64,000 nucleotides of DNA, taken from Thermaerobacter sp. FW80. Its GTDB lineage: Bacteria; Bacillota; Sulfobacillia; Thermaerobacterales; Thermaerobacteraceae. Shown piece by piece: positions 1 through 64,000 of the stretch. The DNA is taken from positions 62,001-126,000 of the forward strand of contig NZ_CP037895.1 in assembly GCF_004634385.1 (NCBI RefSeq), written 5' to 3'. Under the pieces are notes generated by a model, which did not search any database, had not been told where the DNA came from, and was given only the letters and a program-made list of their open reading frames with translations. Made by a program: the position numbers and the translations under genes. Each line of letters starts with the position of its first letter. Position 1 is the first letter of the stretch.

Positions 1-1
1 T

Positions 2-520
2 CCGCAGGGTGACCACCCTGACCAGCCCGAAGTCGCTTTGTTGGAGGGTGCCCAGGTCACCCGCCTCAACTACGGCACCTATTACCCGCGGCCCTTCGGC
101 GAAGGCGACCTGATCTACATGAAGTACAACGGTGGGCCCGGCTACGGGGATCCGCTGGAGAGACCGCTGGATCTGTGTGAGAAGGATCTAAACGACGGCA
201 TCTACACCGAGCGGATCATGTCTAACGTCTACGGGGTCATCGCTCATCGTGACGAAAGGGGCCGTTTCACCGTCGATCGAGAAGCGTCCGAACGACGCCG
301 GGAGGAACTGCGCCAACAGCGCCGTGCCCGTGGGGTAGACTTCGCCGAGTTCTACCGCCGGGAACGCCAGCGGCTGCTGAACGGTGACCTGGCGGAAGTC
401 GTCCGCCGAATGTACGCCGAGCTGGCCGAGGTCGGGCCGCGGTGGTGGCAGGAGTTCAAGGCCATCTGGCAGCTTCCCGAGGATTTCGCCGTGATGAGCG
501 GGGAGGGGACGGACCGATGA
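2..520 (+). CDS. acxB: Acetone carboxylase, HyuB-type subunit (C-terminal part)
   Basis: Only the last 172 residues are in the window; the frame is open to the left edge. The stretch GGPGYGDPLERP is typical of the C-terminal region of hydantoinase B / acetone carboxylase large subunits. These work with a HyuA-type ATPase subunit in the cytoplasm; acetone carboxylase turns acetone, bicarbonate and ATP into acetoacetate. The stop overlaps the next start (ATGA), so the two are translationally coupled. The assignment as acetone carboxylase rather than hydantoinase or 5-oxoprolinase rests on the small zinc subunit and the acyl-CoA ligase downstream. A related ketone carboxylase, such as an acetophenone-type enzyme, remains possible. 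Confidence 0.75.
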   Translation, partial: PQGDHPDQPEVALLEGAQVTRLNYGTYYPRPFGEGDLIYMKYNGGPGYGDPLERPLDLCEKDLNDGIYTERIMSNVYGVIAHRDERGRFTVDREASERRREELRQQRRARGVDFAEFYRRERQRLLNGDLAEVVRRMYAELAEVGPRWWQEFKAIWQLPEDFAVMSGEGTDR

Positions 521-2811
521 GCGGGCACACGGCCCGAATCCTGGCCATCGATACGGGTGGCACCATGACTGACACGATTTTAATTGACACGAGCGGTGAC
601 TTCGTTGTCGGCAAGGCACAGACCACCCCCGACCATCTGGCGCGGGGGATCATGGACTCCTTGCGGGACGCCGCCCGCCAGTGGGGGATGACGTTAGAAG
701 AAGCCGCTGCGGGATTGGAACTGGTGGTCTACACGGGAACCGTGATGTTGAACCGCATCGTTAGCCGGACGGGTGAGCAGGCCATCGGTGTGATCACCAG
801 CGCGGGCTTCGAAGACACCTTGCGCTTTGGCCGGGCAAGGCAGTCGTGGCAGCACCTCTCGCTCCCCGAGAGATTGCACGCCGTCTCCCACTTCCATCCC
901 GAACCGCTGGTCCCGCGGGAGAACGTCCTCGGCGTGCGCGAGCGAGTCTTGTCCACGGGTCACGTGATGATCCCGCTGTACGAGGCGGATGCCCGACAGG
1001 CGGCGGAAACCCTCATCGACCGGGGGATGCGGACGATTATCATCGCCTACCTCAACGCCTTCGTGAACCCCGAGCATGAGCTGCGCACCGCCGAGATCGT
1101 CTGCCAGGTCGCCCGGGAACGTGGCGTGGAGGTCAACGTGCTGCTCTCCCACCAGGTCCACCCCATCGTCGGCGAGGCCGGGCGGTTGAATGCCGTGGTC
1201 ATCCAGGCCTATGCGGCCGAACCCTCTCGGTCCCAGCTGAAGGAACTGCAGCAGGAGTTCCGTGCCGCGGGCAGCCGGGCCAGCGTCCGGCTCCTGACCA
1301 ATTACGGCACCACCGTTTCGACGGACTACGAGCGGCTGATCCACACGGTCAATTCCGGCCCGACCGGCGGGGTGATCGGGACCCGCTTCCTCGGACAACA
1401 CTACGACCTGCGCTACCTCATCGCCACGGATGTGGGTGGCACCAGTTTCGACGTGGGAACCGTGATCAACGGTGATGTCGTGCTGCGCGACCAGGGCTTG
1501 ATCGACCGCTTCTTCGTGAACATCCCCATGGTTGCGGTGGACTCCATCGGAGCGGGCACCGGGTCCTATGTCCGTGTCGACCCCGTCACCGAACGGGTCC
1601 GCATCGGACCTGACAGCGCGGGCTACCGAGTAGGGGTCTGCTGGCCCGAGGGCGGTGTCGACACGGTAACCGTCAACGATGCCAACCTGATCCTCGGTTA
1701 CCTGAACCCCGACTATTTCCTCGGCGGCCAGGTCCGCCTTGACCGTGAGCGGGCACTGCGCCTGTTCGAAGAGCAGGTGGCCCGCAAACTGGGCGTTGAT
1801 GTGTACGAGGCCGCGTGGGGCGTTCACAACCTTACGAACCTCACTCTCAAACTTCACCTGCAGCAGGTTATGCTCGGCATGGGCTTCGGCCCTGAGGTAT
1901 TCCACGTGGCCTGTTTCGGTGGCGGCGGGCCGGTGCACGCCATCGGTTATACCGACGGCCTGCCACTGGCCGGGGTGATGATCCCGGCCTGGGCCCCGGG
2001 CTTTTCGGCCTTCGGTGCGGCATGCGGTGATTACGGCGTCCGCCAGGAAATGTCGGTCGACATTTACGTGCCACCACCGCCTGGGGTCACACCCACCGGC
2101 ATCGCGCTGGACATCCTGCGGGGCGTGTATGACAACCTGCCGCCGGAGACCCGGCGCCAGGTGGACGAGGCGGTGGAGACGCACCGCATCACCCGGGAGC
2201 AGGCCATGGCGAATGTGCTGGCCGGCGTGGCCGTCCAGCAATTGCAGGCGGCGTGGCAGACTCTACGAGGCCAGATCGAGGCCGAAGCCCGCCGGGAAGG
2301 CCTTGAGATCTCCCGCCTCCGCTTCGTACCCTCCGTACGTGTGCGGTACGCCGGCATGCTGGACGACCTTGAGGTCCAGGGTGATACCACCGCGGTGACG
2401 GGCGAAAGCCTCCGCCAGCTCATGGAGCGTTTCGAGGAGAATTTCGACAAGGTCTACGCCCGCGGTGCGCGCAGCACGGAGTTTGGTTATCAGATCACGC
2501 GGGTCGTGCTGACCGGCTACTACGACAGTATCAAGCCCCACATGGCCGAAGCGCAGACGCTGGAGGAACTGCCCAGCGAAGCGGCCATCAAAGGTCGGCG
2601 GCGAATCTACTGGCAAGGCGAATGGCATGAAGCGACCGTCTACGAGATGGACGCCCTACGTCCTGGGAACCTGCTGGCGGGACCGTGCCTGGTGGAATCG
2701 CCGGCGACGACGGTCCTCGTGCCTCCGGCATATCAACTCTATCTCGACCGGCGCCGCGTCTTCTGGGCCATCCGTCCCTGGGAAGACGCCCGTGTCTATG
2801 TGGGAAGGTGA
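517..2811 (+). CDS. acxA: Acetone carboxylase, HyuA-type ATP-binding subunit
   Basis: A 764-residue protein of the hydantoinase A / acetone carboxylase beta family. The N-terminal phosphate loop DTGGTMTD (about residues 11-18) and a second loop DVGGTSFD (about residue 305) mark the actin-like ATPase fold that activates substrate by phosphorylation. The ATG at 517 overlaps the preceding stop by four bases, which fixes the start. An upstream in-frame extension is only the other frame of the HyuB-type gene. Length is close to that of known acetone carboxylase beta subunits. It sits between the HyuB-type and small subunits in one operon. Confidence 0.85.
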   Translation: MSGHTARILAIDTGGTMTDTILIDTSGDFVVGKAQTTPDHLARGIMDSLRDAARQWGMTLEEAAAGLELVVYTGTVMLNRIVSRTGEQAIGVITSAGFEDTLRFGRARQSWQHLSLPERLHAVSHFHPEPLVPRENVLGVRERVLSTGHVMIPLYEADARQAAETLIDRGMRTIIIAYLNAFVNPEHELRTAEIVCQVARERGVEVNVLLSHQVHPIVGEAGRLNAVVIQAYAAEPSRSQLKELQQEFRAAGSRASVRLLTNYGTTVSTDYERLIHTVNSGPTGGVIGTRFLGQHYDLRYLIATDVGGTSFDVGTVINGDVVLRDQGLIDRFFVNIPMVAVDSIGAGTGSYVRVDPVTERVRIGPDSAGYRVGVCWPEGGVDTVTVNDANLILGYLNPDYFLGGQVRLDRERALRLFEEQVARKLGVDVYEAAWGVHNLTNLTLKLHLQQVMLGMGFGPEVFHVACFGGGGPVHAIGYTDGLPLAGVMIPAWAPGFSAFGAACGDYGVRQEMSVDIYVPPPPGVTPTGIALDILRGVYDNLPPETRRQVDEAVETHRITREQAMANVLAGVAVQQLQAAWQTLRGQIEAEARREGLEISRLRFVPSVRVRYAGMLDDLEVQGDTTAVTGESLRQLMERFEENFDKVYARGARSTEFGYQITRVVLTGYYDSIKPHMAEAQTLEELPSEAAIKGRRRIYWQGEWHEATVYEMDALRPGNLLAGPCLVESPATTVLVPPAYQLYLDRRRVFWAIRPWEDARVYVGR

Positions 2812-2817
2812 GAACCA

Positions 2818-3383
2818 TGGCCGTTTCCCCGGAAAAGATCCGGCGCATCGCCGATCTGCTGGAAGGCCGGATGCCCGTTGAGGAAGTCTTCGGCATCGTG
2901 GTCCGGGAGAAGGACCCGGAGGCCTTCGACGCCCTGGTCGCCTACTTTCAGCAAAAGGTGGCCTGGAGCGAACCCATTTTGCTTCCGCTAAGCGACCACC
3001 TTATGATCGTGGCCAAGGAACGGAATGGGCGCACCGAGGCCATCGTCAAGTGTACCTGCGGGCACGAATTCCCGGATTACCGGGTCAACTGGAAGGTCGC
3101 TGCCAGGGTGTACGTTCGGGAAACGGAGGAACAGTTCCGGGAGATCTACCCGGCCTACATGCACCCAGAGCCCGGCTGGCAGCAGTTGCGTGAGTATTAC
3201 TGCCCGGGGTGCCATGCCCTCCTCGAGGTAGAGGCCGTGCCAGCCGGCTACCCGCCGGTCTTCGACGCGCTCCCGGATATCCAGACCTTCTACCGGGAGT
3301 GGCTGGGACGGGACCTCCCTGTCGATCCCCACCCCTTCGAGGACCTGACGGCGCGGTATCTGGCGGAACATCTACCAGCTTGA
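2818..3383 (+). CDS. acxC: Acetone carboxylase small (gamma) subunit
   Basis: A 188-residue protein starting at an ATG behind AAGGTGAG, six bases after the HyuA-type gene. Two cysteine pairs, CTCG near residue 79 and CPGC near residue 128, are consistent with the metal-binding small subunit of acetone carboxylases. Such a subunit is what separates this family from plain hydantoinases and is the best reason for calling the operon an acetone or ketone carboxylase. It would assemble with the two large subunits in the cytoplasm. Confidence 0.8.
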
Positions 3384-3395
3384 GGAGGGAGCGCC

Positions 3396-5351
3396 ATGGC
3401 GCGTCGCCGGTCGGTCGTGTGGCAACCGACGCCGGAGTACGTGGAGGGCAGCAACCTCTGGCGGTTCATGCAGGCGCACGGCATCCGCGATTATAGCGAG
3501 TTGCTGCGCCGCTCGGAGGAAGACATTCGCTGGTTCTGGGACGCGTTCATCCGTTTCGCCGGTTTTGAATTCTACGAGCCCTACCGCGAGGTCCTCGACC
3601 TCTCGGGCGGCCTACCCTGGCCCAAGTGGTTCGTCGGCGGGAAAATCAACATCGCCCATAATTTCGTGGACAAGTGGGCGGCGCACCCGGAAACGGCTGC
3701 ACGCCCGGCGCTGATCTGGGAGGGAGAAGACGGCGAAACACGGACTTACACCTTTGCCGAACTTAACCGCGAGGCCAACCGTTTTGCCAACACGCTGCAG
3801 GCCCTTGGCGTGCAAAAAGGGGATCGAGTGGCTCTCTACATGCCGATGATCCCCGAGACCGTGATCGCCCTCTACGGGATCTACAAGTCGGGCGCCATCG
3901 CGGTACCCCTTTTCTCCGGCTTCGGCCCCGACGCCATCGCCATCCGCCTCAACGACGTCGAGGCCAAGGCCGTGGTCACCGCCGACGGCTTCTGGCGGGG
4001 CGGCCAGCAAGTGCCGCTCAAGGCCACGCTGGACCGGGCCCTGGAGCGGGTCCGCAGCGTCCGGGCGGTGATCGTAGCGGAACGCCTCAAGAGCGCTGTG
4101 GACATGAAGGCCGGGCGCGACACGCCGTGGCGGGAATCGGTAGCCACAGCTGCGGATCAATTCCGAACCCTACCGATGGATTCAGAAGACCTCTGCATGG
4201 TCAGCTACTCGTCGGGAACATCGGGTAAGCCCAAAGGCATCGTGCACGTCCACGGTGGCCTGGCCGTCAAGACTGCCGAAGCCGGGATGTTCATCTTTGA
4301 CGTGCAGCCCGACGATGTCTGTTTCATGATCACCGACTTTGGATGGATGATGGGCCAGCTGCCGATGTTTGGCGCCCATGCCGTGGCGGCCCCCCTCCTC
4401 ATCTACGAAGGAAGCCCCATGTACCCGAACCCGGGCCGGATCTTCAACCTGATCGAGAAATACCGCATCACCTTCTTCGGGGCACCGGCCACGGCCCTGC
4501 GCCTATTGAAGACCTATGGCGAGCCGTTCCGGAAGGAGGCCGACCTGAGTTCCCTGCGGATCCTTGGGCACACAGGAGAACCCATCGATGAGGATACGTG
4601 GAACTGGTACTTCTCCTGGTGCGATGGACGGGTTCCCATCATCAACGGTTCCGGCGGAACCGAAATCTTCGCCGAGATCATCGCCTCCACAGTCTTGCAA
4701 CCGTTGAAGCCGACCTGCCTCGGCGTGACACCGGCGGTGGGCGCCCGAGTTGTGGACGAACAGGGGAAACCGGTCCCTCCCGGGACACCGGGCTACTTGG
4801 TCTTCACTCTTCCGCAGCCGGCCCAGACCCGGGGATTCTGGAAAGACCCCAAGAGGTATCTGGACACTTACTTCCCGTTGGGGTCGGAACTGTGGTGGCA
4901 CGGAGACATGGTGATGGTGGATGAGGACGCTTTCTGGTTCCACCTGGGCCGGGCCGACGACGTCCTTAAAGTGGCCGGGCGGCGGACGGGGCCCGGTGAA
5001 ATCGAGGACGTGGTCAACCGGCACCCGGCGGTGCTGGAGTCGGCGGTGATCGGCGTGCCCGATCCGGTCAAGGGCGAGGCGATCGTGCTCTTCGTGGTGC
5101 CGAGACCGGGCAAGCGTCCTTCCCCGGAGGAAATCAGTCGCTTTGTGGCGGACGAACTGGGCAAACCCTACCAGCCCGGTGTAGTGCACGTGGTCGAGGA
5201 CCTGCCGAAGACGCGCTCGCAGAAGATTCTGCGCCGGCTCATCAAGGAGAAATACCTGGGTCTCCCCTTGGGGGACACGTCCAGCCTCATGAACCCGGAG
5301 GCGCTGGATGCACTGCCGGTCGCGGAAGGTTCGGCTCAGTCAACGGCTTGA
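3396..5351 (+). CDS. AMP-forming acyl-CoA synthetase (probable acetoacetate-CoA ligase role)
   Basis: A 651-residue member of the acetyl/propionyl/acetoacetyl-CoA synthetase family. The ATP-binding loop SYSSGTSGKPKG is near residue 271, and the C-terminal catalytic lysine lies in PKTRSQKILRR, where the usual Gly before Lys is Gln. The N-terminal ACAS-type domain is present. It starts 12 bases after the small carboxylase subunit behind GAGGAGG, so it belongs to the same operon. The product of acetone carboxylase is acetoacetate, so activation of acetoacetate to its CoA ester is the most sensible role. The sequence alone does not prove substrate choice; acetate or propionate remain possible. 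Confidence 0.8.
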   Translation: MARRRSVVWQPTPEYVEGSNLWRFMQAHGIRDYSELLRRSEEDIRWFWDAFIRFAGFEFYEPYREVLDLSGGLPWPKWFVGGKINIAHNFVDKWAAHPETAARPALIWEGEDGETRTYTFAELNREANRFANTLQALGVQKGDRVALYMPMIPETVIALYGIYKSGAIAVPLFSGFGPDAIAIRLNDVEAKAVVTADGFWRGGQQVPLKATLDRALERVRSVRAVIVAERLKSAVDMKAGRDTPWRESVATAADQFRTLPMDSEDLCMVSYSSGTSGKPKGIVHVHGGLAVKTAEAGMFIFDVQPDDVCFMITDFGWMMGQLPMFGAHAVAAPLLIYEGSPMYPNPGRIFNLIEKYRITFFGAPATALRLLKTYGEPFRKEADLSSLRILGHTGEPIDEDTWNWYFSWCDGRVPIINGSGGTEIFAEIIASTVLQPLKPTCLGVTPAVGARVVDEQGKPVPPGTPGYLVFTLPQPAQTRGFWKDPKRYLDTYFPLGSELWWHGDMVMVDEDAFWFHLGRADDVLKVAGRRTGPGEIEDVVNRHPAVLESAVIGVPDPVKGEAIVLFVVPRPGKRPSPEEISRFVADELGKPYQPGVVHVVEDLPKTRSQKILRRLIKEKYLGLPLGDTSSLMNPEALDALPVAEGSAQSTA

Positions 5352-5456
5352 GGCGGCGGCCGCGGGCCGGCCACCTCAAAACAAGCATGCCGGTTGCATG
5401 CGACCTGCTCCAGGTCGGCCGGCGCTGTCGGGCCGGCCCGGTCGGGGCGTGAAAGG

Positions 5457-5484
5457 TTCCCCGCCCGCAGGCGGGGAATTTTTT
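5457..5484 (+). terminator. Intrinsic terminator of the acetone carboxylase operon
   Basis: A perfect nine-pair stem (TTCCCCGCC with GGCGGGGAA), a four-base loop CGCA, and a run of six T directly after it. It lies between the convergent acyl-CoA ligase and activator genes and serves the plus-strand transcript. The reverse strand has only a short AAA tract, so it is weaker in that direction. Confidence 0.85.
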
Positions 5485-5494
5485 ATCTTCACAC

Positions 5495-7540
5495 TTACCG
5501 TAGCCCCATTTCTTTCAGTTTCCGATACAGCGTGCCCCGCGCGATGCCCAGCCTTCGTGCCGCTTTCGCCACGGAACCTCCATGTTCTTCCAGAGCCGTC
5601 AGGATGGCCTGCCGTTCCATCTCTCTGAGAGTCCCTTGCTCGCCGGGGGCACCCGTGGCTGCCCGATCGTTGACGTTAGCGACCCGGATGTGGGCCGGAA
5701 GGTCTGCGACCGTGACCGTCTCCTCATCGATCTGTACGGCCAGGGCGTAGCACAAATTCTTCAGCTCTCGCACGTTGCCCGGCCACGAATACCGCCGGAA
5801 CAGCTCCGCTACTTCGGGGCTGACGTCCAGAGGTCCCCGTCCCAACTCGGCACGGATCCGGCGGAGAAACTCCCGCGCCAGGAGAACGATGTCTTCCGAA
5901 CGCTCCCGCAGGGGCGGGAGATGGATGTGAACGACCTGGAGGCGATGGTAGAGGTCCTCGCGGAAGCGCCCCGCTTGGACTTCCTGTTGCAGATCCCGGT
6001 TGGTGGCACAGATCACACGGACATCTACCCGCACGGCCTGCCGCGCACCCAGCGGCGTGATCTCGCCCTGGTCGAGGGCTCGCAAGAGAGCCGCCTGCCC
6101 CTCAGGCGACATGTCACCGATTTCGTCCAGGAACAGAGTGCCTCCATGGGCCAACCGAAATCGTCCCGGAAAGCCCTCGCGGGCAGCACCCGTGAAGGCA
6201 CCTTTCTCGTAGCCAAAGAGCTCGCTCACCAGCAGTTCCCGGGGAACGGCGGCACAGTTGACCGCAACAAACGGACCGCGCCCGCTCCAAGCGTGGATGG
6301 CCCGGGCCAGGACTTCCTTGCCTGTACCCGTCTCCCCCGTCAACAGCACGGGCAAGGGTGTCTCCGCGACCCGGGTCGCTACGGCAAGCACGCGTTGCAT
6401 CACGGCGGAACGTCCCAGGATGAACGTGAAATCGCCAGAGATCGGGGGGCTGGTACCGATGTTGCTGCTCATGCTACCGCGGTCTCTTCCAAGGCAATTC
6501 TCCGTCAATCCGCCGCCCTGCCCACTCTTTACTGCACGGACCGGTACCTTCCAGACACCGTTATTCTTCTCTTCCAACGTGGCGATGTAGCCAATGCGCC
6601 GTCCCTCATGCGACACAGGTTGAAGCCGGATCGTTAGACCGTCGCCTCCGCGGTCTGGAATCCTTAGTTCCGTTTCGTCCCGGATCGCGGTCAACCACGA
6701 ATGCGTCACGCCCTTGAGCCGGCCCCCGGCATCAAGAACACGGGTTGCGTAAAAGGTCGGCGACGCCATGATAGCCCGTCCTGAGCGTGTCAAAACGGCT
6801 ACCGCCTTGCTCCCAGGCCGATTCGTAACCTCGTCAAACAAGTTACGTAGCACCGCCTCGTGCAATTGGTGTTCCGTCCGCAGTTGCTGCTCTACCATCT
6901 TGCTCAAAGTAACGACCGTGGTCAGGGCATGTGGATGGATGGTGTCAAAAGGGCCGGTTAAATCAATAATCCCCACCACCTCGCCCGTTTCCGGGTCGCG
7001 GACAGGACTGCTGGAACAAACCCAATCATGAATCTTCTGGGAGAAGTGTTCCGGCCCGAAGACCTGAATGGGATGCTTGTGGGTGACGGCGACGCCGATC
7101 GCGTTGGTGCCCGCGGCTTCATCAAGCCAGCAGGTGCCTTCGTGGAAGTGCAGGCTGGATGCCTGCAGCCGGACACGTGGATGTCCTTCGATCCGAAGCA
7201 AGACACCGTCCGGGTTAGCGACCACCAATAATTGACGAGAGTCGTTGAGGAGATTCTTCACATGGTTGTCATTGAATATGGGTTCCGCCACGTGGTACAG
7301 AGAATGGTTTTTCCATATTTCACTAACCTCATCTTCTTCGACCGCGACGGGTGCCAGGGTTCTGTGCGCATCGAGGCCGTGCTCCTTGCAACGCTTCCAG
7401 GAATCGACAATTGGACGCCGGACGTGAGGAGGCGAGGCGAAGTCCCTCATGTAGCGTTCCCACTCTACAAACAACTTGCTGCGAGCCTGAATGGGATCGG
7501 AAGGCACGTCAAGACCAAGACCAGGACTTAGAGTGTACAT
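5495..7540 (-). CDS. acxR: Sigma-54-dependent activator, AcxR/AcoR type
   Basis: A 681-residue regulator with an N-terminal GAF-like sensing half (about residues 50-230), a central AAA+ domain and a C-terminal Fis-type helix-turn-helix. The AAA+ domain has Walker A GETGTGKE, the sigma-54-contacting loop GAFTGA and Walker [10 protein letters not shown]. The HTH is in the last 40 residues ([16 protein letters not shown]). The ATG at 7540 behind GGGAGGGCGG is preferred to the GTG 27 bases upstream. It faces the carboxylase operon and most likely switches it on with RpoN in response to the ketone. AcoR-like regulators of acetoin genes have the same design, and an acetoin-type dehydrogenase lies at the other end of the window. 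Confidence 0.85.
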
Positions 7541-7782
7541 AGTCTTCCGCCCTCCCGATCGAATCACCGTGTCGCAGACTAACCAATGGGACGGGATTGT
7601 GGTGCATAAGTAGCGATGTTGGGTATGGTAGAGATTTTGGGTAGGGTTGGAATGACACCGAATCGTTTTCTTAAGCAGCGTGCGGTTAAGAACCGTAGCT
7701 GCAGACTAGATGACCCTAGAGGCTCTGGTTTGACGTACCCACCCATGTATATTATATAAAGACTCTGTCGGTGGGGGGCGGG

Positions 7783-8077
7783 CTAGACGCACACCGCCGC
7801 CGAAGCAAACACCCGTTGCAAGTCATCCACGTCCATGAGCATGAGGTTCATCACGACCACGTCGAACGGTCCCTTGGGCCGTGACAATCGCTCCACGCTG
7901 AGCCATTCTCCGTGCCAGCTCACCCTGGCCACACCCTAAATCGCACACTTGCCTTCCACGCCACTCACCCACGACTTCGAGTACCCAATCGTACGACAAT
8001 TCCACAACAGGGTTTCTGTTCCTGATCAAATCGTCATAGGCCCATGCCCATCGGTCATAGGCACCCATGATGGTCAT
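7783..8077 (-). pseudogene. SAM-dependent methyltransferase remnant
   Basis: The start at 8077 overlaps the stop of the SRPBCC gene. The first 60 or so residues contain a clear SAM motif, VCDLGCGQGELARRM. Soon after it the frame changes: the continuation PFDVVVMNLMLMDV, typical of the later part of a class I methyltransferase core, is read one frame over and ends at 7783. The middle of the fold and the C-terminus are missing, so this is a deletion and frameshift remnant, not a working enzyme. Confidence 0.7.
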
Positions 8078-8513
8078 CACGTCCCGCGACCAATGAGACG
8101 ATACTGAAACCGCCCCAGAATGATTCCCCATCCGCCACCGAAGGCCTGCTGCGTCCCCGGGCCCGCCTCGCCGAGTCGCTCCCAACCCCGGTGTTCCAGT
8201 TCGACGCGGGTGAAAGCACCCTCGGGATAGAACCGAACCTCGACCTCAGTAGGCTCCGGCCAGTTCGCCTAGTTCCACGTGAACACCACCCGGTGGGGCG
8301 GCTCGTAGACCAGGACCCGGCCGATCTCGTGCTCTTCGCCATCCCGGAACCGCTCGTAGAAGCGGCCGCCGGCATGGTCCTCCAGGATCAAATCGGCTCT
8401 GCGGTCGCCGCCGTAGGAGAACTGGTCCAGCGGCCACCACTGGCCGATGCCGGCCGTAAACCGGGCAAAGATTGCCTCCACGGGCCCGCGGACGACAACG
8501 CTGCGTCGAATCA
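8077..8513 (-). pseudogene. SRPBCC/AHSA1-family protein with in-frame TAG
   Basis: The start at 8513 overlaps the ArsR stop (ATGA). The protein reads as an AHSA1/SRPBCC small-ligand-binding domain (GIGQWWPLDQF, GGRFYERF, RVVFTWN) and then meets a TAG at 8269-8271. In the same frame it continues with family-typical sequence (NWPEPTEVEVRF, FTRVELEHRGWERLG) to a TGA at 8077-8079. A single base change would restore it. ArsR plus SRPBCC pairs are common in bacteria, so this was a normal operon that is now decaying. A sequencing error is the main alternative. Confidence 0.75.
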
Positions 8514-8828
8514 TCCCAGACCGTCCCCCTCGACGTGGCGGCGGAAGCGCTCCAGGGCGACGTCCCAGGTCCTGGCGACCTGGTCCAACCACTCCCGTAC
8601 TTCGTCGAACCCTTCCCGGCGCAGCCGGTAGAGCCGCCGCCGCCCGGACTTTTCGACCTCGACCAGACCCGCAGCCACGAGGACGGCCAGGTGCTTGGAC
8701 ACCGCCGGCCGGCTGATGGGCAGCGGTCGGGCCAGGGTGCCCACGTCCTTGGGGCCCGAACGAAGCACCGTGACGATGTGGCGCCGCGTCGGATCCGCCA
8801 GGGCCGCGAACTTGCGATCGAGATCCAT
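8511..8828 (-). CDS. ArsR-family transcriptional regulator
   Basis: A 105-residue winged-helix repressor: LADPTRRHIVTVL opens the fold, and the recognition helix is in ISRPAVSKHLAVLVAAGLVEVEK. It has no cysteine pair for metal sensing, which fits the subgroup that sits beside SRPBCC genes rather than metal sensors. It is the first gene of the operon with the broken SRPBCC and methyltransferase genes and probably controls its own promoter in the AT-richer stretch just upstream of 8828. Confidence 0.85.
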   Translation of the reverse strand: MDLDRKFAALADPTRRHIVTVLRSGPKDVGTLARPLPISRPAVSKHLAVLVAAGLVEVEKSGRRRLYRLRREGFDEVREWLDQVARTWDVALERFRRHVEGDGLG

Positions 8829-9031
8829 GCGGCAAAGGTAACTTATGAGTTACCAGTCAGTCAAGACCTGCCACCGCGGCCCACGGCAACGCGGGCCCTG
8901 TGGCCTCCGGCCTGCCATGCTGCGTATTGCTTCGGCAGAGGCCTTTTGTTTGGACACTCAATGCCTTGGATGGTTGTTATTGTTGGGTTAGTATGGTTAT
9001 ACCAAACCATTTCTGTGAGGGAGATCAAGGG

Positions 9032-10423
9032 TTGGAAGGCCCAGCGCAACGGCACCGGTGGACGTCTCTGGGCGTTCTTTTTGCCATTCTTCTGCTTGCC
9101 CTAGTGGTGCGCTACGCCACAGCATGGTACCTGCGCCCCGTACCCACCTCCGATTTCAAGATCTACTGGGACATCGCCATGGGCCTGGCCGAAGGGCGGG
9201 GATACGTCATGGGCGGCGTTCCCAGCGCCTTTCGTCCCATTGGATACCCCCTTCTCCTCAGCCTGGTGATCCGGCTGTTTGGCCCCCGCTGGTGGTACGC
9301 GGTACTGGCCCAGGTTCTTATGAGCACCGCCATCGTGGCTGCAACCTACTGGTTCACCCGGCGCCTTTTTGGTACGAGTGCCGGGCTGGCCGCGGCAGCC
9401 CTCACCGCCCTGATGCCCGACCATGTGCTCTGGAGCACCGTGCTGAACTCCGAAATTCCGGCCATGCTGTGCACTTTGCTCGCGGTGACGTTGTGGATTC
9501 CAGCCCGCCCGGCGTCAGCCTGTCCATTTCCTCCCCTCTGGGTCCTTCTGGCCAGCGGTGTTCTCCTGGGACTGGCTTCTTTGACCCGGCCCGTCATGCT
9601 GCCCGTACCGACCCTCTATTTCGTCTATGCATGGCTGACCACCCGGACCCGGGAGGGCGGGCAGCCCGGTCGTCCCTTCTGGCGGCGGGTGGCCTGGCGG
9701 CCGGTGGTGGCAGGAACCTTCGTTCTGACGCTGGGCATGGTCCTGGTCGTCGGCCCGTGGACGGTGCGCAACTATGTGACCCTGGGGGCCCTGGTTCCGG
9801 TGTCGACCAATGGTGGCGTCAATCTCTGGCAGGGCAACAACCCCAACGCCACCGGTGGCTTTTACTGGAGCGATGACCCGGCCGTCAATCCCATACTTCG
9901 GTTAAGCGATGAGGTCGAACAGGACCGCCTCGGTCGCCGCCTGGCCCTGCAGTGGATCCGGGAGCATCCGTGGGATTTCCTTAAGCTGGGTTTCATCAAG
10001 TGGGGCTGGCTGCTGACGGACGTTCGCACCGCGGTCTTTTTTACCCTTCAGCAACCTTCCCGACCCCTTCCAACCCTGCTCGTGCCCCTCAGCATCCTGA
10101 TTCTGAAGGCGGGCCTCTACTCGTTACTGGCGCTCACCCTTGCGGGGATCCGAATGTGGTGGCTGGCAGGCCGCCCGGGATCCTCGGGCCGGTACCTGAA
10201 GAGGGCTCGCACGTCCGTGCCGGTGCTGTTTCTGGCCTTCATGCTGGCTCTGCATTTCGTGTTCCCGGGATGGGACCGGTTCCGGTTCCCCTTCACCCCT
10301 TTTATGCTGGCCCTGGCCGGGCTGGCGGTCACAACCTGGGGCCGGCGGAGGGCGGCGATAGGCCGGGTTCTTCCGGATGGTCCGGGCGACGCGGCGCCCA
10401 GGTCCAGCGCTCGTTCATGGTGA
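9032..10423 (+). CDS. Membrane glycosyltransferase, GT39/ArnT-like
   Basis: A 463-residue polytopic protein. An N-terminal membrane helix (LFAILLLALVVRYATAWYL) is followed by the luminal acidic motif PTSDFKIYWDIA, where an Asp is expected in GT-C enzymes. Then come about ten hydrophobic helices and the loop NLWQGNNPNATGG. The family moves sugars from polyprenyl-phosphate sugars onto lipids or proteins outside the membrane. The TTG at 9032 sits eight bases after GGGAG; an ATG at 8993 is in frame but has no clear ribosome site. It converges on a polyprenol-phosphate glycosyltransferase that could make its donor. Confidence 0.75.
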   Translation: MEGPAQRHRWTSLGVLFAILLLALVVRYATAWYLRPVPTSDFKIYWDIAMGLAEGRGYVMGGVPSAFRPIGYPLLLSLVIRLFGPRWWYAVLAQVLMSTAIVAATYWFTRRLFGTSAGLAAAALTALMPDHVLWSTVLNSEIPAMLCTLLAVTLWIPARPASACPFPPLWVLLASGVLLGLASLTRPVMLPVPTLYFVYAWLTTRTREGGQPGRPFWRRVAWRPVVAGTFVLTLGMVLVVGPWTVRNYVTLGALVPVSTNGGVNLWQGNNPNATGGFYWSDDPAVNPILRLSDEVEQDRLGRRLALQWIREHPWDFLKLGFIKWGWLLTDVRTAVFFTLQQPSRPLPTLLVPLSILILKAGLYSLLALTLAGIRMWWLAGRPGSSGRYLKRARTSVPVLFLAFMLALHFVFPGWDRFRFPFTPFMLALAGLAVTTWGRRRAAIGRVLPDGPGDAAPRSSARSW

Positions 10424-10553
10424 AGTTCCAGGCCACGGCCGTCCCAGTGGCAATCCCATTGGCCAATAGATAGTGGACGTATGGGTGGATCACCGCTAGC
10501 ACCGTGGTGCTGATCAGCGCACCTGCGAGCGAAACCAGGAGGAACCGCGCCGC
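10329..10553 (-). pseudogene. Detached second half of the GtrA domain
   Basis: Directly after the TGA at 10554, the same frame stays open for about 74 codons. It encodes two more membrane helices (FLLVSLAGALISTTVLAVI and a second around NGIATGTAVAWNFTMNERW), exactly what the end of a GtrA flippase-like domain looks like. It ends at 10329 and overlaps the convergent glycosyltransferase gene by about 95 bases. It has no start of its own. It reads as the lost C-terminus of the upstream gene after a nonsense mutation. Confidence 0.7.
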
Positions 10554-11441
10554 TCAAGCACCAAGCCACCCGCCCTTCCGCTCTCGCCAGGTGAGGCGAT
10601 CATTGAGAAGGAAGTTCGAGATCATGGCACAAAGGGCCGCCGCGGCGCCCGCCGTGGGAACCGGCCAGTGGGCAAGCCGGACCAGGAACCAGTAGACGGT
10701 GAAGTTCACCACGACGCCGGATGCTCCCACCAAACAGTAGAGCCAGAAGCGGCGGTCCTCCGGGGACGCGGCGACGAGACGGCCCAGGTGGATCAAATAT
10801 TCCCATGGTTCCCTCAGGCCCATCTTGGACTCGCCGGCTGCACGGGCTGCAAAGGTGTACGGAATCTCCACCACTCGGCGGTACCGGCCCTTAACCAGGA
10901 TCTCGATCAGGATCTTCCAGCCGATCGGCTGCATGTCGATCCCTTCGACGACCGAACGCCGGATCAAAAAGAAGCCGCTGGTTGGGTCCCTCACCGGCCG
11001 GACGCGGTGGAGTAGGAGGCGCGCCAGCATGCGGGCTGTCCACGACACCAGCTTGCGAAAACCGTTCAGACCTCCATCGGACCCACCCGGGACGAACCGG
11101 CTAGGGATCACCACGTCGGCGCCGGCCTCCGCAGCCCGGACCATGTCCATCAGGAGTTGAGGCGGGTGCTGCAGGTCTGCGTCCATGACGGCCAGGAGGT
11201 GGCCCTGGGCCAGGTGAAAGCCCTCGACCACGGCCGAACCAAGGCCGCGCTGGCTGGTGCGGTGAACAAAGCGCACCTGGGGCCGTTGCCGGGCGAGAGC
11301 CGCCAGAATGGCGGGGGTATCGTCGTCGCTATCGTCCACAAACACGATCTCGTAGGGGATGGACACCGCCTCGGCGATGCGGTCGGTTAGCTGCACCACG
11401 TTCTCTCGCTCGTTGTAGGTCGGAACGATGATGCTTAACAA
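10554..11441 (-). CDS. Polyprenol-phosphate glycosyltransferase with truncated GtrA domain
   Basis: A 295-residue GT2 enzyme like dolichol-phosphate mannose synthase. SIIVPTYNERENV opens the fold, VDDSDDD and DADLQHPP are the nucleotide-sugar and metal motifs, and SRFVPGGSDGG follows. The last 65 residues begin a GtrA membrane domain (FWLYCLVGASGVVVNFTVYW), which stops at a TGA (10554-10556) after its second helix. The TTG at 11441 is chosen because GGAGGGG precedes it by five bases; upstream codons have no site. The catalytic part is intact and may still function. The missing half of GtrA lies in the same frame beyond the stop. Confidence 0.75.
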   Translation of the reverse strand: MLSIIVPTYNERENVVQLTDRIAEAVSIPYEIVFVDDSDDDTPAILAALARQRPQVRFVHRTSQRGLGSAVVEGFHLAQGHLLAVMDADLQHPPQLLMDMVRAAEAGADVVIPSRFVPGGSDGGLNGFRKLVSWTARMLARLLLHRVRPVRDPTSGFFLIRRSVVEGIDMQPIGWKILIEILVKGRYRRVVEIPYTFAARAAGESKMGLREPWEYLIHLGRLVAASPEDRRFWLYCLVGASGVVVNFTVYWFLVRLAHWPVPTAGAAAALCAMISNFLLNDRLTWRERKGGWLGA

Positions 11442-12465
11442 GCCCGCCCCTCCATGCCGGGTCAACCGGATCGAAGCTAGCCCCGTTACCTGGGACGCAC
11501 CCAGGGCGCACCCTGCCGAGCCTGGCAACCCCCCGCAGTGCCCGGAGCTACCCTGATCGTGGACAGTACGGCAGACTATACGGCCTCCAACAATACGACG
11601 GCGTTCCCAGCGTACAGTTCCCGTAAGTCCCAGGAAGGACCTCCCGGTGTGCACCCCGTATCCGTTTGGGAAACGGGCTGCGGACCGGTGGACCGGGCTT
11701 GCCGCGTCACGTGAACGCCCGGGCAGGCGCCCGCCGCGCCCCACCGGCCGGCCGGATCGCCATCACGGGGGGATGCGCGATGGGGTACACCGAGGTCGAG
11801 GTGGCGGGGCCCGCGCCCGCCGCCGGGGCGCTGCTGGCGGAGCGGCCGGTTCCTCCGCGGAAGCTGTCGGGACGGCCCCTGTTCGAAGGGCCGAACCCGG
11901 CAGCAGCCTATGCCGCCTACCGCGCCTGGGCGGAGGCCGATCCCGACGCCTACTGGTCGGAGATCGCCGGGGAGCTGGAGTGGCTGGCGCCCTGGACCCG
12001 GGTCCGCACGGGCGACCTGCCCGACTTCAAGTACTTCGTCGGTGGGCTGACCAACGTCAGCCTCAACTGCATCGACCGCCATCTGTCCGAGCGGCGGAAC
12101 CAGGCGGCCATCATCTGGGAGGGGGAGCCGGGCGACCGGCGGGTCTGGACCTTCCAGATGCTGCACGACGAGACCTGCCGGCTGGCCCACGCCCTGCGAC
12201 AGGCGGGCATCGGCAAGGGCGACGTGGTGGCGATCTACCTCCCGAACCTGCCGGAGACCTTCGCCGCCATCCACGCCTGCTACCGGATCGGTGCCCTGTA
12301 CAACGTGATCTTCTCCGGGTTCTCGCCCGACGCCATCCGCTCCCGCCTGGAAGACTCCCGGGCCCGCCTGGTGATCACCGCCGACGGCAGCTACCGGCGG
12401 GGCCGGCTGCTCCCGCTCAAGGCGACCCTGGACCGGGCCCTGGAAGGGCTCGACTTCGTCGAGCG

Positions 12466-13891
12466 GGTGACGTCCTAAACTGTCTGTAAACGCGAAGCGG
12501 TCTGGGCTACCATCGGTGGCGTCGGAAAACTCGCCCCAGCTGGGGCACACCGAGGAGGACCCAGACCTATGTCCAGGATACCACCCAGCCAGCAGTTGGC
12601 GGAGCTGGCCCGGCAGCTGGCCGCGCAGGCCCGGGAGGGTACGGAGGTCGAGGACCTGACCCATGCCCTCGTCCGCCTGGGCGCCCGCAAGCTCATCCAG
12701 GAGCTGCTGGAGGCAGAGGTCACGGAGCTTTTGGGGCGCGGACGCTACGAGCGGCGCGAGCCTGGCCAGGAAGGCGCCCGCAACGGCTACAAGCCGCGGA
12801 CGCTGCGTTGCGCCGAGGGGCGGCTCGAGATCGACGTCCCCCAGGTGCGGGGCATGGAGGGACTGTGCCAGCCCACGCTGTGGAGGGCCCTCAAGCGGCG
12901 GACGGACGTGCTGGAGCGCCTGGTGGTGGAGATGTACGCCCGGGGCCTCTCTAGCCGGGACATCGAGGATGCGCTGGCGGAGCTGGCGGGCAGCGAAGCG
13001 CCGCTTTTGAGCCGGTCCACCGTGAGCCGGATCACCGAGGCGCTCCACGAGGAGTTCGAGGCCTTTGCCCAGCGGGACCTGTCAGGCCTCGACGTGGTGT
13101 ACCTGTTCGCCGACGCCATCTACGAGTCGCTGCGCCGGCAGGCGGGCTGCCGTGAGGGCATCCTGGTCACCTGGGCCATCTTGAGCGACGGCAGCAAGGT
13201 GCTGGTGCACCTGAGCCTGGGCAACAAGGAGCGCTACGAGGACTGGCTGGAGCACTTCCGGGATCTGGTGCGCCGGGGGCTGAAGACGCCGCTGACGGTG
13301 ACGACGGACGGGGCGCCGGGGCTGATCCAGGCGGTGGAAGCCATGTGGCCGGAGGCGGAGCGCATCCGCTGCTGGGTGCACAAGATGCGGAACGTGCTGG
13401 ACAAGGTGCCGGAGGAGGCGCGGCCCGTGCTCAAGCCCTACCTGGAGGCGATCCGGGACGCACCGGATATCGAGCAGGGCCGGCGGCTGGTGGCCGAGGT
13501 GGTGGAGCGGTTCGGGCGGGAGTATCCCTCGGCCATGCGGAGCCTGCAGGAGGACCTGGAAGCGAGCCTGGCGCACCTGCGGCTACCCGCCGCCCACCGC
13601 AAGCATGTCCGGACCACCAACCTGGTGGAGCGCAGCTTCGAGGAGGAGCGGCGGCGCGCCAAGGTGATCCCGCGGTTTCGGAGCGAGCGGGAGTGCCTGA
13701 AGCTAGTCTTCGCCGTGCTGTGGCGGGCGAGTGAGCGCTGGCGGCGGGTGCAGTTCAGCGAGCACGAACGAAAGCAGCTGGAGCGCTACATCGAGGAGCG
13801 GCAACGGCAAAGAGCGGCGCAGAAAGAGGTTTCACCCGCTGCCACCGTGGCATGACCCAGACCGCTTTTACAGACAGTTCGGGACTTGACC
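12466..13891 (+). mobile_element. IS256-family insertion sequence, copy 1
   Basis: A 1,426-bp element with imperfect terminal inverted repeats of about 26 bases sharing AACTGTCTGTAAA, flanked by the nine-base duplication CGTCGAGCG at 12457-12465 and 13892-13900. It carries one transposase gene. It differs by eye from copies 2 and 3 at two positions at least (a G/T in the codon at about 12646 and a Ser/Thr codon near 12955), so it is a slightly older or separately derived copy. It interrupts an acyl-CoA synthetase. Confidence 0.95.
12569..13855 (+). CDS. IS256-family transposase (copy 1)
   Basis: A 428-residue Mutator-type DDE transposase. The N-terminal part ends in GARNGYKPRTLR. The catalytic domain shows Asp in LFADAIYESL and TTDGAPG and then the conserved RIRCWVHKMRNVLDKVP and TTNLVERSFEEERRR segments. 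It cuts and joins the element ends. It is intact, with its own promoter region inside the left end, and could mobilise all three copies. Confidence 0.95.
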   Translation: MSRIPPSQQLAELARQLAAQAREGTEVEDLTHALVRLGARKLIQELLEAEVTELLGRGRYERREPGQEGARNGYKPRTLRCAEGRLEIDVPQVRGMEGLCQPTLWRALKRRTDVLERLVVEMYARGLSSRDIEDALAELAGSEAPLLSRSTVSRITEALHEEFEAFAQRDLSGLDVVYLFADAIYESLRRQAGCREGILVTWAILSDGSKVLVHLSLGNKERYEDWLEHFRDLVRRGLKTPLTVTTDGAPGLIQAVEAMWPEAERIRCWVHKMRNVLDKVPEEARPVLKPYLEAIRDAPDIEQGRRLVAEVVERFGREYPSAMRSLQEDLEASLAHLRLPAAHRKHVRTTNLVERSFEEERRRAKVIPRFRSERECLKLVFAVLWRASERWRRVQFSEHERKQLERYIEERQRQRAAQKEVSPAATVA

Positions 13892-14168
13892 CGTCGAGCG
13901 GGTGGTCGTCGTGCGGCGGGCGGGGGCCGAAGCCCCCATGACGGCGGGTCGCGACGTGGACTACGACGACTTCATCGCCGGCATGCCGGCCGACTTCCCG
14001 CCTGAGCCCCTGGAGGCGAACGAACCCGGGTTCATCATCTACACCAGCGGCACCACGGCGAAGCCCAAGGGCCTGGTCCACGCCGGGGTGGGCTTCCTGG
14101 TCGGCACCTACGCCAACGTCAAGTGGTCCCTCAACCTCCAACCCGCCGACATCTACTGGTGCACCGCC

Positions 14169-14200
<32 letters not shown>

Positions 14201-15325
14201 CCTGGTGGGCGGCCTGGCCCACGGGGCGACCCACGTGGTCTACGAAGGCGCCCTGGACTTCCCCGACCCCGGCCGGTTCTACCGGATGATCCAGCAGTAC
14301 CGGGTCAACAAGGTCTTCACGGCGCCCACGGCCCTGCGGATGCTCAGCCGGGCGGGGGCCGACTGGCCGCAGAAGTTCGACCTGCGCAGCCTCGAGCTCA
14401 TCGCGCTGGTGGGCGAGCCGCTGGATCCCGAGACCTGGCACTGGGTCCGGCGGCACGTGGGCGACGGCGCGGTGGAGATCAACAACACCTACGGCCAGAC
14501 GGAGACGGGGACGGCGTGGATGTCGGGCATCGCCGGCGTCACGGCCTCGCGGCCGGGCTCCTGCGGCCTTCCCCTGCCGGGCTACCGCTGCCAGGTGGTG
14601 GACGCCGAGGGCCGGCCGGTTCGTCCCGGGACCACGGGCTACCTGGTGATCACCGACCCCTTCCCCTGCCTGGCGCGGACGATCTGGGGCGATCACCAGC
14701 GGTACCTGGACACGTACTTCGCCCGCTTCCCCGGGCGGTACTTCACCGGCGACGCCGCCATGTACGACGCCGACGGCCACCACTGGGTGCTGGGACGGGT
14801 GGACGACGTGATCAACGTGGCGGGCCACCGCCTGAGCACCATGGAGATGGAGAGCGCCCTGATCAACCACCCGCTAGTGGCCGAAGCGGCGGTGGTGGGC
14901 ATGCCGGACCCCGTCAAGGGCACGGTGCCGGTGGTCTTCGCGGTGCTGCGCAGCGGGGTGACGCCACCGCCGGACATCGAAGAGCAGCTGCGGGAGGAGA
15001 TCGTCCGCCGGATCAGCCCCATCGCCCGCCCGGCGCGGGTGTACGTGGTCGACGCCATGCCCAAGACCCGCAGCGGCAAGATCATGCGCCGCCTGTTGCG
15101 GGAGGCGGTGACGACCGGCAAGGTGACGGGCGACACCACCGCCCTCGAGGACCCCGAGGTGCTGGAGCGCATCCTGGCGCGGGTCGAACCGGCCGCGGGA
15201 GGAACCAGTTAGGTTCATGGGTGCCCACACAGGGGGAAGCGCGTTTGCAGTCGCCGCAGTGACCGCTGTCTCACGCGCACCGTGGCCGTTCATTGGGCCA
15301 AAATAGGAGCGTCGCTGTGCGACGC

Positions 15326-15706
15326 TCAACGTGCACCGGTTCCGGCATTCTCGTCGGTCGCCGCCTCGGCCTCCAGCTCCTCCAGCACCGCCACCGCCCG
15401 CCGCACATGGGGGATGGTGATCGACCCGCCCACGATCAGGGCCACGCCGAAGATCTCGAAGAACTCGTCGCGGGTCACGCCCTCCTTATGGCACTGGATC
15501 ATGTGGTAGGTGACGCAGTCGTCGCAGCGCAGGACCAGCGACGCCACCAGCCCCAGCATCTCCTTGACCTTGCTGGACAGCGCCCCGGGCTTGTACGCCT
15601 GCCCGTCCAGGTTGAAGAACCGGCGCACCACCAGGTTGTCGTGGGCCAGGATCTTCTCGTTCATCTCGGTGCGGAAGCGATGAAAGGCGTCGAGCCGCTC
15701 GCCCAT
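15326..15706 (-). CDS. Carboxymuconolactone decarboxylase-family (AhpD-like) protein
   Basis: A 126-residue all-helical protein. The segment VLRCDDCVTYHMIQCHKEG holds the CxxC and following His of the AhpD-like redox/proton relay, and VKEMLGLVASL precedes it. The ATG at 15706 follows GGAGGGG. The family includes peroxidase partners and decarboxylases, and the motif favours a thiol-based redox role over true carboxymuconolactone decarboxylation. It stands alone on the minus strand after the broken ligase gene. Confidence 0.75.
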   Translation of the reverse strand: MGERLDAFHRFRTEMNEKILAHDNLVVRRFFNLDGQAYKPGALSSKVKEMLGLVASLVLRCDDCVTYHMIQCHKEGVTRDEFFEIFGVALIVGGSITIPHVRRAVAVLEELEAEAATDENAGTGAR

Positions 15707-16179
15707 GTGGTCACCCCTCCTTCCACCCCTCCTTCCGCCGGCCTGTATCGCCGGCGAGGTGTCCCGGGGTCCGGCCGCTAGCGTACACCTCCGGCCCCAG
15801 GGTTCGCACACCCCCCACCCGCCCTCCGGGCGGCCGAACCAGGGAGCCCTTCCAACCACGGGGGCCCCGGGGCCCGATCGAACGAAGGGATGCCGGTCGA
15901 ACGGACCGGCGCCCGCAAACCCGTTCAGGAGCCTCGACGGGGGGCCGCTCGGGTCGGTGGACGGCCTGCAACCGCAACCGGGCAGCAAGGGGAGACGTGC
16001 GGTGCGGCGTCGGGCCGCGTTCGTCCCGAACCAGCCGCCGCCCAGCCCCGGCGCCGTTGACACCGCCCCTCGCCCGCACTATCTTGGTCGCCAGGAGCAT
16101 TCCAGATCCCGCCGGGTGGTGGCCAGGATTTCGACGGACGAACCCCGGCGGACGAACCCCGGGAAAGAAGGCAGCTTCC
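15707..16179. other. Gene-free GC-rich stretch
   Basis: No convincing coding region; open frames here are the by-product of high GC. The right part contains two adjacent copies of GGACGAACC (16136 and 16150) in a short 14-base tandem. A direct TCCTTCCACCCC-type repeat lies just upstream of the AhpD-like gene (about 15717-15735). No clear promoter was found. Confidence 0.4.
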
Positions 16180-16683
16180 GTGGCCCGACCCGCTTCTCCA
16201 CCGGCGGCGACATCCCAGGGGGTCAAGGGAGAGGGTGGCGTCCACCACCGCCAGGGTGGGACCCACCCGTTTCCATTGGCCGTCGGGCGCGGCTTGCGCT
16301 CCACCTTCCGGGTGCTCGCCGACCTGGCCCGCACCATGATCCCCGCCATGATCGTGGTGATGATCCTGGACCGCAGCGGGTGGCTGGCGCGCATCGCCGG
16401 GCTCGCCGCACCCGCCATGGCCTGGTTCGGCCTCCCGGGGGGAAGCGCCCTGGCGCTGCTCATCGGCAACACCGTGGGCCTCTACAGCGGGGTGGCGGCG
16501 GCGATCCCCCTGGGGCTCGACTACAAGCAGTGGACGATCCTGGGCACCATGCTGGCCATCAGCCACGCCCACCCGGTGGAGGCGTCCATCATCGCGCGGG
16601 CCGGCGCCAACCCGTGGACGGTGCTGGCGGCCCGGCTGACCGCCTCGGCCGCAGCCGGCGTCCTGCTCAACCTGGTCCTGTAG
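16180..16683 (+). CDS. Gate-domain (nucleoside-recognition) membrane protein, first of a pair
   Basis: About 167 residues; the first 40 are polar and of uncertain reality. The rest carries three to four membrane helices (DLARTMIPAMIVVMIL, AMAWFGLPGGSALALLIGN, MLAISHAHPVEASIIARAG) in the pattern of the Gate domain seen in SpmA/SpmB and FeoB-like proteins. The GTG at 16180 is a weak choice (GAAAGAAGG upstream), and a later start is possible. It is followed by a second Gate-like protein, so the two probably form one transporter-like unit. The substrate is unknown. Confidence 0.6.
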   Translation: MARPASPPAATSQGVKGEGGVHHRQGGTHPFPLAVGRGLRSTFRVLADLARTMIPAMIVVMILDRSGWLARIAGLAAPAMAWFGLPGGSALALLIGNTVGLYSGVAAAIPLGLDYKQWTILGTMLAISHAHPVEASIIARAGANPWTVLAARLTASAAAGVLLNLVL

Positions 16684-16734
16684 CGTGGCTCAACCGGGTG
16701 CTGTAGCGTGACTCAACCGGGTCCTGTAGCGTGC
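16666..16734. repeat. Three tandem 23-bp repeats carrying the gene's stop codon
   Basis: Units at 16666-16688, 16689-16711 and 16712-16734 share CTCAACCGGGT and CTGTAGCGTG with one or two changes each. The first unit is the end of the Gate-domain gene, including its TAG. The next two are copies that fall after the stop. This looks like slippage duplication of a gene end. It has no obvious terminator structure. Confidence 0.9.
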
Positions 16735-16819
16735 CGATGCCCCGAGGGGGCCGGGTCAGGACGTCCGCCGGCGGGGTGCCAAGCCCGCGAAACGGGGGCG
16801 AACCGGGGGGACACGCACC

Positions 16820-17311
16820 ATGTGGTTGATCGATGCCGTCGTCGACGGGATAGGGGAGGGGTTCCGGCTCCTCCTGCGGGTCGCCCTGTTCGTCGCACCG
16901 GTGCTGATCCTGCTGGAGTGGGCCAAGCTGACCGGGCGTCTTGACCGGCTCACCCACCGGCTGGAGCCCCTGTGCCGGCGCCTCGGGCTGGCGCCGGAGC
17001 TGGCGCCGTCCCTGACGGTGGGCGCCGTCCTCGGCGTGATCCTCGGGTCGGGCGTGGTGCTCGAGACCAGCCGGGAGCGGCCGGTCGCCCGGGATCAGGT
17101 GACGCTGCTCTTCGTGTTCGTCGGCATCTTCCACGCCATGTTCGAGGAGACCGCGGCCGTGTTCGCCTTCGGCGGCAACGGCCTGATCATGGTCGCCACC
17201 CGCTTTGCCTTCGGCGTGGCCGCCTTCTGGGTGTACCGGCGGTGGCTCGACCTGCGGCGGGCCGCCTTGGACGGGCGGGTGCTGGCGCCGCAGCCGGCAC
17301 GTCACCGGTGA
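16820..17311 (+). CDS. Gate-domain (nucleoside-recognition) membrane protein, second of a pair
   Basis: A 163-residue membrane protein with helices around LLLRVALFVAPVLILLEW, LTVGAVLGVILGSGVVLE and VTLLFVFVGIFHAMFEETAAVFAF. It has the Gly-rich turns typical of Gate domains. Charged residues inside the third helix region (HAMFEE) are the likely path or binding site. It starts about 136 bases after its partner and ends 63 bases before the convergent CoxG-like gene. Transport of a small solute is likely; which one cannot be said. Confidence 0.65.
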   Translation: MWLIDAVVDGIGEGFRLLLRVALFVAPVLILLEWAKLTGRLDRLTHRLEPLCRRLGLAPELAPSLTVGAVLGVILGSGVVLETSRERPVARDQVTLLFVFVGIFHAMFEETAAVFAFGGNGLIMVATRFAFGVAAFWVYRRWLDLRRAALDGRVLAPQPARHR

Positions 17312-17374
17312 ACCGTCGAAGACCAGACCGCCGACGACCGCGGCCGCGGGCAGGGGATGGGCATCCGCCCGTCC

Positions 17375-17824
17375 CTACCCCGCCTTCCGCTTCTCGATCT
17401 CCCGCGCCAGGCTGCCGAAGAACTGGCCCATGATCATCTTGGCCACGCCGCTCAGCACCCGCTGGCCGATGCTGGCCACGGGACCACCCACCTGGGCCTC
17501 GCCCTGGTACTTCAGGAGGGTCTCCTCGCCCTGGGGTTCCAGGTCGAGCACCAGGGACGCCCGGACGAACCCGGGCCCGCCCTCGCCCTCGATGTTCAGC
17601 CGGTACCGGCTGGGCGGCTCCTTGTCCGCGATGGCGATCCGGCCCTTGTACCGCCCGCGGATGGCGGCGATGCCCAGCTCCAGATCGGCCTCGTAGCGAT
17701 CCTCGCCCACCTGGACCAGCCGCTTGCATCCCGGGGTGCAACGGGCAAGGATCTCCTGGTCGTTGAGACACGCCCACACGGTGTCGACGGGTGCGGCGAT
17801 CTTCTGGCTGCCGGCCACCTGCAT
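17375..17824 (-). CDS. CoxG-like SRPBCC protein
   Basis: A 149-residue protein. KIAAPVDTVWACLNDQEILARCTPGCK and GPGFVRASLVLDL with GQRVLSGVAKMIMGQFFGSL match carbon monoxide dehydrogenase subunit G (CoxG), a helper in the maturation or membrane attachment of molybdenum hydroxylases. The ATG at 17824 opens the conserved domain. The neighbouring XdhC/CoxI-type gene on the same strand fits that pathway, but no hydroxylase subunit genes are in the window. Confidence 0.8.
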   Translation of the reverse strand: MQVAGSQKIAAPVDTVWACLNDQEILARCTPGCKRLVQVGEDRYEADLELGIAAIRGRYKGRIAIADKEPPSRYRLNIEGEGGPGFVRASLVLDLEPQGEETLLKYQGEAQVGGPVASIGQRVLSGVAKMIMGQFFGSLAREIEKRKAG

Positions 17825-18078
17825 CCCTGGCACCCCCAGTGATAGTCGCGAAAACTCCCTGGCGAGGACGTTCCACCTCGACAGAAGCCGTGCACCGCGG
17901 GGGCTCCGCCCTCGCGGGACGACCCACCCGGGCCCCGCAGCCCGGGCTCGGGTTGCGGAGGCCGCCACCAGCCCCCGTTGCCACGGCGCCCAAGGGACGG
18001 CTCATGCCATGGCTCATTCGGTTTTCAGACGAACCGTTCCTGCCGCTGCCGCCGCGGTGCCGGGTCGCCCGGACGGGA

Positions 18079-19350
18079 TCAATCGTCGGAGCGACCCGCG
18101 GCCGCACCGTCACCTGCGGGGACCGCTTCCGGCCGGCCCGCCGGAGGCCGGTTCGTCCGGCGCGCAGCGATGATCTCCGCCATGATGGCCACGGCCATCT
18201 CCTCGGGCGTGCGGGCCCCGATGTCCAGGCCGATGGGGGCGTGCAGCCGAGCCAGGTCCCCCTCGGTCGCCCCCGCCTCCCGCAGCGCCGCGAGTCGCCG
18301 CTCGTGGGTCCGGCGGCTGCCCATCACGCCGATGTAACCGACGGGCGACGCCAGGGCCGCCAAGATCGCCGGCACGTCGAACTTCAGATCGTGCGTCAGG
18401 ACGCAGACGGCGTCGCGCGGCGAGAGCCGCACGGACCGGAGGTACTCGTCGGGCCACCGGCGGACGATGGCGTGGGCCGCGGGGATGCGCTCCGGCGTGG
18501 CGAAGGGCGAGCGGGGATCGCAGACCACGACCCGGTAGCCGAGGAACCGGGCCGCCTCCGCCAGGGCCGGGGCGGGGTGCACCGCCCCGATCACATAGAG
18601 CACGGGCGGCGGCGCGAAGGGCTGGATGAAGACGTCCGCGCCGGCCAACCGCTGGCGGGCGGCCTCGTCCCGGGCCAAGAGTTCTCCAGCCCGCCGGGCC
18701 AGCACCGCGTCGAGACCGGGGTCACCGGACGAACCGGCCAGAAGCCGCGCCGGGCCGCCAGGGTCGTCCTCGGCCAGCAGGAGGACGGCCCCGGGTGCGG
18801 GACCGGTCGGCCCATTGGAGACCTCGTGGTGGGCCTGATGGTCCTCGCGGTGGGCCGGGTGATCCACTCGGTGGGCTTCGCGGTGGTCCTCGCGGTGCGT
18901 CTCACCGGGGGTCTCGCGCGCCACCTGAGCCTGGGCCGCCGACGCCGGCTCGGCGGCCGGTCCCAGCACCCGGGCCAGGGCCACCGGGCGACCCGCCGCC
19001 AGGGCTTCCTGCAGGTTTCGGGCCACGTCGTGCCAAGGCCCGCGGGCCGGTTCGACCCAGACACGGATGGTGCCGCCGCAGCTGAGGCCCACCTCGAAGG
19101 CATCGTCGTCGGTGATGCCGAAGGTCACCAGCCGCGGCCGTCCCGAGGCCAGCACCTCCTGGGCCACCTCGACCACGGCCGGCTCCACGCAGCCGCCCGA
19201 CACCGAGCCGGCGATCTCGCCCCGCTCGCTGACGGCCATCGTGGTGCCCGGGTCGCGCGGCGCCTTGCGGACCACCTCGACCACGGTGGCCAGGGCCACG
19301 TCCCGGCCGGCGTCGAGCCACTGGACGACACGGTCCAAGACGTCGCGCAC
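18079..19350 (-). CDS. XdhC/CoxI-family maturation factor with His-rich linker
   Basis: A 423-residue protein. The N-terminal XdhC/CoxI domain shows ATVVEVVRKAPRDPGTTM and SVSGGCVEP, and the C-terminal Rossmann domain has VLYVIGAVHPAPALAEAARFLGYRV and GVMGSRRTHERRL. Family members insert or protect the molybdenum cofactor of xanthine/CO dehydrogenases. Between the domains lies a long non-conserved linker with repeated HREDH/HREAH units, coded by about 18824-18903. The GTG at 19350 has GGAGG about 11 bases upstream. It sits beside a CoxG-like gene but with no hydroxylase genes. Confidence 0.8.
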   Translation of the reverse strand: MRDVLDRVVQWLDAGRDVALATVVEVVRKAPRDPGTTMAVSERGEIAGSVSGGCVEPAVVEVAQEVLASGRPRLVTFGITDDDAFEVGLSCGGTIRVWVEPARGPWHDVARNLQEALAAGRPVALARVLGPAAEPASAAQAQVARETPGETHREDHREAHRVDHPAHREDHQAHHEVSNGPTGPAPGAVLLLAEDDPGGPARLLAGSSGDPGLDAVLARRAGELLARDEAARQRLAGADVFIQPFAPPPVLYVIGAVHPAPALAEAARFLGYRVVVCDPRSPFATPERIPAAHAIVRRWPDEYLRSVRLSPRDAVCVLTHDLKFDVPAILAALASPVGYIGVMGSRRTHERRLAALREAGATEGDLARLHAPIGLDIGARTPEEMAVAIMAEIIAARRTNRPPAGRPEAVPAGDGAAAGRSDD

Positions 19351-19619
19351 GTCCCATCGCCTCCTCGGCCTCGGGCCCGTCCCCGGATGGTGCCCCGGCC
19401 CCAGCGCTGGGCACCGGCAGGCGGAACCGGCCTCGTAATTGGCTCGTTCTTCCTCCATGGTACCACCACGGCGCAGGGGTCGGGGCGGTGCGGCCGCGGC
19501 CCGCTCGTGTTCGGGCAGGAGCCCCGTTCACCGCGTTGAACTGGTAACCACAACCGCATCTGGACGGCGCACGCTCGACCGCATCCCTAAGGGCACACGC
19601 AACAGGGGAGGGAAGCGCC

Positions 19620-20303
19620 ATGGCGCACAAGCTGCGCTGGCTCGGACACGCCAGCTGGGAGCTGACCACGGCGGGCGGCAAGGTCATCCTGTTCGACCCC
19701 TGGATCAACGGCAACCCCAAGGCCGCCGCCCGCATCGAGGACCTCAAGGCCGACTACATCCTGATCACCCACGACCACTTCGACCACGCCAGCGACGTGG
19801 TGGCGGTCCAGAAGCAGACGGGGGCCACGGTGATCCTGCAGCCGGAGACCGCGGCGCGGTACCAGAAGGACGGCCTGCCGGGCGACAAGTGCATCGGCAT
19901 GAACATCGGCGGCTCGGTCGAGCTGGGCGGCGTGGTGGTCACCATGACCGAGGCCTATCACTCCAGCGAGACCGGGGAGCCGGCGGGGTACATCGTCACC
20001 CTGGAGGACGGCAAGCGGGTCTACGACGCGGGCGACACGGGCATCCACTGCAACATGGCCACCTGGGCCGAGCTCTACCCGCTGGACGTGGCCCTTCTGC
20101 CCATCGGCAGCCACTTCACCATGGACCCGCGCCAGGCGGCCCACGCCCTGACCTTCCTCAAGCCCAAGGTGGCCATGCCCCAGCACTACGGCACCTTCCC
20201 GCTGCTGGTGCAGAGCGCCGACGACTTCGTGCGCTTCGCCAAGCAGAAGGCGCCGGGGGTCGAGGTGCGGGTGCTGGAGCCCGGCGGCACCTTCGAGTTC
20301 TAG
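19620..20303 (+). CDS. UPF0173 metal-dependent hydrolase
   Basis: A 227-residue metallo-beta-lactamase-fold protein of the UPF0173 family. The metal site is seen in LGHASWEL, THDHFDHASD (the HxHxDH motif), YDAGDTGIHCNM and PQHYGTFPLL. The ATG follows GGAGGGAAGCGCC. Length and motifs match the family across bacteria. Its natural substrate is not known. It is a single gene between an XdhC-like gene and a sirtuin. Confidence 0.9.
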   Translation: MAHKLRWLGHASWELTTAGGKVILFDPWINGNPKAAARIEDLKADYILITHDHFDHASDVVAVQKQTGATVILQPETAARYQKDGLPGDKCIGMNIGGSVELGGVVVTMTEAYHSSETGEPAGYIVTLEDGKRVYDAGDTGIHCNMATWAELYPLDVALLPIGSHFTMDPRQAAHALTFLKPKVAMPQHYGTFPLLVQSADDFVRFAKQKAPGVEVRVLEPGGTFEF

Positions 20304-20362
20304 GCAAGGATCGTGCCCCGGCACCGCCCCGGTGGCCTCGGTGCGGACGCCCCGGGCGCCCG

Positions 20363-21184
20363 TCACCCGAGCGCCGCCGGCTCGGCGGTCGTCGCCGTCC
20401 CGCCGTCGGCCTCGAGGCGCTCCACCACGGCGGGCAGCGCCTGCTCGGCGGGCGCCGCCAGGACGACCTCGGCGTCCAACGCGGGGTGGGGGTTGACCTC
20501 CGCCAACACCGCGCCCGCCTGGCGCGCCCAGCGGGGCAGGCTGGCCGCCGGTTCCACCTCGGCGGAGGTGCCCACCACCAGCAACAGCCCGGCGTTCTGG
20601 ACCTCCGCCCAGGCGCGCAGGAACGCGTGCTCCGGCAGCTCCTCGCCGAAGAACACGATGTCGGGCTTCAACCAGCCGCCGCACCAGCAGCGGTGCCCGC
20701 CGCCGCCCGGCAGCCCGGCCAGCCGCCGCACGCTCTCGGCGGCGTAGCGGCTGCCGCAGTCCATGCACACCACGCGCTGGAAGCTGCCGTGGAGCTCGAT
20801 GACGTCGCGGCTCCCCGCCGCCTGGTGCAGCCCGTCGATGTTCTGGGTGATCACCGCCCGCAGGTATCCCAGCTCCTCCAGTCGGGCCAGGGCGCGATGG
20901 GCGGGGTTGGGGCGGGCGGCCGCCAGGTTGTCGTACAGCTGGTCCAGCATGGTCCAGACCCGCTCGGGGTCGCGCCGGAAGGCGTCGATGTGGGCGAACT
21001 CCTCCGGGTCGAACCGGCTCCACAAGCCGTCGCGGCCGCGGAAGGCCGGGATCCCGCTGGCGACGGAGATCCCTGCGCCCGTCAGCGCCACCGCCCGCCC
21101 GCGATGACGGACCAGCAATCCCGCCAGTTGCGCGGCGGCATCCCCTCTCGCGCTCCCGTCCCCCGGTCGGGATGGGTGCCGCAC
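20363..21184 (-). CDS. cobB: NAD-dependent protein deacylase (sirtuin)
   Basis: A 273-residue Sir2-family enzyme: GAGISVASGIPAFRG binds NAD, TQNIDGLHQ and the catalytic His in ELHGSF follow, and zinc is held by CMDC and the CWC pair. VVGTSAEVEPAASL closes the Rossmann fold. It removes acyl groups from protein lysines. Acyl-CoA synthetases are classic sirtuin targets in other bacteria, and two such ligases lie in this window, but linkage here is loose. The GTG at 21184 follows GGGAGGCGGGAG. Confidence 0.9.
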   Translation of the reverse strand: MRHPSRPGDGSARGDAAAQLAGLLVRHRGRAVALTGAGISVASGIPAFRGRDGLWSRFDPEEFAHIDAFRRDPERVWTMLDQLYDNLAAARPNPAHRALARLEELGYLRAVITQNIDGLHQAAGSRDVIELHGSFQRVVCMDCGSRYAAESVRRLAGLPGGGGHRCWCGGWLKPDIVFFGEELPEHAFLRAWAEVQNAGLLLVVGTSAEVEPAASLPRWARQAGAVLAEVNPHPALDAEVVLAAPAEQALPAVVERLEADGGTATTAEPAALG

Positions 21185-21205
21185 CGTCTCCCGCCTCCCC
21201 CCAGA

Positions 21206-21520
21206 TCAGACGCCCCCGAAGCCGATGGGCCGCGGCCGCCGCGGCTCCCCGGCCAGGATCACGCAGCGCAGCCGCGGACCGGGGATCCAGACCGTGGCCT
21301 GATCCGGCAACCCCTCCGGCTCGACGGCCAGCACCTCGGCCAGGGAGTTCGTCCCGCCTGGGCCGTCCACCTTCTCCACGGCCTCGACGGGGAGCAGCAG
21401 CCCGCCGTTGTGCCAGGCCCCGGCCTGCAGCCGCACGTGGAGCCGCTGACCGCCCTCCAGGACCACCACCGCCGGCACGCCGGGCAGGTTGGGGTCCACC
21501 ATGGGGACGACGTCCTCCAC
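21206..21520 (-). CDS. Small protein of unknown function
   Basis: About 104 residues, not recognised. It has a beta-rich pattern (AVVVLEGGQRLHVRLQAG, QATVWIPGPRLRCVILAGE) without cysteines or membrane helices. The GTG at 21520 is preferred because AGGAGGGAG precedes it; an ATG 18 bases downstream is the alternative. It sits between the FAD-linked oxidase and the sirtuin, all on the minus strand with short gaps, so it is likely co-transcribed. Confidence 0.55.
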   Translation of the reverse strand: MEDVVPMVDPNLPGVPAVVVLEGGQRLHVRLQAGAWHNGGLLLPVEAVEKVDGPGGTNSLAEVLAVEPEGLPDQATVWIPGPRLRCVILAGEPRRPRPIGFGGV

Positions 21521-21542
21521 CCCATCTCCCTCCTCCGCGCCC

Positions 21543-23477
21543 TCATGCCCGGGTGAACCAACCCGGATGGAAGGCACGCCCCGTGCGCCAACGCCCGTTG
21601 CCCGGCATGGCCGCGGTGGCGTCGGCGGCCCGGCGGCCGCGGGCGGAACCCGCGGTGGCTCCGCCGTCGCCGTTGCCAGCGGGGCGAGCCCCGGGCTCGC
21701 CGGCCGGATCGCCCTCCCGGCCGCTCCGGGGAGCCACGGGGTCGCCGGCCGCACCGGGGCTCCGACCGCCATCGCCCCGCCGGTCGGCCTCAACGCTTCC
21801 CGACCCGCCTCCCGACCCGCCGCGGACGACGACCACGCCGTCCCGGCCGCCGGAGCCGTCCGGTGGCGCGACGCCGCCGTCGGACGCCGGCGCGCCCGCG
21901 GTCTCGCCCCACTTCCCCGGATTCATCAGGTCCAGGGGGTCCAGGGCGCGCTTGATCTTGCGGATGACGTCCAGCGCCGGGCCGAACTCGTCCTGCAGCA
22001 GCGGCAGGAGCTTCAGGCCCGTCCCGTGCAAGCACTCCATGTTGCCGCCGCGGGCCTGGGCCATGCGCATCAGGTCGTGCATCAGCTGCTCCATGGCCGC
22101 GGCGTCCTCGGGCGTCCACTCGGCGGCCCACGGGCCGGGTTCGTCCGCGGATGCCGCCCCGACCCCCGTGGACTCCGGCCCGCCGGCGCCTGCCGAACCG
22201 GCGCCCGCCGCGCCCCCGGCGGCCTGCGCGGCGGCCGGGTGCGCCGCGCTCACCAGCAGGGAGAAGACCTCCGGCCGGCCCCAAAGACCCGTCTCACCGG
22301 CGTAGAAGCGCGGGTCCGCGGCGATGCGCGCCAGCGCCTCGCGCCGGTAGGGGATCACCTGGCTGGCCGGCAAGGCGAGGTTGATGTAGTCGAAGGCGCC
22401 CTGCTGCCAGCGCCGCCGGGCGTCGCGGGCCTGGAGGATGGGCAGGGCGAACTGCTCGGCGATCTCGTGCCGCCGCTCCCAGAACTCGCGGGCCGGTTCC
22501 TCCCCGAGGTCGCGGGCGTCGAACCGCTTGACGATCCGGTCCGCCGCCGCCAAGCGCCCCCGGGCCTCCTCGGCCGCCCCGAAGAAGCCGAGGTGGAGCA
22601 GACCGGTGCGGCCCAGGTCGTCTTCGTAGCCGGGCGGAAGCTCCACCGCCGCCGGGTAGTCGTCGGTGAAGTCCAGCAGGTCGGGGATGACCCCGGCCCG
22701 CCACAGGGCGCGGACGGCCTCGAAGCCCGGCTCGAAGCCGCGGAAGCGGTAGCTGCGGAAGAGCATCACCTCCGGGGCGCCGATGGCCTGGATCCACGCC
22801 CGGGTGACGATCCCCAGGGTGCCCTGGCTGCCGGCGAACAGGGCGCGCAGGTCCGGCCCCGCCGGCGGCTTGGGCACGGGCCGCGTCCGCACCACCTGGC
22901 CGTCGGGCAGCACCGCCTCGATGGCCACCACCTGTTGGCCCATGCTGCCCCACCGACCCGCCAGGTAGCCGACGCCGTCGGTGCCGATGGCGCCGCCCAC
23001 CGTGGCGATGCCCACGCTCCACGGGTCATGGGCCAGGGCGAGGCCGTGGCGGCGCAGGGCGGCGTCGACGGCCGCCAGCGTGGCGCCGGCGCCGGCCTCG
23101 GCCAGCATGTCATCGGGGTGGACGACGATGTCGTCGAGGCGCGTCAGGTCGACGACCACGGCGGGCAGCTGCGGGACCGCCGACCCCATCACCCCGGTGC
23201 CGCCGCCTCGGGGCACCAGGGGGATCCGGTGCCGGGCCGCCCAGACCACCAGCTGGCGCACGTCCTCCACGTCGCCCGGCCGGACCACGGCCAGCGGCCG
23301 CCGGGCGCGCTGGCCGGTTCGTCCCAGGCGGTAGCCGCCGGTGAAGTCCATGGCGGCCCATTCCAGCTCGTGGGGATCCACCGAGACGTGGTGCGCCCCC
23401 ACGAGATCGCACAGCTCCTTCAGCAGCGGCTCGGGTAGCGACGCAGACTGGGTCACAAGGGAACCCTCGCCGTCCAT
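21543..23477 (-). CDS. FAD-linked oxidase (GlcD-like) with low-complexity insert and tail
   Basis: A 644-residue flavoenzyme. The PCMH-type FAD domain shows IPLVPRGGGTGVMG, DPWSVGIATVGGAIGTDG and GSQGTLGIVTRA. The C-terminal FAD-oxidase domain ends in LDPLDLMNPGKWG. Such enzymes oxidise 2-hydroxy acids such as glycolate or lactate. Two parts are unusual: an Ala/Gly-rich insert of about 35 residues (near 22140-22240) and a Gly/Arg/Pro-rich tail of about 120 residues after the normal end. The ATG at 23477 follows GGAGGGATCGGC. Substrate cannot be told from sequence. Confidence 0.85.
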   Translation of the reverse strand: MDGEGSLVTQSASLPEPLLKELCDLVGAHHVSVDPHELEWAAMDFTGGYRLGRTGQRARRPLAVVRPGDVEDVRQLVVWAARHRIPLVPRGGGTGVMGSAVPQLPAVVVDLTRLDDIVVHPDDMLAEAGAGATLAAVDAALRRHGLALAHDPWSVGIATVGGAIGTDGVGYLAGRWGSMGQQVVAIEAVLPDGQVVRTRPVPKPPAGPDLRALFAGSQGTLGIVTRAWIQAIGAPEVMLFRSYRFRGFEPGFEAVRALWRAGVIPDLLDFTDDYPAAVELPPGYEDDLGRTGLLHLGFFGAAEEARGRLAAADRIVKRFDARDLGEEPAREFWERRHEIAEQFALPILQARDARRRWQQGAFDYINLALPASQVIPYRREALARIAADPRFYAGETGLWGRPEVFSLLVSAAHPAAAQAAGGAAGAGSAGAGGPESTGVGAASADEPGPWAAEWTPEDAAAMEQLMHDLMRMAQARGGNMECLHGTGLKLLPLLQDEFGPALDVIRKIKRALDPLDLMNPGKWGETAGAPASDGGVAPPDGSGGRDGVVVVRGGSGGGSGSVEADRRGDGGRSPGAAGDPVAPRSGREGDPAGEPGARPAGNGDGGATAGSARGRRAADATAAMPGNGRWRTGRAFHPGWFTRA

Positions 23478-23620
23478 GCCGATCCCTCCGCTCACCGCTA
23501 TCTTTACCTTACTCCGGGAGCGGACTGCCAGGGCAAGGGCGGCGGGGGCGGCGGTTCCCGCGGGGCCGGCGGGCAGGGAGACGCCAGACGGGAACGGGAG
23601 GAGGGTCCGTCTCGGCCTCT

Positions 23621-24481
23621 TCAGCCCCGGCCGTGGACCCGGCGTGTCTCCTCGATCTGGGCGATGTGGTGCAGGGCGTGACTGGCTAGCATGGCGATCA
23701 GCTCCCGGGCCGTCATGGGAGCACCGAGCGAGGGGGCGACCGCTCCGTCCAGCGATTCGGGCCGGTGCCGCACCAGGGCAGCGACGTGGCCACGGACCGC
23801 TGCGATCAGCGCCAGGGACGGCTCGACGGGCCGGTGGGCGTGGCCCAGCCGCTCCACCCACACGTCCTGGTCGTACGGGTTGTTGTTGTACGGCCGGCCC
23901 GGTTCGGCCAGGCACATGAGGATTCGGACCAGGCTTGATGCGTCGGAATCGGCGATATGGTGGACGATCTGCCGAATGGTCCACTTGCCCGGAGCCCGCG
24001 CCAGGTCAAGTTCCTCGTCGCAAAGCCCAGCGAGGGCCTCCGCGAGGCGCTGGGAGGCGCTGGTGTACATCTCGAGGAGTTCCCCATCGGTCCATTCCGG
24101 ACCTTGCCAGAAGGACAGCAGGTGCCCGTCGGGGTCCTGGATCACAAGGCTCTGGCTACCGTCAGGTGCTTCTTCGGGTGGCGGAACCGGCAGGCCCTGC
24201 TCCACCAGCCGGCCGTAGAAGGCGTCGAGGTCCCCTCCGGGGGCGCCCATGTAGAGCTGGCGACCTTGGGTCAGTTCTTCGTAGACCTCATGGAGCCAGG
24301 GAGTGGCGTCGACGCCAGGCAGTGCGAGGGTGAAGGGATGGCCGTCTACCGGGTCGATCACGGCCACGCCGGCAGCGGGGTCGATAAAGCGCACGGTGAA
24401 CCCCAATCCACGGTAGAAACGGGCGGACCTTTCCAGGTCCTTGACACGCAACAGATGCAGCGACGGCCGGAATGACGCCAA
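23621..24481 (-). CDS. VOC (glyoxalase-like) and DinB domain fusion protein
   Basis: A 286-residue two-domain protein. Residues 1 to about 125 form a vicinal-oxygen-chelate module (LHLLRVKDLERSARFYRGLGF, VIQDPDGHLLSFWQG). Residues about 135 to 286 form a DinB/DfrB four-helix bundle with metal-binding histidines in IRQIVHHIADSD and SHALHHIAQIEE. The domains are normally separate proteins; DinB-like enzymes often handle bacillithiol or mycothiol conjugates and VOC proteins often detoxify. A thiol-linked detoxification role is an inference. Confidence 0.75.
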   Translation of the reverse strand: MASFRPSLHLLRVKDLERSARFYRGLGFTVRFIDPAAGVAVIDPVDGHPFTLALPGVDATPWLHEVYEELTQGRQLYMGAPGGDLDAFYGRLVEQGLPVPPPEEAPDGSQSLVIQDPDGHLLSFWQGPEWTDGELLEMYTSASQRLAEALAGLCDEELDLARAPGKWTIRQIVHHIADSDASSLVRILMCLAEPGRPYNNNPYDQDVWVERLGHAHRPVEPSLALIAAVRGHVAALVRHRPESLDGAVAPSLGAPMTARELIAMLASHALHHIAQIEETRRVHGRG

Positions 24482-24806
24482 GAGATCCCCTCCCTATCGT
24501 CCACAGAGCACGGATGGCGCACGGGCGGTCACCGGAAGGCGGCCGTGCCGGTTCCACCGCGGCGGAGCGCAACAGGAATCGTTCTATGAATGGTTCTACA
24601 CGCGGGCCCGTGTTACCTTTACAAGAAGCACGCCCACCTGCAAAGGAACACGGTCGCCGGCCCGGCCTGCCACCGACCACCTGTTGTAGTATGGGCGGCT
24701 GACCGGGAGCACGCGCAGGGTGAGGCGGGAATCTGGACACTCGGGCCGGAGCGACGGACCGGTCACGCAAAGACGTGATACACTTGATTTCGTGGGGGTG
24801 AAGCCC
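24482..24806. other. Promoter-bearing gap before the toxin-antitoxin pair
   Basis: No gene recognised. The stretch is less GC-rich than its flanks in places (about 24580-24690). A weak minus-ten-like TAGTAT occurs at about 24685, but no matching minus-35 is convincing. It should contain the promoters of both the divergent VOC-DinB gene and the toxin-antitoxin operon. Confidence 0.35.
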
Positions 24807-25046
24807 GTGGAGTACCAGAATGTGACCCTTTCCCTACCGAAGGACGTGCTGCGCCGGGCAAAGCACATCGCCATTGAACGGGGGACCTCGCTCTCTGGTC
24901 TTCTCACCCAGTTGCTCGAAGATCTCACGCGCAAGGAAGACGAGTACCGCAAGGCAAGAGAGTGCCACCTGGCCATGCTGGACAAGTTCGACCTGGCGAC
25001 AAAGGGGAACATCGTCGGAAGCCGGAGCGATCTCCATGACCGGTAA
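24807..25046 (+). CDS. Antitoxin, ribbon-helix-helix type (VapB-like)
   Basis: A 79-residue protein with NVTLSLPKDVLRRAKHIAIERGTSLSGLLTQLLE split over a short beta strand and two helices, the ribbon-helix-helix DNA-binding pattern. The polar C-terminal tail would wrap the toxin. The GTG at 24807 follows GGGGGTGA by five bases; longer upstream starts add nothing conserved. It overlaps the toxin gene by 11 bases, as usual for such operons, and likely represses its own promoter. Confidence 0.8.
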   Translation: MEYQNVTLSLPKDVLRRAKHIAIERGTSLSGLLTQLLEDLTRKEDEYRKARECHLAMLDKFDLATKGNIVGSRSDLHDR

Positions 25047-25467
25047 AAACGGCGACCGGCAGTTCGTGGATACGAACGTGCTGGTATATGCCCACGATAC
25101 CTCAGCCGGGGAAAAGCATGCCCGGGCGAAGGCTCTTGTCACCGAGCTGTGGCAATCGGGCAACGGTTGCCTCAGCGTGCAGGTATTGCAGGAGTTCTAC
25201 GTGACGGTCACCCAAAAGGTCCGAAAGCCACTTCTGCCGGAAACGGCAGCACGGATCATCGAGTATCTTTCGCACTGGCAGGTGCACACGCCGGATGCCG
25301 GTGACGTGCTGGAGGCGATCAGAATTCACCGTCGATACAGCCTATCCTTCTGGGACGCAATGATCATTCGCAGTGCCCAGGCACTAGGTAGCAACGTGAT
25401 CTGGTCCGAAGACCTGAACGCCGGACAGGATTATGGCGGGGTGATGGTTGTCAATCCCTTTTCTTGA
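25036..25467 (+). CDS. PIN-domain toxin (VapC-like ribonuclease)
   Basis: A 143-residue PIN-domain protein. The acidic active-site residues are visible in QFVDTNVLVYAHD near the N-terminus, LQEFYVTVT in the middle and FWDAMIIRSAQ plus WSEDLNAGQ near the end. VapC toxins cut RNA, often tRNA or rRNA. All four expected acidic positions appear present, so it is probably active. It overlaps the antitoxin gene. Confidence 0.85.
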   Translation: MTGKNGDRQFVDTNVLVYAHDTSAGEKHARAKALVTELWQSGNGCLSVQVLQEFYVTVTQKVRKPLLPETAARIIEYLSHWQVHTPDAGDVLEAIRIHRRYSLSFWDAMIIRSAQALGSNVIWSEDLNAGQDYGGVMVVNPFS

Positions 25468-25864
25468 AGGATTGCCGTGACGAAGGGATGTTTCACCGCA
25501 ATCAGGGGAATGGGAGCTCCTGCCTCGAACGCCCTGTGCTATCCTACCTCCTATAAGACCCGCTGACAGATATGACGGGCACCGTTGGCGACATGAGATC
25601 GTGGGCCGTCTTCGCCCACTCCCGGCGATGCGCCGATCCGTCTAGCCCGCGGCCCCACGGAAGCATCGCTCGCCCGGTGCTTGGCGATCGTGGCCGGCCG
25701 GACCGCAGGGCGGGCCACCGGGCACGGCTCCGTCTGGGGAGGGAATTGCTCCGGTGGACGATCCGTTGGCGAACCGGACCTGTGCAGGCCAGCCGGTGGC
25801 AGGACGGACGAACCGCGCCGCGACATATACCGCGACCACACCCCACACCGGGACGCGGAAAGCC
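25468..25864. other. Gap upstream of prephenate dehydratase
   Basis: No gene or recognised RNA. A TCCTATAAGACC stretch near 25549 could be part of a promoter. An in-frame GTG at 25754 would extend the dehydratase by 37 residues, but these are not conserved-looking. A copy of GGACGAACC lies at 25806-25814. I looked for a T-box (GGTGGTACCGCG) and did not find one. Confidence 0.4.
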
Positions 25865-26980
25865 GTGACCGCCGTCGGCCACGGGCGCCCGCGGGTGGCC
25901 TTCCAGGGCGAACCGGGCGCCTTCAGCGAGGCGGCCGTACGGGCCTACTTCGGCCCGGATGTCGAACCCGTCCCGTGCCCCACCTTCGCCGACGTGTTCG
26001 AACGGCTGGTGGCGGGTGACACCCCGGCCGCCATGGTCCCCGTCGAGAACTCCTATGCCGGCGACGTGGGCGAAGTCTACGACCTCCTGCGCCGCCACGC
26101 GGTGCGGATCCGGGGCGAGCTTCAGCTGCCGGTCCGCCACTGCCTGCTGGCCCTGCCCGGCACCCGGCTCGGCGACCTGCGGGTGGTGCGGTCCCACCCC
26201 CAGGCCCTGACCCAGTGCCGGGAGTTCCTCCACCGCCACGGCCTCATCGCCGAGCCGGCCTACGATACCGCCGCCGCCGCCCGCCAGGTGGCCGAAGCCG
26301 GCCGCCGGGACCTGGGGGCCATCGCCTCCCACCAGGCCGCCGTCCGCTACGGCCTCGCGGTGCTGGCCGAAGACATCCAGGACGCGGCCGGCAATGTGAC
26401 CCGGTTCTACCACCTCGAACGGGAGGAACCGGCGGGGAGGTTGCCACAGGCCGGTGCATCCCCGCAGGCCGGTGCCTCGCCGCCTGCCGGTCCTCCGGCC
26501 ATGGGCGCGTCACGCCGCCCGCGGGATCCGCAGGGCCCGCAGACCTCAGAGGGCCTGGAGGGCCCGCCAGGATGGCCAGGGCCCCCAAGTGCGGCCGGCC
26601 CCACCAGCGTGGGGACACCCGGGACACCGGGGGTACCCGGGGCAGCCGGGGGACCCGGGACACCCGGCTCCCGTGCGAGGCCCCACCTCGTCCCGGCAGG
26701 GGTCAAGACCTCCCTGCTCTTCGTCGGCGAGGATCGCCCGGGTGCGCTGTACCGCTGTCTTGGCGCCTTCGCCCGGCGGGAGATCAACCTGACGAAGCTG
26801 ACGGCCCGGCCGGAACCAGGTGGGTCGTGGCAGTACATGTTCTTCGCAGACCTCGAGGGGAGCCTTGAGCAGCCGCGGGTCCAGGAGGCGATCGACGAGC
26901 TGCGACGGCAGGCAACCTACGTCCGCATCATGGGCAGCTACCGCGTGTGGCAAGTCCATGATGCTGACGTCGGGCATTGA
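25865..26980 (+). CDS. pheA: Prephenate dehydratase with collagen-like linker
   Basis: A 371-residue enzyme converting prephenate to phenylpyruvate in phenylalanine synthesis. The dehydratase domain runs from VAFQGEPGAFSEAAV through VPVENSYAGDVGEVYDLL to the catalytic NVTRFYHL. The C-terminal ACT domain (KTSLLFVGEDRPGALYRCL, INLTKLTARP) normally senses phenylalanine. Between them is a linker of about 90 residues, far longer than usual, with Gly-Pro-rich triplets such as GTPGTPGVPGAAGGPGTPG. The GTG at 25865 is the chosen start, with a weak GGAAAG site, so it is uncertain by some codons. Confidence 0.85.
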   Translation: MTAVGHGRPRVAFQGEPGAFSEAAVRAYFGPDVEPVPCPTFADVFERLVAGDTPAAMVPVENSYAGDVGEVYDLLRRHAVRIRGELQLPVRHCLLALPGTRLGDLRVVRSHPQALTQCREFLHRHGLIAEPAYDTAAAARQVAEAGRRDLGAIASHQAAVRYGLAVLAEDIQDAAGNVTRFYHLEREEPAGRLPQAGASPQAGASPPAGPPAMGASRRPRDPQGPQTSEGLEGPPGWPGPPSAAGPTSVGTPGTPGVPGAAGGPGTPGSRARPHLVPAGVKTSLLFVGEDRPGALYRCLGAFARREINLTKLTARPEPGGSWQYMFFADLEGSLEQPRVQEAIDELRRQATYVRIMGSYRVWQVHDADVGH

Positions 26981-26989
26981 CTGGGGACA

Positions 26990-27348
26990 TTCATCGGAGC
27001 CGTCCTCGAATCGACATTGGATGGGGTGGACGCTGGGGACCGCCTGGCGGTCCTCCCCGAAGACGTTGATCACTCCGGCGGCCAGAACCGTGCCGCTGCC
27101 TTTCATGGATCGAAACAAATCCCCGTCCGGGTGCGCCTGCACCAGGGTCTCAAGCTACTGGTGACAGGCCTCGAGCTCGCGACAGACGGCTTCGAGCTGA
27201 TCCACCAGAAAGACCATGCGGCGAGCCCACAGCGCCACGGTGGCCCTGCCAGTCGACTGCCACACCTTGCTTAACTGCCCCGTATGCCTCGCGTCCTCGA
27301 AAACAAACTCAGCACACCTGCGATGACATTCCGCCCGCCAACCCGCGG
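26990..27348 (-). pseudogene. IS110-family transposase remnant
   Basis: On the minus strand, fragments line up with the middle and C-terminal part of IS110-type transposases: a coiled stretch (ATVALWARRMVFLVDQLEAV), then after an in-frame stop, LVQAHPDGDLFRSMKGSGTVLAAGVINVFGEDR, split here into its conserved pieces HPDGDLF, GSGTVLA and FGEDR. The N-terminal catalytic half is missing and the right end is cut by IS256 copy 2. It is a dead remnant. Confidence 0.6.
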
Positions 27349-28774
27349 GGTGACGTCCTAAACTGTCTGTAAACGCGAAGCGGTCTGGGCTACCATCGGT
27401 GGCGTCGGAAAACTCGCCCCAGCTGGGGCACACCGAGGAGGACCCAGACCTATGTCCAGGATACCACCCAGCCAGCAGTTGGCGGAGCTGGCCCGGCAGC
27501 TGGCCGCGCAGGCCCGGGAGGGTACTGAGGTCGAGGACCTGACCCATGCCCTCGTCCGCCTGGGCGCCCGCAAGCTCATCCAGGAGCTGCTGGAGGCAGA
27601 GGTCACGGAGCTTTTGGGGCGCGGACGCTACGAGCGGCGCGAGCCTGGCCAGGAAGGCGCCCGCAACGGCTACAAGCCGCGGACGCTGCGTTGCGCCGAG
27701 GGGCGGCTCGAGATCGACGTCCCCCAGGTGCGGGGCATGGAGGGACTGTGCCAGCCCACGCTGTGGAGGGCCCTCAAGCGGCGGACGGACGTGCTGGAGC
27801 GCCTGGTGGTGGAGATGTACGCCCGGGGCCTCTCTACCCGGGACATCGAGGATGCGCTGGCGGAGCTGGCGGGCAGCGAAGCGCCGCTTTTGAGCCGGTC
27901 CACCGTGAGCCGGATCACCGAGGCGCTCCACGAGGAGTTCGAGGCCTTTGCCCAGCGGGACCTGTCAGGCCTCGACGTGGTGTACCTGTTCGCCGACGCC
28001 ATCTACGAGTCGCTGCGCCGGCAGGCGGGCTGCCGTGAGGGCATCCTGGTCACCTGGGCCATCTTGAGCGACGGCAGCAAGGTGCTGGTGCACCTGAGCC
28101 TGGGCAACAAGGAGCGCTACGAGGACTGGCTGGAGCACTTCCGGGATCTGGTGCGCCGGGGGCTGAAGACGCCGCTGACGGTGACGACGGACGGGGCGCC
28201 GGGGCTGATCCAGGCGGTGGAAGCCATGTGGCCGGAGGCGGAGCGCATCCGCTGCTGGGTGCACAAGATGCGGAACGTGCTGGACAAGGTGCCGGAGGAG
28301 GCGCGGCCCGTGCTCAAGCCCTACCTGGAGGCGATCCGGGACGCACCGGATATCGAGCAGGGCCGGCGGCTGGTGGCCGAGGTGGTGGAGCGGTTCGGGC
28401 GGGAGTATCCCTCGGCCATGCGGAGCCTGCAGGAGGACCTGGAAGCGAGCCTGGCGCACCTGCGGCTACCCGCCGCCCACCGCAAGCATGTCCGGACCAC
28501 CAACCTGGTGGAGCGCAGCTTCGAGGAGGAGCGGCGGCGCGCCAAGGTGATCCCGCGGTTTCGGAGCGAGCGGGAGTGCCTGAAGCTAGTCTTCGCCGTG
28601 CTGTGGCGGGCGAGTGAGCGCTGGCGGCGGGTGCAGTTCAGCGAGCACGAACGAAAGCAGCTGGAGCGCTACATCGAGGAGCGGCAACGGCAAAGAGCGG
28701 CGCAGAAAGAGGTTTCACCCGCTGCCACCGTGGCATGACCCAGACCGCTTTTACAGACAGTTCGGGACTTGACC
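27349..28774 (+). mobile_element. IS256-family insertion sequence, copy 2
   Basis: Same 1,426-bp element as at 12466, flanked by the nine-base duplication AACCCGCGG (27340-27348 and 28775-28783). By eye it is identical to copy 3, which suggests recent transposition. It landed in an IS110 remnant. Confidence 0.95.
27452..28738 (+). CDS. IS256-family transposase (copy 2)
   Basis: Intact 428-residue transposase, identical to copy 3 and differing from copy 1 by one Ser-to-Thr change in the segment RGLSTRDIEDAL. The catalytic motifs are as in copy 1. Confidence 0.95.
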   Translation: MSRIPPSQQLAELARQLAAQAREGTEVEDLTHALVRLGARKLIQELLEAEVTELLGRGRYERREPGQEGARNGYKPRTLRCAEGRLEIDVPQVRGMEGLCQPTLWRALKRRTDVLERLVVEMYARGLSTRDIEDALAELAGSEAPLLSRSTVSRITEALHEEFEAFAQRDLSGLDVVYLFADAIYESLRRQAGCREGILVTWAILSDGSKVLVHLSLGNKERYEDWLEHFRDLVRRGLKTPLTVTTDGAPGLIQAVEAMWPEAERIRCWVHKMRNVLDKVPEEARPVLKPYLEAIRDAPDIEQGRRLVAEVVERFGREYPSAMRSLQEDLEASLAHLRLPAAHRKHVRTTNLVERSFEEERRRAKVIPRFRSERECLKLVFAVLWRASERWRRVQFSEHERKQLERYIEERQRQRAAQKEVSPAATVA

Positions 28775-29116
28775 AACCCGCGGACAACGGCCCGTCACGC
28801 CCACGCCCCTTCGGTTACTCTCACGGTGCACTCCTATAGAAATCCCGCAGGTGCCGATTTCTCCTCATCTCACCCGCCGTCGTACCCACCAGAGTGATCC
28901 GACAATAACTGCCAGCGCACCCGCTCCAAATCCGGCCCATACCGGATTCGGCATAGCATGCTCGGGTTCTGAACTAACACCGGTAGGCCCACCAACAGCA
29001 CCCTTATCAGAAGACGACTGTATTCTCTGTCGAACCTCACTCACCAAGCGCTCCATATCCACGACTTGCGACGAGGGAAGATTATACATGCTTATGTCAC
29101 GCATGGGCGCAAACCG

Positions 29117-30542
29117 GGTGACGTCCTAAACTGTCTGTAAACGCGAAGCGGTCTGGGCTACCATCGGTGGCGTCGGAAAACTCGCCCCAGCTGGGGCACA
29201 CCGAGGAGGACCCAGACCTATGTCCAGGATACCACCCAGCCAGCAGTTGGCGGAGCTGGCCCGGCAGCTGGCCGCGCAGGCCCGGGAGGGTACTGAGGTC
29301 GAGGACCTGACCCATGCCCTCGTCCGCCTGGGCGCCCGCAAGCTCATCCAGGAGCTGCTGGAGGCAGAGGTCACGGAGCTTTTGGGGCGCGGACGCTACG
29401 AGCGGCGCGAGCCTGGCCAGGAAGGCGCCCGCAACGGCTACAAGCCGCGGACGCTGCGTTGCGCCGAGGGGCGGCTCGAGATCGACGTCCCCCAGGTGCG
29501 GGGCATGGAGGGACTGTGCCAGCCCACGCTGTGGAGGGCCCTCAAGCGGCGGACGGACGTGCTGGAGCGCCTGGTGGTGGAGATGTACGCCCGGGGCCTC
29601 TCTACCCGGGACATCGAGGATGCGCTGGCGGAGCTGGCGGGCAGCGAAGCGCCGCTTTTGAGCCGGTCCACCGTGAGCCGGATCACCGAGGCGCTCCACG
29701 AGGAGTTCGAGGCCTTTGCCCAGCGGGACCTGTCAGGCCTCGACGTGGTGTACCTGTTCGCCGACGCCATCTACGAGTCGCTGCGCCGGCAGGCGGGCTG
29801 CCGTGAGGGCATCCTGGTCACCTGGGCCATCTTGAGCGACGGCAGCAAGGTGCTGGTGCACCTGAGCCTGGGCAACAAGGAGCGCTACGAGGACTGGCTG
29901 GAGCACTTCCGGGATCTGGTGCGCCGGGGGCTGAAGACGCCGCTGACGGTGACGACGGACGGGGCGCCGGGGCTGATCCAGGCGGTGGAAGCCATGTGGC
30001 CGGAGGCGGAGCGCATCCGCTGCTGGGTGCACAAGATGCGGAACGTGCTGGACAAGGTGCCGGAGGAGGCGCGGCCCGTGCTCAAGCCCTACCTGGAGGC
30101 GATCCGGGACGCACCGGATATCGAGCAGGGCCGGCGGCTGGTGGCCGAGGTGGTGGAGCGGTTCGGGCGGGAGTATCCCTCGGCCATGCGGAGCCTGCAG
30201 GAGGACCTGGAAGCGAGCCTGGCGCACCTGCGGCTACCCGCCGCCCACCGCAAGCATGTCCGGACCACCAACCTGGTGGAGCGCAGCTTCGAGGAGGAGC
30301 GGCGGCGCGCCAAGGTGATCCCGCGGTTTCGGAGCGAGCGGGAGTGCCTGAAGCTAGTCTTCGCCGTGCTGTGGCGGGCGAGTGAGCGCTGGCGGCGGGT
30401 GCAGTTCAGCGAGCACGAACGAAAGCAGCTGGAGCGCTACATCGAGGAGCGGCAACGGCAAAGAGCGGCGCAGAAAGAGGTTTCACCCGCTGCCACCGTG
30501 GCATGACCCAGACCGCTTTTACAGACAGTTCGGGACTTGACC
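29117..30542 (+). mobile_element. IS256-family insertion sequence, copy 3
   Basis: Same 1,426-bp element, flanked by the nine-base duplication CGCAAACCG (29108-29116 and 30543-30551). By eye it is identical to copy 2. It interrupts the secreted-protein gene near the start of its last third. Confidence 0.95.
29220..30506 (+). CDS. IS256-family transposase (copy 3)
   Basis: Intact 428-residue Mutator-type transposase, the same protein as copy 2. Confidence 0.95.
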   Translation: MSRIPPSQQLAELARQLAAQAREGTEVEDLTHALVRLGARKLIQELLEAEVTELLGRGRYERREPGQEGARNGYKPRTLRCAEGRLEIDVPQVRGMEGLCQPTLWRALKRRTDVLERLVVEMYARGLSTRDIEDALAELAGSEAPLLSRSTVSRITEALHEEFEAFAQRDLSGLDVVYLFADAIYESLRRQAGCREGILVTWAILSDGSKVLVHLSLGNKERYEDWLEHFRDLVRRGLKTPLTVTTDGAPGLIQAVEAMWPEAERIRCWVHKMRNVLDKVPEEARPVLKPYLEAIRDAPDIEQGRRLVAEVVERFGREYPSAMRSLQEDLEASLAHLRLPAAHRKHVRTTNLVERSFEEERRRAKVIPRFRSERECLKLVFAVLWRASERWRRVQFSEHERKQLERYIEERQRQRAAQKEVSPAATVA

Positions 30543-30600
30543 CGCAAACCGGCTGTTGCCACGGCTGTCGACCCCCACAAGACCAACTATTCTATGTCCC

Positions 30601-32025
30601 GTTAGTGTCCCAGGTGGTGGTGGAAATCGCCGGGCTGTAGGGCCCGAGCCTGGTGGCCCTTGACAAGAAAGGTCACCGGTGGCTCCCCTTCGGGTTGGAC
30701 AAGAACCGCCATGAAGGGAGGTCCGCTCACCGGTGACCGCTGATTTCAGGATGGCACTTCTCGAGCTTCTACGCAAACACCAGGGGGAGCCGGAAGCCGA
30801 TGCCCTGCGGGAAGGACTACGCTGGCTGGCCCAACAGCTCATGGAGCTCGAGGTGAGCGAACTCGTTGGCGCTCAGCGGTACGAGCGCACGGAAACGCGC
30901 AAGACCTACCGGAACGGCTATCGCTCCCGGCCCTGGGATACCCGCGTGGGCACCATCGAGCTGCGGATCCCAAAGCTCCGCCAGGGCAGCTACTTCCCAA
31001 GCCTGCTGGAGCCACGCCGGCGGGCGGAACGGGCCCTGGTCGCCGTGGTGCAGGAGGCTTATGTGCAGGGGGTCAGCACCCGGAAGGTCGACGACCTGGT
31101 CCGGGCCTTGGGCCTGGACGGCATCAGCAAGAGCGAGGTGTCGCGACTCTGCGCGGAACTGGACGAGCGGATGGAGCGCTTCCGCAACCGTCCCCTGGAA
31201 GGCGAGTACCCCTACGTTTGGCTCGACGCCAAGCCGATCAAGGTGCGGCAGGACCACCGGGTGGTGAACATGGCCGCGGTCATCGCCGTCGGGGTGAAGC
31301 GAACCGGGGAGCGCGAGGTGCTGGGCTTTGACGTGGGCGCCGCCGAGACGTACGAGTTCTGGCTCGCGTTTCTCCGCAGCCTGGTGGCCCGCGGGCTCAA
31401 GGGTGTTCGCCTCGTCATCTCCGATGCCCATGAGGGGCTCAAGCGCGCCATCAGCGAGGTGCTGGCGGGCGCCAGCTGGCAACGGTGCCGCGTGCACTTC
31501 ATGCGGAACCTGCTGGCCCGGGTGCCCAAGCACGCCCAGCCGATGGTGGCGGCCCTGGTGCGGACGATCTTCGCCCAGCCCGACCTGGAGTCCGCCCGGG
31601 AGCAGCTGGAACACGTGGCAGCCAACCTGGACCGGCGATTCCCCCAGGCCGCCGCTCTGCTTCGGGATGCAATGGAGGACGTGCTGGCGTACATGGCCTT
31701 CCCGACCGAGCACTGGCGGCGGATCCACTCGACCAACGTTCTGGAGCGGCTGAATCGGGAACTGGCCCGGCGCTGCGACGTGGTGGGGATCTTCCCGAAC
31801 ATGGCCGCCGCCATCCGCCTGTTGGGAGCTCTTCTCGAGGAGCAACAGGACGAATGGCTGGTGTCCCGGCGGTACTTCAGCCTGGAGTCGATGGCCAAGA
31901 TTGACGCGTGTACATCACATGAGGCTACGCGGCTCCATGAAACCGAAGCAACCCTGAAGGTGCTGGCCATGTAAGGCGTTCAAACCCGAGGGGAGCGCAA
32001 ATCACACCACTTGACGGGACGTGAC
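30601..32025 (+). mobile_element. Second type of IS256-family insertion sequence
   Basis: A 1,425-bp element. The left end begins GTTAGTGTCCCAGGTGGTG and the right end, read in reverse, begins GTCACGTCCCGTCAAGTGG, an imperfect inverted repeat. It is flanked by the nine-base duplication CTATGTCCC (30592-30600 and 32026-32034). It splits the secreted-protein gene upstream of IS256 copy 3. A truncated relative sits at 53647-54616. Confidence 0.9.
30733..31974 (+). CDS. IS256-family transposase, second type
   Basis: A 413-residue Mutator-type transposase only distantly like the copies 1-3 protein. The motifs YRNGYRSRPWDTRVGTIEL, VWLDAKPIKVR (first Asp), VISDAHEGLK (second Asp), RCRVHFMRNLLARVPK and HSTNVLERLNRELARR (with the Glu) are all present. 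The GTG at 30733 overlaps an inverted repeat (TCACCGGTGACC) that may regulate it. It appears intact. Confidence 0.9.
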   Translation: MTADFRMALLELLRKHQGEPEADALREGLRWLAQQLMELEVSELVGAQRYERTETRKTYRNGYRSRPWDTRVGTIELRIPKLRQGSYFPSLLEPRRRAERALVAVVQEAYVQGVSTRKVDDLVRALGLDGISKSEVSRLCAELDERMERFRNRPLEGEYPYVWLDAKPIKVRQDHRVVNMAAVIAVGVKRTGEREVLGFDVGAAETYEFWLAFLRSLVARGLKGVRLVISDAHEGLKRAISEVLAGASWQRCRVHFMRNLLARVPKHAQPMVAALVRTIFAQPDLESAREQLEHVAANLDRRFPQAAALLRDAMEDVLAYMAFPTEHWRRIHSTNVLERLNRELARRCDVVGIFPNMAAAIRLLGALLEEQQDEWLVSRRYFSLESMAKIDACTSHEATRLHETEATLKVLAM

Positions 32026-32568
32026 CTATGTCCCTCATCATAGACCAAGCGCAGTTGCCCAGTGATACCATTGGCCACAAGTATCCGTTGAGCCTCTCGT
32101 ACGTCATTCGCAAACCGCGAGTCACTTGATACCCCAATAATCTTCCACTCATCACCGACCCTTTGTGCCCATGCGATGCCAACCGGATTTGCATTCACGT
32201 AAATTGGGAAAATATGGATGCTTGGATAGGGCTTAATGATGTCATCCACGTCCGTTGATGCGTCGATAACACCTTGCTCAGAGACATAGTGGACGCGAAA
32301 GCCCTCGCCGAAAGTTACGTTATCCGCATCACTCAGTTTTGTAAGCCCAAAATGTTGCGGTTCGCTTGCCAACACAACCCGCACATATGGGATGTCGTCC
32401 TTAATGCCCTGGACAACATCAGGCGGTGCGTCAGCGTGGGACCGATTCACAACGCCGAAGGTCGCCACTGCCACCAGGACAGTAACGCAGGCGACAGCTG
32501 CCCTTAACCGCCACATCTTTTCACCCCCGGCGCACAAACATCAGATGATTTCTTTCACTTTCATACGT

Positions 32569-32600
32569 CGAAGGGCCGGGTTGTTCCCCGGCCCTTCTCT
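32569..32600 (-). terminator. Hairpin downstream of isocitrate lyase
   Basis: An eleven-pair stem, AAGGGCCGGGG in one arm and CCCCGGCCCTT in the other, with a short loop. It lies between the isocitrate lyase stop and the start of the secreted-protein gene. The minus strand lacks a T run after the stem, so it may act as a pause or transcript-end stabiliser rather than a standard terminator. Confidence 0.4.
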
Positions 32601-32729
32601 GCCTGTTACGCTGTGGCACACCCCTCTTGTCTTATGCTGATCCACTCCGGCGAGTTCGATGCGTGCGGGCCCGAGCCCGCCGCTGGCACCCGCCGGCGTG
32701 ACGGGCTACCGCTGCCGCCCGGTGTTCCG

Positions 32730-34118
<1,389 letters not shown>

Positions 34119-34588
34119 GGGGCCATCCTCCTTCTTGCGGGGGGTATTGATCGTTTTCTTACCCTGTACGGTCGGTGCGGTGCAAGGCGCAATGGGACGG
34201 CGGCGAACGGTGGCCTTGGCCCACCGAAGGGGTCCGGGCCGGCGGTGGACGGCGGGGTCCGGCGCCGGCAGGGTCCCCTCCCCTTCGCGCCCCGTCCGTG
34301 CCAGTGACCGCCGAAGCCAAGGGCAAGGGGCAGCGAGCCCACCGGGGGCCGATCCCAGCCGCCGGCCGCCGACCGGGGTCCGGCCGCCGGCTGCCCCCAC
34401 CGCCACCCGACCGCCCCCGGACGCCGGCCGGCCTCGGTGGGGGTGCGGCGGGCTCGACGAACGGGCCGCACTCGGCGGATTCCGCAGGCGAAGCGGTCGC
34501 ATGATGCGTCTTCCGCCCGCATAAGGTGGTCGCGTGACGTCCACCGAACGTTAAAGAACCTTAATCAAACATCTTTCGGCGGAATGGG
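34119..34588. other. Gene-free stretch between isocitrate lyase and the ilv-leu leader
   Basis: Very GC-rich with open frames on both strands but no recognised protein. AT-richer patches at about 34135-34165 and 34540-34570 are the likely promoter areas for aceA (leftward) and the ilv-leu operon (rightward). Confidence 0.4.
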
Positions 34589-34616
34589 TTGACACCCCCC
34601 GAGCCGGTGCTATAAT
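34589..34616 (+). promoter_or_regulatory. Consensus promoter of the ilv-leu operon leader
   Basis: Perfect TTGACA (34589-34594) and perfect TATAAT (34611-34616) separated by 16 bases. Transcription would start near 34623, just before the first pairing element of the ykkC-type RNA, so the promoter and riboswitch fit together. A second TTGACA at 34988 has no minus-ten partner. Confidence 0.9.
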
Positions 34617-34624
34617 CCAGGTCA

Positions 34625-34930
34625 AACCTGACACGGACAGCACCAGCGCTCCGCGATGCAGAGCGGTCCGCGTCGGTTTGGGAAGTGCGCCTAGGGTTCC
34701 GCACCGTGTCCGCAGGGTGTCGGTACCGGCCCCATCCGGTGGCCGGCACGACCCGAGAGGCTCTGCCGCCCCGTCCCTTTACGGGGCGCCGCCGATGGGC
34801 GAGGCGCCCCGGTTGGCGGACCGCGAAGGCAATGGCGGCCGGCCGGATGCGGTGGACTGGACCGAGCGGCGCAACCCGTCGGGTTCGTCCGGCGGGACAC
34901 CGTGGGGATAAAAGCCCCGAGCGGCAGGTT
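34625..34930 (+). promoter_or_regulatory. ykkC-family riboswitch, probable ppGpp type (subtype 2a)
   Basis: Conserved ykkC elements occur in order: CTAGGGTTCCG (34691-34701), ACCCGAGAGG (34751-34760) and GGACACCGTGGGGATAAAAG then CCCC (34895-34918). The closing stem pairs AACCTG (34625-34630) with CAGGTT (34925-34930). The ykkC group has several ligands: guanidine, ppGpp, PRPP and nucleoside diphosphates. Placement before branched-chain amino acid genes is the known context of the ppGpp type, which is the basis for the subtype. An insert of about 125 bases separates two conserved blocks. The 3' arm overlaps the terminator stem, which predicts a ligand-on switch. Confidence 0.8.
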
Positions 34931-34973
34931 CCCAACCCCGGTTGGCGCCTTCGCCGCTCGGGGTCTCTTGTTA
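34914..34973 (+). terminator. Riboswitch-controlled terminator
   Basis: GCCCCGAGCGGC (34914-34925) pairs with GCCGCTCGGGG (34953-34963), followed by the U-rich TCTCTTGTT. The first arm is shared with the last conserved block and closing stem of the ykkC aptamer, so aptamer and terminator exclude each other: ligand bound means read-through. The loop contains an inner CCAACCCCGGTTGG hairpin. Confidence 0.8.
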
Positions 34974-35012
34974 TCCGTGGCGCATCCTTGACAACCCGAC
35001 GCGAGCAACGGC

Positions 35013-35519
35013 CGTGAAGGGGAGCAGTACCCGGTGCTCCCGGCTGCAGAGAGCCGGTGGCCGGTGCGAACCGGCGCCGTGGACCCGGCGAACTCGCCCC
35101 GGAGCCGTTCCGGTGAAGGGCCGCAGCCCCTAGCCGGAGCCGGCGGCTTCAGAACCCGGTCGCTCGCTCCCATGGCGAAGCGCCTGCGTGCGGCAGCGCA
35201 CCGTCCTGGCAAGTCGTACGCGGCCATGCCGATGGCGACCCGCCCGACGGTCCAGCCCCGGTCCCCGACGGACCGCGCGGTGGACCCGCTCCGCGCCATG
35301 CCGCGCGGTCTGCGGAAGGCCGGACGGCATGCGCCCCTTGAGGGCCCCGATCGCCGGGCGGGTGCCGGCAGGACCCGCCGGGGTCCGCCACGACGAGCGT
35401 CGCCAGGGCCAGCGGGACCGGCGTCCGGGAGAGGAGTCGTCGTTAGCCCAAAGGGTGGCGGTCTCCGCCACCCGCCGAGGCCGCCGCCGCGAGGCGGCGG
35501 CAACCGGGGTGGTACCGCG
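35013..35519 (+). promoter_or_regulatory. T-box leader with leucine (CUC) specifier
   Basis: The T-box GGGGTGGTACCGCG is at 35506-35519. Stem I features lie upstream: the AGAGAG bulge (35048-35053), a T-loop-like segment, and the specifier region GGCGAACTCGCC with CTC at 35093-35095. CUC reads as leucine. The UGGU of the T-box pairs with an ACCA tRNA end, consistent with the A discriminator of tRNA-Leu. Uncharged tRNA-Leu would stabilise the antiterminator and allow transcription of the ilv-leu genes. The leader is long (about 500 bases), with GC-rich filler between stem I and the T-box. Confidence 0.88.
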
Positions 35520-35520
35520 A

Positions 35521-35582
35521 AGAGGGCGCTCTTCGCCCCCGGCCCAGAGCGGGCCCGGGGCGAAGAGCGCCCTCCGCCTTTG
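35521..35582 (+). terminator. T-box-controlled terminator
   Basis: GAGGGCGCTCTTCGCCCC (from 35522) pairs with GGGGCGAAGAGCGCCCTC (to about 35574), one of the strongest stems in the window. Its left arm follows directly on the T-box, as needed for the antiterminator switch. The T tract after it is short (CCTTTGT), so termination may depend on stem strength. Confidence 0.8.
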
Positions 35583-35601
35583 TACGAAGGGGGTGAGACC
35601 G

Positions 35602-36306
35602 GTGATCCACGTCATGGTGCTGGCCGCCGACCGACCCGGGATCCTCCGGCGCATCCTCGGCGTCTACGAGAGCCGACGCTACCAGGTCCGGTCGCTGGCC
35701 GCCGGCCCCGCCGGACCGGCCGGGTTCCTCCGAATCAACCTGGGCTTGGACGAACCGGCCCCGCGGGCCCAGCGGCTGGCCGCCCAGCTGGCGCGCCTGA
35801 TCGACGTGGTGAGCGTCGAGGTGGTCGAGCCCTCCCGCGCCGTGGGGCGGGAGCTCGCCCTGGTCAAGGTGCTGCTCGACCACCCCGGCCGGCGGGCCGA
35901 CGTCCTGCAGGTCGCCCAGGTCTTCCGCGCCCGGGTGGTGGACGTGGCGCCCCGCTCGCTGGTGCTGGAGGTGACGGGCGACCCCACCAAGGTCGAGGCC
36001 TTCCTCAACCTGGCTGCGGAGTTCGGCCCGGTGGAGGTCATGCGCACCGGGGTGGCGGCCCTGGGCCGGGGCGGCCGGGTCCTTCCCGGTGGCGTCACAG
36101 GACCCGGGCAGGGCAGGGCCGGTACCACGCGTCCCGCCGACGAACCGGCCCAGGCCGCGGCCGCAGGGGCCGCTGCCCCCCCGGAGCCGCGGTGGACCGC
36201 GGCCGCTCCGCCGGCCGCAGCCGCCGCCAACCCCCTGGCCGGGATGGCGGAACCCGACGGCGCCGGCGCCCTCGCCGCCGCGGCGACGCCCGGTCCCCAT
36301 CCGTAG
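35602..36306 (+). CDS. ilvN: Acetolactate synthase small (regulatory) subunit
   Basis: A 234-residue protein. The N-terminal ACT domain ([31 protein letters not shown]) and the C-terminal ALS small-subunit domain ([38 protein letters not shown]) are complete by about residue 155. The remaining 75 residues are Ala/Pro/Gly-rich and not conserved. It binds valine and activates the large subunit IlvB, which lies at the far end of the operon. The GTG at 35602 follows GGGGGTGA. It is the first gene after the T-box. Confidence 0.92.
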
Positions 36307-36463
36307 GGTGCGGCCCGACGGACCTGGCGCCGGGCTGACCGAGGGGCCGGGTCGACCGGAGGCGGCCCCTCCGACGAGGGCCCCGCGGCAGGCCGACGGC
36401 ACCAGACGCCACCATCCCATGTTCGGGCCCCATGCCCGGACCACGACACGAGGAGGGGTTCCC

Positions 36464-37534
36464 GTGGCCACCATCTACTACGACCGGGACGCCGATCCCG
36501 AGCTCATCCGCCGGCGCCGGGTGGCCGTCATCGGCTACGGCAGCCAGGGCCACGCCCAGGCCCAGAACCTGCGGGACCGGGGGGTGGACGTGGTCATCGG
36601 CATCCGCCCCGGCGCCAGCGCCGAGCGGGCCCGGGCGGACGGCTTCCCCACCTACGCGCCGGCCGAGGCAGCGGCCATGGCCGACGTGGTGGTGATGCTC
36701 ATCCCCGACGAGCGGCAGCCCGCGGTCTTCCGGGACGAGATCGCCCCCCACCTGACCGAGGGCAAGGCCCTGGCCTTCTCCCACGGGTTCAACGTCCACT
36801 TCGGGCAGATCCGGCCGCCCAGGGGCGTGGACGTCTTCATGGTGGCGCCCAAGGCGCCGGGCCACCTGCTGCGCCGGTTCGTCCGGGAGGGGCGCAGCGT
36901 CCCCGGCCTGCTGGCCGTGGCCCAGGACGCCACGGGCCAGGCCAAGCGACTGGCCCTGTCGTACGCCTGGGGCATCGGCTGCACGGGCGCCGGCGTCATC
37001 GAGACCACGTTCCAGGAGGAGACGGAGACGGACCTCTTCGGCGAGCAGGCCGTGCTCTGCGGCGGCGTGACGGAACTCGTCAAGGCCGGGTTCGAGACCC
37101 TGGTGGAGGCCGGCTACCAGCCCGAGATCGCCTACTTCGAGTGCCTCAACGAGCTGAAGCTCATCGTGGACCTGATGTACGAGGGTGGCTTGGCCCGCAT
37201 GCGCTACTCCATCAGCGACACCGCCGAGTACGGCGACCTCACCCGCGGGCCGCGGATCATCGACGCCGGCGTGCGCCAGCGGATGAAGGAGATCCTGGCG
37301 GAGATCCAGTCCGGCGCCTTCGCCCGCGAGTGGATCCTGGAGAACCAGGCGGGACGGCCGGTGATGAACGCCCGCCGTGCCCAGGAGGCCCGGCACCCCA
37401 TCGAGGAGGTGGGCCGTCGGCTCCGGGCGATGATGGATTGGCTGCCCAGGGATGACGAGGCGCCGCAGGCGACGGGCGCCACCGGGGGCCCCCAGGCGGC
37501 GCAGCCGGTGGGCTCGACGCGGCAAGCCGGTTAG
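36464..37534 (+). CDS. ilvC: Ketol-acid reductoisomerase
   Basis: A 356-residue class I enzyme. The nucleotide-binding motif is [20 protein letters not shown]; catalytic acids are seen in [20 protein letters not shown] and [19 protein letters not shown]. It converts acetolactate to dihydroxyisovalerate, and the ethyl analogue for isoleucine. The cofactor loop [10 protein letters not shown] retains a Ser and suggests NADPH, but this is not certain. The GTG at 36464 follows AGGAGGGG. Confidence 0.95.
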
Positions 37535-37551
37535 GAAGGGAGGGATGCCCC

Positions 37552-38880
37552 ATGGCGGATGGGGTGGGCGAGGTCACGAGGACCCCCACGACGGACGCCT
37601 CGGCGGAGACCTCTGCGACGCGGACCGGCGTGACCCGCCCCGCGGGGGCCGACGCCGAGGCCGGAGGAGCCGGCGCGAACCCCGATCGGGTGCGCATCTT
37701 CGACACCACGCTGCGCGACGGCGAGCAGACCCCCGGCGTTGCCCTGACGGTGGAGGAGAAGGTCGAGGTGGCCCGCTGGCTCGAGGCGCTGGGCGTGGAC
37801 GTCATCGAGGCCGGCTTCCCCGTGGCCTCCGACGGCGAGTTCGAGGCGGTGGGCCGGATCGCCGAGGCGATCCAGGGCCCGGTGGTGGCGGCCCTGGCCC
37901 GCACCGCGGCGGCGGACATCGACCGGGCCTGGGCGGCCATCCGCCACGCCCGCCGGCCGCGGATCCACGTCTTCGTCTCCACCTCGCCCGTCCACCTGGA
38001 GGCCATGCTGCGCATGACGGAAGACCAGGTGCTGCGGCTGGTGGAGGAGATGGTGGCGTATGCCCGCTCGCTGTGCCCGGACGTGGAGTTCTCCGCCCAG
38101 GACGCCACCCGCAGCGACGTGGGCTTTCTCGCCGAGGTGACGGCGGCAGCCATCGAGGCCGGGGCGACCACCATCAACCTGCCCGACACCGTGGGCTACG
38201 CCACGCCCTGGACCTACGCCCGCATGTTCCAGGAGGTCATGGCCCGGGTGCCCGGGTCGGACCGGGTGGTGTTCAGCGCCCACACCCACGACGACCTGGG
38301 CATGGCGGTGGCCAACGCCCTGGCGGCGGTGCGGGTGGGGGTCCGCCAGGTGGAGTGCACCATCAACGGCATCGGCGAGCGGGCGGGCAACTGCTCCCTG
38401 GAAGAGGTGGTCATGGCGCTGGCGGTACGGGGCGACGTCTTCGGCGCCACCACGGGGGTGGACACTCAGAGGCTGGTCCCCACCAGCCAACTGGTCTCGC
38501 GCCTGACGGGCGTGCCCGTTCCTCCCAACAAGGCGGTGGTCGGGGCCAACGCCTTCGCCCACGAGTCGGGCATCCACCAGGACGGCGTGATCAAGAACCC
38601 GCTGACCTACGAGATCATCCGGCCCGAGGCGGTGGGAGCCGGCGGCTCGCAGCTGGTGCTGGGCAAGCACTCGGGCCGCCACGCCGTGCGGGTGGAGCTG
38701 GAGCGGCTGGGCTTCCGCCTGCCGGAGGAGGCCTTCCGCGAGGTCTTCCGCCGCTTCAAGGCCCTGGCCGACCGCCGGGAGTTCGTCAGCAAGGAAGCCC
38801 TCGCCCGGCTGGCGGCCGAGGTGCTGGACGAACGGCAGCAAGAGAGCGGGGCCGCATCCCGGCTCGCCCACGGCGCCTGA
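37552..38880 (+). CDS. leuA: 2-isopropylmalate synthase lacking the regulatory domain
   Basis: A 442-residue enzyme. About 45 N-terminal residues are low-complexity; the HMGL-type barrel follows, with [13 protein letters not shown], the metal His pair in [21 protein letters not shown] and the accessory helices to [13 protein letters not shown] and [10 protein letters not shown]. It then ends near residue 442. The usual LeuA dimer domain of about 120 residues, which binds leucine for feedback, is absent. The size resembles homocitrate synthase, but the leuCDB neighbours argue for leucine synthesis. It starts 17 bases after ilvC. Confidence 0.88.
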
Positions 38881-39202
38881 CCCCCCGAACGGGCCATGGG
38901 GAGCACGGGGCGGCCCCCGCAAGGCCGGGCGTGCGGCCGGGTCCCCAGCCCAGACGGCCGGCCGCATGCCCAGCCTATGAGGATTCGGCGACCGAGGTGC
39001 GGCTCCCTGTCGGCCCCGGGGGCCGGCGGGCGCCGACGTCCGGCCCCTGCCTGGGAAGGCGCCGGATGTCGGCGGACCTCCAGGGACGGGGGGCTGGCCC
39101 CGGCGACCGACCCGGCACGACCGGCCGCCCGGTCCACGGCCACACCCCGCGCCGAGGGCCCCATGCGTCGACGGCAAGGCTTGCGCAGAGGAGGTTCAAC
39201 CC
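38881..39202. other. leuA-leuC spacer
   Basis: 322 bases with no gene, no clear terminator and no promoter. It is GC-rich filler, similar to the other long spacers in this operon; the genes are still best read as one transcript. Confidence 0.45.
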
Positions 39203-40504
39203 ATGGCGGCACGCCGCCCGATGACCATCACCGAGAAGATCCTCGCCGCCCACGCCGGCCTCCCCTCGGTCGAACCCGGCCAGCTGGTCGAGGTCCGGGT
39301 CGACTTCCTCATGGCCAACGACATCACCGCGCCCCTGGCGATCCGGGCCTTCCGGGAGATGGGGGCGACCAAGGTCTTCGACCCCGAGCGGGTGGCCATC
39401 GTCCTCTCCCACTTCGCCCCCAGCAAGGACATCCGCAGCGCCGACCAGTGCAAGGTGGCGCGGGAGTTCGCCCGGGAGCAGGGCCTGACCCACTACTACG
39501 AGATGGGCGAGGGCATCGAGCACGCGCTGCTGCCCGACCGCGGGCTGGTTCTTCCCGGCGAGCTGGTGCTGGGGGCCGACTCCCACACCTGCACCTACGG
39601 CGCCGTGGGCTGCTTCGCCACCGGCGTGGGCAGCACCGACCTGGCGTACGCCATGGCCACCGGCGAGACGTGGCTCAAGGTGCCGGAGACGCTGAAGTTC
39701 GTGTACTACAACCGGCTGCAGCCGTGGGTCACCGGGAAGGACCTGATCCTCTACACCATCGGCCGCATCTCGTGCGACGGGGCCACGTACAAGGCCATGG
39801 AGTTCACCGGCGAGGCCCTGGCCGACCTCAGCATGGACGGGCGGCTGGCCATGGCCAACATGGCCATCGAGGCCGGTGGGAAGAACGGCATCTTCAACCC
39901 CGACCAGCGGACCCTGGACTACGTCGCCCAGCGGGCCCAGCGGCCGTGCAGCCCCGTCTGGTCCGATCCCGACGCGGAATACGCCGAGGTGTACGAGTTC
40001 AACGCCGCCCAGATCGAGCCGCAGGTGGCCCTGCCCTGGTCGCCCGACAACGTGCGGCCCCTGAGCCAGGTGGAGCGCGTCCCCATCGACCAGGTGTTCA
40101 TCGGCTCCTGCACCAACGGCCGCCTGGACGACCTGCGCATGGCCGCCCGCATCCTGCGCGGCCGCCGGGTGCATCCCGAGGTGCGGGCCATCGTGATCCC
40201 CGCGTCGCGGGACATCTACCTGCAGGCGCTCAAGGAGGGGCTCATCGAGGTCTTCATGGCCGCCGGGTGCGTGGTCAGCGCCTCCACCTGCGGCCCCTGC
40301 CTGGGCGGCCACATGGGCGTGCTGGGCAAGGGCGAGCGCTGCGTCAGCACCTCGAACCGCAACTTCGTCGGCCGGATGGGCCACCCCGAGTCGGAGTCGT
40401 ACCTGGCCAATCCGGCGGTGGCCGCGGCCTCGGCGGTGGCGGGCCGGCTCTGCCATCCGGAGGAACTCGGCATCCGGTACGAAGAGGTGGCCGGGGTGGC
40501 GTGA
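39203..40504 (+). CDS. leuC: 3-isopropylmalate dehydratase large subunit
   Basis: A 433-residue aconitase-family protein of the shorter LeuC type shared by archaea and many Gram-positives. The three [4Fe-4S] cysteines are in GSCTNGR and STCGPCLGGHMG. GADSHTCTYGAVG and SNRNFVGRMGH are also conserved. With LeuD it isomerises 2- to 3-isopropylmalate. The ATG follows GAGGAGG. This type can belong to homoaconitase-like enzymes; the operon supports leucine synthesis. Confidence 0.92.
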   Translation: MAARRPMTITEKILAAHAGLPSVEPGQLVEVRVDFLMANDITAPLAIRAFREMGATKVFDPERVAIVLSHFAPSKDIRSADQCKVAREFAREQGLTHYYEMGEGIEHALLPDRGLVLPGELVLGADSHTCTYGAVGCFATGVGSTDLAYAMATGETWLKVPETLKFVYYNRLQPWVTGKDLILYTIGRISCDGATYKAMEFTGEALADLSMDGRLAMANMAIEAGGKNGIFNPDQRTLDYVAQRAQRPCSPVWSDPDAEYAEVYEFNAAQIEPQVALPWSPDNVRPLSQVERVPIDQVFIGSCTNGRLDDLRMAARILRGRRVHPEVRAIVIPASRDIYLQALKEGLIEVFMAAGCVVSASTCGPCLGGHMGVLGKGERCVSTSNRNFVGRMGHPESESYLANPAVAAASAVAGRLCHPEELGIRYEEVAGVA

Positions 40505-40530
40505 GGCGGCCCGGAGTAGCCGGAACGGCG

Positions 40531-40718
40531 GGAGGCGACCCTGCGGTGCCATCATCCCGGGGGGCGGCGGAAGGCGACCTGCGGTGCCTCCGTCCCGGGG
40601 GCGGCGCCCGTGGTGCAGGGCGCTCCCCGAGGGCAGCAGGCCGCTCGCGCGAGCGCGGTGGGTCCATGGCCGGCGGGGGCGGCGGAGGGAGCATCCGGGG
40701 GCGGCGGCCGGTTCGTCC
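40531..40718. repeat. Imperfect duplication and motif copy in the leuC-leuD spacer
   Basis: Two imperfect copies of a roughly 38-base unit built around GGCGACCTGCGGTGCC lie at about 40531-40605. A full GGCCGGTTCGTCC motif follows at 40706-40718. No gene is present in this spacer. Confidence 0.6.
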
Positions 40719-40780
40719 CGTCCTACGGGCGTCGGACGCGATAGACGACGCGAGGTGCGCACGGTGAGGAGGTGGCGGCC

Positions 40781-41308
40781 GTGGGCCGCGTGTGGAAGTA
40801 CGGCGACGACATCAACACCGACGTGATCATCCCGGCGCGGTACCTGTTCACCACGGACCCGGCGGAGCTGGCGGCCCACTGCATGGAAGACCTGGACCCC
40901 AGCTTCGCCGGCAAGGTCCGTCCCGGCGACGTCATCGTCGCCGGCCGCAACTTCGGCTGCGGCTCGTCGAGGGAACACGCGCCCGTCGCCATCCGGGCCG
41001 CGGGGGTGGCGTGTGTCATCGCCGTGTCCTTCGCGCGGATCTTCTACCGCAACGCCATCAACGTGGGCCTGCCGATCCTGGAGTGCCCCGAGGCGGTGGC
41101 CGCCCTGCAGGACGGCGACGAGGTTGAGGTCGACGTGGCGGCCGGCACCATCCGGCGCGTGGCCACCGGGGAGACCTTCCAGGCGGCCCCCTTCCCGCCC
41201 TTCATGCAGGAGATCCTGCGGTGCGGCGGGCTGGTGGAGTACGCGCGCCGCAAGCTGGCGGCCGCCGCGGCGGCACCGGAGGGTGCGGACCCACAGCGGT
41301 CCCCTTGA
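40781..41308 (+). CDS. leuD: 3-isopropylmalate dehydratase small subunit
   Basis: About 175 residues. [17 protein letters not shown], the active-site [10 protein letters not shown] and [14 protein letters not shown] are diagnostic for LeuD/aconitase swivel domains. The GTG at 40781 is spaced correctly from GAGGAGG; the GTG nine bases upstream overlaps that site. The tail is short and Ala-rich. It pairs with LeuC. Confidence 0.93.
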
Positions 41309-41492
41309 CGGTTGACACCGGACAACTGCCACCGGACCACGCGATGTCGCGGGCCTCGGGGACGGACCGGACCAGCGCTCCCCGAGGGAGCCGCGGGGAA
41401 CGGAAGCCCGGACGAAGGCAGCCGACGGACGCCGGCACGAGTGCCATGAGGGCCTTCCGGTGCCGGGACGGATTGCGGAGGGGGCGGGCAGC

Positions 41493-43019
<1,527 letters not shown>

Positions 43020-43024
43020 GACGC

Positions 43025-45052
43025 GTGACGTCGCCATCCGGAACGGGGACGGGCGTGGCCCCTGCGGCGGCAACGGAACGGGGGACGGCTGCGGTGCAAC
43101 TGGGGCCGACCGCTGCGGTGCGACCCGGGCCGACCGGTGCGGCGCAGCAAGGGTCGACCTCTGCCGTGCCGCACGGGCGGACCGCCGTGGCGCAGCAAGC
43201 ATCGACCGTCGCCGTGCCGCACGGGCCGACCGCCGCGGCGCAGCAAGCATTGACCGTCGCCGTGCCGCCCGGGCCGACCGCCACCGGCTCCGCCACGACG
43301 GCCGGTTCGTCGGTCCAGGCGCCCCCGGCGGCCGAGCCCCGGGCCAACGGCACGGCCGTCCCCCTGCGCAGCCGGGAGGTGGTGGAGGGATTCCACCGCG
43401 CCCCCCACCGCTCCCTCTTCAAGGCCATGGGCTACACCGACGAGGAGCTGCGCCGCCCGCTGATCGGGGTGATGAACAGCCGCAACGAGATCATCCCCGG
43501 CCACGTGCACCTGGACAACATCGCCCGCGCCGTGTGCGACGGCATCCGCATGGCCGGCGGCACGCCGATCCAGTTCGGCGTCATCGGCGTCGACGACGGT
43601 ATCGCCATGGGCCACCGCGGCATGCGCTTCTCCCTGCCCAGCCGCGAGCTCATCGCCGACTCCATCGAGACGGTCACCGAGGCCCATCAGCTGGACGGCC
43701 TGGTGCTGATCCCCAACTGCGACAAGATCACGCCGGGGATGCTGATGGCCGCGGCCCGCCTGAACCTGCCCACGGTGGTGGTCAGCGGCGGGCCGATGAT
43801 GGCCGGCAACGTCTACGGCCGGGCCGTCAACCTGGCTACGGTCTTCGAGGGCGTGGGCGCCTTCCAGGCCGGCCGCATCACCGCCGAGGAGCTCTTCGAG
43901 CTGGAGGAGGCCGCCTGTCCCACCTGCGGCTCCTGCTCCGGCATGTTCACCGCCAACTCCATGAACTGCCTGACCGAGGCCATCGGCCTCGGGCTGCCCG
44001 GCAACGGCACCATCCCGGCCGTGGAAGCCGCCCGGCTGCGGCTGGCCAAGCAGGCCGGCATGCAGGTGATGGAGCTGGTGCGCCGCGGCATCCGGGCCCG
44101 GGACATCCTGACCGAGGCCGCCTTCCGCAACGCCCTGGCCGTCGACATGGCCCTGGGCTGCTCCACCAACACGGTGCTGCACCTGCTGGCCATCGCCCAC
44201 GACGCCGGCCTGGCCGACGTGATCACCCTGGACCTGATCGACGAGATCAGCCGCTCCACGCCGCAGCTCTGCAAGCTGGCCCCGGCGGGCCCCCACCACA
44301 TCCAGGACCTGCACCAGGCCGGCGGCATCCAGGCGGTGCTGGCGGAGCTCTTGCGGGGCGGGCACGTGGACGGCTCGGTGCTGACGGTCACCGGCCGGAC
44401 CCTGGCAGAGAACGTGGCCGCCGCCCAGGGCCGGATCCAGCGGGCCCGCGCCTGGCGATCCGACGTGATCCGGACGCTGGAGGAGCCCTACAGCCCCGAG
44501 GGCGGCCTGGCCGTGCTGCGCGGCAACCTGGCCCCCGACGGGGCGGTGGTGAAGCAGGGGGCCGTTGACCCGGCCATGCTGCGGCACCGCGGCCCGGCCC
44601 GGGTCTTCGACAGCGAGGAGGACGCCGCCGACGCCATCCGCCAGGGCCGCATCCGCCCGGGGGACGTGGTGGTGATCCGCTACGAGGGGCCGCGGGGCGG
44701 GCCCGGCATGCGGGAGATGCTGGCCATCACCGCCGCCCTGGCCGGCATGGGCCTCGACCGCGAGGTGGCCCTGGTGACCGACGGCCGCTTCTCCGGCGCC
44801 ACCCGGGGCGCCTCCATCGGCCACGTCTCGCCGGAGGCCGCCGCCGGCGGGCCCATCGCCCTGGTGGAGGACGGCGACGAGATCGAGATCGACATCCCGG
44901 GCCGCCGCCTGGAGCTGCGGGTTCCTCCGGACGAACTGGCCCGCCGCCGCGAGCGGTGGCAGCCGCGGCCCCCGCGGGAGGCGCGGGGTTACCTGGCCCG
45001 CTACGCCCGGGCGGTGACGTCGGCCAACACGGGTGCGGTGCTGATGGGTTGA
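43025..45052 (+). CDS. ilvD: Dihydroxy-acid dehydratase with repetitive N-terminal extension
   Basis: A 675-residue enzyme against a usual length of about 560. Residues from about 105 on are a standard Ilv[17 protein letters not shown], the cluster and Mg ligands in [11 protein letters not shown] and [12 protein letters not shown], and [21 protein letters not shown]. It dehydrates dihydroxyacids to the keto acids of valine and isoleucine. The first 100 residues are Ala/Pro/Thr/Gln-rich imperfect repeats. The GTG at 43025 follows GGAGTGTG and sits six bases after leuB, supporting this start, though an internal start near 43350 is conceivable. Confidence 0.92.
43076..43290 (+). repeat. Tandem minisatellite coding the IlvD N-terminal extension
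   Basis: Units of about 30 and 60 bases built on GCCGTGCCGCACGGGCCGAC and GCGCAGCAAGCAT repeat five to seven times with small changes. The encoded protein repeats (for example [15 protein letters not shown]) have no known fold. Copy number is likely variable. Confidence 0.8.
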
Positions 45053-45303
45053 ACTGATGGGCTGACGGGAGCCTTGACGGAAGCCGCGTTGCAGCCGCGT
45101 TGCATCAGCGTGGGGCCTGCCTGGGCCCGATGGGCCCGTAGGGTGCGATCGCAAAGGGTCCGATAGGGTTCCGACATGGTCAGGGTTCCGACATGGTGCT
45201 GATCGGGTCGTGGTATGGTCCTGGCCCCGACGAGGCCGTGGTTTCGCAGGTGTCGTGGTTCGTTCAGGTTTCGGTGGTTCTTTCCGGTTAGGAGGGTTGC
45301 GCC
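45053..45303. repeat. ilvD-ilvB spacer with short tandem repeats
   Basis: No gene. There are two copies of GCCGCGTTGCA (about 45082-45103) and two of GGGTTCCGACATGGT (45166-45180 and 45183-45197), followed by a T/G-rich stretch with several GGTTC words before the ilvB ribosome site. A promoter for ilvB alone is possible but not evident. Confidence 0.5.
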
Positions 45304-47583
45304 GTGACTTCCTTCGGCGAACGGGTTGCCACCCGCCCCCCATCGACGGCCGCCGCGCGCGAGACTCCGCCCGGTTTCACCCCGGGCGCCGACGGGCGAG
45401 AGCCGTCGCCTGACGGTGAGCCGCTGCCCGACGGCCGGGCCGACGGACGGAGCCGGCACCCGGCGGTCCCCCCTGGCACCGCCTCCAAGGCCGGCGCGGA
45501 GCCTCACCCCGGAGCCCGGACCGAGGCTCGCGCCAAGACCGGGGCCGAGGCTCGCCCCGATAGGGGGGCAAAAAGGGGCCCCCAGGCCGGCACTGAGACT
45601 CGCCCCAAGACCGGCGCTGCGGTGGGCACCCAGACCCGCACCGAGGCTCGGCCCAAGACCGAGGTTGCGGTGGGCACCCAGACCGGCACCGAGGCTCGCC
45701 CCAAAACCGGAGCCGAGGCTCGCCGCGCCGTCGGGGCTGGAGGGGGCCCCCAGGCCGGCGTCGTGGCCAGCATCTCGGCCGGCGCGGGCCCTGCTCCCCG
45801 TACCCAGCGGGCGCCCATGACGGGCGCCGAAGCCGTGGTCCAGGTGCTGGTGGAACAGGGGGTCGAGGTGGTCTTCGGCATTCCCGGCGGCGCCGTGCTG
45901 CCCCTGTACGACGCCCTCTACGGGGCCCCGCTGCGCCACGTCCTGGCCCGCCACGAGCAGGGCGCCGCCCTGGCCGCCGACGGCTACGCCCGGGCCAGTG
46001 GCCGGGTCGGGGTGTGCATCGCGACCTCCGGCCCCGGAGCCACCAACCTGATCACGGGCCTGGCCACCTCCTACCTGGATTCGGTCCCCGTGGTGGCCAT
46101 CACCGGCAACGTGGGGCGGGCGTTCCTCGGCACCGACGCCTTCCAGGAGGCGGACACCTTCGGCGTCAGCATGCCGGTGACCAAGCACAACTACCTGGTG
46201 CTCGACCCCGAGGAGCTGCCCGCGATCCTGCGGGAGGCCTTCGCCGTGGCCGCGTCCGGCCGGCCCGGGCCGGTGCTGGTGGACATCCCCAAGGACGTCT
46301 TCACGGCGACCATCTCGCCGGAGGCGTGGGATCGCCCGCTGCGACCGACGCCCGTGGCGTCGACGGCCGATGGGGACGACCACCGTCGGCGCCACGACAG
46401 CGCGCCACGGGTTGGCGCCCACCCCACCCCATGGGGGCCCGCCGGGTGCCGCGGCCTGGGCAACCTGGACGAGGCGGCCCGGCTCATCGCCCGCGCCCGG
46501 CGGCCCGTGCTCTACGCCGGCGGTGGGGTGATCGTCGCCGGGGCCGCCGAGGCCCTGCGCCGCCTGGCGGACGAGGCGGTTCTTCCGACCACCACCACCC
46601 TGATGGCGCTGGGCGCCATGCCCGGCGATCACCCCCTCTTCCTCGGCATGCCCGGCATGCATGGGACCTACGCCGCCAACATGGCCCTCACCGAGACGGA
46701 CTGCCTCATCGCCGTCGGGGCCCGCTTCGACGACCGGGTGACCGGCAAGGTGTCGGCCTTCGCCCCCGACGCCGCCATCATCCACATCGACGTCGACGCC
46801 GCCGAGCTGGGCAAGGTCAAGGCACCGCGGGTGGCCATCGCCGCCGACGCCCGGCAGGGGCTGGAGGCGCTGCGGGAGGCCCTGGGCCGGGTTCGTCCGG
46901 ACGAGTGGTCCGATCGCAGCCCGTGGCTCGAGCGGGTGAACGGCTGGAAGCAGGAGTACCCCTACCGCTACGACCGGGACCTGGCCCGCCGCGAACTGCT
47001 TCCCCAGGCGGTGATCGAGGAACTCGAGCGGGCCACGGCCGGCGACGCCCTGGTGGTCACTGGCGTCGGCCAGCACCAGATGTGGGCGGCCATGTTCTAT
47101 CGGTACCGCCGGCCCCGGCAATTCCTGACCTCCGGTGGCCTGGGAACCATGGGCTACGGGCTGCCCGCCGCCATCGGCGCCCAGCTGGCCCGGCCGGACG
47201 CGCGGGTGCTGTGCATCGACGGCGACGGCAGCTTCCAGATGAACGTGCAGGAGCTCTCGACCCTGGCCGAGCTGGGCCTGCCGGTGAAAGTCTTCATTAT
47301 TAATAACCGCGCCCACGGCATGGTGCGGCAGTGGCAGGACCTGTTCTACGGCCACCGCCTGTCGGCCAGCGTCTTCGAGCACCAGCCGGACTTCGTCAAG
47401 CTGGCCGAGGCGTACGGCATCGCAGCCTTCCGGATCACCCATCCGGACGAACTGGCCGGCACGGTGCGCGAGGCCCTGGCGCGCCCCGGACCGGTGGTGG
47501 TGGACTGCGTCGTGCGGCAGGAGGAGGACGTGCTGCCCATGGTCCCGCCGGGGGCGGCGCTGAAGGAGATGATCGTGGGGTAG
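45304..47583 (+). CDS. ilvB: Acetolactate synthase large subunit with repetitive N-terminal extension
   Basis: A 759-residue thiamine-diphosphate enzyme; a usual length is near 570. The catalytic part starts at about residue 172 (MTGAEAVVQVLVEQGVEVVF) and shows the catalytic Glu in LARHEQGAALAADGYARA, ATSGPGATNLITG, GARFDDRVTG and the cofactor motif GDGSFQMNVQELSTL. It condenses pyruvate to acetolactate. The first 170 residues are low-complexity with tandem TEARPKT units, and a further insert of about 35 residues precedes GLGNLDEAARL. The GTG at 45304 has AGGAGG; the internal Met has no site, so the extension is probably translated. Confidence 0.93.
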   Translation: MTSFGERVATRPPSTAAARETPPGFTPGADGREPSPDGEPLPDGRADGRSRHPAVPPGTASKAGAEPHPGARTEARAKTGAEARPDRGAKRGPQAGTETRPKTGAAVGTQTRTEARPKTEVAVGTQTGTEARPKTGAEARRAVGAGGGPQAGVVASISAGAGPAPRTQRAPMTGAEAVVQVLVEQGVEVVFGIPGGAVLPLYDALYGAPLRHVLARHEQGAALAADGYARASGRVGVCIATSGPGATNLITGLATSYLDSVPVVAITGNVGRAFLGTDAFQEADTFGVSMPVTKHNYLVLDPEELPAILREAFAVAASGRPGPVLVDIPKDVFTATISPEAWDRPLRPTPVASTADGDDHRRRHDSAPRVGAHPTPWGPAGCRGLGNLDEAARLIARARRPVLYAGGGVIVAGAAEALRRLADEAVLPTTTTLMALGAMPGDHPLFLGMPGMHGTYAANMALTETDCLIAVGARFDDRVTGKVSAFAPDAAIIHIDVDAAELGKVKAPRVAIAADARQGLEALREALGRVRPDEWSDRSPWLERVNGWKQEYPYRYDRDLARRELLPQAVIEELERATAGDALVVTGVGQHQMWAAMFYRYRRPRQFLTSGGLGTMGYGLPAAIGAQLARPDARVLCIDGDGSFQMNVQELSTLAELGLPVKVFIINNRAHGMVRQWQDLFYGHRLSASVFEHQPDFVKLAEAYGIAAFRITHPDELAGTVREALARPGPVVVDCVVRQEEDVLPMVPPGAALKEMIVG
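45600..45722 (+). repeat. 54-bp tandem repeat in the ilvB extension
   Basis: A unit of about 54 bases containing GCGGTGGGCACCCAGACC and ACCGAGGCTCG repeats about two and a half times, coding TRTEARPKTEVAVGTQTG-type repeats. The length is a multiple of three, so expansion or loss keeps the frame. Confidence 0.8.
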
Positions 47584-47608
47584 CCGGGAGGCTACCCCAC
47601 CATTTTTT
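47577..47608 (+). terminator. Terminator of the ilv-leu operon
   Basis: GGGGTAGCC pairs with GGCTACCCC around a GGGA loop, with six T from 47603. The left arm includes the last codon and stop of ilvB. On the other strand the same stem overlaps the end of the oppF remnant. Confidence 0.85.
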
Positions 47609-48165
47609 CGGGTTCCCGTCGGTGGGATGCGTCCGTGCCTTCTGGTGCCGGCGGCCCCTCCCCCGCCCACAGGTGGCAGGCGACCCAGTGACCGCCGCCA
47701 ATGTCCAACAGCGGCGGCTCCTTCTCGCGGCAGATGTCCTCCGCCAGCGGGCCGCGGGGTGTGGAAGCGGTCGCCCCGCAGCGGGTTCAGGGGGCTGGCC
47801 ACGTCGCCCTGGAGGATGATGCGCTCCCGCTTCACCGTGGGGTCGGGGATTGGGATCGCCGACAGCAGCGCCTCCGTGTCCGGAGGCCGAGGATTCCGGT
47901 AGAGCTCCTGCTAGTCCGCGAGCTCCACCAGCTTCCCCAGGTACAGCACGCCCACCCGGTTGGAGATGTGCTTCACCGCCGCCAGGCCGTGGGCGATGAA
48001 GATGAAGAAGATGAAGATGAATAGGTACGTGAGCCCGAACTCCTTCTGCAGGTCTGCCAGCAGCTTCAGGATCTGGGCCTGGATGGACACGGCCAGGGCG
48101 GAGACGGGCTCGTCGCACACGATGAGCTTGGGGTATTTCCACACAATCTGACGGAAACTCGGGGA
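47593..48165 (-). pseudogene. Oligopeptide ABC transporter ATPase (OppF-like) remnant
   Basis: Only the second half of an OppF-type ATPase is present: [13 protein letters not shown] (Walker B), [62 protein letters not shown], and in another frame EDICREKEPPLLDIGGGHW to a stop at 47593. There is at least one frameshift near 47755. The LFIAHD motif is disrupted by an expanded TTCATC repeat that adds an FIFFIF-like stretch. The Walker A half is gone. Confidence 0.8.
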
Positions 48166-48282
48166 CGTACCCGGACAGGCTCACCGTGGGCTACCAGGCA
48201 GTACGAAGCCGGCCGTCCCCGGAGGTCCCGATCGCCCCCGTCACCTCGCACCGCGCAGGACCAGCGCACCGGCGGCTACGCC

Positions 48283-49272
48283 CTACGAGGAACCGAACCG
48301 GGCTTGGAACGTCTCCAAGGACCGGAGCAGCCGCTCGTGCTCGAGGCCCCGAACAATGAAGACAATTCGGGACCGGCGGTCCTGCGTCGGCCATTCAGGT
48401 AAGTGTTCAGGCGGGTGAATCACATGCTGAACCCCGTTGATCAACACCGCCCCATCGCCCACATCCAGGATGCCCTTCACCCGCAACACTTCCTGCCCGT
48501 GGGCGTGGAGCAGCATGGTCAGCCAGACGGCGAAGACATTCCAATCCATGGGTGAGTCTAATACCAGGGAAAGCGACTCCGTGTTCGCTCCGTGCGCACT
48601 CCCACCGGTGAATTCAGGGACCGCCTCGTTCATTTCCAGGAGGGCTCGCCAAACCTTGTCATCATTTCGATCCAGCAAGAGATCCCTCAATGCGGGGGTA
48701 TCGAGATCCCTGTGCACACGAGCAGCAGGATTGAGCTCGCGGATCCGCTGAACCAGTCCCTCCGTGTGGGGATTCAAATCAGTTTTGGTGAGGATCACAT
48801 GGTCGGCTACGGCCAGTTGTTTGCGCGCCTCCGGGTGTCGCTCCAGTTGGAGCTCGCCATGGACCGTGTCCACCGTTACCAAGACGCGCGAGATGCGGCA
48901 GCGGTGCTGTAGCAACGGGTCGTTGATTACCGTAAAAAGGATGGGCGCTGGATCGGCCAGTCCCGTGGTTTCAAGGATGACGTGCGTAAGTTGCAATTTG
49001 CCCCCGTCATGAAGCTCCAGGAGTTCGCGCAGCACGCGGACCAGATCCTCACGCCGGGCGCAGCACAGACAACCGTTGCCGACCAGGGTGACGCTCTCTC
49101 CCACATGCCGGACGAGGTGATGGTCGAGCCCTACCTCTCCGAATTCATTGATAATTACCGCAACCCCGGGTTCTGCCGTTGCCCCGAGGACGCGCCGCAG
49201 GATGGTCGTTTTACCGCTCCCGAGAAAGCCAGTAAGGAGGGTGATGGGAAATCGCGCAGAGCCGGGCATCAT
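48283..49272 (-). CDS. COG0523 (CobW/P47K-family) metal-chaperone GTPase
   Basis: A 329-residue GTPase: Walker A TGFLGSGKTTILRRVL, the metal-binding GCLCC motif, ETTGLADPAPIL, the guanine site TKTD and a C-terminal CobW_C domain (VLRVKGILDVGDGAVLINGVQHV). Such proteins deliver zinc, cobalt or other metals to client enzymes. It heads away from a block with a CxxC protein, a deacetylase-family protein and an asparaginase; the deacetylase-family enzyme, normally metal-dependent, is a possible client. The ATG at 49272 follows GAGGGA. Confidence 0.88.
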   Translation of the reverse strand: MMPGSARFPITLLTGFLGSGKTTILRRVLGATAEPGVAVIINEFGEVGLDHHLVRHVGESVTLVGNGCLCCARREDLVRVLRELLELHDGGKLQLTHVILETTGLADPAPILFTVINDPLLQHRCRISRVLVTVDTVHGELQLERHPEARKQLAVADHVILTKTDLNPHTEGLVQRIRELNPAARVHRDLDTPALRDLLLDRNDDKVWRALLEMNEAVPEFTGGSAHGANTESLSLVLDSPMDWNVFAVWLTMLLHAHGQEVLRVKGILDVGDGAVLINGVQHVIHPPEHLPEWPTQDRRSRIVFIVRGLEHERLLRSLETFQARFGSS

Positions 49273-49335
49273 ACATTCCCTCGCTCGAAGGGCCAAACGA
49301 AAATCGAACCTCTGCGCTTGATCTTGCCGCTGATA

Positions 49336-49713
49336 TCACTGCGGAGCCGCCGTGGACCGCCCGTCCGTGCCGGTTCCCGCGGATAGCATTTCCAGCCATT
49401 TGGGGTCCAACGGGTCGAGCCTCCAGCCCAAGCGGGTCTCGACAACTCCCCAGATGCCGCCGAGGTCATCCACCAGGGCCACATTTCCCTTGCGGTCATC
49501 GACCACGTACTTGGTTCCGTTCCAGTCGTAAACCGCCAAGCCCAAGGGGCACAGCAGTTCGTTGACGATGTCTAGGCGGCGATAGCGCTGGCGCAACCGC
49601 ATGCCAACTCCTTCGTGACCCGGCTCAACTCTGACCGTTTCGGGTCCCGTCGACACCGGTGCGTGTTCGGACCAGTGCACCCGGGTGGCGAACTCACTGC
49701 AGAGCAAACACAT
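49336..49713 (-). CDS. Small CxxC protein of unknown function
   Basis: 125 residues; not recognised. It begins MCLLCSEF, a CxxC pair at the very N-terminus, followed by a short spacer and a globular-looking part (RRLDIVNELLCPLGLAVYDW, YVVDDRKGNVALVDDLGGIW). The start at 49713 follows GGAAGGAGG. It lies 63 bases upstream of the COG0523 GTPase on the same strand and may be the partner or client of that metal chaperone. Confidence 0.65.
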   Translation of the reverse strand: MCLLCSEFATRVHWSEHAPVSTGPETVRVEPGHEGVGMRLRQRYRRLDIVNELLCPLGLAVYDWNGTKYVVDDRKGNVALVDDLGGIWGVVETRLGWRLDPLDPKWLEMLSAGTGTDGRSTAAPQ

Positions 49714-49843
49714 TCCCGTTCCTCCTTCCCCGCACCCGGTACTCGCGGCTGGCCAACCCTGGGAATTGGCGCGAGGGGAACCGCCGGACGCGTCAACCGG
49801 GTTCCCCTCGCCCCATCCGGTTTTGTGGTGGGCAAAGTCCGGC

Positions 49844-50737
49844 TCACTGAGTACCGACCTTCGCCCGCGGGAACCGCCTAGCAAAGTCGTTAGCGATCTG
49901 CTCGAACGTGACCCACCGTACCCCGGGGTGCCGGCTGATATACTCAATTAACCGCTCCAGCATCAGCAGGACTTGGGGACGCCCACTGACGTCCGGGTGA
50001 ACCGTCATCGTGAAGACCGCATAATCGTATTCCCGATAGACATAATCGAACTGATCCCGCCACAGTTGTTCGATATCGCGCGGGTTGACGAAGCCATGAC
50101 TATTAGGCGCCTTCTTGATGAACATCATGGGCGGGAGATCATCCAGATACCAGTTGGCCGGGATCTCGATCAGGTCCGTCTCCTCGCCACGTACTAGGGG
50201 CTTCATCCACGTTTCCGCAGGCTGGGAGTAGTCGATTTTCGTCCAACTATCACCAACCCTCACATAATAGGGGTGGAAGTCGTTGTGCATGAGGCTGTGA
50301 TCGTATTTGATGCCGTACTTCAACAGCAGTTCGACCGTGTTCTTCGAGAATTCCCACCAGGGGGCAACATAGCCGACCGGCTTCCGGCCCCAGAGTTTCT
50401 CTACCAGATCAACGCACTTACGAAGGATTGCTTCTTCCTGCTCTCGTGTCAAGGCCGTCGGGTTCTCGTGGGAGTATCCGTGCAGGCCGATCTCGTGACC
50501 GGCCTTCGCTACCATCTGCATCTGCTCCGGGAAGGTTTCAATGGAATGGCCGGGAATGAACCAGGTGGTCTTGAGCCCGTACTTGTCAAATAGCTTTAGC
50601 AGGCGCGGGGCCCCAACCTCGCCGGCGAAGATGCCGCGTGAGATGTCACAGGGCGAGTCTTCTCCCCCATAGGACCCCAACCATCCGGCTACGGCATCGA
50701 CGTCGACACCGAAGGCAACCAGGATCTCCTTCGCCAT
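49844..50737 (-). CDS. Polysaccharide-deacetylase-family (CE4) protein, PuuE/HpPgdA-like
   Basis: A 297-residue NodB-type protein. It has [17 protein letters not shown] at the N-terminus, [15 protein letters not shown], the metal motif [27 protein letters not shown] and [12 protein letters not shown]. The subgroup includes allantoinase PuuE and intracellular deacetylases; no signal peptide is visible, so a cytoplasmic amide or imide hydrolase is more likely than cell-wall modification. The ATG at 50737 is spaced six bases from GGAGGGA. Confidence 0.8.
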
Positions 50738-50973
50738 CCGCATTCCCTCCCACTCTAATGTCATGAAATACGCCTTTATAACGCGTCCCTACGGTCACCA
50801 TAGCCCCTCTCGTGTGGTAACAGGCCACCACATCGTGTCACGCGTCTGGCAACACCAGCTTGTAATCCCACGGATGGCAACCGTATCCGGTCTCCAACAA
50901 CAACTGAAGGCGACGGCTCACCCCCTTCCAAGGCCGTAGATTTTGCGGCATTCCGCCTTCATTCCTGCGCGGT

Positions 50974-51945
50974 CTACGACATAGCCCACTCCGCTAGCCA
51001 CTCCTGAGCTGCCTCCCCTCTGATGCCATGGGCCAGCAAGAGACCGAGCAATAAGCGTGCCTTTTCGCCTGCCAGGTCACCAGCAAACCAGGCGCCTGCT
51101 CGTTCCAAGTCGCGTCCCCCGCCATCACCGTAAATGGGGGCCACAAACCCTCGCACGCAACGGCTGGTGACTACCACGGGGACGCCGGCGTCGACAAGTC
51201 GCCTGACAGCGTCGGCCACCGACGGGTTCGCGTTCCCCCGCCCGAAGGCCTCCAACACGACTCCCGCAGCCCCGGCGGCCGCCTGCAGAACTTGATCTCC
51301 TGTCAAACCTACGGCCAGGCGAATGAGAGCCACGGGACGGGGAACAGCCGGCGGCAACACGCGGCGCTCCGGCACGCTACGGGCCTTGATCACCCGGCCG
51401 CGATCCACCAGCCCGACAGGGCCCCAGCCCGGCGACTTGAACGCGTCGAGGGCGGCCGTGTCGACCTTGCGCACGTCCCGCGCGGCGTGGATTTCTCCGT
51501 TGAAGACCACGACCGGTCCCCAGCCAGCCGCCTCCGGATCGCGGGCCACTGCAATCGCCTGTGACAGGTTCCGTGGACCGTCACCCTGGGGGTCGCTGGC
51601 GGGGAGCTGCGCACCGGTGAGTGCCACCGGCTTTCGGCGCTCAAGTACCAGCGCCAGGTAGAAACTCGTTTCCTCCAGGGTGTCCGTCCCCTGGGTGATC
51701 ACCACACCGTCTATGGCCGAATCATCCAGATACTGGATTGCCGCTTGGGCAAGAGTGTGCAGGTCCTCCAACGTAAAGGCATAACTGCCCTTGACGAACA
51801 GGGTTTCCACCCGGACGGCTCCTGCCTCGCCAATCCGGCTCACCAACTCACGACCGCCCAACGATGCTACGTAGTCACCATGTTCACCTGGAACCGATGC
51901 AATCGTGCCCCCCGTCGCAAGCACCACCACGTGGCCCACCCTCAC
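50974..51945 (-). CDS. L-asparaginase-family amidohydrolase
   Basis: A 323-residue type I/II asparaginase-like enzyme. The two active-site threonine motifs are LATGGTIAS near the N-terminus and VITQGTDTLEETSFYL. ALTGAQLPASDPQGDGPRN and the C-terminal AFGRGNAN are also present. It hydrolyses asparagine or a related amide to ammonia and acid. The GTG at 51945 is the first start on the strand. It may act with the deacetylase-family enzyme next to it and the M20 amidohydrolase beyond the IS scar in use of nitrogen compounds. Confidence 0.85.
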   Translation of the reverse strand: MRVGHVVVLATGGTIASVPGEHGDYVASLGGRELVSRIGEAGAVRVETLFVKGSYAFTLEDLHTLAQAAIQYLDDSAIDGVVITQGTDTLEETSFYLALVLERRKPVALTGAQLPASDPQGDGPRNLSQAIAVARDPEAAGWGPVVVFNGEIHAARDVRKVDTAALDAFKSPGWGPVGLVDRGRVIKARSVPERRVLPPAVPRPVALIRLAVGLTGDQVLQAAAGAAGVVLEAFGRGNANPSVADAVRRLVDAGVPVVVTSRCVRGFVAPIYGDGGGRDLERAGAWFAGDLAGEKARLLLGLLLAHGIRGEAAQEWLAEWAMS

Positions 51946-52062
51946 GCCCCCCCTTGCACGACCTAGTCATAATGAACGAGGCCGGCCCCGTTTCGCAGGT
52001 ACGTGGGTTACGCTGAAGGTGGCTACCTTCGCGCAGAGCCACAAACGAAAGGGGCCGGTACC

Positions 52063-52365
52063 ATGAAGGATATCACGAAGTTCGTGGGTTTCGACGTGCA
52101 CCAGGACACGATTGCGGTCGGTGTAGCCGACCGGGAAGGCGGCCGGGGCCGGTCCTGGGGCACGATCCCTCACCGGGCCGAAGCGGTCCGTAAGCTCATG
52201 AGCCCGGTGAGCCGAAAGGAGCAGTTGATGGTCGGCTACGAAGCCGGGCCTACGGGTTACGAGCTGCAGCGCCTGCTGGCCCGGATGGGGATCCGGTGCG
52301 TGGTGGTCGCCCCGGCGCTGACGCCGACACGTCCTGGGGATCGGGTGAAGACGGATTGGAGTTGA
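52063..52365 (+). pseudogene. IS110-family transposase, N-terminal fragment
   Basis: An ATG at 52063 opens a DEDD-type transposase start: FVGFDVHQDTIAVGVADREGG, the second acidic region MVGYEAGPTGYELQRLL and VVAPALTP then VKTDW. It is cut at the IS3 end (52362) before the third acidic residues (normally KTDRRDA). About 300 residues are missing. Confidence 0.85.
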
Positions 52366-52390
52366 CCCGGTTTCGTGGACAGGTTGAGGC

Positions 52391-53293
52391 TTACGCGACG
52401 ACCCCTGACTGCTGCTGAACTTTTCGCCCTTGGAACCAACGTGCCTCGTACTCATAGGGCGAGAGGTAACCCAGGGACGAGTGACGTCGCCGTCGGTTGT
52501 AAAAGCCTTCGATATACTCGAAGATCGCCGTTTGCAACTGCTGCCGGGTAGGCCAGGCTTGCCGGTCGAGGAGTTCCCGCTGCAGCGTCGCATAGAAACT
52601 CTCGGCCACGGCGTTGTCGAGTGCATCGCCCACCGAACCCATCGACCCGGCGATGCCCAGGGCCTCCAAGCGGCAGGTGAACGCCAGCGAGGTGTACTGC
52701 GCTCCATGATCCGAGTGGTGGATTAGACCGGGCCCCGGGCGGCGCCGCCGCACCGCCATGGTGACAGCGTCCACCACCCGTTCCGCCACGGGCCGGTCGC
52801 CCATCGCCCAGCCCACCACGATGCGAGAGAAGGCGTCGACCACTGTGGCAAGGTATAACCAGCCCTCTTCGGTGCGGTGCTGCGTGAGGTCCGCCACCCA
52901 CACCCGGTTGGGGGCATCGGGCACAAACTGCCGACCCAGCCGATCGGGGTCGACCGGGCGGCGGGGATCCCGGCGTGTGATCCCCCGGGCTCGGCGCCGG
53001 TGCACGCCAGCCAGCCCCATGGCCCGCATCAGCCGGGCGATGCGTTTCCGCCCACAACGGACGCCATGAACCATCCGCAGTTCGGCGTGAACGCGCGGAG
53101 CCCCGTAGGTGCCCCGGCTGGCGACATGAATGGCTCGGATCTGCTGACTCAAATCCGCGTCCTCCTGGGACCGTCTGGAGGTACCACGTTGCCGCCATGC
53201 GTAGTAGCCGCTCGTCGAGACGCCCAGGACACGGCACAGCGTGGCGACCGGGTGGTGGGCCTTCTCCTGCTCGATGAACCGAAACACCGTCAC
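52391..53293 (-). CDS. IS3-family transposase orfB
   Basis: A 300-residue integrase-core protein. The HTH_21-like region (GVSTSGYYAWR, RGTYGAPRVHAEL) is followed by the DDE core: VWVADLTQ, HHSDHGAQYTS and the Glu in NAVAESFYATLQREL, ending in YNRRRRHSSLGYLSP. The GTG at 53293 is the first start; in the IS3 family it is normally made as an orfA-orfB frameshift fusion, which is not possible here as orfA is damaged. Confidence 0.9.
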   Translation of the reverse strand: MTVFRFIEQEKAHHPVATLCRVLGVSTSGYYAWRQRGTSRRSQEDADLSQQIRAIHVASRGTYGAPRVHAELRMVHGVRCGRKRIARLMRAMGLAGVHRRRARGITRRDPRRPVDPDRLGRQFVPDAPNRVWVADLTQHRTEEGWLYLATVVDAFSRIVVGWAMGDRPVAERVVDAVTMAVRRRRPGPGLIHHSDHGAQYTSLAFTCRLEALGIAGSMGSVGDALDNAVAESFYATLQRELLDRQAWPTRQQLQTAIFEYIEGFYNRRRRHSSLGYLSPYEYEARWFQGRKVQQQSGVVA

Positions 53294-53585
53294 CGGTTCC
53301 GTCGGCTCTCCTGGGCAAAAAAGCTGCAGCTTTTTTTAGGATTTCACGCTCCTCCCGCAGGATCCGGTTCTCCCGCCGCAGCCGGTTCAGCTCCTCCCGC
53401 TCGGCTGGGGTCAACCCGGGGCGCTGCCCCGCATCGATCTCGGCTTGGCGGATCCACTTCCGCAAGCTGGCTTCCGAAACGCCGAGATCGGCAGCAACCT
53501 GCTGGAGCTTCTTCCCGCTTTCCCGGACGAGGCGGACGGCTTCGGCCCGGAACTGGGGAGGCTACGGCGGCTTGGTCGCCGGCAT
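53290..53585 (-). pseudogene. IS3-family orfA, with nonsense codon and frameshift
   Basis: From the ATG at 53585 the frame meets TAG at codon 8, then reads a normal orfA: FRAEAVRLVRESGKKLQQVA, a helix-turn-helix and a leucine zipper (RLRRENRILREEREILKKA). At the AAAAAAA / GCTGCAGC / TTTTTT tract (53317-53337) one T appears missing: with it restored, the product would end AAAFFAQESRRNR and stop at 53290, and orfB would lie in the usual minus-one frame. The A7 run is the expected slippery site. A sequencing error in the homopolymer cannot be excluded. Confidence 0.75.
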
Positions 53586-53646
53586 GGGGATCACCCTTTC
53601 CGGGGCTTACGCCCCAAGTATCGGGGTGTCCACTAAACCGGGGCAA

Positions 53647-54616
53647 GTCCAGTCCGTACCAGCGCTGCCACCATGGACTGGGCGTGCTTGGGCACCCGCG
53701 CCAGCAGGTTCCGCATGAAGTGCACCCGGCACCGCTGCCACGTGGCGCCTGCCAGCACCTCACCGATGGCTCGCTTGAGGCCCTCGTGGGCGTCCGAGAT
53801 CACCAGCCGCACGCCCTTCAGCCCCCGGGCCACCAGGCGACGTAGGAAGTCCAGCCAGAACTCGTACGTCTCGGCCGCGCCCACGTCGAACCCCAGGACC
53901 TCCCGTTCCCCTGTCTCCCGCACACCCACGGCGATCACGGCCGCCATGTTCACCACCCGTCCGTCTTGCCGCACCTTCACCGCCTTGGCGTCCAGCCACA
54001 CGTAGGGGTACTCGCCTTCCAGCGGCCGGTTCCGAAAGCGCTCCATGTGCTCGTCCAGCTCGGCGCAGATGCGGGAGACCTCGCTCTTGCTCAAGCCCCC
54101 GACGCCCAGCGCCTGGACCAGCTCGTCCACCTTGCGCGTGCTCACCCCGTGCACGTAGGCCTCCTGCACCACGGCCAGCAAGGCCCGCTCCGCGCGCCGC
54201 CGCGGCTTCAAGAGGCTGGGGAAGTAGCTGCCGCGGCGTAACTTCGGGATCTGCAGCTCGATGGTACCCACGCGCGTGTCCCAGCGCCGGGGGCGGTACC
54301 CGTTTCGGTAGGTAGTGCGCGACGGGGTGCGCTCGTAGCGCTGGGCGCCGATGAGTTCGCTGACCTCGACCTCCATCAGCTGCTGGGCGAGCCAGCGCAG
54401 GCCCTCCCGCAGGGCGTCGACCTCGGGCTCGCCCTGGTACTGGCGCAGCAGTTCGAGAAGTGCCATCCTGAAGTCAGCGGTCACCGGTGGTCCGACCTCC
54501 CTTCGTGCTCGGGTTTGTCCAACCCGAAGGGAAGCCGCCGGTGACCGCTGCTGTCAACGGCCACCAGCCACGCCTAAACCCTGGCCGGAAAGTCCATCAC
54601 TACCCGGGACTTTAAC
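53647..54616 (-). mobile_element. Truncated IS256-family element, second type
   Basis: The outer end near 54616 reads, reversed, GTTAAAGTCCCGGGTAGTG, matching the end of the intact relative at 30601. The other end is lost at the IS3 boundary, about 970 bases in. Confidence 0.8.
53649..54484 (-). pseudogene. IS256-family transposase, C-terminally truncated
   Basis: The GTG at 54484 opens a protein closely like the 413-residue transposase at 30733. It keeps both Asp motifs (VWLDAKAVKVR, VISDAHEGLK) but is cut after MVAALVRT. The C-terminal 130 residues, including the Glu region, are missing, so it is inactive. Confidence 0.9.
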
Positions 54617-54947
54617 GGCGTCTGCCTACGCTCCGCTGCCGCCTCCGCCCACAGAATCGGCACAAGGTTATCCCTTGAAGCGCCCAATTCCTGCGCCGGG
54701 GGCTTGACCGAAATCATGCCCACACCACCACCTGGGACTCTAGCGTTTCGGTGGCCTCGCGGTGGCCGCGAAAGCGAAGCGACTTTTGCGGGTCTCACAT
54801 CGTCAGCTTGACAGTCCCCTCCGCCCCCAGACCGGCGCGATGCCCGCTGCGTGAAGGGGACGAGGACGCTTCCGAGAACACCGTGGTTGGGTGTGGCAGC
54901 TCTGTGGCAGCTGGACCCGAACCACGTGAAGCCGAGGGGGAGCCCCC
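54617..54947. other. Gap between the IS scar and the M20 amidohydrolase
   Basis: 331 bases with no gene recognised. It should hold the promoter of the downstream amidohydrolase; no consensus promoter was found. A short hairpin-forming stretch GGTGGCCTCGCGGTGGCC is present near 54750. Confidence 0.4.
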
Positions 54948-56210
54948 ATGACTTCCACAACACCACCGGCCCGCATCGACGCCGAACGCCTCTGGGCGGA
55001 CATCGAGGCGCTGGCGGCTCGGACCGAGCCGGATCGACCCTACACCCGCCGGGCCTTCACGGAGGTGTACCTTGAAGGGCGGCGCTGGCTGGCCGCCCGC
55101 ATGCGGGAGGCGGGCCTGGAGACCCACGTCGACGCGGGAGGCAACCTCATCGGCCGTTGGGAGGGTACCGATCCCGGCCTACCGCCGTTGATGGCCGGCT
55201 CCCACACCGACACCGTGGTCAACGGGGGTCGGTTCGACGGGGTGGTGGGCGTGCTGGGCGCCCTGGAGGCGATCCGGGCCCTGCAGGAGGCGGGAGTCCG
55301 GCTGCGACATCCGGTGGAGGTCGTCGACTTCCTCGCCGAAGAACCCACCGACTACGGTCCTTCCTGCGTGGGCAGCCAGGCGCTGGCGGGCGGCCTGAGC
55401 CCTCCGATGCTGGCCCAGGTCAACCCCGCCGGCGAGACCCTGGCCGAGGGCATCCGCCGCATGGGTGGCGACCCCGACGCCTTGGCCCGCCCTCTGCGCC
55501 GGCCGGGGGAGATCGCGGCCTACCTCGAGATGCACATCGAGCAGGGACCGGTGCTGGAGAGCCGCGGCGTGCCCATCGGCATCGTCACTGGCATTGCCAG
55601 CATGGCATGGCACCGGATCGTGGTGGAGGGCCGGGCCGGTCATGCCGGCACCACGCCGATGGACCTGCGGCAGGACGCCTTGGCGGGCGCGGCGGAGATC
55701 GTCCTGGCGGTGGAACGCATCGGCCGGGAGCTGGCCGCTCGCGGCCCCTTCGTCGCCACGGCCGGCCGGCTGCGCAACGAGCCGAACAACATGAACGTGG
55801 TGCCCGCCCGCACCGAGCTCACCGTCGACCTCCGCAGCCACGACGAGGCCCTGCTGGACCATGGGTGGCAGCGCATCCTCGATGCGGTCGAGGCCATCTG
55901 CCAAGCCCGCCGTCTACGCTGCTCGACCCGCTGCCTCGGCAGGGCGCCGGGGGTCCAGGCCGACCCGATGGTGATGGAAGCCCTGGAGCGAGCGGCGCAG
56001 GAGCTCGGCTACGCCACCCTCCGGCTGAGCAGCGGCGCCGGTCATGACGCCATGCACGTGGCTCGGATCGCCCCCATGGGCATGCTCTTCATCCCCTGCC
56101 GCGCGGGGTTGAGCCACTGCCCGGAGGAATGGGCGGAGCCTCGGGACATTGCCCGCGGGGCGGAGGTGCTGGCGCGGGCCCTGCAGTGGTTGGACCGCCA
56201 CCTACCCTGA
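54948..56210 (+). CDS. M20-family amidohydrolase (N-carbamoyl-amino-acid hydrolase / allantoate amidohydrolase type)
   Basis: A 420-residue zinc enzyme: GSHTDTVVNGGRFDGVVGVLGALEA has two metal-binding residues, EEPTDYGPSCVGSQALAGG gives the catalytic Glu and ligand, and EMHIEQGPVLE, GRAGHAGTTPMDLRQDA, NMNVVPARTELTVDLRS and SSGAGHDAMHVARIAPMGM follow. Members cut N-carbamoyl-L-amino acids, ureidoglycolate or allantoate. The ATG follows GGGGGAG. The deacetylase and asparaginase genes 4 kb upstream hint at a purine or hydantoin nitrogen route, but an IS scar separates them. Confidence 0.88.
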   Translation: MTSTTPPARIDAERLWADIEALAARTEPDRPYTRRAFTEVYLEGRRWLAARMREAGLETHVDAGGNLIGRWEGTDPGLPPLMAGSHTDTVVNGGRFDGVVGVLGALEAIRALQEAGVRLRHPVEVVDFLAEEPTDYGPSCVGSQALAGGLSPPMLAQVNPAGETLAEGIRRMGGDPDALARPLRRPGEIAAYLEMHIEQGPVLESRGVPIGIVTGIASMAWHRIVVEGRAGHAGTTPMDLRQDALAGAAEIVLAVERIGRELAARGPFVATAGRLRNEPNNMNVVPARTELTVDLRSHDEALLDHGWQRILDAVEAICQARRLRCSTRCLGRAPGVQADPMVMEALERAAQELGYATLRLSSGAGHDAMHVARIAPMGMLFIPCRAGLSHCPEEWAEPRDIARGAEVLARALQWLDRHLP

Positions 56211-56511
56211 GCAACGGGGGGTGTGACGATTCCGAATCATCGATTCCGAATCATCGGTCGGCACGCCCCTCCCGCACGGGAAAGGCTCCTCTGGCGCTCC
56301 ACAAGGCTCCTCTGACGCCCCATCGGGCTCGTCTGACAGCTTCCATGTTGCGAAAGCCCTTACATTGTGAAGAGACCCGGCGAAGCCCCCTCCCGGGAGG
56401 CCATGGAACCCCTGCCCTGCTCCGGGATCCCATGGAACCCTTCCCCCCGCTCCGCGAGCCCATGGAACCCTTCCCCCCGCTCCGCGAGCCCATGGAAACC
56501 CGCCCCGCGGC
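56211..56511. repeat. Repeat-rich spacer with 30-bp tandem units
   Basis: No gene. CGATTCCGAATCAT occurs twice in tandem (about 56230-56257). A 30-base unit starting CATGGAACCC and containing CTCCGCGAGCC is exactly doubled at 56431-56490, with degenerate copies on each side. The left repeats contain GATTCGGAATC palindromes that could bind a protein. The region lies after two converging genes. Confidence 0.8.
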
Positions 56512-56970
56512 TCAAGCCAACGTTCCTCCGAAGGTACGCTGGCAGACCTGCCAGGCCTCGTCGGTGGTGCGGCTGCCCACCAGGGCAGGCAGGAAGTGCG
56601 GGTCTTGAAAAGCCTCGACCAAGGCGCGGAGACAGTCGACTTGCTGGGACGGATCGGGTATCGACAGGAGGAACACGGCCCTGACGCCCACGGTACCCTG
56701 GGGATTGCCCATCTCGCCGAACTCGACGGGGTGCCGCAAGACGCCGACGGCAATGGCCGGCTTGTAGCAATGGGCTGCGTCGGTGTGCGGTATGGCGACC
56801 GGGATCCTCGTGGGGAGACCCGTCGGAAACGTGCGTTCGCGGTCGAGGACGGCATCGACGAAGGTCTCTGCAACGTGACCGCATTCCCGCAGCCGACTCC
56901 CCAGCGCACGAATCGCGCCTTGGGCATCCGCCACGTCCAGATCCAGCATGATGAGCTCACGGGAGAACAT
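56512..56970 (-). CDS. PTS EIIA component (mannitol/fructose/galactitol-type)
   Basis: A 152-residue phosphocarrier. The phosphorylated His is in PTRIPVAIPHTDAAHC; the pattern LRECGHVAETFVDAVLDRE upstream and PQGTVGVRAVFLLSIPD downstream fit the PTS_EIIA type 2 fold. It passes phosphate from HPr to an EIIB. It starts 10 bases after the E3 gene, so it is in the same transcript. The closest sugar transporter gene is the glucitol EIIC at the right edge, which normally uses another EIIA type, so it may serve that system or a regulatory role on the SorC-type regulator. Confidence 0.82.
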   Translation of the reverse strand: MFSRELIMLDLDVADAQGAIRALGSRLRECGHVAETFVDAVLDRERTFPTGLPTRIPVAIPHTDAAHCYKPAIAVGVLRHPVEFGEMGNPQGTVGVRAVFLLSIPDPSQQVDCLRALVEAFQDPHFLPALVGSRTTDEAWQVCQRTFGGTLA

Positions 56971-56980
56971 GGGCTCACCC

Positions 56981-58600
56981 TCATTCCGTCGCGGAGCGCT
57001 TCGCCGTCGCATCGCCCCGGTGGGACTTCCCCGCCAGCACGTGGATCGCGTGCCCGAGCCCCGCCTCCGCCGCCTCCATGACGGCCTCGCTCAACGTCGG
57101 ATGGGCGTGGATGGTCAGCGCCAGGTCCTGCAGCGTCGCTCCCATCTCCACCGCCAGCGCCAGCTCGGCGATCAGGTCCGACGCCTCCGGCCCCACGATG
57201 CCCGCCCCCAACACCACCTTGCTCTCCCGATCGGCCACCAGCTTGACGAACCCGTCCCGCTCGCCCAGCGTCAGGGCCCGCCCGTTGGCGGCGTACGGGA
57301 AGCGGCCCACCACGGGGTCGTACCCCTGCTGCCGCGCCTCCACCTCGCTGAGCCCCACCGTGGCGATCTCCGGGTCGGTGAAGACCGGCGCCGGCACGGC
57401 GACGTAATCGGCCGCCGCCGGCAGCCCGGCGATGACCTCCGCCGCCACGATCCCCTCCCGGCTCGCCTTGTGGGCCAGCATGGGGCCCGGGGCGATGTCC
57501 CCGATGGCGAAGATGTGCCGCTGGCGGGTGCGCAGCTGGGCATCGACCCTTACCCGGCCGCGCTCGTCCAGCTCCACGCCCACCCGCTCCAGGCCCAGCC
57601 TGTCGGTGTTGGGCCGCCGGCCCACGCTGACCAGCACCGCATCGGCCACCACGGCCTGTTCTTCCGATCCGGACGAACCGGCCCCCGCCGCACCCGCCCC
57701 GCCGGAGCCGCCCGTCCCGGCGCCACTCGACCGCGCCCCCGGCCCCTCGGCCGCCGCCCCCCGGCCCGCCGCACCGGCCCCTGCCATCGCGGCGCTCGCC
57801 GCACCCGCCCCGCGCGGCTCGGGTCGGAACACGACCCGCACGCCCTCGCCGCCGGGCTCCTCCTCCCAGCCCAGCACCCGCACCCCCGTGTGCACCTTCA
57901 CCCCCAGCTGGCGGAGCCGGCGCGCCACCACCTGCACCAGCTCGGGATCCGTGCCGGGCAAGAGCTGGTCCGCCAGCTCCAGCACCGTCACCGCCGAGCC
58001 CAGCTTGGCGAAGGCGGTGCCCAGCTCCAGGCCGATGTACCCGCCCCCGATCACCACCAGCCGCAGCGGCAGGTGGTCCAGGGCCAGGGCGTCCGAGGAA
58101 TCCAGGATCCGCACGCCGTCGAAGCCAAAGCCCGGCAGCTCCACGGGCCGCGAGCCCGTGGCCACGATGCAGTGCTGGAAGCGGTAGACCTCGCTGCCGC
58201 CGCCGGGGTTCTCGACCAACACCTGGTTCGGGCCGGTGAAGGTCGCCCGCCCCTTCACCACCGTCACGCCGTGGCCCTTGAGGAGCTGCTCGACGCCACT
58301 CGTCAGCCGCTGGACCACCGACTGCTTCCACCCCTGCAGCCGGCCAAAGTCCAGGCGCGCCCCCTCGACCACGATGCCGCGCTCGGCCTCGCGCGCCAGG
58401 CGGTGGTAGGCCTTGGCGGCGTCGATCAGCGCCTTGGAGGGGATGCACCCCACGTTGAGGCACACGCCACCGAGGCGATCCTTCTCCACCAGGGTGACGT
58501 CCTTGCCGAGCTGTGCCGCGCGGATGGCGGCCACGTAGCCGCCCGGCCCGCCGCCGATGACCAGGACCTCCGTTTCCGTCGCGACTTCGCCGACGACCAT
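56981..58600 (-). CDS. lpdA: Dihydrolipoamide dehydrogenase (E3) with Ala/Gly insert
   Basis: A 539-residue flavoprotein; about 470 is usual. The FAD motif is VIGGGPGGYVAAIRAAQLG, the redox disulfide GGVCLNVGCIPSK, the NAD motif VVIGGGYIGLELGTAFAKLG and the catalytic His in AHPTLSEAVMEA. An insert of about 60 Ala/Gly/Ser residues (about 57660-57820) sits just before VVADAVLVSVGRRPNT. It reoxidises lipoamide on E2. The ATG at 58600 follows GGGAGTGGG. It is divergent from the SorC-type gene and followed by the PTS EIIA gene. Confidence 0.93.
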   Translation of the reverse strand: MVVGEVATETEVLVIGGGPGGYVAAIRAAQLGKDVTLVEKDRLGGVCLNVGCIPSKALIDAAKAYHRLAREAERGIVVEGARLDFGRLQGWKQSVVQRLTSGVEQLLKGHGVTVVKGRATFTGPNQVLVENPGGGSEVYRFQHCIVATGSRPVELPGFGFDGVRILDSSDALALDHLPLRLVVIGGGYIGLELGTAFAKLGSAVTVLELADQLLPGTDPELVQVVARRLRQLGVKVHTGVRVLGWEEEPGGEGVRVVFRPEPRGAGAASAAMAGAGAAGRGAAAEGPGARSSGAGTGGSGGAGAAGAGSSGSEEQAVVADAVLVSVGRRPNTDRLGLERVGVELDERGRVRVDAQLRTRQRHIFAIGDIAPGPMLAHKASREGIVAAEVIAGLPAAADYVAVPAPVFTDPEIATVGLSEVEARQQGYDPVVGRFPYAANGRALTLGERDGFVKLVADRESKVVLGAGIVGPEASDLIAELALAVEMGATLQDLALTIHAHPTLSEAVMEAAEAGLGHAIHVLAGKSHRGDATAKRSATE

Positions 58601-58699
58601 GTTGCGACCCACTCCCATCGGTACCCAGCGAAGGATTCCACGGTGACCGCAGCGGCGAATGATACCATGGACACGGGTCTTGCGAGGGAGGAACGCCCG
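58601..58699. promoter_or_regulatory. Divergent control region of lpdA and the SorC-type regulator
   Basis: 99 bases between two divergent starts. It must hold both ribosome sites (GGGAGGAA for the regulator) and probably both promoters and the regulator's operator. No consensus promoter stands out. Confidence 0.5.
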
Positions 58700-59668
58700 A
58701 TGCAACTCGACGACCAGACCATCGAGCTGCTGGTCCGCTGCGCCTGGCTTTACTACGAGGAAGGCCTGACGCAACAGGAGATCGCCGACCGGCTCGGGAT
58801 CAGTCGGCTACGGGTCAATCGACTCCTCAAGCAAGCCCGCGACACCGGGATCGTGCAGATCTCGATCCAACACCCTTCGGTTCGCCTCATCGAACTCGAG
58901 GAACGCCTCATCGATCACTTTCGCCTGATGCGGGCGGTGGTGATCCCCACCCCCCTGGACCGCACGCAGCTCAAGCGGGTCCTCGGCAAGGCGGCCGCGA
59001 CCTATCTCGAACGGGCCCTTCGTCCCGGCGACTGCCTGGGGGTCACCTGGGGCACCACGTTGCTCGAAGTCGCGCAGCAACTGGTACCCCGCTCCGTATC
59101 CAATCTGCGTGTGGTGCAGATCACCGGGGGTCTGACCCCCGATGTGGGCGAGATCAACCCGTTCGACATCGCCCGTCGCGTGGCGGAGGCCTTCGATGCG
59201 CGTTGCTACTATCTTTACGCTCCCATGTTCGTCAGCCGACCCGAGGTGTGCGAAGCCCTGATGAACGAACCCTTCATCGCCCACGTCCTCGAACAAGCGC
59301 GAAGTGCAACCCACGTGCTCACCAGCGTTGGCGAGATGGAGCCCACGGCCACCTTCCGCCAGGTGGGCTACCTGGACGAAGCGACGTTCCGGTCGCTGAT
59401 CGGGATGGGCGCCGTCGGTTCCATGTTCGCCCGCTTCTACGACGCCCTCGGCCAACCGGTCCCGAGTGATCTCGATCGCCGTACGGTGGCCATCCGCCTT
59501 GAAGACCTCAATGCCATCGAAGACGTCATCGTCGTCGCCGGTGGCCCGGCCAAGGTGCGGGCGCTGCTGGGCGCCCTGCGGGGAGGCTACGTGAAGACGC
59601 TGATCACCGATGCGGGAACGGCGCGGGCGCTGCTCACCGCCGACGGAGCCGTCGGCACGCCGCCGTAG
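58700..59668 (+). CDS. SorC/DeoR-type sugar-binding transcriptional regulator
   Basis: A 322-residue regulator. The HTH LTQQEIADRLGISRLRVNRLLKQARDTGIV is followed by the sugar-binding domain (LGVTWGTTLLEVAQQL, QITGGLTPDVGEINPFDIARRVAEAF, GEMEPTATFRQVGYL, VVAGGPAKVRALLGALRGGYV). Such proteins are controlled by phosphorylated sugars or polyols. It lies between the E2 and E3 genes, opposite in direction, and is the best candidate to control the dehydrogenase and PTS genes together. The ATG follows GGGAGGAA. Confidence 0.9.
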   Translation: MQLDDQTIELLVRCAWLYYEEGLTQQEIADRLGISRLRVNRLLKQARDTGIVQISIQHPSVRLIELEERLIDHFRLMRAVVIPTPLDRTQLKRVLGKAAATYLERALRPGDCLGVTWGTTLLEVAQQLVPRSVSNLRVVQITGGLTPDVGEINPFDIARRVAEAFDARCYYLYAPMFVSRPEVCEALMNEPFIAHVLEQARSATHVLTSVGEMEPTATFRQVGYLDEATFRSLIGMGAVGSMFARFYDALGQPVPSDLDRRTVAIRLEDLNAIEDVIVVAGGPAKVRALLGALRGGYVKTLITDAGTARALLTADGAVGTPP

Positions 59669-59706
59669 CGCCGCATCACCCGCCGCTTCCCACAAGGCTT
59701 CGTGCG

Positions 59707-61062
59707 CTACGACACCAACAACCGCCAGGGATCGCTCAGCGTCTCCACGAGAAACCGCAGGTATCGCGCCGCGTCGGCGCCGTCAAGGGCACGATGGTCG
59801 AAGGTCAGGCCGAGGGTCAACCAGGTCCTTGCAGACGATTCCTCCCGGCCTCCCACCGGCTCCTTCACGAAGGTCCCTACGGAGAGAATCCCGACCTGCG
59901 GCGGGTTCAGCAGGGCGTTGAAGGCTTCCACCCCGAACATGCCCAGGTTGCTGAGCGTGAACGTCCCGCCCCCGATCTCGTCGGGTTTCAACCGGCCTTC
60001 CCGGGCCCGCGAGGTGACATCGGCCACGGCCTTGACGAGCTCTGCCAGGGGACGCCGGTCTGCGTGGCGAACGACCGGTACCACGAGGCCACCTGCCGGC
60101 AGGGCCACCGCGATCCCGAGATGCACCGACCGAAAACGCCAGATCTCACCGTCTCGCCAGTGGGCGTTGAGATCGGGAAAGCGGGGCAGGGTTCGCGCGA
60201 CCGCGAAGGCAAACAGGGCCGTATAGGAGAGCGACTGGCCGGTGGCCTCGGCCACCGCGGGTTCCAGGCGACGACGGAAGTCCTGGATCGCCTCGGCATC
60301 CGCCCGGGCGAACAACGTCACCTGGGGGATGCGGGCGCTCTGCACCATCCGCTCGGCCACCGCCTTGCGGTTGCCCGTCACGGGGATGCGTTCCACGCCG
60401 TCATCCTCCGGCTCCGGAGCGGGTGGGCGGAACGCGCCATGCTCGGCGTCGCGGGGCGTCGGTGAAACCCCGTCCACCCGACCCCCTTCCTGGCGACCCC
60501 GCGGGCCCGGCTCCCCTTTCGTCGTCGCGGCCATGGTCGCGGCCGCGGCCTCGACGTCCGCGAGGCGGATCACACCGCCACGACCGCCTGCCGGGACCCG
60601 GGCCAGGTCCAGGCCGAGCTCCCGAGCCCGCCGCCGCGCCGCAGGCGTGGCCCGGATGCGGTTACGGCCGAGCGCCGCACCGCTGGGAACCTCCGGTGCG
60701 CCTTTCCGGGCCTCTCCCTGGACCTCTCCTTGGGCCGCTCCTTGGGCCGGATCGGACCGCGCGCTGGGGTCGACGTCGGCCTTCGGTTGGGGCGGGTTCT
60801 GGCGGTCGTCGTCGTAACGCTCGCCGGGGGCCGCGATGTAGGCGACGATCTCCCGCACCGGCACCTCGGCGCCCTCCGGGTGGACGATCCGAGCCAAGAC
60901 CCCGTCGGCCGGCGCTTCGACCTCGATGTCGGCCTTGTCCGTCTCCACCTCGAAGAGCGGCTCACCGGCCCGCACCGGATCGCCTTCCTTCTTGAGCCAA
61001 CGAAGGATGATCCCCCGTTCCATGGTCATGTCCAGGACCGGCATGATCACGGGTTCCATCAT
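59707..61062 (-). CDS. Dehydrogenase complex E2 (dihydrolipoamide acyltransferase)
   Basis: A 451-residue E2. The lipoyl domain has its target lysine in [15 protein letters not shown] (about residue 45). The E3/E1-binding domain is [20 protein letters not shown]. Low-complexity linkers separate the domains, and the catalytic domain ends in [20 protein letters not shown] with the His and Asp of the acyltransferase. It transfers an acyl group to CoA. The start overlaps the E1b stop by four bases. The acyl group could be acetyl (from acetoin or pyruvate) or branched. Confidence 0.9.
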
Positions 61063-62057
61063 GCCACACCCCCCGCGGCGACGCCGAGGACCCGCCGCAC
61101 CCCGTCGACGATGTCCGCCACCTGGGGTAGGGCCATCTCCTCGAGCCGCTTGTTGCAGGGAATGGGCACCGGCTTCCCGCACACCCGAACCAGCGGCGCA
61201 TCCAGGTAGTAGAAGGCCTCGCTCTCCATGATGGCGGCTGCGATCTCCGCGCCGACGCCACCGTGCTCGACGGCCTCGTGGGTGATGACGACCCGCCCCG
61301 TCTTCGCCACCGACTCGACGATGGTGTCCCGATCCAGGGGCAGCAGCGTTCGCGGGTCGATGATCTCCACGTCCACTCCCTCCGCCGCCAGGAGCTCCGC
61401 AGCCTGCAGGGCGCGCTGCACCTGGTACGATGTGGCGATGACGGTGACGTCCCGCCCCGGCCGGACCACGCGAGCCTTGCCGATGGGAATCGTGTAGTCC
61501 TCCTCCGGCACGGGACCCTTGACGCGATACAGCAGTTTGTGTTCGTAGAAGATCACCGGGTTGTCGTCGCGGATGGCTGCCTTCAGCAGGCCTTTCGCCT
61601 CTGCGGGGTCCGAGGGCATCGCGACCTTGAGACCCGGGACATGGGCCGTCCACGCCTCGAGGCTTTGCGAGTGTTGGGCTGCCGCTCCCGTCCCGGCTCC
61701 CCCCGGCGTGCGCACCACGATCGGGACCCGCGCCTTCCCTCCGAACATGTAGCGAATCTTGGCGGCCTGGTTGACGATGGCGTCCATGGCGTTGGTGATG
61801 AAATCCGAGAACTGGATCTCCACCACCGGTCGCATCCCCAGCAAGGACGCACCGATGGCACACCCCACCACGGCCGACTCGGCGATCGGGGTATCCCGCA
61901 CCCGCTCCGGGCCGAACTCCTCCAGCAGCCCGTTCGTCACCCCGAACGCACCGCCATAGATCCCGATGTCCTCCCCCAACAGGAAGACCCGGGGATCGCG
62001 ACGCATCTCCTCGGCTAGCGCTTCACGGATCGCCTGGGCCGTCGTGAGCTCGCGCAC
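61059..62057 (-). CDS. Dehydrogenase complex E1 beta subunit
   Basis: A 332-residue transketolase-like subunit. [84 protein letters not shown] and [14 protein letters not shown] are typical of acetoin/pyruvate dehydrogenase E1 beta. With E1 alpha it forms the thiamine-diphosphate site. The GTG at 62057 lies behind GGAGGGTGAGGGG, 40 bases after E1 alpha. Confidence 0.92.
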
Positions 62058-62097
62058 GCCCCTCACCCTCCGTCCCTCTGCGTAGACGCAACGCCCG

Positions 62098-63072
62098 TCA
62101 CTCTGCGTAGACGTCGGCCAGCAGGTCGGCCGCATCCGGTTCCGGGCTCTCCTCGGCGTACCGGACCGCCGCATCGATCCGCTGCATGACGTCGGCTTCC
62201 AGCGCATCCAACTCCTTGGCCTCGAAGCCGTGGGCCTCCAGATGCCGGCGGAAGGCGGGGATGGGATCGCGGGCCTTCCAGCGCTCCACTTCCTCCCGGG
62301 TGCGGTAGCGCTGGGCGTCGCTCCGGGAGTGACCCCGGTACCGATACGTGACGGCCTCGACGAGGGTGGGCCCCTCCCCCTGGCGGGCCCGATCCACCGC
62401 TTGCCGGGCCGCTTCGTACACCGCCAGCACGTCGCAACCGTCGACCCGGAGCCCGGGGATGCCGTACGCGTGGGCGTGCTCGTGGATGCGCGGGTTGCCC
62501 AGCATCCGCTCCACCGGAGCGGACATGCCGTACTGGTTGTTTTCACACACGAAGACCACCGGCAGCCTCCAGATCGCGGCCAGGTTGAGCGCCTCGTGGA
62601 AGTCGCCCTCGTGAACGGCCCCGTCCCCGAAGAAGGCCACCACCACCTGCGCCCGTTCCTGCATCTTCAAGGCCAGGGCCGCCCCGCAGGCGATCCCCAG
62701 GCTGCCGGCGACGATGCCGTTGGCTCCGAGATTCCCGACCTCGATGTCGGCGATGTGCATGGAGCCGCCCTTCCCCCGGCAGTATCCCGACACCTTGCCC
62801 ATGAGCTCCGCCATCATCCGGTTGACGTCCTGTCCTTTGGCGATGGCGTGTCCGTGCCCCCGATGGGTGCTCGTGATGTAGTCGGACGGTTCCAACGCGG
62901 CGCAGACGCCGACGGCAACGGCCTCCTGGCCGATGTACAGGTGCATGGTGCCGTGGATGCGCCCGGCGTAGAAGAGCCTCTCCGCAGCCTCCTCGAAGCG
63001 GCGGATGAGCACCATGGTCTCGTACATCCAGCGGGCCAGTGCCCGGTCGCCTCCCAGCACCTGGGTGCCCAT
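62098..63072 (-). CDS. Dehydrogenase complex E1 alpha subunit
   Basis: A 324-residue thiamine-diphosphate subunit: [52 protein letters not shown] and the cofactor motif [19 protein letters not shown] through [15 protein letters not shown]. Its size and the GKGGSMHI pattern resemble acetoin dehydrogenase AcoA and short pyruvate dehydrogenase alpha subunits; the two cannot be told apart here. The ATG at 63072 is six bases from GGAGGT. It is the first gene of the run E1a-E1b-E2. Confidence 0.92.
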
Positions 63073-63247
63073 GCTCACACCTCCGCTCCCCCTCGTCCCG
63101 GTTCCGGGGTGGTCCGTCGGGCCCGGGGTAGATCAACTGTAACTATACCATATCAAATGGTTGGCTCCGGACCGCTGGCAAGGAATCCGTCTCCGCAGGA
63201 AAACCGTGACCATCGGGAGGAGATCGACGGAAAGCGGCGAACCCTGT

Positions 63248-63263
63248 GAACACAAAAGTTCAT
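63248..63263. promoter_or_regulatory. Candidate operator in the E1a-gutM divergent region
   Basis: TGAAC-N6-GTTCA within an AT-rich patch (about 63240-63280) between two divergent operons, in a region otherwise GC-rich. It could bind the SorC-type regulator or GutM. No second copy was found in the lpdA divergent region, so this is tentative. The rest of the gap (63073-63360) holds an ACTATACCATAT patch near 63140 that may be the E1a promoter. Confidence 0.35.
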
Positions 63264-63360
63264 TCTAAATTCACTTGTAATGGCCTGCGCACCGGGTTCC
63301 CTCGCACCCTGCTGCAACCCGGTGGACGTGGGGAGGACGGCGAGAGGGGGATGCGTCGGT

Positions 63361-63756
63361 GTGCCCGTCGACTGGCAAGGAGTCCTCGTGGCGCTGGCCG
63401 GCGCCTGGGCCGTCCAGGCTCTGCTGACGTACCGCCAAATCGCGCACTATCGGACTCTGCTCCGGCGGATCTACGCGTCCCGTAGCCGTGGCTTCCTGGG
63501 TTCCGGCCGCATCCGGCACGGCTGGCGGGGCGGAGCCGTCGTCATCCTTCTGGCGGACGAACACGGCACCATCGTCGACGCCTGGGTGCTCCGTGGCGTC
63601 TCGGTGTTCGCCCGCTTCCAGCGGGAGGAGGTGTGGAACGGCCGTCACGCAAGGGAACTCGCCGCGGTGGATTCGTCCGACCCTTCGGTCCCCCTGGTTC
63701 ACAGGGCGGCGGCCGAGGCAGCGCAGCAGATCGCGGCCCGCATGGCCGCTGGATGA
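63361..63756 (+). CDS. gutM: Glucitol operon activator GutM
   Basis: A 131-residue GutM-family protein: a membrane-helix-like N-terminus (GVLVALAGAWAVQALLTYRQI), basic middle (RRIYASRSRGFLGSGRIRHG), then VVILLADEHGTIVDAWVLRGVSVFARFQ. In other bacteria gutM lies in glucitol PTS operons and activates them. The GTG at 63361 has GAGGGGGA 12 bases upstream. It is followed 48 bases later by srlA. Confidence 0.82.
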   Translation: MPVDWQGVLVALAGAWAVQALLTYRQIAHYRTLLRRIYASRSRGFLGSGRIRHGWRGGAVVILLADEHGTIVDAWVLRGVSVFARFQREEVWNGRHARELAAVDSSDPSVPLVHRAAAEAAQQIAARMAAG

Positions 63757-63804
63757 TCCAAGGCGGGCACCGCCTGAAACACGCTTCCGAGGGGAAGATC
63801 CAAC

Positions 63805-64000
63805 ATGGACGTCCTTGCGCATGGCGCCGAGTGGTTCATTGGCTTGTTCCGGAAGGGCGGGGAGGTGTTTCTCAGCCTCGCGGGAGGCATCTTGCCCACC
63901 CTCATCTGCCTGCTCGTGGCCGTCAATGCGCTGGTCCGCATCATCGGCCAGGAGCGCGTGGAGCGTTTCGCGCAGCGGATCACGCGCAACGTGGTCCTCC
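63805..64000 (+). CDS. srlA: Glucitol/sorbitol PTS subunit IIC (SrlA), N-terminal part
   Basis: The first 65 residues only; the gene runs off the right edge. [40 protein letters not shown] and [13 protein letters not shown] match the start of the glucitol EIIC protein, which opens the sugar-alcohol channel in the membrane. The ATG at 63805 follows GAGGGGAAG. Confidence 0.88.

Follow-up and report, generated by a model that had tools for sequence, protein, structure and literature searches.

A predicted ppGpp riboswitch in series with a leucine T-box in the leader of the ilv-leu operon of Thermaerobacter sp. FW80

The ilv-leu operon of Thermaerobacter sp. FW80 is preceded by a leader in which a predicted ppGpp switch is followed by a T-box(Leu), an arrangement that very probably places the operon under AND-like control. 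The leader lies within a stretch of 64,000 nucleotides that was analysed as a whole (contig NZ_CP037895.1, positions 62,001 to 126,000; the window), and its elements run in the order promoter, ykkC aptamer with terminator 1, T-box with terminator 2, eight-gene operon. From studied members of the same families we infer ligand binding, the ON direction of the switches and the AND output. The features are listed below in window coordinates.

34589..34616, + strand: sigma-70 type promoter, TTGACA-16 nt-TATAAT (12/12 consensus match; conserved in congeneric genomes)
34623..34679, + strand: leader 5′ hairpin, abutting P1 directly (minimum-energy fold and five genomes)
34678..34706, + strand: predicted ykkC subtype 2a aptamer, 5′ half, with P1 5′ strand (34678-34684), CCUAGGGUUCCG core and start of P2 (sequence and homologs)
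34707..34848, + strand: 142-nt insertion at the P2 tip (conserved blocks stop and restart here in four relatives)
34849..34935, + strand: aptamer 3′ half, with P2 return strand, P3, P4 and P1 3′ strand (34929-34935) (sequence and homologs; numbering of PMC6031431)
34915..34963, + strand: terminator 1, 11-bp outer stem 34915-34925/34953-34963, then UCUCUUGUU (fold)
35005..35110, + strand: T-box stem I, specifier CUC at 35093-35095 (RF00230, 52.4 bits, E 3.4e-10)
35146..35450, + strand: long lineage-variable region from T-box stem II to stem III (much shorter in a congener)
35480..35543, + strand: T-box stem III with antiterminator and UGGU bulge; T-box sequence GGGUGGUACCGCG at 35507-35519 (RF00230 and fold)
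35521..35574, + strand: terminator 2, 18-bp stem, CUCUUCGCCCC common with the antiterminator (fold; region z -8.3)
35602..36306, + strand: ilvN, acetolactate synthase small subunit, GTG start (NF008864, 2.5e-38)
36446..37534, + strand: ilvC, start approximate (NCBIfam match)
37552..38880, + strand: leuA, start approximate (NCBIfam match)
39203..40504, + strand: leuC (NCBIfam match)
40772..41308, + strand: leuD (NCBIfam match)
41493..42600, + strand: leuB, start and coding end approximate, the open frame continuing to 43019 (NCBIfam match)
43322..45052, + strand: ilvD, start approximate (NCBIfam match)
45724..47583, + strand: ilvB, start approximate (NCBIfam match)

Layout of the leader and its expected logic

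The original prediction placed a perfect promoter at the head of the leader and eight ilv/leu genes at its end. Both claims held: the site at 34589-34616 carries all 12 consensus bases, a match expected 0.0 times after shuffling, and the genes ilvN-ilvC-leuA-leuC-leuD-leuB-ilvD-ilvB match the expected NCBIfam families in 8/8 cases. A scan of 34300-35900 detected no other promoter-like site. A conserved TTGACA near 34990 was considered as a possible additional promoter between the switches, but was rejected as no -10 follows. The TTGACA box itself, which lies between terminator 1 and the T-box, is kept in three relatives, again without a -10 box.

Two elements, each with its own terminator, lie between the single promoter and the single operon. 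As the terminators stand in series after one promoter, both must be passed, which makes the control AND-like, and because there is no other promoter-like site between the switches, AND by serial terminators is the best reading. Passage of both switches would allow ilvN-C-leuA-C-D-B-ilvD-B to be expressed under general starvation together with leucine shortage.

The stringent response is triggered by amino-acid starvation, and uncharged tRNA-Leu itself raises ppGpp, so that the two inputs would not be independent. The output could then be a graded multiplication or a hierarchy in which one switch dominates, rather than a logic AND, and the triggering of the stringent response by amino-acid starvation is discussed in PMC9481103. 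However, ppGpp is also raised by other starvation signals, so that the inputs can differ, and dominance of one switch does not sit easily with two serial terminators that must both be passed. We therefore regard a hierarchy as unlikely and retain the AND-like reading.

The AND-gate idea and the exact order of the two elements are already known. Sherlock et al. 2018 (PMC5912903, Fig. 6C) described tandem T-box and ppGpp riboswitches as an AND gate in either order, PMC6031431 and PMC7583486 repeat the ppGpp/T-box AND gate, and Table 2 of PMC9481103 (AND gates) lists 15 cases with the ppGpp riboswitch ahead of T box(Leu) and 16 with the order reversed. The question whether the order ppGpp then T-box(Leu) had been described, which the original prediction left open, is thus answered by publications (PMC9481103, PMC5912903, PMC7583486). 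A need for both ligands for full expression is a prediction in the literature as well (PMC9481103). The leader resembles the tandem gates of PMC5912903 and PMC9481103 in its RNA classes, their order, their own terminators and the branched-chain amino acid genes downstream, and differs from them in the 142-nt P2 insertion and the long variable region before T-box stem III.

The new elements are modest: an insertion-bearing member missed by Rfam and the conserved 5′ hairpin at 34623-34679; neither the insertion nor the hairpin was part of the original prediction. Both arms of the hairpin are nearly invariant in five genomes while its loop is variable, and its 3′ arm shares two nucleotides with the start of aptamer P1. 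Within a high-GC genome, the leader is a clean natural example of an RNA gate with two inputs. The published AND gate gains support and the overall picture is unchanged.

The order of a ppGpp-type aptamer followed by a T-box is kept in 5/5 genomes of the family. When searched with a trimmed-aptamer covariance model, whose hits are ykkC RNAs in general and not proven 2a members, 82/154 genomes of the class and 213/398 of the phylum contained homologs. At 18 of 56 high-scoring loci (five from this family and 13 others) a T-box motif was located within about 600 nt downstream of the aptamer, and at 3 of the 56 it was located upstream; these 56 loci were chosen for their high scores and are not a random sample, and T-boxes were counted regardless of specifier codon.

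The first aptamer, its P2 insertion and terminator 1

The aptamer at the head of the leader is of ykkC type, as had been proposed, though it is split by the insertion at the P2 tip. Its 5′ half starts about 60 nt past the promoter with UUGGGAAGUGCGCCUAGGGUUCCGCACC (34678-34705), and its 3′ half, GGUGGACUGGACCGAGCGGCGC...GGGACACCGUGGGGAUAAAAGCCCCGAGCGGCAGGUUCCCAA, begins only at about 34849. Both halves are kept almost letter for letter across same-family genomes (the window and four others). The insertion differs by lineage in length and sequence and is reduced to a 13-nt gap in the shortest of the four other family genomes compared. It folds with a z of -2.3. No second copy was found in the genome, and a repeat or mobile element was ruled out on that ground.

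At gathering thresholds Rfam gave zero matches over the entire window, and failure to match was therefore not read as absence. The covariance-model search that the original prediction had suggested was run on 34300-35900 and succeeded in part: RF00230 matched in two pieces, and RF00442 gave no match reaching E≤1. On the window aptamer RF00442 produced a fragment of 19 bits, compared with 54 bits on the homologous short-P2 leader of a same-family genome. Rfam thus misses the window aptamer because of the 142-nt insertion, and gates of this kind escape it when the aptamer carries an insertion. A partial guanidine-I match at 34829-34923 was discarded, as it consists of the true 3′ half mispaired with insertion bases, the real 5′ half being 34678-34706. 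Matches of miRNAs on the terminator hairpin were set aside as chance matches to a perfect hairpin.

The four-helix ykkC fold (P1-P4) was recovered by our own covariance model and by a pair count over 56 sequences, and the short-P2 homolog matches RF00442. In the 56 aligned homologs, 96.3% of helix cells are paired and 22/33 pairs have changed on both sides. Covariation over these loci was 0.513 against 0.153 shuffled, with no shuffle as high on 4/5 measures; it derives from distant homologs, in an alignment that was fitted to the structure and in which the model misplaces the window's own 5′ half because of the insertion. Within the family, where P1 and the ligand-binding positions scarcely vary, there is little covariation.

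With 142 nt inserted, and with insertion length and sequence varying among close relatives, ppGpp sensing might have been disabled, so that terminator 1 would only cap expression at a constant level, leaving regulation to the T-box. However, the binding-core bases are all invariant in five genomes despite the insertion, which indicates continued selection, and the tip of P2 is a variable site in the family. Loss of sensing is therefore very unlikely, and a functional first switch is preferred. A possible weakening of the fold by the large insertion, together with the poor U-tract of terminator 2, nevertheless counts against the main reading.

To assign the ligand class, positions were numbered from the residues named in PMC6031431 (A74-C75-A76-C77 in ACAC; G88-G89 after CCC) and the RF00442 alignment. 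According to PMC6031431, guanidine-I RNAs carry A46 at the site that a pyrimidine (C49) occupies in subtypes 2a and 2b; the guanine of ppGpp pairs with C75; and G96, equivalent to guanidine-I G89, is conserved in PRPP aptamers and is absent or not G in ppGpp aptamers. The window has C34867 at position 49, a pyrimidine, C34898 at position 75 and A34920 at position 96. All three bases fall on the ppGpp side, as opposed to guanidine, PRPP or an adenine ligand, and support the assignment, made in the original prediction, of the aptamer to predicted ykkC subtype 2a, ppGpp-type. The aptamer might instead sense another ykkC ligand, namely guanidine (subtype 1), PRPP (2b) or a nucleoside diphosphate (2c), given that the fold is common to all ykkC subtypes and that the 54-bit match of the short-P2 homolog is to guanidine-I, Rfam's sole ykkC model. 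Such a ligand is highly improbable: C at 49 excludes guanidine-I, PRPP is disfavoured by A in place of the G conserved in PRPP and guanidine-I aptamers, a guanine-bearing ligand suits C at 75, and the genes downstream serve branched-chain amino acid synthesis.

Locus L060, with U at 49 and G at 96, looks like a PRPP aptamer and provides an internal contrast. At locus L050 an aptamer with G at position 96 nevertheless precedes a T-box and ilvB. A provisional T. mathranii PRPP aptamer sequence was dropped, as it conflicts with the numbering of PMC6031431.

That an aptamer 3′ arm is shared with a terminator, also part of the original prediction, agrees with the fold of this region. The segment 34913-34972 folds at -38.6 kcal/mol (z -5.8). 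Bases 34915-34925 (CCCCGAGCGGC), which include the P4 3′ strand and position 96, pair perfectly with 34953-34963, and the P1 3′ strand lies inside the resulting hairpin (34915-34963). As the 3′ strands are shared, aptamer P4/P1 and terminator 1 are, on paper, mutually exclusive. In a Clostridiales ppGpp riboswitch, P1 is stabilised by ppGpp against exactly such a terminator (PMC10687018), and by that precedent the first switch is expected to be turned ON by ppGpp. Without ppGpp, the P4 3′ strand (34915-34918) and the next bases would pair with 34953-34963 to form terminator 1, and the P1 3′ strand would be taken up into this hairpin; binding of ppGpp would hold P1 and P4 in place and leave terminator 1 unable to propagate.

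The RNA is like ykkC subtype 2a riboswitches in its four-helix aptamer, C49, C75, the base other than G at 96 and the terminator overlapping P4 and P1, and unlike them in its extended P2 and the conserved 5′ hairpin that abuts P1. Most likely the insertion does no more than lengthen P2 at a distance from the binding site, as a peripheral extension that is tolerated; a third functional module attached to the ppGpp aptamer, either another sensor or a protein site, with which the leader would take three inputs, is extremely unlikely.

The T-box and terminator 2

A T-box with a CUC specifier and a second terminator had been claimed downstream, and were located as a T-box at 35005-35543, which RF00230 matches in its two pieces, and the 18-bp stem at 35521-35574. 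Positions 164-216 of RF00230 match stem III and the antiterminator at 35483-35540 (26.7 bits, E 0.0014). Stem I, the specifier loop and the T-box UGGN are all present, the specifier standing in the context GAA-CUC and the T-box reading GGGUGGUACC, with a total score below Rfam's curated cut-off. The T-box falls under this cut-off, as two pieces, because of its long internal region, and in this it differs from RF00230 T-boxes of the transcriptional class for leucine, with which it shares the stem I AGUA and AGAGA motifs, CUC, the UGGU bulge and the antiterminator/terminator pair.

The cognate tRNA is encoded in the genome: tRNA-Leu(GAG) carries A73 as its discriminator, and its anticodon and this base fit CUC and UGGU. 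Uncharged tRNA-Leu(GAG) would pair through its anticodon with CUC and through its ACCA end with UGGU, stabilising the antiterminator, and with charged tRNA-Leu terminator 2 would form. The U-tract of terminator 2 is weak (CCGCCUUUGUAC), weaker in the window than in relatives.

A leuS T-box capped by tRNA-Ala(GGC)

The same genome contains a second T-box(Leu, CUC) in the leader of leuS (G000:C1:660271-660611, - strand; L131/L132), with its stem III capped by a complete tRNA-Ala(GGC). This arrangement is more unusual than the ppGpp/T-box leader. The tRNA has a G3:U70 pair and is the only GGC-reading tRNA-Ala found in the genome, the other two being UGC and CGC. It is kept in 5/5 family genomes (relatives L133-L136), with the tRNA identical letter for letter. 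No description of a tRNA-capped T-box stem III was found in the literature searched, which included a minority of subscription papers, so that the arrangement is at most a candidate for novelty.

A wider pattern scan of species genomes gave at least 80 further loci (L144-L223). Among the 80 matches listed, a tRNA ended 9-30 nt before the T-box motif at at least 48 loci, and 47/48 of these tRNAs were tRNA-Ala(GGC). The tRNA-Ala(GGC) loci, at least 47, are labelled by their record titles as Bacillota, Chloroflexota, Coprothermobacterota, Caldisericota, Armatimonadota and others. CCA is encoded in 39/47 of those among the matches listed, and 44/47 are followed on the same strand by a gene for a leucyl-tRNA synthetase homolog. 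Again among the matches listed, the bases flanking the tRNA pair better within a locus than across loci (mean -10.4 versus -6.9 kcal/mol; lowest of 50 shuffles -7.7), as expected of a stem III. Since the tRNA-Ala precedes the terminator, it would be part of terminated and read-through transcripts alike, and the leuS leader would be both riboswitch and tRNA precursor.

Elsewhere in the window, upstream of the ilv-leu leader, two adjacent open frames at 29220-30506 and 30733-31974 (428 and 413 aa) appear, as judged by eye, to be IS256-type transposase-like.
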